From IMG/VR virus record IMGVR_UViG_3300038696_000313, positions 1-23,048 of that record: a DNA stretch of 23,048 bases; one strand, given 5' to 3'. The translations under genes were made by a program, and so were the position numbers. The notes below the pieces were generated by a model. That model saw only the letters and a list, made by a program, of their open reading frames with translations, searched no databases and was not told the DNA's origin. Below are positions 1 to 23,048 of this stretch, in pieces (positions within the stretch are counted from its first letter, which is position 1; every line of letters begins with the position of its first letter). Source of the DNA: a virus.

Positions 1-524
1 TCGCGGCCACCGAATGCCCGCTCTGTGGTAAAGTGTTGCTGCAGGACGAAGGCGAAGCGGGCGTGGATGCCGCTCCGCTCTCAGGCTTTGTCATGACCGA
101 AATCGACCTGCTTAAACGCTCCAGCTTTGCATGGGTCGATCTCTTCGGCACGGACGATGCGCTGATGGCCACCGGCTTTACGGCCTGGGGCGGCATCTTC
201 TGGATGGATGGGGTCTGGTACGCCATCGGCGGGGCAAAGGGCGAGCGGCCGCGCTTGTTGGGCGTCGGCGAACGCACCGTCTGCCTCGCGCAGGCCGACG
301 ACTGGCTCAACACCCACGAGAGTGATGAAAGCGCCTTCAAGACGCGAGGATGGCTGCGCCAGCCACCCACCGACAAGCAGCTGAAATACCTGCCGCCTGA
401 ATGCCGTCACGACTTCGGTCTGACGCGCTATCGCGCCTCGGCCCTGATGACCTTCGGCTTCAACAAGCGCGCCATCCAGGCGGCCGTAAATGCAGTGGCT
501 GGTCCCGAACGGAGGGCGGCATGA
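1..524 (+). CDS. C-terminal part of a phage DEAD/DEAH-box helicase (5' truncated by window)
   Basis: The reading frame is open from base 3 to the TGA at 522-524 and has no start inside the window, so this is the end of a longer gene. The first visible residues include a CPLCG knuckle, half of a zinc ribbon. They are followed by about 150 residues ending in a Cys-Arg-His-Asp segment and an FGFNKRAIQAA tail. I recognise this as the C-terminal region of the DEAD/DEAH helicases that open replication modules in rhodobacterial prophages. The ATPase motifs lie upstream and cannot be seen, so the helicase call rests on the tail and on the context of nuclease, primase-helicase and resolvase genes. A GTG at 33 would give a 163-residue protein, but it lies after the CPLCG motif and is unlikely to be the true start. 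Confidence 0.65.
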   Translation, partial: AATECPLCGKVLLQDEGEAGVDAAPLSGFVMTEIDLLKRSSFAWVDLFGTDDALMATGFTAWGGIFWMDGVWYAIGGAKGERPRLLGVGERTVCLAQADDWLNTHESDESAFKTRGWLRQPPTDKQLKYLPPECRHDFGLTRYRASALMTFGFNKRAIQAAVNAVAGPERRAA

Positions 525-527
525 CCC

Positions 528-938
528 ATGAAACCAATAACCCTCATCACGGCCGAGGAGCGGCGTCGTCTCTGGCATCCGCGTGGAACGCTCTGTGCTG
601 TCTGCCGGCAACCCACACGTGGTTTTGGCTGGCGCGATCCACACCGGTCGAAGCGGCCCCGGCCATCGGTCTGGTTCTGCTCGATGCCGTGCCAGGGCCT
701 CTGGACGCGTTTGGCGCGGGAGCGTTTTGCCATGGTTGATCTGACCGAAGAAGAGCGCGCCGCCATCACCGCCACCATGAAACGCGTCGCACTGCTGATG
801 GACGAGATCGGCTGGCAGACCGCCTTCGCGGATCTGACCGAGGCACAGGTGCGCGCCCTGATCGAGGAAGCCGTCGCGGGCTTCCGCGAGGCCATGGCCG
901 ACATCGCTCGAGCCCAGACACCGGAGGTGCCATTCTGA
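528..938 (+). CDS. DUF6511 family phage protein with CxxC...CxxxC zinc-binding pattern
   Basis: This 136-residue protein starts 3 nt after the helicase stop, with GGAGGG at 511-516 as a ribosome site. Residues C23, C26, C51 and C55 (CAVC and CSMPC) form a likely zinc finger in the N-terminal half. The C-terminal half is helical and acidic, starting at a VDLTEEERAAI stretch. It resembles the DUF6511 proteins encoded between helicase and nuclease genes of rhodobacterial phages. The biochemical role is unknown; the zinc knuckle and the neighbours suggest a nucleic-acid or replication accessory role. An ATG at 521 opens another frame ending at 739, but that frame lacks the cysteine pattern. The stop overlaps the next gene's start (TGATG). 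Confidence 0.65.
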   Translation: MKPITLITAEERRRLWHPRGTLCAVCRQPTRGFGWRDPHRSKRPRPSVWFCSMPCQGLWTRLARERFAMVDLTEEERAAITATMKRVALLMDEIGWQTAFADLTEAQVRALIEEAVAGFREAMADIARAQTPEVPF

Positions 939-1696
939 TGCTGGATTTCAACCCACGCCCCTCCATGGCCGACCGGATCAACGCGCTGGTCGACGCGGCC
1001 CTCATCGCTGAGCGCGAGGCCACGCCACCCCGGACCTATCTCGGCGCGTCCCGCCTGGGGCATGCTTGCGAACGCGCGCTGCAGTTCGAGTTTGCCGGTG
1101 CGCCCAAGGATGAGGGTGCGGATTTCGGCGGGCAGACGTTGCGAATCTTTGCCATCGGCCACCAGCTCGAGGATCTCGCGATCCGCTGGCTGCGCGCGGC
1201 CGGGATCGATCTGGTGACCCAAAAGCGGGATGGCGGCCAGTTCGGTTTCTCGGTCGCAGGCGGTCGTATCCGGGGCCATGTCGACGGGATCATCGCCGAT
1301 GCCCCGGCAGCGCTCGGCATGCGCGCGCCCGCGCTGTGGGAATGCAAGACCATGAACGCCAAGAACTGGCGCGCCTGCGTCAAGGACGGGGTCACGGTGT
1401 CCAAGCCCGTCTACGCCGCGCAGATCGCGATCTATCAAGCCTACATGGAGCCCTCGGTGCCAGGGATTTCGGCGGCACCGGCGCTGTTCACCGCTATCAA
1501 CAAGGATACGGCCGAGCTGCACCATGAGTTGGTGCCGTTCGACGCCGATCTCGCGCAGCGCATGTCTGACCGCGCCGTTCGAATCCTGCAGGCCACCGAC
1601 GCGGGCGAGTTGCCGCCCCGCATCGCCGCCAACCGCGATTTCTACGAATGCCGTTTCTGCGCACATGCCGAGCGGTGTTGGGGGCTGGCCACATGA
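938..1696 (+). CDS. PD-(D/E)XK nuclease family protein with Cas4/AddB-like Fe-S cysteines
   Basis: This 252-residue protein starts at an ATG that overlaps the preceding TGA. The PD-(D/E)XK core can be read: a GH around residue 75, a GHVDG segment with D116, and the E-x-K of WECKT (E135, K137), which are the metal-binding and catalytic positions of this fold. C44 near the N-terminus and C238, C241 and C247 at the C-terminus form the split cysteine set that binds a 4Fe-4S cluster in Cas4 and AddB nucleases. The likely role is an exonuclease or end-processing enzyme in phage replication or recombination. No CRISPR array or other cas gene is visible, so it should not be called Cas4. Its end overlaps the next gene by ATGA. 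Confidence 0.8.
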   Translation: MLDFNPRPSMADRINALVDAALIAEREATPPRTYLGASRLGHACERALQFEFAGAPKDEGADFGGQTLRIFAIGHQLEDLAIRWLRAAGIDLVTQKRDGGQFGFSVAGGRIRGHVDGIIADAPAALGMRAPALWECKTMNAKNWRACVKDGVTVSKPVYAAQIAIYQAYMEPSVPGISAAPALFTAINKDTAELHHELVPFDADLAQRMSDRAVRILQATDAGELPPRIAANRDFYECRFCAHAERCWGLAT

Positions 1697-4086
1697 CCGA
1701 TGAGCCCACCGACCCATCCAACCCCGAGCAGGACCCGGCCATGCGCGATGACACGACGCCCGATGTACCCCCGACGCCAGATGCACCCAAGGAAAACATC
1801 GTCCATTTCAATCCGTGGCGGGACTTCAATGACGCCGCGCCGCAGATCGACGTCTTTGGCGACGAGCCGGACCCTGCGCAGATCGCGCAATTCATGCAGG
1901 TTGTCTTCGGCTATTGCGACGGGCTGATCCCGGTCCGCAGTTTCATCGACAAGGGCCAAGGCATCGATGGCCGCCCGCATAACATCTGGCTCGAAGCAGA
2001 TCAGGCCGCGCCCGAAAAGATGGCGACCTTCGCCACATGGGCCTCGCGTGAGGGCGCAGCCGTCTACGTGATCCCCGGCACCGTGGCCGCGCCCGGTCAG
2101 GCCAAGGCGGCAGAAATCCTGCAGATGCAGACCGTCGTCGTTGATCTCGACACCGGCGACATTGCCGCCAAGCGGGCCCATCTGGAGCGCCATCTTGGTG
2201 CGCCGACCATGGTGGTGGAAAGCGGTGGCGTGACGCCGGAGGGCCAGCGGAAAGCCCATGTCTGGTGGGCGCTGACCGAGCCTGCCGAGGGCGCAGACAT
2301 CGCCCGTGTCTGCCGTCTGCGCGGTGACATCGCGGCAAAGGTCGGCGGCGACATGCATTTCCGCTCCGCTCACCAGCCGATCCGCGTGGCAGGCTCTGTC
2401 TATTACAAGAACAGCCTGAAAACGCAGGTCCGGATCGTCGAACTGAACGTCGACCGCGAGCGCGATCTGGCCGAGTTCATCGAAGCCGTGATCGACATGC
2501 CGCCCGCGCCGGGGGTGTCCCTGCAGCCCGAATTCACCCATCCCGACAAGCCCGCCATGGACGATGTGCTGGTCACGCCGGTGCGCGAGGGGGCGCAGGA
2601 CGATTGGTCCCGCTTCGAGGGTGCGTCGGCCGCGATCGGCCATTTCATCCGCATGGTCCACGAGGGTCGGATGACCAAGGACGAGGGCTGGGAAGGCATC
2701 TGCGGCTACAACGCCGCGATGCTGCGGCCGCAATGGCCGGTTGATCGGCTCAAGCGCGAGTCCGAGCGGCTCTGGGAGCGGCATGTCGAGAAATACGGAC
2801 CGCCCTTGGTTCGGCTGAATTCCGGCGCACCGGGCCCGCAGGAGATGCCTGCATTTACGCTCGGCACGCTGCTGGACGACCAGAGCCCGATGCCGGAGGA
2901 CATCATTGCGCCGCGCGTGCTGACCCCCGGCGGGCTGCTGGTGCTGGGCGGCGCGCCCAAGGTCGGCAAGAGCGATCTGCTGATCTCCTGGCTCGTTCAC
3001 ATGGCGGCAGGTGTGCCGTTTCTTGGCTTCACCCCGCCGCGCCCACTGCGGATTTTCTATCTGCAGGCTGAAATCCAGTATCATTATCTGCGCGAACGCC
3101 TGAAGCAGATTGCGCTCCCGCCTGAGGTTCTGGCTGCCGCGCGCGACACCTTCGTCGCCACGCCAAAGCTGAAAATGTTGCTCGACACCGAGGGTAGCAT
3201 GCGGGTTGCCCGGGCTGTCCAGACTGCTTTTCCTGATGCGCCAGTGGACATCATCTGCGTCGACCCGATCCGGAACCTGTTTGACGGCGGGCCCGATGGC
3301 GGCGGCGAAAATGACAACACCGCCATGATGTTCTTCCTGAAGGAACGGGTGGAGGTTCTGCGTGACCATATCGACCCCGACTGCGGGGTGATCCTGATCC
3401 ATCACACCAAGAAGCTTTCGAAGCAGCAGGTGAAGGACGATCCCTTCCTCGCGCTTTCCGGTGCCAGCGCACTTCGCGGGTTCTACACCTCCGGCCTGAT
3501 CCTGCATCGCCCCGACGAGGATTGCTCGCAACGAAAGCTGGAAATCGAGCTGCGTAACGGTCCGGCATTGCCCGCAAAGCTGATCGACAAGGTCGGCGGC
3601 CAATGGGTCGAGATCAACCCGATGAACGAGCGGCTGGTTCGCCAGGAGGTAGGGGCCAGGCATGATGCCGAGCGGGACCGCAAGGGAGGTGTGATCGTCA
3701 ACATGATCGCCCAGCAGGCCGATCAGGGCAGGATGTTCACACCGAGCCAGTTCGCCGCGAAGTTCGAGAACCGGGGCAGTCTCGGCGGACAGACAGGCAT
3801 CCGCCAACGGATCCATGTTCTCGCCACCAAGGGCCATGTGAAGTTCGTGCGAGGCGACCCGGCTGGCGATCTGGGTCTCAAGCGGGATCGCTCGAAGTTC
3901 GGCTATCTCTGCGTCCGGGACATGCATCTGCGCACCGATACCGAGGTCATCGACGAAGAGACCGGTGAGGTCTCCCCGGCCTTTGCCCGGGTGCTGCCGA
4001 CCGACTTCATGTGCCCTCAGACCGGGGTGCTCCTGCCGGTCGAGAATCCGGAAATCTGGGTCGATCAGGACGAGGTCGAGGCATGA
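1693..4086 (+). CDS. Primase-helicase: AEP/RepB-like primase domain plus RecA-like ATPase
   Basis: A 797-residue protein starts at the ATG of an ATGA overlap with the nuclease gene; an upstream in-frame ATG at 1648 lies inside that gene and is rejected. The N-terminal third carries a DLD pair at D151/D153 (VVVDLDTGD), then SGG and HVWW segments and a later basic AGSVYYKN segment, in the order seen in archaeo-eukaryotic-type (RepB-like) primases. The C-terminal half has a RecA-fold ATPase: Walker A GGAPKVGKS at 419-427, Walker B ending at D524 (DIICVD), and an ILIHHTKK segment around H570-H571 typical of AAA_25/RepA hexameric helicases. It probably unwinds and primes phage DNA at the origin. 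The adjacent repeat array at 4111-4314 fits this role. The assignment of the primase half is less certain than the ATPase half. Confidence 0.8.
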   Translation: MTDEPTDPSNPEQDPAMRDDTTPDVPPTPDAPKENIVHFNPWRDFNDAAPQIDVFGDEPDPAQIAQFMQVVFGYCDGLIPVRSFIDKGQGIDGRPHNIWLEADQAAPEKMATFATWASREGAAVYVIPGTVAAPGQAKAAEILQMQTVVVDLDTGDIAAKRAHLERHLGAPTMVVESGGVTPEGQRKAHVWWALTEPAEGADIARVCRLRGDIAAKVGGDMHFRSAHQPIRVAGSVYYKNSLKTQVRIVELNVDRERDLAEFIEAVIDMPPAPGVSLQPEFTHPDKPAMDDVLVTPVREGAQDDWSRFEGASAAIGHFIRMVHEGRMTKDEGWEGICGYNAAMLRPQWPVDRLKRESERLWERHVEKYGPPLVRLNSGAPGPQEMPAFTLGTLLDDQSPMPEDIIAPRVLTPGGLLVLGGAPKVGKSDLLISWLVHMAAGVPFLGFTPPRPLRIFYLQAEIQYHYLRERLKQIALPPEVLAAARDTFVATPKLKMLLDTEGSMRVARAVQTAFPDAPVDIICVDPIRNLFDGGPDGGGENDNTAMMFFLKERVEVLRDHIDPDCGVILIHHTKKLSKQQVKDDPFLALSGASALRGFYTSGLILHRPDEDCSQRKLEIELRNGPALPAKLIDKVGGQWVEINPMNERLVRQEVGARHDAERDRKGGVIVNMIAQQADQGRMFTPSQFAAKFENRGSLGGQTGIRQRIHVLATKGHVKFVRGDPAGDLGLKRDRSKFGYLCVRDMHLRTDTEVIDEETGEVSPAFARVLPTDFMCPQTGVLLPVENPEIWVDQDEVEA

Positions 4087-4110
4087 TGTCAGCGTCCGAA
4101 ACACCCTCAT

Positions 4111-4314
4111 TCCAGAACACGGATCGTCCGAGATCTGGGCAGAACACGGCCCGTGTTCTGGGTCGCCGTGTTCTGGGTTCTGGAATTACTCGAATCGTAT
4201 CAACGGGTTACGCCAGAACGCAGAACACAGATTGCGATCTGCCAACCCCTCATCCGTGTTCTGGAAATCGCGTAGCAATTTCAACCACTTATTCCAGAAC
4301 GCAGAACACGGATT
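4111..4314 (+). repeat. Iteron-like array of a GAACAC repeat in both orientations (candidate replication origin)
   Basis: The core CAGAACACGG recurs with its flanks: forward at 4112-4122, 4140-4149, 4221-4230 (one mismatch) and 4302-4311; reverse (CCGTGTTCTG) at 4151-4160, 4166-4175 and 4254-4263. The copies at 4140-4149 and 4151-4160 form a perfect 10-bp inverted repeat around one base. Three copies carry a second half-site 7 bp away, giving GAAC-N3-GAAC: 4213-4226, 4295-4307 and, reversed, 4170-4183. Full-length copies are flanked by TTCC or ATT and GGAT. No similar repeat was noticed elsewhere in the window. The array starts about 25 bp after the primase-helicase stop. Clustered binding sites of this type next to an initiator or helicase gene are typical of phage and plasmid origins. 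Autoregulatory operator sites are the main alternative. Confidence 0.7.
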
Positions 4315-4316
4315 TT

Positions 4317-4372
4317 CCTACCCTAAGGGGTAGGTGTTTCCCCGCTGGGGGCGGGGAGACACCACCTACCCC
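4317..4372. other. Large GC-rich hairpin beside the iteron array
   Basis: GGGGTAGGTG (4327-4336) pairs with CACCTACCCC (4363-4372), and inside it CCCCGC (4340-4345) pairs with GCGGGG (4351-4356) over a 5-nt loop. A third arm, CCTACCC at 4317-4323, can compete for pairing with 4327-4333. There is no T-tract after the stem, so a simple intrinsic terminator is unlikely. The position next to the repeats suggests a structured origin element or primase loading site. The remaining stretch to 4482 shows nothing that I can name. Confidence 0.55.
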
Positions 4373-4496
4373 GGGGCGATCTCATAGGGCCGACCAGAGC
4401 CCGTGCGAACCCGATCCGACGACGGCGGCCCGTACCGCCAAGCACATGACCGCCGTCGTCTTCCACCCCCGCAGCCAACCCGAAAAGGAGACCACG

Positions 4497-5033
4497 ATGG
4501 CTGAAGCGACTCTGACCACCAATTTGCGGGAGGCAATCCCCGATCTACCGCTTGCCTTCCGGGCCAACCGCACATTGCTGGCGCTTGATCTCGGCACAAC
4601 CACGGGCTGGGCCCTGCATGGCGCGGATGGGCTGATCACCAGCGGCACAGCATCGTTCCGCAATGGCCGGTTCGACGGCGGCGGTATGCGCTACCTGCGC
4701 TTCACGAATTGGCTGGGCGAGTTGGAGCGGTTGTCCGGAACTATCGCAGCCATCTGGTTCGAGGAGGTCCGTCGCCATGCAGGCACTGACGCGGCCCATG
4801 TTTATGGAGGCCTCATGGCGACGCTGACCGCATGGGCCGAGCTGCGTGGCGTGCCATACGAGGGCGTGCCCGTCGGCACCATCAAGAAACATGCAACTGG
4901 TAAGGGCAACGCCAACAAGGAGGCCATGATCACCGCCGCCCGGTCGCGCGGGTTCAGCCCGGCCGACGACAACGAAGCCGATGCCATCGCGATCCTGCTC
5001 TGGGCCATGGAAACCCACGGAGGTGCGCAATGA
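4497..5033 (+). CDS. RuvC-like Holliday-junction resolvase (phage type)
   Basis: A 178-residue protein starts at the ATG at 4497, preceded by AAGGAG at 4485-4490. The acidic RNase H-fold positions are readable: D31 in LALDLGTTTG, E89/E90 in IWFEEV, and D158/E160/D162 in a DDNEADAIA segment, matching the D-E-D/D order of RuvC-type endonucleases. A basic KKHATGKGNANKE stretch (130-142) sits before the last motif, as in phage RuvC-like proteins. It probably cleaves branched replication or recombination intermediates before packaging. The same frame stays open upstream through the repeat array because the repeats contain no stops; that extension looks non-conserved, and the strong ribosome site fixes the start. 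Its stop overlaps the next start (ATGA). Confidence 0.75.
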   Translation: MAEATLTTNLREAIPDLPLAFRANRTLLALDLGTTTGWALHGADGLITSGTASFRNGRFDGGGMRYLRFTNWLGELERLSGTIAAIWFEEVRRHAGTDAAHVYGGLMATLTAWAELRGVPYEGVPVGTIKKHATGKGNANKEAMITAARSRGFSPADDNEADAIAILLWAMETHGGAQ

Positions 5034-5233
5034 CCGGCATGCGCTTCACGCCGAAAGGCTTTGGCGGCCATCGCCGCAAACCCGACGAGGTCAAACGCGA
5101 TGGCTGGAAGGAACAGGGACTGCTGGCCGTCGCCATTGACGATGACCGGCTGACCTGGCCCGAGCGGGAACTGGTGCGCCAGCTTGGCGAGCGCCTCTAC
5201 GGCAAACGGGAAAGGGAGGCGTGCTATGAGTGA
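5030..5233 (+). CDS. Small hypothetical phage protein
   Basis: This 67-residue, highly charged protein starts in an ATGA overlap with the resolvase gene and overlaps the next gene by 8 bp. The N-terminal half is basic (MRFTPKGFGGHRRKPDEVKR) and the rest is likely helical, with an RELVRQLGERLYGKRERE stretch. I recognise no family. Tight coupling on both sides and a codon pattern like its neighbours argue that it is real. A DNA-binding role is possible from its charge, but that is only a guess. Confidence 0.55.
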   Translation: MTGMRFTPKGFGGHRRKPDEVKRDGWKEQGLLAVAIDDDRLTWPERELVRQLGERLYGKREREACYE

Positions 5234-5672
5234 GTGGACAACCACACGGGTGGAGGATCGACTGGAGAGCGCCGCCGACGTCTTCCGCAGCTTGCCCGGC
5301 GTCATGCCGCAGGGCTTCTTCAACGCGTGGCCCGAGTATTTCCACAGCTTCGCGGACAAGGTTGGTCAGGAGCCGCAGATGCGACGGCCCCGGCCGGGCC
5401 CGCGCCAGATCTCGCAAGCCGAGGAGGCGTTGCTCTGGCTGCGCTGGCTGGAGCGGGACGATGCCCGGATCGTCTGGCTGCGTGCCGAACGCACGCCGTG
5501 GAAACCGATCTGCTGGGAGATGGGCATCAGCCGCCCGGCGGCCAACCGCCATTGGCAATACGGCGTCGCGCTGATCACCTGGCGGCTCAATGGGCGCATG
5601 CCGCCTTCGAAGCGGTCACAGCGCTTCGTGGTCGAGAACGCGAACAACCTGTCAAGAAAAATCGTCCTGTGA
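5226..5672 (+). CDS. DUF6362 family phage protein, helix-turn-helix-like
   Basis: This 148-residue protein starts at the ATG at 5226, which gives the usual MSEWTxxxVEDRLE beginning; an ATG 14 codons upstream lies inside the previous gene. It matches my recollection of DUF6362 proteins, found near the replication genes of rhodobacterial prophages, in the LPGVMPQGFFNAWPEY segment (about 39-54) and in the W-rich region that follows. The C-terminal half (WKPICWEMGISRPAANRHW, about 97-115) reads as a helix-turn-helix in which the second helix would contact DNA. Its role may be transcriptional or related to packaging, but is not established. It ends in a basic tail. It is the last gene before a 400-bp gap. 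Confidence 0.6.
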   Translation: MSEWTTTRVEDRLESAADVFRSLPGVMPQGFFNAWPEYFHSFADKVGQEPQMRRPRPGPRQISQAEEALLWLRWLERDDARIVWLRAERTPWKPICWEMGISRPAANRHWQYGVALITWRLNGRMPPSKRSQRFVVENANNLSRKIVL

Positions 5673-6073
5673 CAGAATTTTTGGAGAGACATCGCAACGG
5701 GTTACAGTTTCCGGCTGAGAGGCTACAAATTGGATATACTCGGGAGAGGAGCGCGCAGGCAGAGGCCTCGCAGCTGGCTTCCGGGGTCCAGCGAAGGATC
5801 CAACCGGAGTCCAATCGGCTAAACCATTGAATTCTTGGTTCCTTCTGGGCGACTTTCGTATGCTGGCGGGCGAAGCGCGCAATATCGCCAGCGACAGGGC
5901 CGGTTTTTTGGGAAGCCACCCCGGCGGGCATCCACCCGCGACCTGCTGAAAACCACAACAAAACAAACTTTTGGAGCCGGACACCCCGGCGGCCGCTGGA
6001 CCCTTTGCGGAGTCCAGGCTGGCGGCCGGTGTCCGGAGTCCAGGGGTCCACCCCATTGAGGCGAACCGACATC
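5673..6073. promoter_or_regulatory. Noncoding gap with GGRGTCCA repeats and a long inverted repeat
   Basis: No convincing gene lies here. The motif GG(A/G)GTCCA occurs five times on +: 5783-5790, 5806-5813, 6009-6016, 6035-6042 and 6043-6050, with a reverse copy around 5997-6003. An imperfect inverted repeat pairs CCGGACACC (5977-5985) with GGTGTCCGG (6028-6036) and, inside it, CTGGAC (5996-6001) with GTCCAG (6012-6017). A smaller one pairs 5862-5868 with 5886-5892. A -10-like TATACT sits at 5735-5740 without a clear -35. The arrangement just upstream of a methyltransferase gene suggests operator or promoter elements, but none is proven. Confidence 0.4.
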
Positions 6074-7450
6074 ATGACGCTGAGCTTTGCCCCGGACGCG
6101 ATTGAGACCTGGCCGCTGGCCAAGCTCCAGCCCTACGCGAAGAACGCCAAGGCGCATGGCGCAGATCAGGTTGCGAAGATCGCCGCCAGCATGGCCGAGT
6201 TCGGCTGGACCGTGCCTTGCCTCGTGGCCGAGGACGGAGAGTTGATAGCGGGCCATGGCCGGGTGCTGGCCGCGATGCAGCTCGGACTGACCGAAGCGCC
6301 GGTGATCGTGCTCGGGCATCTGACCGAGGCGCAGCGGCGGGCCTACCGGATCGCCGACAACAAGCTGACCGAACTCGGCACCTGGGACGAGGCGCTGCTG
6401 TCGGCCGAACTGAACGATTTGCTGGCCGAGGATTTCGACCTGTCGTTGGTCGGCTTCTCTGACGGTGAGTTGGACAAGCTGCTGGCCTACGTGCCGGAGG
6501 GGGACGGCGAAGAAGGGGGCACCGGGGGCTCCGTGCCGCCGGTGACCATCCCCGAGCCGCCGCGCAACCCTGCCTCGCGGACCGGCGATCTGTGGATCCT
6601 CGGCGATCATCGGTTGCTGTGCGGTGACAGCACCAGCGCCAATGATGTGCGCCGTCTGATGAATGGCGAGCGGGCGATCCTGTTTGCGACCGACCCGCCG
6701 TATCTGGTCGATTACGACGGTTCGAACCATCCGACGCGCAATAAGGATTGGTCGGCGTCCTATGGCACGACCTGGGACGACAGTTCGCAGGGGGCCGAAC
6801 TTTACGACGGCTTCATCGCGGCCGCCGTCGCGGAAGCCATCGCCGAAAATGCAGCCTGGTATTGCTGGCACGCCTCGCGCCGCCAGGCGATGCTGGAGGC
6901 CTGTTGGGAAAAGGTCGGGGCCTTCGTCCATCAGCAGATCATCTGGGTGAAGGACCGCGGGGTTCTCACCAGATCGCATTACCTCTGGAAGCACGAGCCC
7001 TGCTTCATGGGCTGGCGCCGCCCGAACCGCCCGCCAAAGGTGGCAGAAGAAACTCTTCCGTCGACATGGGCGCTGCCCAGTTTCGCAAAGGATGACCGTC
7101 CGGACCATCCGACACCGAAGCCGCTGGACTCCTTCGGGATCCCGATGCGCCAGCATGTGGCGCGGGGCGGGCTTTGCTATGAGCCGTTCTGTGGTTCGGG
7201 TTCGCAGATCATGGCGGGCGAGGCCAATGGCCGCCGCGTCTTCGCGATGGAGATCAGCCCGGCGTACATCGACGTGGCCGTGGAGCGCTGGCAGGCCGAC
7301 ACCGGTCGCGAGGCGATCCTCGACGGCGATGGCCGGACCTTCGCGGCCGTGAAAGCTGAACGGCTGGGCGACGACGCCGAAGACCCGGCCGAAACGCCGG
7401 ACGCAAAAGCCGATCCCGAACCGACCCGCAAACGCAAATCCGCAGCCTGA
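6074..7450 (+). CDS. ParB-like nuclease domain / DNA methyltransferase fusion (N6-adenine or N4-cytosine)
   Basis: A 458-residue protein. Residues about 10-110 form a ParB/Srx-like N-terminal domain, with the signature IAGHGR at 58-63 and a following RIADNKLTELG segment. The methyltransferase domain has the catalytic DPPY at 207-210 and the SAM-binding FCGSGS at 372-377. DPPY before FxGxG is the beta-class order shared by N6-adenine and N4-cytosine enzymes. The protein probably methylates phage DNA to evade host restriction or to control its own genes; the ParB domain may contribute DNA binding. The C-terminal tail is charged and probably disordered. I chose the ATG at 6074 because upstream in-frame codons (TTG at 6005) fall in the inverted repeat. 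Ribosome site is weak. No partner restriction enzyme is visible. Confidence 0.85.
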   Translation: MTLSFAPDAIETWPLAKLQPYAKNAKAHGADQVAKIAASMAEFGWTVPCLVAEDGELIAGHGRVLAAMQLGLTEAPVIVLGHLTEAQRRAYRIADNKLTELGTWDEALLSAELNDLLAEDFDLSLVGFSDGELDKLLAYVPEGDGEEGGTGGSVPPVTIPEPPRNPASRTGDLWILGDHRLLCGDSTSANDVRRLMNGERAILFATDPPYLVDYDGSNHPTRNKDWSASYGTTWDDSSQGAELYDGFIAAAVAEAIAENAAWYCWHASRRQAMLEACWEKVGAFVHQQIIWVKDRGVLTRSHYLWKHEPCFMGWRRPNRPPKVAEETLPSTWALPSFAKDDRPDHPTPKPLDSFGIPMRQHVARGGLCYEPFCGSGSQIMAGEANGRRVFAMEISPAYIDVAVERWQADTGREAILDGDGRTFAAVKAERLGDDAEDPAETPDAKADPEPTRKRKSAA

Positions 7451-7453
7451 GGT

Positions 7454-8635
7454 ATGCATGACCTGGCTTTACATCCCTCCGGAGGCGATTCCGGAACCCC
7501 AGACGCATGCCTCTTCGGCCTGTCCCTTTGCTCTGGCGCAGGCGGGCTCGACCTCGGGCTTGCCATCGCCATCCCCGGATATCGTGCTGTGGGCCATGTC
7601 GAACGGGAAACCTTCGCCGCAGCCACTCTCGTGGCGCGGATGGAAGACGCGGCCTTGGATCGCGTGCCTGTCTGGGACGACGTTGCCAGCTTCGACGGCC
7701 GCCCATGGCGCGGCGCGGTGGACATCGTCACTGCGGGTTATCCGTGCCAACCGTTCTCCATTGCAGGCCGACGGCTCGGCAGCGAAGACCCGCGCCACCT
7801 CTGGCCGCATGTCGCGCGCATCATTGGCGAGGTTGAGCCGCCCTTCGTCTTCCTCGAGAATGTCGCCAATCATCTCCGTCTTGGCTTCCCCGAAGTCGCC
7901 GGAGGGCTGGTCGGCATGGGCTACAAGCTTGCGGCAGGTCTCTTCACTGCGGCGGAAGTCGGCGCGCCCCACAAGCGCGAGCGGCTCTTCATCCTCGCCA
8001 TCCGCGAGGGGGACGAGCTGGCCGACCCCGCGCGCCTGCTCTGGAACCCGGTCGAGTGGCGGGAACCGGACGGAACTGCTGCGGCTGTGGCCGACACCCC
8101 GCGCCAGCGCCAACGAGAACCGGCAGACGAAGCCGACGCCGTCGCAGGAAGCGGGCCAGCACGGGATGAACCTGGCGACGACCGCCGCGATGTGGCCGAC
8201 GCCGCAGATCGACAGTTTCCGCAGCCGGGGTGGCGAGCGGCGCGAAGAGAAGGGTCTGGACCGGATGGCGCGGGACTGGCCAACGCCGATGGCGAACGAC
8301 GGCTGCAAGCCGAGCGCGGGCAACCGCAAGACGGCCGACCTGACCCATGTGGCGGGAATGTGGATGACGCCGACGGCGCGGGATCACAAGGATGGGGCGA
8401 CGACATTGGAGAACACGCCAGTCAACGGCCTGCTTGGCCGCCAGGTCCTGGTGATGAAGGTGGCTGGGAGCGATACCTCCGAGCCGCGCCGGACCTTGAA
8501 CCCGCTGTTCGTCGAGGCGCTGATGGGCTGGCCCACCGGGTGGACCGGCTTCGCCTCTGTGGCAACGGGGTGGTGCCACTGGTTGCAGCGCATGCGCTGC
8601 GAACTTTGGCGGCTGAACTGCTGGCCGATGGATGA
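7454..8635 (+). CDS. DNA (cytosine-5-)-methyltransferase
   Basis: A 393-residue protein starts 3 nt after the previous stop. C5-methyltransferase motifs are clear: motif I LSLCSGAGGLDLG at 23-35, motif IV GYPCQPFS with catalytic C98, an ENV motif (VI), and KRERLFI (VIII). Near the C-terminus a RADGLAHRVDRLRLCGNGVVP-type stretch represents motifs IX-X. The reaction is transfer of a methyl group to C5 of cytosine in a specific site. The region between motifs VIII and IX, where the target-recognition domain should lie, is a low-complexity D/A/G/R/Q-rich stretch with repeated V/L-A-D/N-x units (near 8017, 8087, 8192, 8276 and 8360). These coincide with WPTP units in the overlapping frame. The start is close to the only GAGG (7449-7452), giving it a poor 1-nt spacing. 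Confidence 0.85.
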   Translation: MHDLALHPSGGDSGTPDACLFGLSLCSGAGGLDLGLAIAIPGYRAVGHVERETFAAATLVARMEDAALDRVPVWDDVASFDGRPWRGAVDIVTAGYPCQPFSIAGRRLGSEDPRHLWPHVARIIGEVEPPFVFLENVANHLRLGFPEVAGGLVGMGYKLAAGLFTAAEVGAPHKRERLFILAIREGDELADPARLLWNPVEWREPDGTAAAVADTPRQRQREPADEADAVAGSGPARDEPGDDRRDVADAADRQFPQPGWRAARREGSGPDGAGLANADGERRLQAERGQPQDGRPDPCGGNVDDADGAGSQGWGDDIGEHASQRPAWPPGPGDEGGWERYLRAAPDLEPAVRRGADGLAHRVDRLRLCGNGVVPLVAAHALRTLAAELLADG

Positions 8636-8648
8636 GGTGGCGGGATGA
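7458..8648 (+). CDS. Overlapping WPTP-repeat phage protein, overprinted on the cytosine methyltransferase gene
   Basis: A second frame, open for 396 codons, covers nearly all of the methyltransferase gene. It reads MTWLYIPPEA at the start, a WTSSLRVIRANRS segment over motif IV, WPTP or W-x-TP units at 8019, 8088, 8193, 8277 and 8361, and ends with LNPLFVEALMGWPTGWTGF. From memory, these features (MTWL start, SSLR-x-ASRS-like segment, repeated WPTP, LNPxFVEWLMGWPxGWT tail) belong to phage proteins often listed beside methyltransferases. Two local facts favour translation: GAGG at 7449-7452 has a 5-nt spacing to this ATG, and its TGA overlaps the next gene's ATG at 8645-8648 (ATGA), the junction style of this operon. 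Function unknown. Translation may also begin internally, for example at 8166. Long open frames are common in GC-rich DNA, so confidence is moderate. Confidence 0.5.
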   Translation: MTWLYIPPEAIPEPQTHASSACPFALAQAGSTSGLPSPSPDIVLWAMSNGKPSPQPLSWRGWKTRPWIACLSGTTLPASTAAHGAARWTSSLRVIRANRSPLQADGSAAKTRATSGRMSRASLARLSRPSSSSRMSPIISVLASPKSPEGWSAWATSLRQVSSLRRKSARPTSASGSSSSPSARGTSWPTPRACSGTRSSGGNRTELLRLWPTPRASANENRQTKPTPSQEAGQHGMNLATTAAMWPTPQIDSFRSRGGERREEKGLDRMARDWPTPMANDGCKPSAGNRKTADLTHVAGMWMTPTARDHKDGATTLENTPVNGLLGRQVLVMKVAGSDTSEPRRTLNPLFVEALMGWPTGWTGFASVATGWCHWLQRMRCELWRLNCWPMDEVAG

Positions 8649-8866
8649 AGCAATCGCGCGCCATGTCGCTGGTCGAAGCCGTCACCAATGTGGTTGTGGG
8701 CTACGGCGTTGCGGTCGTCACGCAGATCCTGATCTTCCCGATCTTCGGGCTCCACACGACGCTGGCCCAGAACCTGAAGATGGGCGCCATCTTCACCATC
8801 GTGTCGATCGGTCGGTCGTTCGCCTTGCGGCGGCTGTTCGAGACGATCCGGGCACGGAGATCTTGA
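8645..8866 (+). CDS. DUF7220-like small membrane protein
   Basis: A 73-residue protein whose ATG overlaps the stop of the WPTP frame. It has two hydrophobic segments, about residues 12-33 (VTNVVVGYGVAVVTQILIFPIF) and 45-58, separated by a short loop and followed by a basic end (RLFETIRARRS). It matches my recollection of the MKQSR-start DUF7220 family that sits beside methyltransferase genes in alphaproteobacterial phages. It is likely an inner-membrane protein with its basic tail in the cytoplasm. The role is unknown; holin-like activity cannot be excluded from size and two helices, but no lysis genes are seen nearby. Confidence 0.6.
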   Translation: MKQSRAMSLVEAVTNVVVGYGVAVVTQILIFPIFGLHTTLAQNLKMGAIFTIVSIGRSFALRRLFETIRARRS

Positions 8867-8945
8867 GGCTTCCAAGACTACAATCTCGGTGTCCTCAATG
8901 ACATTGATGCATTAGGCTCGGACTCACGGGGAGGTTGCGACCAAG

Positions 8946-9575
8946 ATGGCAGGTGGACAGGATCACTGGGACGAGGTCTACGGCGCGCGCTCGGAAGATG
9001 AACTGACATGGTTCGAAGCGACGCCGTCAGTGTCGCTCGATCTCGTCCGAACCCATCTTCATCCCGGCGAAGCGTTCATCGACATCGGCGCTGGCGCGTC
9101 GCGGCTCATGGACGCGCTGCTCGAGGCGGGTCTCGGCCCTCTCACTGTACTTGATCTTTCCGGGGCTGCGTTGGCTGTCAGCAGGCGACGTCTCGGCCCT
9201 AAATGTAGCAACGTGACATGGATCGAAGCGGACATCGCGACGTGGGTGCCTGAACGGGACTATGCGGTCTGGCACGACCGCGCGGTGTTTCATTTTCTCA
9301 TCCGGGCCGAGGATCGCGCCGGTTACGCGCGCGCGATGTCCGAGGCCCTCCGTCCGGGTGGAATCGCGATCATCGCAACCTTCGCCGATGACGGGCCCGA
9401 AAAGTGCTCGGGGTTGCCGATTGCGCGCTACGCGCCGGAGGATCTGGCGCGGGAACTCGCGCGTCTGCTGCCGGGCCAGTTCGAGACCATCGATGCCAGA
9501 CGACACATGCACGTCACGCCGAAGGGTAACCGGCAGAGCTTTCAGTACAGCGTGTTTCGGAAGGCGGTCCCCTGA
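8946..9575 (+). CDS. Class I SAM-dependent methyltransferase (accessory gene)
   Basis: A 209-residue protein with a HWDEVYGARSEDELTWFE opening and the SAM-binding glycine motif DIGAGAS at 46-52, followed by LDLSG for the acidic post-I position. WHDRAVFHF lies in the expected substrate-side strand, and LRPGG is typical of the small-molecule or protein methyltransferase fold. The substrate cannot be told from sequence. GGGGAGG at 8928-8934 is the ribosome site. The gene is separated from the replication operon by 79 bp, has no coupling to its neighbours and resembles chromosomal bacterial genes more than phage core genes, so it looks like an acquired accessory gene. Confidence 0.75.
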   Translation: MAGGQDHWDEVYGARSEDELTWFEATPSVSLDLVRTHLHPGEAFIDIGAGASRLMDALLEAGLGPLTVLDLSGAALAVSRRRLGPKCSNVTWIEADIATWVPERDYAVWHDRAVFHFLIRAEDRAGYARAMSEALRPGGIAIIATFADDGPEKCSGLPIARYAPEDLARELARLLPGQFETIDARRHMHVTPKGNRQSFQYSVFRKAVP

Positions 9576-9580
9576 GAGGA

Positions 9581-9603
9581 AAACCGTCGCCCCGGGGGGA
9601 CGG
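9581..9603 (-). terminator. Probable intrinsic terminator for the minus-strand genes
   Basis: CCGTCGCCCC (9584-9593) can pair with GGGGGGACGG (9594-9603) with one mismatch, opening a small loop at the centre. Read on the - strand, the stem is followed by TTTTCC, giving the stem-plus-T pattern of a terminator for the gene ending at 9633. On + there is no adjacent T-run. It lies between converging genes. Confidence 0.5.
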
Positions 9604-9632
9604 CGGTCATCATTTTGCCGGGCATGGATGCG

Positions 9633-10166
9633 TCAGGCGGCGGGGAGTTTGTAAACGCGCCCCCGATCCTCGACCTTCTCCGAGGTCACCTCGAGCCCGA
9701 GTTTCTTCTTCAGCGCACCGGACATTGCACCGCGCACCGTGTGCGACTGCCAACCGGTCGAGGCCATGATCTCATCTATCGTCGCGCCGTCCGGCGCGCG
9801 CAGCATTGCGATCAGCGTCGCCTGCTTGGTGCCCTCGCGCGGCGCGCGTGACTTTGGCGTGGCGTCGGTCTTGGTGGGGCTGTCTGTCGCGTTTTTAGCG
9901 TCCTCGTGTTCGATGCCGATGGCGGCGAGGCCAGCGTCGGTGGCGACCAGTGTGACGCCATGGCCGTCGCCGGTCTCGCGCCAGACGGGCTCGCCCTTGC
10001 GCATGTCGACCTCGACCTCTTCGAGGAAGCTCTTGGCGATCATCGCGCTGACCACCTTGGCGGCGGCTCCGCCGCGCAGGCTCTCGGGCAGCGGCAGTGC
10101 AATGCGGTCTCCGTTCTGGGCCGCGCGCGACAGGATGATCGTCTGGGTGTCGGAAAGCTTGGTCAT
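9633..10166 (-). CDS. DUF3489 domain-containing protein
   Basis: A 177-residue protein starting MTKLSDTQTIILSRAAQ, with GGAG about 9 nt upstream on the - strand. Longer in-frame extensions to 10433 are rejected because they read as arginine-rich noncoding sequence. The C-terminal part (about 110-177) has the DUF3489 pattern: GTKQATLIAMLRAPDGATIDEIMASTGWQSHTVRGAMSGALKK-type text, a winged-helix-like fold, followed by a basic GRVYKLP end. The N-terminal half also looks like a small helical domain. It is probably a DNA-binding or regulatory protein; these are common in alphaproteobacterial prophages and islands. It is the last gene of a three-gene minus-strand set. Confidence 0.75.
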   Translation of the reverse strand: MTKLSDTQTIILSRAAQNGDRIALPLPESLRGGAAAKVVSAMIAKSFLEEVEVDMRKGEPVWRETGDGHGVTLVATDAGLAAIGIEHEDAKNATDSPTKTDATPKSRAPREGTKQATLIAMLRAPDGATIDEIMASTGWQSHTVRGAMSGALKKKLGLEVTSEKVEDRGRVYKLPAA

Positions 10167-10261
10167 GGGATCGTCTCCGTGTTCGGACCGCGACCGTCGC
10201 GGTCTTCTACGACCCCAAGCCGCGCAGGGCGCGCGGCCGGAGTTCGGGCGGAGGCCCGAGG

Positions 10262-10498
10262 TCAGATCAGCCCAAGTTCGTGCAAGAGCGCTGCGGCGGC
10301 GGGCAGTTGGTCGGTGGCGACGTCGATGGCGATGGTCATGCTGTCGGCGGTGAGGCGGGCGGAAATATCGGCCTCCTCGCGGAGCGATGCTTCGATCTCG
10401 TCGAGAACCGCCGGGATGCGGCTGGTGTCCCAAGGTTCGTTGAGGCCGCGAATGGCGATGCGTATGGTACTGGCTTCCATGGCGTTTGCTCCGTTCAT
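10262..10498 (-). CDS. Small hypothetical protein
   Basis: A 78-residue acidic protein whose ATG (10496-10498 on -) overlaps the upstream gene's TGA as ATGA. A second in-frame ATG six codons later is possible. The sequence is helical in the middle (VLDEIEASLREEADISARL), with a TIRIAIRGL strand at the start. I do not recognise the family. Coupling with the gene upstream suggests both act together. Between it and the next gene, 10186-10193 and 10197-10204 form an 8-bp hairpin (GACCGCGA/TCGCGGTC) of unknown role. Confidence 0.5.
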   Translation of the reverse strand: MNGANAMEASTIRIAIRGLNEPWDTSRIPAVLDEIEASLREEADISARLTADSMTIAIDVATDQLPAAAALLHELGLI

Positions 10499-10773
10499 TC
10501 CGCGTGCTCGCCTTCGCTGAAAGTGCTGTCGGTGATGCGCTTCAGGAGGCTTGCGTAATGCTCAAGGGTGCCGACATGACCCCAGTTGATCTCGTCGGGG
10601 TGGGCATTGAAGTGGTCGTCGCTCAGGCTTGCCAAGCGGGCCAGCAACTCGTCGATCTCGGCTTTCTTGCTCATGAAGGCATTCAATGCCGCCTCCTTGT
10701 TGCGACGCGCCTTCTCTGCACGCAGTTGGTGGCGGGGTGTGGTGATCGGGTTCAGGCGGGTCATCGCGGTCAC
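10495..10773 (-). CDS. Small hypothetical charged helical protein
   Basis: A 92-residue protein, first gene of the minus-strand set, with GGAG a few bases upstream of its ATG. The N-terminus is basic and probably coiled (RHQLRAEKARRNKEAALNAF), followed by a leucine-rich helical stretch and a conserved-looking DDHFNAHPDEINWGHVGTL segment. I recall similar proteins of unknown function in Rhodobacterales prophages but cannot name a family. The coupling to the next gene supports it being real. Its promoter must lie in the AT-rich divergent region at 10774-10875. Confidence 0.5.
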   Translation of the reverse strand: MTAMTRLNPITTPRHQLRAEKARRNKEAALNAFMSKKAEIDELLARLASLSDDHFNAHPDEINWGHVGTLEHYASLLKRITDSTFSEGEHAE

Positions 10774-10875
10774 TCCGTGGTGAGTTGCATCGTATTCGTA
10801 GGATCACGTTCGCTCTGATTGGGAGGCTTATCAACTACATAAGCACATGATTTTTAATGATAAGCGGAGCGCGCA
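10774..10875. promoter_or_regulatory. Divergent AT-rich promoter/operator region before the late operon
   Basis: This 100-bp gap separates the minus-strand set from the terminase genes and is clearly richer in A+T than its surroundings. CTTATCA (10827-10833) and TGATAAG (10858-10864) form an inverted repeat with centres 31 bp apart, and CTTAT (10827-10831) with ATAAG (10839-10843) forms a tighter one. A possible + promoter is TTATCA (10828-10833) with TTTAAT (10853-10858), although the 19-bp spacing is long. The inverted repeats overlap it and could bind a repressor or late activator. Confidence 0.4.
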
Positions 10876-11436
10876 ATGGAGGGTCTGAGCGAGCGCCAAT
10901 ATGCCGCCCGCGTCGGCCTTTCACGCGGCGCAATCCAGAAGGCCAAGGCGACGGGGCGGCTGGTTCTGCATGGCGATGGCAGCATCGACGCGGCGGCCAG
11001 CGATGCCTTGCGCGCCGAAGCGACCGATCCGTCGAAGACCCGCAAGGCGCCCCAGCCAAAACTGAAGCCCGTTCCGGAGGCGGCGGTATCCGCCGTAGGC
11101 GAAACGCTGCGCGAACAGGGCTTGGCGGCACCTCCCGTCGGCAGCGGCACCACCTTCCTGCAGGCCAAGACGGCGAACGAAGTGCTGAAGGCGCAGGAAC
11201 GCCGTCTCCGGCTGCAGAAGCTGAAAGGCGAACTGATCGACCGGGCCCGCGCTCTGTCGCTGGTCTTCCGGCTGGCGCGGCAGGAGCGCGATGTCTGGGT
11301 CAACTGGCCCGCCCGTGCCGCCGCGTTGATGGCGGCAGACCTCGGCGTGGAGCCCGCTGCGATGCAGAAGGTCTTGGAGAAACATGTCCGTGCCCAGCTC
11401 GACGATCTTGCCGAGGTCAAACCCGATCTCCGGTGA
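10876..11436 (+). CDS. Terminase small subunit (Nu1-like DNA-packaging protein)
   Basis: A 186-residue protein with GGAG at 10866-10869 as ribosome site. Residues 3-28 (GLSERQYAARVGLSRGAIQKAK) are a helix-turn-helix that would recognise the packaging site, as in lambda Nu1. After a proline/alanine linker the C-terminal half (QAKTANEVLKAQERRLRLQK onward) is helical and charged, as expected for the oligomerising and large-subunit-binding part. It overlaps the large terminase gene by 53 bp, the standard order for this pair. The protein would bind the cos or pac site and bring DNA to the motor. Confidence 0.75.
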   Translation: MEGLSERQYAARVGLSRGAIQKAKATGRLVLHGDGSIDAAASDALRAEATDPSKTRKAPQPKLKPVPEAAVSAVGETLREQGLAAPPVGSGTTFLQAKTANEVLKAQERRLRLQKLKGELIDRARALSLVFRLARQERDVWVNWPARAAALMAADLGVEPAAMQKVLEKHVRAQLDDLAEVKPDLR

Positions 11437-13375
11437 GGACAACTTCGACGGCGCGGCAGAGATCCTGCGCGCCTGGGGAGCGGGCCTCACGCCGGACCCC
11501 GACCTGACGGTTTCGGAATGGGCAGACCGGCACAGGATGCTTTCAGGCCGCGCATCGGCGGAGCCGGGTCGGTATCGCACCGCCCGCACGCCCTACATGG
11601 GCGAGATCATGGACCGGCTGTCGCCCGGCGATCCAACACAGCGGATCGTATTCATGAAGGCGGCGCAGGTCGGCGCGACGGAGGCGGGAAACAACTGGAT
11701 CGGCTTTGCGATCCACCAGGCGCCGGGCCCGATGCTTGCTGTCCAGCCCACTGTTGAACTGGCCAAGCGCAACTCGCGCCAGCGGATCGACCCGCTGATC
11801 GATGAGAGCCCGGAACTGCGGGAACGGGTCAAACCTGCGCGTTCGCGCGACGCGGGCAACACCATGCTGTCGAAGGAATTCGCGGGCGGCATCCTGATCA
11901 TGACCGGCGCGAACTCGGCGGTCGGGCTGCGCTCGACTCCAGCGCGCTACATCTTTCTGGACGAGGTGGATGCCTATCCGGCGTCCGCTGACGATGAAGG
12001 CGATCCGGTCACTTTGGCGGAAGCGCGATCATTGACATTTGCCCATCGGCGCAAGGTGTTCCTGGTCTCGACGCCGACAATCCGGGGGCTCAGCCGGATC
12101 GAGCGCGAGTTCGAGGCCAGCGACCAGCGCCGGTTCTTCGTGCCATGCCCACATTGCGGTCAGGAACAGTGGCTCAAGTTCGACCGGCTACGTTGGCAAA
12201 AGGGGCGGCCGGAGACGGCTGAATATCACTGCGAAGGCTGTGACGCGGCAATCGCGGAACATCACAAGACTGCCATGCTGGAGGCTGGCGAATGGCGGGC
12301 GACCGCCGTTGCCGCCGATCCGGCGACGGTCGGGTATCACCTCTCGGCGCTCTATTCGCCGATTGGCTGGTTGAGCTGGGAGCGGATCGTGCGGGCATGG
12401 GACGCGGCGCAGGGGTCGGACGAGGCGATCAAGGCCTTCCGCAACACGATCCTCGGCGAGACTTGGGTCGAGACCGGCGAAGCGCCGGACTGGCAGCGGC
12501 TCTATGACCGGCGCGAGCGCTGGACATCCGGCACCGTGCCTGCGGGCGGGCTGTTCCTGACGGCAGGCGGCGATGTGCAGAAAGACCGGATCGAGGTCGA
12601 TATCTGGGCTTGGGGCCGAGGGCTGGAAAGCTGGCTCGTCGATCACATCGTGATCGAAGGCGGTCCCGACCGGCATGAGGCCTGGGGCGACCTGACTGAA
12701 TTGCTCGGCCGGACCTGGCTGCATGAACGCGGCGCGCATCTGAAGATCGCGCGGCTTGCCATCGATACCGGCTACGAGGCCCCGGCGGTCTATGGCTGGT
12801 CACGGGCGCAGGGGTTCGCGCAGGTGGCGCCTGTGAAAGGCGTTGAAGGGTTCAATCGGGCAAGTCCGGTCTCCGGGCCCACCTATGTGGACGCGACCGA
12901 GGGCGGCAAACGTCTGCGCCGCGGGGCACGGCTCTGGACGGTCGCGGTGTCGACCTTCAAGGCCGAAACCTATCGGTTTCTGCGGCTGGAACGGCCGACC
13001 GAGGAGGAACGCGCTGACGGCGCTGTATTCTCACCCGGCACGGTTCACCTACCGCATTGGGTTGAGAACGAATGGCTCAAGCAGTTTGTGGCCGAGCAGC
13101 TGGTGACGGTCCGCACGAAGCGCGGCTTCGCCCGGCTGGAATGGCAGAAGCTGCGCGAACGCAACGAGGCGCTGGACTGCCGGGTCTATGCCCGCGCTGC
13201 CGCCTGGATCGCGGGGGCCGATCGCTGGACCGACGAGAAATGGCGCGACCTCGAGGATCAACTCGGCGTTGCCGACGCCTCGGCGGATCCCGCGGGGCAG
13301 ATCAACAGGCAAGCGCAGACCGCGCAGGGGAAACGCCAATCCGACTGGCTCGGACGGCGCGGAGGGTGGTTTTGA
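11384..13375 (+). CDS. Phage terminase large subunit (lambda GpA family)
   Basis: A 663-residue protein, normal for the GpA family. The ATPase has a degenerate Walker A, KAAQVGATE at 92-100, and Walker B YIFLDEVDA with D193/E194. A zinc-ribbon insert has CPHC at 255-258 and CEGC at 283-286. The C-terminal nuclease half contains acidic residues in AGGDVQKDRIEVDIW and ARLAIDTGYE segments, as in GpA endonucleases. It powers DNA translocation into the prohead and cuts at packaging ends. The start within the small-subunit gene (MSVPSSTILPRSNPIS) is the first available in frame. The C-terminus ends in a basic RQSDWLGRRGGWF tail. This is the most secure call in the late region. Confidence 0.93.
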   Translation: MSVPSSTILPRSNPISGEDNFDGAAEILRAWGAGLTPDPDLTVSEWADRHRMLSGRASAEPGRYRTARTPYMGEIMDRLSPGDPTQRIVFMKAAQVGATEAGNNWIGFAIHQAPGPMLAVQPTVELAKRNSRQRIDPLIDESPELRERVKPARSRDAGNTMLSKEFAGGILIMTGANSAVGLRSTPARYIFLDEVDAYPASADDEGDPVTLAEARSLTFAHRRKVFLVSTPTIRGLSRIEREFEASDQRRFFVPCPHCGQEQWLKFDRLRWQKGRPETAEYHCEGCDAAIAEHHKTAMLEAGEWRATAVAADPATVGYHLSALYSPIGWLSWERIVRAWDAAQGSDEAIKAFRNTILGETWVETGEAPDWQRLYDRRERWTSGTVPAGGLFLTAGGDVQKDRIEVDIWAWGRGLESWLVDHIVIEGGPDRHEAWGDLTELLGRTWLHERGAHLKIARLAIDTGYEAPAVYGWSRAQGFAQVAPVKGVEGFNRASPVSGPTYVDATEGGKRLRRGARLWTVAVSTFKAETYRFLRLERPTEEERADGAVFSPGTVHLPHWVENEWLKQFVAEQLVTVRTKRGFARLEWQKLRERNEALDCRVYARAAAWIAGADRWTDEKWRDLEDQLGVADASADPAGQINRQAQTAQGKRQSDWLGRRGGWF

Positions 13376-13377
13376 AC

Positions 13378-13587
13378 ATGGCGGACTGGACGGAAACCGA
13401 GCTGTCGGCGCTGCGCCGCGCCTATGCCAGCGGCACGACTCGGGTGAGCTATGACGGAAAATCCGTCGATTATGGCTCGTCCGAGGATCTGCTGGCCCGC
13501 ATTCGCACGATCGAACGCGCTATCGCCGGAACGACACGGCCACTGCCGGTCGCTGGTCTCGCGGGCTTCTCGCGTGGGGATCGGTGA
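13378..13587 (+). CDS. Head-tail joining protein, gpW-like
   Basis: A 69-residue protein lying between large terminase and portal, exactly the place of gpW in lambda. The sequence (WTETELSALRRAYASGTTRVSYDG, then DLLARIRTIERAI) has the two-helix and hairpin pattern and length of gpW. It closes the connector after packaging so that the tail can attach. GGAGGG at 13361-13366 is the ribosome site; an in-frame TTG at 13372 overlapping the terminase stop is an alternative start. The stop overlaps the portal start. Confidence 0.8.
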   Translation: MADWTETELSALRRAYASGTTRVSYDGKSVDYGSSEDLLARIRTIERAIAGTTRPLPVAGLAGFSRGDR

Positions 13588-15158
13588 TGTCGGCCAACTG
13601 GTTTGATCATGCGATTGCCTCGGTGGCACCGCGCACGGCAGCCCGTCGTGTGCTGGCGCGGCAGGCGTTTGAGACCCTGACGCGGGGTTATGACGGCGCC
13701 GCGAAAGGGCGGCGGACGGAGGGCTGGCGCGCGCCGGGCACCTCGGCCGACACCGAGGTTGGCGTGGCCGGGGCGCTCTTGCGGGATCGGATGCGCGATC
13801 TGGTGCGGAACAACCCACATGCGGCCAAAGCCGTGGCGGTGCTGGTCAACAACATTGTCGGTGCGGGCATCATGCCGCGCGCGGCGAGCGGCAATGACAA
13901 GCTGGATAGAAAAGTCGACACGTTATTTGCCCGGTGGTCGGACGCCGCCGACGCGGACGGCCAACTCGATTTCTACGGGCTCCAGACGCTGATCTGTCGC
14001 GAAATGGTCGAGGCTGGTGAGGTTCTGGTACGTCGACGTCTGCGCCGCGCAGCGGATGGCTTGCCTGTCCCGTTGCAATTGCAGGTGCTGGAAGCCGACT
14101 TCCTTGATGCCACGAAGTCAGGCGGTCTGGGCGCTGGTCGCCTCGTGCAAGGGATCGAGTTCGACCTGGTTGGCAAACGCCGGGCCTATTGGCTGCACGC
14201 CGAACACCCCGGCGACGCCTATGGTGCCTTGCAGAACGGGTTGCAAAGCCGTCCGGTCCCGGCGAGCGAGATTGCTCATGTCTATGAAAAACAGCGCACG
14301 CAAGCGCGCGGCGTGCCCTGGGGCGCGCCGGTGATCCGCAGTTTGCGCGATCTCGACGACTACGAGGTGGCTGAGCTAGTCCGCAAGAAGACCGAGGCTT
14401 GCGTCACAGCTATCGTTTTTGGTGACGACGAGGCCCAGCAGGGCATCGCGCCTTCGGTGGTGGATGCTGACGGCAACCGGGTCGAGCAGTTCGAGCCGGG
14501 GCTGATCGCCTATGCGCGCGGCGGCAAGGACATCCGGTTCAACCAGCCCTCCGCCACCGGCGGCTACGGCGAATACAAGCGGGCCAGCCTGCACACGATC
14601 TCGGCCGGGTTCCGGGTGCCGTATGAATTGCTGACCGGCGATCTCAGCCAGGTGAACTATTCCTCGATCCGGGCGGGGCTCGTGGAGTTCCGCCGCCAGA
14701 TCGACGCCGTGCAATGGCAGCTGTTCATTCCGATGTTCTGCGCCCCGGTTTGGCGCTGGTTCACCGAGGCCGCATGGGCGGCGGGCCAGATCCCATCGCC
14801 GGATGTACCCGTCGAATGGTCTCCACCGAAGTTCGAGGCTGTCGATCCGCAGAAGGACGCGATGGCGAACCTGCTGTCGATCCGCTCAGGCACGATGACG
14901 CTGGCCGAGGTGATCGCGAAGCAGGGCCGGAACCCCGACGCGGTGCTGGCCGAGATTGCCGCCACAAACGCCAAGCTCGATGCGCTTGGGTTGGTGCTCG
15001 ACAGCGATCCGCGACGAGTCACCAAGACCGGGAGCGCCCAAACAAACGATCCGGCGAACGATCCCGCCGACGACGACCCTGCCGCTGACCCGGAAAGCGA
15101 TCCGGCCGACGACTCCGATACGGACCCGGCGCGGCCCGACTCCGACGAACAGGACTGA
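13587..15158 (+). CDS. Phage portal protein, lambda family (gpB-like)
   Basis: A 523-residue protein beginning MSANWFDHAI; the GTG at 13584 is a possible start one codon earlier. Characteristic lambda-family portal text includes RDRMRDLVRNNPHAAKAV (about 70-87), an NNIVGAGI segment, EVLVRRR, the IAHVYEKQRTQARGVPW region, and SQVNYSSIRAGLVEFRR in the C-terminal stem. It forms the dodecameric ring at the capsid vertex through which DNA passes. The last 40 residues are a D/P/A-rich acidic tail that is probably disordered and not part of the usual core. It sits between gpW and the protease-capsid gene, as expected. Confidence 0.92.
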   Translation: MSANWFDHAIASVAPRTAARRVLARQAFETLTRGYDGAAKGRRTEGWRAPGTSADTEVGVAGALLRDRMRDLVRNNPHAAKAVAVLVNNIVGAGIMPRAASGNDKLDRKVDTLFARWSDAADADGQLDFYGLQTLICREMVEAGEVLVRRRLRRAADGLPVPLQLQVLEADFLDATKSGGLGAGRLVQGIEFDLVGKRRAYWLHAEHPGDAYGALQNGLQSRPVPASEIAHVYEKQRTQARGVPWGAPVIRSLRDLDDYEVAELVRKKTEACVTAIVFGDDEAQQGIAPSVVDADGNRVEQFEPGLIAYARGGKDIRFNQPSATGGYGEYKRASLHTISAGFRVPYELLTGDLSQVNYSSIRAGLVEFRRQIDAVQWQLFIPMFCAPVWRWFTEAAWAAGQIPSPDVPVEWSPPKFEAVDPQKDAMANLLSIRSGTMTLAEVIAKQGRNPDAVLAEIAATNAKLDALGLVLDSDPRRVTKTGSAQTNDPANDPADDDPAADPESDPADDSDTDPARPDSDEQD

Positions 15159-15163
15159 CCAAC

Positions 15164-17218
15164 ATGGACACGATGATCGAATTACCGGCCCTGCGCCGGT
15201 CGGCGGAGCTTGCGCCAAACTCAGCTGATACTGAAGCCCGCACCGTCGAGGTGATCTGGTCGGCGGGCGCGCGTGTTCGCCGGTCGACCTTATTCGGCGA
15301 GCCCTATGACGAAGAGCTGAGCCTCGACCCGACCCATGTGCGGCTTGATCGTCTGAACGCGGGCGCGCCCTTCCTGAAGGTGCATGAGATCGACACGCTC
15401 GACGCCGTGATCGGCTCGGTCGTGCCGGGTTCGGCGCGTATCGAAAACGGTCGCGGCATTGCGCAGGTCAGGATTAGTGAGCGCGCGGACGTCGAACCGA
15501 TCTGGCGGGACATCCAGGCCGGGCACATCCGCGCGGTCTCCATCGGCTACCAGGTCCATCGCTTCGAAGTGTCCAAACCTGAAGCGGCCCGAGAACTCTG
15601 GCGGGCGGTCGACTGGACGCCCTTCGAGGTGTCCGCCGTGCCTGTTGGCGCGGACCCTGCCGCAGGCTTCCGTGCCCAATCCCCCCTTCACGACTGCGTC
15701 CTCCATCGCCGGGACGTCTCACCCACCCAAACAGGAGCCATCCCGATGACGGACAAACTCAACGCACCGGCCGCAGAGGCCAAAGACCAGCCTAGCGACA
15801 CTCTCGCGACCGAGGACACCACCATGACTGAGCCGAAAACGCCTGTAGCTGAGCCGAAGGTCGCTGCCGTTGAGACCCGGACGCAGCCGAAGCCGCAGAA
15901 GCCCGACACTGCCGCAGCACCCGATACAGAAGCTGTCGTGACCCGCGCCCGCGAGACGGAACGCGACCGCGTCTCCACGATCTACGATCTGGCTGGCCGT
16001 CTGAACCTCGAGCGCAGCTTTGCCGAGGATCTGGTCAAGCGCGGCATAGATATCGGCGAGGCCCGCCGTCTGATCCTCGATCAGGTGGCCGCGAAATCCG
16101 AGGAAACCCGCACTTTCAGCCAGGTGTCGATCCCGCTGGGCGGCCGCGATGAGGCAATTACCCGCCGCGATGCCGTCGCGAATGCGCTGCTGCACCGCTA
16201 CAGCCCGACACTCTTCACTCTGGAAGATGCCGCCCGCCAGTATCGTGGCATGACGCTCATGGAACTGGCCCGCGAGAGCCTCGGCAATGCCGGGGTGAAC
16301 ACCCGGGGCCTGTCTCGCGACGAGGTGGCGACGCGGGCGCTGCATTCGACCTCGGACTTCCCCGAGATCCTGTCGGCGGTGACCAACAAAACCCTGCGGC
16401 AGGCCTATGACGCCTATCCACGGACCTTCATGCTGTTCTGCCGCCAGGTGCTCGCCACCGACTTCAAGGCAATGCACCGTGTCCAACTCGGCGAAGCGCC
16501 GCAGCTGCTCGAGGTCGGCGAGAGCGGCGAGTTCAAGCGCGGCACGCTCGGTGAGAGCAAGGAGAGCTACAAGGTCAAGACCTATGGCCGGGTGGTCGCG
16601 ATCACCCGCCAGACCCTGATCAACGACGATCTCGACGCCTTCACCCGGATCCCGGCGATGTACGGCAACTCCATCGCCCAGCTCGAGTCGGACGTGGTCT
16701 GGGGGGTCATCACCGCCAACCCGGCGATGGCCGACGGCAACGCGCTGTTCCACACCACCCACAAGAACCTCGCGGGCACAGGTGCGGCGCTGGCCGTCGA
16801 GGCGGTCGGTGCGGCCCGCGCCGCCATGGCCAAGCAGACCGGCCTCGACAAGAAGACGGTGCTGAATGTCCGCCCGGCCTTCCTGATCGTGCCCGCATCG
16901 CTGGAACTGAAGGCGGAACAGATGGTTGCGCAGAACCTCGTGCCCGCCGCAACCTCCAACGTTGTGCCACAGTCGATCCGCACGCTGGCGCCGATCAGTG
17001 AACCCCGGCTTGATGCGGTCAGCGAAACGGCTTGGTATCTGGCGGCCAGCCCGAACCAGATCGACACCATCGAGTACGCGTATCTCGAGGGCCAGCAGGG
17101 CGCGTACATCGAGACCCGCAACGGCTTCGACGTCGACGGCGTCGAGATCAAGTGCCGCCTCGACTTCGGGGCCAAGGCCATCGACTGGCGCGGCCTCTAC
17201 AAGAACCCGGGCGCATAA
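15164..17218 (+). CDS. Prohead protease / major capsid protein fusion
   Basis: A 684-residue protein. Residues about 20-170 are an HK97-type (S78-like) prohead protease with H74 in HEIDTLDAVIGSV and S126 in AVSIGYQV, spaced as in that family. Residues about 195-330 are an alanine/proline/glutamate/lysine-rich scaffold-like (delta) region. From about 330 a Mu gpT/HK97-like capsid domain follows, with LGEAPQLLEVGESGEFKRGT, DLDAFTRIPAMYGNSIAQLE and HTTHKNLAGTG segments. Self-cleavage would release the shell protein. A well-placed internal start at 15746 could make the capsid part separately. The fusion is an established arrangement in alphaproteobacterial phages. A terminator-like hairpin follows the stop. 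Confidence 0.9.
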   Translation: MDTMIELPALRRSAELAPNSADTEARTVEVIWSAGARVRRSTLFGEPYDEELSLDPTHVRLDRLNAGAPFLKVHEIDTLDAVIGSVVPGSARIENGRGIAQVRISERADVEPIWRDIQAGHIRAVSIGYQVHRFEVSKPEAARELWRAVDWTPFEVSAVPVGADPAAGFRAQSPLHDCVLHRRDVSPTQTGAIPMTDKLNAPAAEAKDQPSDTLATEDTTMTEPKTPVAEPKVAAVETRTQPKPQKPDTAAAPDTEAVVTRARETERDRVSTIYDLAGRLNLERSFAEDLVKRGIDIGEARRLILDQVAAKSEETRTFSQVSIPLGGRDEAITRRDAVANALLHRYSPTLFTLEDAARQYRGMTLMELARESLGNAGVNTRGLSRDEVATRALHSTSDFPEILSAVTNKTLRQAYDAYPRTFMLFCRQVLATDFKAMHRVQLGEAPQLLEVGESGEFKRGTLGESKESYKVKTYGRVVAITRQTLINDDLDAFTRIPAMYGNSIAQLESDVVWGVITANPAMADGNALFHTTHKNLAGTGAALAVEAVGAARAAMAKQTGLDKKTVLNVRPAFLIVPASLELKAEQMVAQNLVPAATSNVVPQSIRTLAPISEPRLDAVSETAWYLAASPNQIDTIEYAYLEGQQGAYIETRNGFDVDGVEIKCRLDFGAKAIDWRGLYKNPGA
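15746..17218 (+). CDS. Putative nested start giving scaffold-capsid protein without the protease
   Basis: AGGAG at 15733-15737 lies 8 nt before an in-frame ATG at 15746 (MTDKLNAPAAEAKDQ). The preceding text, with a low-information run just after the protease domain, reads like an intergenic ribosome site. Initiation here would give a 490-residue protein with the scaffold-like region and the capsid domain. Lambda uses the same principle with Nu3 nested in the C protease gene. A capsid needs hundreds of shell subunits and few proteases, so such a start makes sense, but it is inferred. Confidence 0.45.
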   Translation: MTDKLNAPAAEAKDQPSDTLATEDTTMTEPKTPVAEPKVAAVETRTQPKPQKPDTAAAPDTEAVVTRARETERDRVSTIYDLAGRLNLERSFAEDLVKRGIDIGEARRLILDQVAAKSEETRTFSQVSIPLGGRDEAITRRDAVANALLHRYSPTLFTLEDAARQYRGMTLMELARESLGNAGVNTRGLSRDEVATRALHSTSDFPEILSAVTNKTLRQAYDAYPRTFMLFCRQVLATDFKAMHRVQLGEAPQLLEVGESGEFKRGTLGESKESYKVKTYGRVVAITRQTLINDDLDAFTRIPAMYGNSIAQLESDVVWGVITANPAMADGNALFHTTHKNLAGTGAALAVEAVGAARAAMAKQTGLDKKTVLNVRPAFLIVPASLELKAEQMVAQNLVPAATSNVVPQSIRTLAPISEPRLDAVSETAWYLAASPNQIDTIEYAYLEGQQGAYIETRNGFDVDGVEIKCRLDFGAKAIDWRGLYKNPGA

Positions 17219-17247
17219 ACCGGGCCACCTCTGAAGTCTCACCCCTG

Positions 17248-17281
17248 ACGGGCGGTCCAATCGGGCCGCCCGTTCCCTTTT
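17248..17281 (+). terminator. Terminator-like hairpin after the capsid gene
   Basis: ACGGGCGGTCC (17248-17258) pairs with GGGCCGCCCGT (17263-17273) with one G-T wobble over a 4-nt loop, followed by TCCCTTTT (17274-17281). It probably dampens transcription after the capsid gene so that later genes are made in smaller amounts. Confidence 0.65.
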
Positions 17282-17296
17282 GCAAAGGATCCCGCA

Positions 17297-17632
17297 ATGA
17301 AAAACTACGTCCAGCCCGGCAACACCATCACCCTGACCGCGCCCTATGCCGTGACCTCCGGTGACGGCCTGCTCGTCGGCTCCATCTTCGGCGTGGCCGC
17401 CGGGGATGCTGCAAATGCCGAGACGGTCGAGGCGGCCCTAATCGGAGTCTTCGACCTCAAGAAAGTCGCGAGCCAAGCCTGGTCCACTGGTGACAAAGTC
17501 TATTGGGACAACACCAACAAGGAAGCCACCAAGACCGCCACGGCGAATACGCTGATCGGCGCGGCGACGGAGGCCGTCGCTGGCGGCGCTGGTGACGTGA
17601 TCGGCCGGGTGCGCCTGAACGGCACATTCTAA
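17297..17632 (+). CDS. DUF2190 family protein (capsid decoration/head fibre type)
   Basis: A 111-residue protein starting MKNYVQPGNTITLTAPYAVTSGDG, with AAGGAT at 17284-17289 as ribosome site. The pattern of a beta-rich, glycine- and alanine-rich protein with GVFDLKK, WSTGDKVYWDN and a final GDVIGRVRLNG is the DUF2190 signature. Members lie directly after the major capsid gene and are thought to decorate the capsid, although direct proof is limited. Its position right after the capsid gene fits. Confidence 0.8.
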   Translation: MKNYVQPGNTITLTAPYAVTSGDGLLVGSIFGVAAGDAANAETVEAALIGVFDLKKVASQAWSTGDKVYWDNTNKEATKTATANTLIGAATEAVAGGAGDVIGRVRLNGTF

Positions 17633-17943
17633 TGTCCGCTTTTGCGGCCATCGTGGATGCGCTGTTCGCGGATCCCAATATCGGGCGAGAGGCGGTCTAC
17701 ACCTCCGATGGCGGTGCACCCGAGTTGGTGCGCCTCGTTCCCCGGCAGGCTGATGCGATCACCGACTTCGGCGACGCACGGCTTTGGTCCGAAACCACGC
17801 GGGTCGACCTGCGCGTGGCCGAGGTGCCTAATCTGCGCCCCGGTGATCGGATTGAAATGGACGGCGACGCCTTCCTCATTCAGGGCGAACCGGTGCGAGA
17901 TCGTGAGCGGCTCATCTGGACCGTGGACCTGAGGCCCGCGTGA
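17632..17943 (+). CDS. Head-tail joining protein (gpFII-like)
   Basis: A 103-residue protein with its ATG overlapping the previous TAA (TAATG). The second half (RVAEVPNLRPGDRIEMDGDAFLIQGEPVRDRERLIWTVDLRPA) is a beta-rich module typical of the FII/attachment-type connector proteins placed between capsid and tail genes. It would form part of the connector that receives the tail. The stop overlaps the next start as GTGA. Similarity is at the level of length, fold pattern and position, so the exact subfamily is uncertain. Confidence 0.65.
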   Translation: MSAFAAIVDALFADPNIGREAVYTSDGGAPELVRLVPRQADAITDFGDARLWSETTRVDLRVAEVPNLRPGDRIEMDGDAFLIQGEPVRDRERLIWTVDLRPA

Positions 17944-18578
17944 AGCTCAAGCTCGACATCGATCCCGACATCGTCGCGATGATGGCGGCCGAGGTCGCAG
18001 CGGGCGAACGCGCCGTGACCGCCGCCATTCGCGAGGCCGGAACCGGGCTGAAGACCGCGTGGCGGTTGCAGATCACCGGCGCCGGGCTCGGCACGCGGCT
18101 GGCCAACTCCATCCGCAGCCAGAACTTCCCGAGGTCGGGCGAGAGCCTGGACGCGGCAGCGCTGGTCTGGTCCAAGGCACCGGTCATCGTTGGCGCACAC
18201 GATACGGGGCCGCTAATCCGCTCGAAAAACGGGTTCTGGCTGGCGATCCCGCTGCCCGCCGCAGGCAAGTCGCTGCGCGGCGGCCGCATCATCCCCGGCG
18301 AATGGGAGCGGCGTCGCGGGCTGCGCCTGCGCTTCGTCTATCGGCGGACGGGGCCGAGCCTGCTGGTGGCAGAGGGCAGGCTGAACACGAAAGGCCAGGC
18401 GGAGGTGTCGCGGTCGAAGACCGGCCGCGGAAAGGTCACCGCGCCGATCTTCCTGCTCGTGCCGCAGGTTAAGCTGCCGAAGCGGCTGGATCTGAGTCGG
18501 GATGCAGATCGAGCGCTGGATAGCGTGCCGGGGCTGATTGTGGCGAACTGGGTGGAGGGCCGAACTGGTCTGGCGTGA
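17940..18578 (+). CDS. DUF6441 family protein (minor tail / neck component)
   Basis: A 212-residue basic protein starting at a GTG in a GTGA overlap. It begins MKLKLDIDPDIVAMMAAEVAAGERAV and carries segments such as TGLKTAWRLQI, GPLIRSKNGFWLAIPLP and a TAPIFLLVPQVKLPKRLDL end, which I recognise as DUF6441. These proteins lie between head-tail joining and tail-terminator genes and may be equivalent to lambda gpZ-type tail-completion proteins; the function is inferred from position. It is the last phage gene before the inserted Abi-alpha gene; the next late gene is nearly 1 kb away. Confidence 0.7.
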   Translation: MKLKLDIDPDIVAMMAAEVAAGERAVTAAIREAGTGLKTAWRLQITGAGLGTRLANSIRSQNFPRSGESLDAAALVWSKAPVIVGAHDTGPLIRSKNGFWLAIPLPAAGKSLRGGRIIPGEWERRRGLRLRFVYRRTGPSLLVAEGRLNTKGQAEVSRSKTGRGKVTAPIFLLVPQVKLPKRLDLSRDADRALDSVPGLIVANWVEGRTGLA

Positions 18579-18630
18579 TTATGGAAATTCAGAATCCCCC
18601 CAGCAAATGCGCGCTCCGGGATCGATTTCG

Positions 18631-19377
18631 CTAAGCTACTGCATGCAGGAAAGCTTTTCCCAGAGGAGAGATTCGTACAGCTACGATTTCTTGGTCCGGG
18701 TCAAATTCATGATGGCCGGGGCTACCGAATATCCCGACTTGTTTCGGCTCAGGCTCTTTCGAGCTATCGACGTAGCGCTTGGTTGCTTCATTGTACGATG
18801 GGTAGATCAGCCCCAGTCGCAGAAGGTTGAAAACTGATACCTCTTTGTCCCCGCTGCTGAAGAACGAACCTTTGTCAGTGAGGCGGTTCATTTCGATCTT
18901 TTCCTCACCAATGCCAAGCCATCCCGATGAGATTCCTTCAGCCTGCTTCAGGATGGAGGCGTCGGTGGGAGCTAATTCTGAAAGGATCGTGACGAAAGAG
19001 CGTTCAATTCTCGGACCGTCTTGTTCCATGGCGTTCGCGAGGAGATTCGCCCAAAGATCGTGAATTTCATCGCTGTCCGCTAGTGTGGCGTTTTCCAGAA
19101 GTGGAACGGCGATTCCTGGAGGAACGGCCCTCATGTTTTTGGTGCCACGCTCCAATAGTAGACGTTCTGTCTTCTCGACCAGTAGCACCGCCTTCTCAAT
19201 TCTGTAGAACTTCAATCGATCGGCGACTAGACCTACACCATCTTCGATCATCCCGCCAAAAACACGGTTGAAAAATCCCCCGGTATCGCGAAGCGCATCG
19301 ATAGCCTTGCCAGATGTCTTAGCGACTTCCTTAGTCGCATCAGCGACCTTTCCAACCTGTTCTAGCTCGTCGGACAC
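18631..19377 (-). CDS. Abi-alpha (DUF4393) family protein, probable phage-defence moron
   Basis: A 248-residue protein on the strand opposite to the late operon, starting at GTG (a TAA precedes it in frame) with GGGAAA about 7 nt upstream. The N-terminal region is helical (VADATKEVAKTSGKAIDAL), followed by a conserved VPPGIAVPLLENATLADSDEIHDLWANLLANAM-type stretch, which is the DUF4393/Abi_alpha hallmark, and a ISPLGKAFLHA end. Family members are linked to abortive infection by annotation; the mechanism is not known to me. Its codon use is more A+T-rich than that of its neighbours, and the gene splits an otherwise compact operon, so it was probably acquired. It could protect the lysogen against other phages. 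The defence role is inferred from family naming. Confidence 0.65.
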   Translation of the reverse strand: MSDELEQVGKVADATKEVAKTSGKAIDALRDTGGFFNRVFGGMIEDGVGLVADRLKFYRIEKAVLLVEKTERLLLERGTKNMRAVPPGIAVPLLENATLADSDEIHDLWANLLANAMEQDGPRIERSFVTILSELAPTDASILKQAEGISSGWLGIGEEKIEMNRLTDKGSFFSSGDKEVSVFNLLRLGLIYPSYNEATKRYVDSSKEPEPKQVGIFGSPGHHEFDPDQEIVAVRISPLGKAFLHAVA

Positions 19378-19506
19378 TTATGATTTCCCGAGTAACGGCG
19401 GCAACTCTTCGAGCCTATCGCGTTGGAAGCTAGAAATAAATGGGACTCTTAAGACCCTTGCTCTTGCCCGAAGCAAGACACCCTCTAATGCTGGACACGG
19501 CAACCC
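19378..19506. promoter_or_regulatory. Spacer between Abi-alpha gene and the tail-terminator gene
   Basis: This 129-bp stretch should hold the promoter of the Abi-alpha gene on -. A weak candidate reads TTGCTT, then 18 nt, then TTAAGA on that strand. CTTGCT (19457-19462) and AGCAAG (19472-19477) form a small inverted repeat inside it. It also marks the join back to phage sequence. Confidence 0.3.
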
Positions 19507-19926
19507 ATGCCCACTCACCGCGAAACCATCCTCGCCGCGCTGCATGCGCGGCTCTCGGCGCTGCCCGCCACTGCGCTCCGCGGCGACGTGCTGCCAGAGC
19601 GCGTACCGGCCTCGGGGCTGCTGATCCTGCGCGACGGCGAGCCGGGGGAGCCGGAGGTCACGCTGTCGCCGCTCGCCTACCACTACCAGCACCGCGCCGA
19701 GATAGAGGCGGTTGTGCAGGGCACCGACCGTGACGCCGTCTTCGACACGCTGACCGCCAGTATTGGGGCAGCAATTGCAGCCGACCGCACGTTGGGCGGT
19801 CTCTGCGACTGGGTCGAGGCGGAAGCGCCGCGTCCGGTCGATCTGCCTGTCGAGGGTGCGGCCAGCCTGAAGGCGGCCGTGATCCCGGTGGTGCTGCATT
19901 ATTCCACGGCCGACCCGCTCGGCTGA
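19507..19926 (+). CDS. Minor tail / tail-terminator-like protein
   Basis: A 139-residue protein starting MPTHRETILAALHARLSALP, with a RGDVLPERVPASGLLILRDG segment and a final VIPVVLHYSTADPLG. Related proteins in alphaproteobacterial prophages sit directly before the tail-tube gene; they have sometimes been misnamed acyl-CoA transferases. Position, length and an alternating helix/strand pattern fit tail-terminator (gpU-like) proteins that end tail polymerisation. The ribosome site is weak, perhaps because its original upstream sequence was displaced by the Abi-alpha insertion. Confidence 0.6.
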   Translation: MPTHRETILAALHARLSALPATALRGDVLPERVPASGLLILRDGEPGEPEVTLSPLAYHYQHRAEIEAVVQGTDRDAVFDTLTASIGAAIAADRTLGGLCDWVEAEAPRPVDLPVEGAASLKAAVIPVVLHYSTADPLG

Positions 19927-19950
19927 CTCCGACAACCCGAGGAGAACACA

Positions 19951-20889
19951 ATGGCACGAGCCCAAGGGGCGCGGGCGCAGATGGCGCTTGCGTTCGAGAC
20001 GACCTATGGAACGCCCCCGGTGGGCGGCTTCACAAAGATGCCCTTCGCCAGCACCTCGCTCGGCGCAGAGCAGCCACTGCTCAATTCCGAACTCTTGGGC
20101 TACGGCCGCGATCCGCTGGCACCGATCAAGGATGCGGTGACCGCCGATGGCGATATCGTGGTGCCGCTCGACGCCGAGGCCTTCGGGTTCTGGTTGAAGG
20201 CGGTCTTTGGCGATCCAACCACGACTGGCACCGGCCCCTGGACCCATGAATTCCAGTCCGGTGCCTGGACGTTGCCCAGCATGTCCATCGAGACTGGCAT
20301 GCCTGAGGTGCCGCGTTTCGCAATGTACTCGGGTTGCGTACTGGACCAGATCAACTGGCAAATGCAGCGTTCAGGGCTGCTGACCGCGACGGCGCGGCTG
20401 GTGGCACAGGGCGAGACGGTCGGCACGACCACCAGCGCTGGAACGCCCGCCGCGTTGGAACTGAAGCGCTTCGGCCATTTCAACGGAGCCATCACCCGCA
20501 ACGGCTCTGCCCTCGGCAACGTCGTCTCGGCCGACATCACATATGCCAACAATCTCGACCGCATCGAGACCATCCGTTCGGATGGTCGGATCGATGGGGC
20601 AGACCCGTCCATTGCCGCGCTGACCGGGTCTATCGAGGTCCGGTTCGCCGATCAGACGCTGGTGACACAGGCGATCAATGGCGATCCCTGCGAGCTCGAG
20701 TTTGCCTATGTGCTGCCCTCTGGCGAGAGCTTCACTTTCACTGTGCACGCTGTCTATCTGCCGCGCCCCCGGATCGAGATTTCCGGGCCGCAGGGTGTGC
20801 AGGCCACCTTCGACTGGCAGGCGGCCCGCGACAGCACGGTCGGTCGGATGTGCACCGCCACCCTCGTGAATGATGTGGAGATCTATTGA
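19951..20889 (+). CDS. Phage tail tube (major tail) protein
   Basis: A 312-residue beta-rich protein with GAGGAG at 19939-19944 as ribosome site. It opens MARAQGARAQMALAFETTYGTPP, a start shared by tail-tube proteins of this phage group, and has ELLGYGRDP, FGFWLKAVFGDPTTTGTGPWTHEF and TGSIEVRFADQTLV segments. It forms the hexameric rings of the tail tube. The last codons abut the IS110 element, so the true C-terminus may have been altered: the stop lies only a few bases from the transposase stop. Confidence 0.8.
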   Translation: MARAQGARAQMALAFETTYGTPPVGGFTKMPFASTSLGAEQPLLNSELLGYGRDPLAPIKDAVTADGDIVVPLDAEAFGFWLKAVFGDPTTTGTGPWTHEFQSGAWTLPSMSIETGMPEVPRFAMYSGCVLDQINWQMQRSGLLTATARLVAQGETVGTTTSAGTPAALELKRFGHFNGAITRNGSALGNVVSADITYANNLDRIETIRSDGRIDGADPSIAALTGSIEVRFADQTLVTQAINGDPCELEFAYVLPSGESFTFTVHAVYLPRPRIEISGPQGVQATFDWQAARDSTVGRMCTATLVNDVEIY

Positions 20890-20896
20890 GTATCCG

Positions 20897-21838
20897 TCAT
20901 TGGCAAGCGGGTCTTTCGGCCCAGAGACGGTCGGCTTTGATGAGTGCGTTCGCGGTCTCGATAAGCTTGCGCATGAGCGCCACCAGCGCGACTTTTGCGG
21001 GTTTTCCGGCTTCGCGCAGTTGCTGATATTTGGCCTTGAGATCAGGGTTGAACCGCATTGCAACGAGCGCAGGCATGTATAGTGCATCGCGCAGGGGTTT
21101 GCGGCCGCCGCTGATGAAGGCCTTGCCCTTCCACTGGCCAGATTCCCGCGTGTGGGGAACCAACCCGGCAAGGCACCCAGCCTGCTTTCGATCCAGCGTG
21201 CCAATTTCGGGCATGAAGGTCAAAATCGCAGCAGCGGCAATTGGGCCGATCCCTGGGATCGAGCCCAGGATGTCGCGTTTGCGTGCCGTCGATTCGTCCT
21301 CGGCGATGCGGCGTGCGATCTCCGCGTCGAGCTCAGCAAGCTGGCGTTCTACCAGCGCCAAGCGTGCCTTGCTGTGACGCTTCAAAAGGGTGTCTGTTAG
21401 GATCAGGCGACGATTGCGCAGCCGCCCGCGTTCCTTGATCAACGCTACTCGTGCCGTCTGCAAATCACGGAGATCGCGTAGATTTTCCGAAACGGGCTCG
21501 TCGGGCTCCAAGCCCAACGCGGCCCCCATGCGCGCCAGACACTGGGCGTCCACCGCATCCGTTTTGGCATGCGTGCCAAGGGCCTGCGCAAAGCGCCGCG
21601 CCTGCAGCGGATTGACCTTCACGAGAGGCTGCTTGCCCGACAGCGCCGTCTCCAGCCGACGATGATATGGCCCCGTCGCCTCAAACACGATGCGCGTCAC
21701 CTCGAGGGCGGCCAGCCATTTCTGGAGGGCGCGCAAGCCCTGTGCCGAATTCTCGAAACGCCGCGCATCATCCGCCTCCAGATGAAATGCATCGAGGTGG
21801 CTTTTGGAAATGTCGATCCCGATGTTATGCTCCGTCAT
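20897..21838 (-). CDS. IS110 family transposase (DEDD recombinase)
   Basis: A 313-residue protein, slightly shorter than many IS110 transposases but complete. The N-terminal RuvC-like domain has D9 (IGIDISK), E53 (VFEATGPYH) and D94/D97 (KTDAVDA), the DEDD catalytic set. A coiled region in the middle (DLRDLQTARVALIKERGRLRNRR) is followed by the Transposase_20 domain with GSIPGIGPIAAAAIL, and then an ISGGRKPLRDALYMPA segment whose serine matches the nucleophile of the family. These enzymes are guided by a bridge RNA and recombine donor and target without staggered duplication. No frameshift or stop is seen, so it may be active. Confidence 0.92.
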   Translation of the reverse strand: MTEHNIGIDISKSHLDAFHLEADDARRFENSAQGLRALQKWLAALEVTRIVFEATGPYHRRLETALSGKQPLVKVNPLQARRFAQALGTHAKTDAVDAQCLARMGAALGLEPDEPVSENLRDLRDLQTARVALIKERGRLRNRRLILTDTLLKRHSKARLALVERQLAELDAEIARRIAEDESTARKRDILGSIPGIGPIAAAAILTFMPEIGTLDRKQAGCLAGLVPHTRESGQWKGKAFISGGRKPLRDALYMPALVAMRFNPDLKAKYQQLREAGKPAKVALVALMRKLIETANALIKADRLWAERPACQ

Positions 21839-22015
21839 CTTCGCCTTGTCCTATCCTTGTCATGCGTGATCCGAACACGCGTATCCGTTCAGGCCCTGAG
21901 GTGAAGACGGCGGTCGACCTTACTCAGTATCGGTCCTGCAAGACCCTTGCTGACACGATCCGACCGCCGCCATGGCCCGCCATAAATGGCGTGGCGGGCC
22001 ATGGCTCCCGATTAC
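21839..22015 (-). ncRNA. Putative IS110 bridge RNA region
   Basis: IS110-group elements encode their guide (bridge) RNA in the noncoding end upstream of the transposase, which here is this stretch read on -. It can fold: CGGCGGTCG (21908-21916) pairs with CGACCGCCG (21961-21969), enclosing about 44 nt that could display guide loops, and a 13-bp hairpin lies at 21970-22004. CAGTATCGGTC (21925-21935) matches the IS left junction at 20888-20898 at 9 of 11 positions. Ends and loops are not determined; this is inference from location and foldability. Confidence 0.35.
21970..22004. repeat. Perfect 13-bp inverted repeat with an inner alternative hairpin
   Basis: CCATGGCCCGCCA (21970-21982) and TGGCGGGCCATGG (21992-22004) are perfect complements around 9 nt. 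Inside, CGCCAT (21978-21983) and ATGGCG (21986-21991) form a second, mutually exclusive stem. No T-tract follows on either strand, so it is not a standard terminator. It lies near the right end of the IS110 element. Confidence 0.7.
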
Positions 22016-22042
22016 CCCGAGAACCAAGGAAATCATAAGACA

Positions 22043-22480
22043 ATGCTGACCCTCGATCTGACGAATGCACCCCGCTGGCACGACCTCGCGCCGGGCGTAC
22101 GGGTGCAGCTGCGTCCACTAACCACGGCGCTGATGGTTGCGACGCGCAGCGATGCGGCTGTCGAGGCGGTCCCGGCAGACGCTTCCGACGAGGAACGCGC
22201 CGTTGCCTTCGCCAAGGCGCTGGCGCGGCGGGCCGTGCTTGCATGGGAGGGCATCGGTGATGCGGATGGCAACGTGATCGACCCAAATCCGGAAGCCATC
22301 GACGCGCTCTTGGATATCTGGCCGATATTCGAGGCCTTTCAGTTGACCTATGTCTCCAAGGGCTTGCTGCTGGAACAGGAAAAAAACGTCTCCGCGCCCT
22401 TGCCGAATGGTCCTTCGGCGGGGGCGAGCGATACTGTGAAGCCTGCACGCAAACCTGCCAAGACTGCCCGGCGCGGCTGA
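22043..22480 (+). CDS. Tail assembly chaperone (gpG-like), zero-frame product
   Basis: A 145-residue protein starting MLTLDLTNAPRWHDLAPGVRVQLRPLT, with AAGGAA at about 22026-22031 as ribosome site; an upstream in-frame ATG at 21986 lies in the hairpin and is rejected. It is placed between tail tube and tape measure, where siphoviruses encode their gpG/gpGT chaperones. The visible middle (EERAVAFAKALARRAVLAWEGIGDADGN) matches tail-assembly chaperones of alphaproteobacterial phages. The last 30 residues after EQEKN are low-complexity (NVSAPLPNGPSAGAS) and look like read-out of the zero frame past a frameshift site. It would coat the tape-measure protein before tail-tube assembly. Confidence 0.75.
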   Translation: MLTLDLTNAPRWHDLAPGVRVQLRPLTTALMVATRSDAAVEAVPADASDEERAVAFAKALARRAVLAWEGIGDADGNVIDPNPEAIDALLDIWPIFEAFQLTYVSKGLLLEQEKNVSAPLPNGPSAGASDTVKPARKPAKTARRG

Positions 22481-22707
22481 ACCGACCCACCACCTTTGAA
22501 GGCTGGCAGGTCTGGGACCTGGTCGGTCGTCTCGGCGGCCAGCTCCGCGTGCTGCCGGGCGCGGTGATCGGATGGGACATGTCGGCGGCACTGGCACTCG
22601 GTGAAGCCCTCGGCATCCCGCCTCTGGCCATGGCTGAACTGCTGCCCGTCATCGAAGCGGTGATGGTCACCAAACTCAACGAACAGATGGATCATTCACA
22701 TGGCTGA
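22043..22707 (+). CDS. Tail assembly chaperone G-T fusion made by -1 ribosomal frameshift
   Basis: After AAC at 22385-22387 a slip of -1 continues at CGT (22387) and stays open to TGA at 22705-22707, giving 115 + 106 = 221 residues. The -1 part reads RLRALAEWSFGGGERY, then cysteines in CEAC-x3-C-x2-C, then FEGWQVWDLVGRLGGQLRV and a helical GEALGIPPLAMAELLPVIEAVM end. This second half reads as a conserved domain, yet it has no ATG, GTG or TTG before the FEGW segment, so it must be reached by frameshifting or by rare initiation. The lambda G/GT pair works the same way: the G part binds tape measure and the T part recruits tail-tube subunits. The stop overlaps the tape-measure start by 8 bp. Confidence 0.75.
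22381..22426 (+). promoter_or_regulatory. Programmed -1 frameshift signal: slippery heptamer plus stem-loop
   Basis: The heptamer A AAA AAC is at 22381-22387, in register with the chaperone codons (GAA AAA AAC). After a 7-nt spacer a hairpin pairs 22395-22407 with 22414-22426 over the loop TGGTCC; the stem is 13 bp with two G-T wobbles near the middle. Slippery site, spacer and stem are all in the range known for bacterial and phage frameshift signals. Confidence 0.8.
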
Positions 22708-23048
22708 AAAGCGCGTTTCTGTCCGACTTGCCGCAGTCGGCGGCCGACAGGTGCGCGCCGAGCTGGAAGGCGTGGGCGAAGCCGGGGCTCGTGGGTTCGG
22801 TCGGCTCAGCCGGGAGATGGAAGCGGCCAACACCCGCCTCGCGGCGTTTTCCCGTCGTGTTACGGTGGCTGCCGCTGCCGCCGTGGCCGCCGCCGCCGCT
22901 GCTGGCGTGGCGATGGTGCGTTCCGGGCTGCAAACGGTGGATGCGCAGGCAAAGCTTGCGCAATCGCTCGGCACGACAGTGGCTTCGATCCAGACGCTGG
23001 AGCGCGCGGGTGAACTCGCGGGCGTCTCCATCTCCGGGATCGAACAGG
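22700..23048 (+). CDS. Phage tail tape measure protein (3' truncated by window)
   Basis: The ATG at 22700 overlaps the -1 frame stop at 22705-22707, and the frame is open to the end of the window (116 residues visible). It begins MAEKRVSVRLAAVGGRQVRAELEGVG and continues with a helical GRLSREMEAANTRLAAFSRRVT, a very alanine/valine-rich stretch (about 53-69), and a VDAQAKLAQSLGTTVASIQTLERAGELAGVS segment typical of tape-measure N-termini. Position after the chaperone pair is diagnostic. It sets tail length and is threaded through the tube. The ribosome site is weak, so translational coupling to the frameshift product is likely. The opposite-strand frames here are shadows of its alanine-rich codons. 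Confidence 0.85.
   Translation, partial: MAEKRVSVRLAAVGGRQVRAELEGVGEAGARGFGRLSREMEAANTRLAAFSRRVTVAAAAAVAAAAAAGVAMVRSGLQTVDAQAKLAQSLGTTVASIQTLERAGELAGVSISGIEQ

Follow-up and report, generated by a model that had tools for sequence, protein, structure and literature searches.

Does the second of two almost completely overlapping reading frames in a viral cytosine methyltransferase gene encode a protein of its own, and what would that protein do? The question is raised by a viral record in IMG/VR, 23,048 bases long, that carries terminase, portal and capsid genes and that was taken as a single stretch of DNA (hereafter, the window). The initial annotation had placed two frames on its plus strand with starts 4 nt apart, and these coordinates are correct (7454-8635 and 7458-8648; hereafter, alpha and beta, respectively). 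The features of the locus are:

7449..7460, plus strand: dual start ATGCATG, with the alpha ATG at 7454 and the beta ATG at 7458; the stop of the upstream gene directly precedes it.
7454..8635, plus strand: alpha ORF of 393 aa with an ATG start; a C5 cytosine methyltransferase that carries motifs I-VIII and X.
7458..8648, plus strand: beta ORF, ATG start, 396 aa, in the +1 frame relative to alpha.
7514..8015, plus strand: catalytic domain of alpha with motifs I-VIII; selection acts on the alpha frame, and beta is neutral.
8019..8493, plus strand: recognition region of beta, containing the W-x-TP units; selection acts on the beta frame, and the alpha frame, though open, is neutral.
8496..8546, plus strand: beta motif IX, LNPLFVEALMGWPTGWT, overprinting the conserved alpha residues EPAVRRGADGLAHRVDR that precede motif X; both frames constrained.
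8551..8632, plus strand: alpha motif X, RLCGNGVVPLVAAHALRTL; alpha-frame selection.
8645..8866, plus strand: next gene, 73 aa; its ATG overlaps the beta stop (ATGA, 8645-8648).

Both start codons are kept in 67/67 homologs, and the ATGA junction at which the beta stop meets the next gene, pointed out earlier in the window, lies in the same place or within 3 nt in 93 of 102 homologs. The better Shine-Dalgarno (SD) spacing ascribed to beta is real in the window, where GAGG at 7449-7452 precedes the beta ATG by 5 nt and the alpha ATG by 1 nt. It is not general, however, given that most relatives have CGTGACATGCATGACCTGG at this place, without such an SD. PF01555, an N6/N4 methyltransferase domain, is present in the gene directly upstream (6005-7450), and downstream, at 8946-9575, lies a SAM-dependent methyltransferase (PF13649), such that 3 methyltransferase-type genes lie within a 3.6-kb part of the window.

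The identification of the first frame as a C5 methyltransferase holds. Alpha matches Pfam PF00145 in residues 23-190 alone (E = 2.4e-30), phrog_363 (E = 3.7e-58) and M.HhaI (E = 5.9e-13, residues 90-185), and contains motifs I-VIII of these enzymes, including the AdoMet site, PCQ and ENV. Motif X (GNGVVP) is present as well and was aligned across seven diverse alphas. The target-recognition domain and motif IX are not in the alpha chain, which has a non-conserved linker of about 160 residues in place of that domain; they are encoded in the +1 frame, and alpha is neutral over 8016-8493.

Searched separately, beta matches a different family, phrog_1008 (E = 1.2e-17), and gives no match in Pfam or NCBIfam and none in a PDB profile search; an AlphaFold2 model of beta alone (pLDDT 57, pTM 0.26) is too low in confidence for a fold search. 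Beta consists of a non-conserved N-terminal half, the WPTP recognition region and motif IX. The five W-x-TP units and the LNPLFVEALMGWPTGWT end described initially are all present (WPTP at 8019, 8088, 8193 and 8277, and WMTP at 8361), as are the A-D-type residues opposite these units in alpha (LAD, VAD, VAD, LAN and VDD). We place the probable beta start at 7458 because its ATG is invariant among the homologs and because 52 of 95 diverse betas begin with M-x-W-L/I-Y/I; the placement rests on the conserved ATG and the open frame, and the N-terminal half behind it is free of amino-acid selection (observed/expected 1.11, see below). The M-x-W-L/I-Y/I start is common to very different betas even though the remaining N-terminal half is unconstrained.

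To measure selection in each frame, we compared the observed nonsynonymous change with that expected if the same changes were placed at random (obs/exp) in 92 homologs, namely, viral homologs plus added host-genome loci. At 7458-8015, obs/exp was 0.57 in alpha and 1.11 in beta; at 8016-8493, it was 0.52 in beta and 1.13 in alpha; and at 8551-8632, motif X, it was 0.21 in alpha, the strongest selection in the gene, and 0.95 in beta. Accordingly placed is the variable codon position, which is the alpha third position over the catalytic part, the beta third position from 8018 to about 8480, and the alpha third position again at motif X; a sliding position spectrum shows that the switch of the selected frame is abrupt, at 8017/8018. 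Between these segments, the approximately 57 nt at 8494-8550 accumulated 0.014 changes per site vs. 0.09-0.12 elsewhere, with obs/exp of 0.43 in beta and 0.84 in alpha. Elsewhere among the clusters, divergence of the recognition region is fast, while in motif IX the beta-frame signature stays clear (ratio of third to second positions, 2.4-15). Purifying selection thus acts on one frame at a time, with double constraint only around motif IX. The second frame does code for a conserved product, as had been proposed; the idea of a dual-coded target domain stands only for the doubly constrained 57 nt and fails for the rest, because the target region as read in alpha is not conserved, which leaves most of it coding in a single frame. 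Selection confined to a single frame, a pattern that had been named as evidence against dual coding, is found region by region and not across the whole gene.

Among 71 distinct ungapped viral homologs, alpha and beta are open in 71/71 and the third frame in 0/71. In the set of 92, alpha is open in 90 and beta in 91; a single stop in one frame occurs in 3/92, all of them genome-assembly loci (L414 and L479 in alpha and L465 in beta, at window positions 8435, 8210 and 8277, respectively), and may reflect decay, assembly error or tolerated loss. Loci with an intact methyltransferase and a broken second frame, the other finding that would have counted against the proposal, are therefore limited to 1/92, with 0/71 among the viral homologs.

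Openness of the second frame by itself is weak evidence in this GC-rich contig. Antisense ORFs of 822 aa (1642-4110, minus strand) and 546 aa (5819-7459, minus strand) lie opposite real genes and are open by chance, so that long open frames are cheap here. When the window was shuffled among synonymous codons, beta remained open over the catalytic part in 27% of the shuffles and alpha over the beta part in 7%; because this fixed-segment test takes the ORF limits as given, a test across families was used in its place. In the latter, in which row L001 was misframed, alpha is open across the beta region in 21/23 families vs. 1.9 expected from synonymous shuffles, and the beta frame is open upstream for 3478 codons vs. 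1355 expected (Fisher P = 3e-16). Stop avoidance is thus evident across diverse families, and the overprint exceeds chance given the frame-specific substitution pattern and its recurrence in AT-rich, unrelated phages.

That the arrangement recurs in phages, as had been suggested, is borne out by scans with diverse alpha and beta alignments, which yielded a first set of 233 distinct loci: the motif IX signature lies in the +1 frame, inside an alpha ORF that continues past it, in 206, and in the +2 frame in 0. These loci fall into 31 clusters at 60% identity, of which 21 are overprinted, with GC contents of 35-66%. A scan with the alpha motif PCQ alone as the query (80 loci ranked by similarity to the window, hence not a census) found the overprint in 45/62 loci, and it gave 15 loci below 45% GC with beta ORFs of 245-472 codons; all these architecture counts depend on the motif regular expressions and on sampling ranked by similarity. 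Judging by these sequence signatures, the two-frame arrangement is present in hundreds of bacterial phages, prophages and plasmids; one example is the E. coli prophage copy L333. It also occurs on a single archaeal plasmid, that of Methanomethylovorans hollandica (L495:1329-2129, 35% GC), where the beta frame has 180 codons and ends in LNPVWTEWLMGLPTNWTALK.

Several annotated genomes bear traces of the second frame. In Paenibacillus phage Shelly (L499:1628-2332), the depositors placed a 'g55 internal gene', without a function, inside the methyltransferase gene, and this is presumably the beta frame; in mycobacteriophage Steamy, two overlapping genes are both annotated 'DNA methylase'. In the E. 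coli PCP07014 prophage (L332:2501-3262), separate stops a few bases apart break both frames, and the alpha frame is a pseudogene in RefSeq.

The role of beta is indicated by relatives in which the same parts are joined differently. Gp27 of the Mycobacterium prophage prophiGD91-2 (L167) is a single ORF with the catalytic domain, LPTP repeats, LAPAFSEWMMGWPAGWV and GNGVVPQQA. On this fused enzyme, hhalign places alpha at residues 5-160 (E = 1.3e-37) and beta at residues 194-369 (E = 8.8e-10), with the beta motif IX homologous to LAPAFSEWMMGWPAGWV. The conserved half of beta therefore corresponds by homology to two parts of a single-frame C5 methyltransferase, its recognition region and motif IX, and the second frame indeed sits where the target-recognition domain was expected. 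Gp27 shares with the window the catalytic domain, L/W-PTP repeats, an LxPxFxEWMMGxP motif IX and the GNGVVP motif X; unlike in the window, all the parts are in one frame and one chain. Apart from the fully overprinted form, the same parts occur naturally fused (19) and split with a short overlap and with motif X in the second chain (23). L240:2463-3525 is intermediate, with an alpha catalytic ORF that ends inside beta and a beta that comprises the recognition region, motif IX and motif X. In a tree of the catalytic domain, the forms are strongly clustered (9 changes vs. 20.7 in shuffles), with 13/14 fused rows in one starred group together with 4 split rows.

An AlphaFold2 model of a fused relative (pTM 0.71) is confident in the catalytic part and in motifs IX and X, of low confidence in the recognition/repeat region, and has M.HhaI as its best PDB match (E = 3.6e-16). 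In the alignment behind this model (A4), hhalign against M.HhaI suggested that some beta fragments had been aligned with the LWP stretch in the catalytic domain, so the recognition-region part of A4 is not suited to close reading.

Taken together, the frame-resolved selection, the homology of alpha and beta to the fused enzyme, the stop avoidance and the natural fused and split forms indicate that the locus very probably encodes one two-subunit C5 methyltransferase of the M.EcoHK31I kind, with the subunits translated from starts 4 nt apart. The initial annotation had offered a second protein of unknown role, perhaps a methyltransferase partner or an anti-restriction factor. The homology of the conserved half of beta makes the partner the best reading, and the role need not be left blank; the anti-restriction factor has nothing of its own in its favor. 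Under the two-subunit reading, ribosomes would start at either ATG, likely by coupled re-initiation behind the stop of the upstream gene, because most relatives lack an SD and the starts lie just behind that stop. The product of the alpha frame would be a catalytic subunit (AdoMet binding, PCQ, ENV and motif VIII) that continues through an unconstrained linker into motif X; the product of the beta frame would have an unconstrained N-terminal half, which is tolerated, followed by the W-x-TP recognition region and motif IX. Alpha would stay open across the beta region, despite the drift of its residues, because translation must reach motif X. The two chains would then assemble into one enzyme, as in M.EcoHK31I, that modifies phage DNA and may protect it against host restriction.

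The main rival is a double programmed frameshift, in which ribosomes shift by +1 after motif VIII into beta and back after motif IX, to yield one complete chain. The abruptness of the selection switch at 8017/8018 and the onset of conserved beta residues at the first WPTP are compatible with such shifts, and so is the neutral N-terminal half of beta, which would be expected of a frame read only within a fusion. However, no conserved slippery sequence is found at the switch, where alpha third positions vary up to 8017 and beta third positions from 8018; the openness of alpha across the beta region (21/23 families), the openness of beta upstream and the conserved beta ATG would all be unneeded; and two shifts would be required in one message. 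We consider this explanation unlikely. The same low probability attaches to a broader joint proposition, namely that the overprint is an ancient and common form of phage-borne C5 methyltransferases of bacteria and archaea, that the single-chain enzymes of actinophages may have arisen secondarily by re-fusion, and that the switch reflects ribosomes changing frame twice and thereby making a complete single chain as well.

Less probable still is that beta is a separate factor, for example, an anti-restriction or regulatory protein, that merely shares its DNA with the methyltransferase. The conservation of M-x-WLY at the beta N-terminus in many families, which a recognition module alone does not explain, would fit such a factor, but the conserved half of beta is precisely the part that alpha is missing, and fused or split forms exist in nature. 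Very improbable is a dead or sequencing-damaged single-frame methyltransferase, in which two compensating indels shifted the frame of the recognition region. The parts do match those of the fused enzyme, with the middle in +1, but frame-specific selection conserves the arrangement in 92 distinct homologs and in dozens of divergent families, and the open frames exceed expectation. Local damage or sequencing error as the source of the two frames is refuted by this conservation; an ancient event of the compensating-indel kind is the likely origin of the overprint. A functional alpha with beta as a chance ORF in GC-rich DNA is just as improbable and is refuted by the substitution pattern: even though an open beta is not surprising in the window alone (P of about 0.27 for the N-terminal part), beta is constrained and alpha neutral over 8016-8493, AT-rich phages retain beta, and motif IX is homologous to that of real methyltransferases.

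Two-chain systems of this kind are already known. Lee, Kam and Shaw reportedly described in 1995 that the gene for the small chain of EcoHK31I lies inside the gene for the large chain, in another frame, and the window would resemble M.EcoHK31I in this respect. M.EcoHK31I (YGGCCR) is a two-polypeptide C5 methyltransferase whose large chain carries motifs I-VIII and X, along with a predicted recognition domain, and whose small chain carries motif IX; in M.AquI, the two chains are split after motif VIII, and the second contains the distal variable region, motif IX and motif X (PMC3404938). Compared by published description, the window agrees with M.EcoHK31I in having motifs I-VIII and X in alpha, the counterpart of the large chain, and motif IX only in beta. 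It differs in that selection places the recognition region in the small-chain frame, whereas in M.EcoHK31I it is assigned to the large chain, itself a prediction; moreover, the ORF starts are here 4 nt apart and the overlap is almost full. With M.AquI, the window shares the division after motif VIII and a second chain with the recognition region and motif IX, but not the location of motif X, which is here in alpha; the M.AquI-like partition, with motif X in the small chain, is found in four relatives (L240, L166, L330 and L331).

In the open-licence literature searched, we found no description of overlapping phage methyltransferase frames, and none of the papers mentioning EcoHK31I describes phage overprints; no recognisable restriction-modification pair emerged when a plasmid system resembling EcoHK31I was sought. 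In the PHROG library, families 363 (alpha) and 1008 and 27243 (beta; labeled DNA methyltransferase and unknown, respectively) are without a record that both are overlapping frames of one gene. The prevalence in phages, the frame-resolved selection and the location of the recognition region in beta appear to be new. The claim of a variant beyond the EcoHK31I kind rests on the recognition region being in the small-subunit frame; if the recognition region of EcoHK31I were itself in that frame, the window system would be a plain further member.

As annotated, the C5 methyltransferases of many phages and prophages seem incomplete, because their recognition part and motif IX lie in an overprinted frame for which there is no Pfam or NCBIfam model. 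Recognising the overprint would unite pairs of unrelated-looking phage families as one enzyme and would supply a sequence from which to predict specificity; the annotated frame expressed alone may give an inactive protein. As a large, old and well-sampled pair of overlapping genes in which selection can be read for each frame, these loci would also provide a test bed for the origin and persistence of long overlaps.
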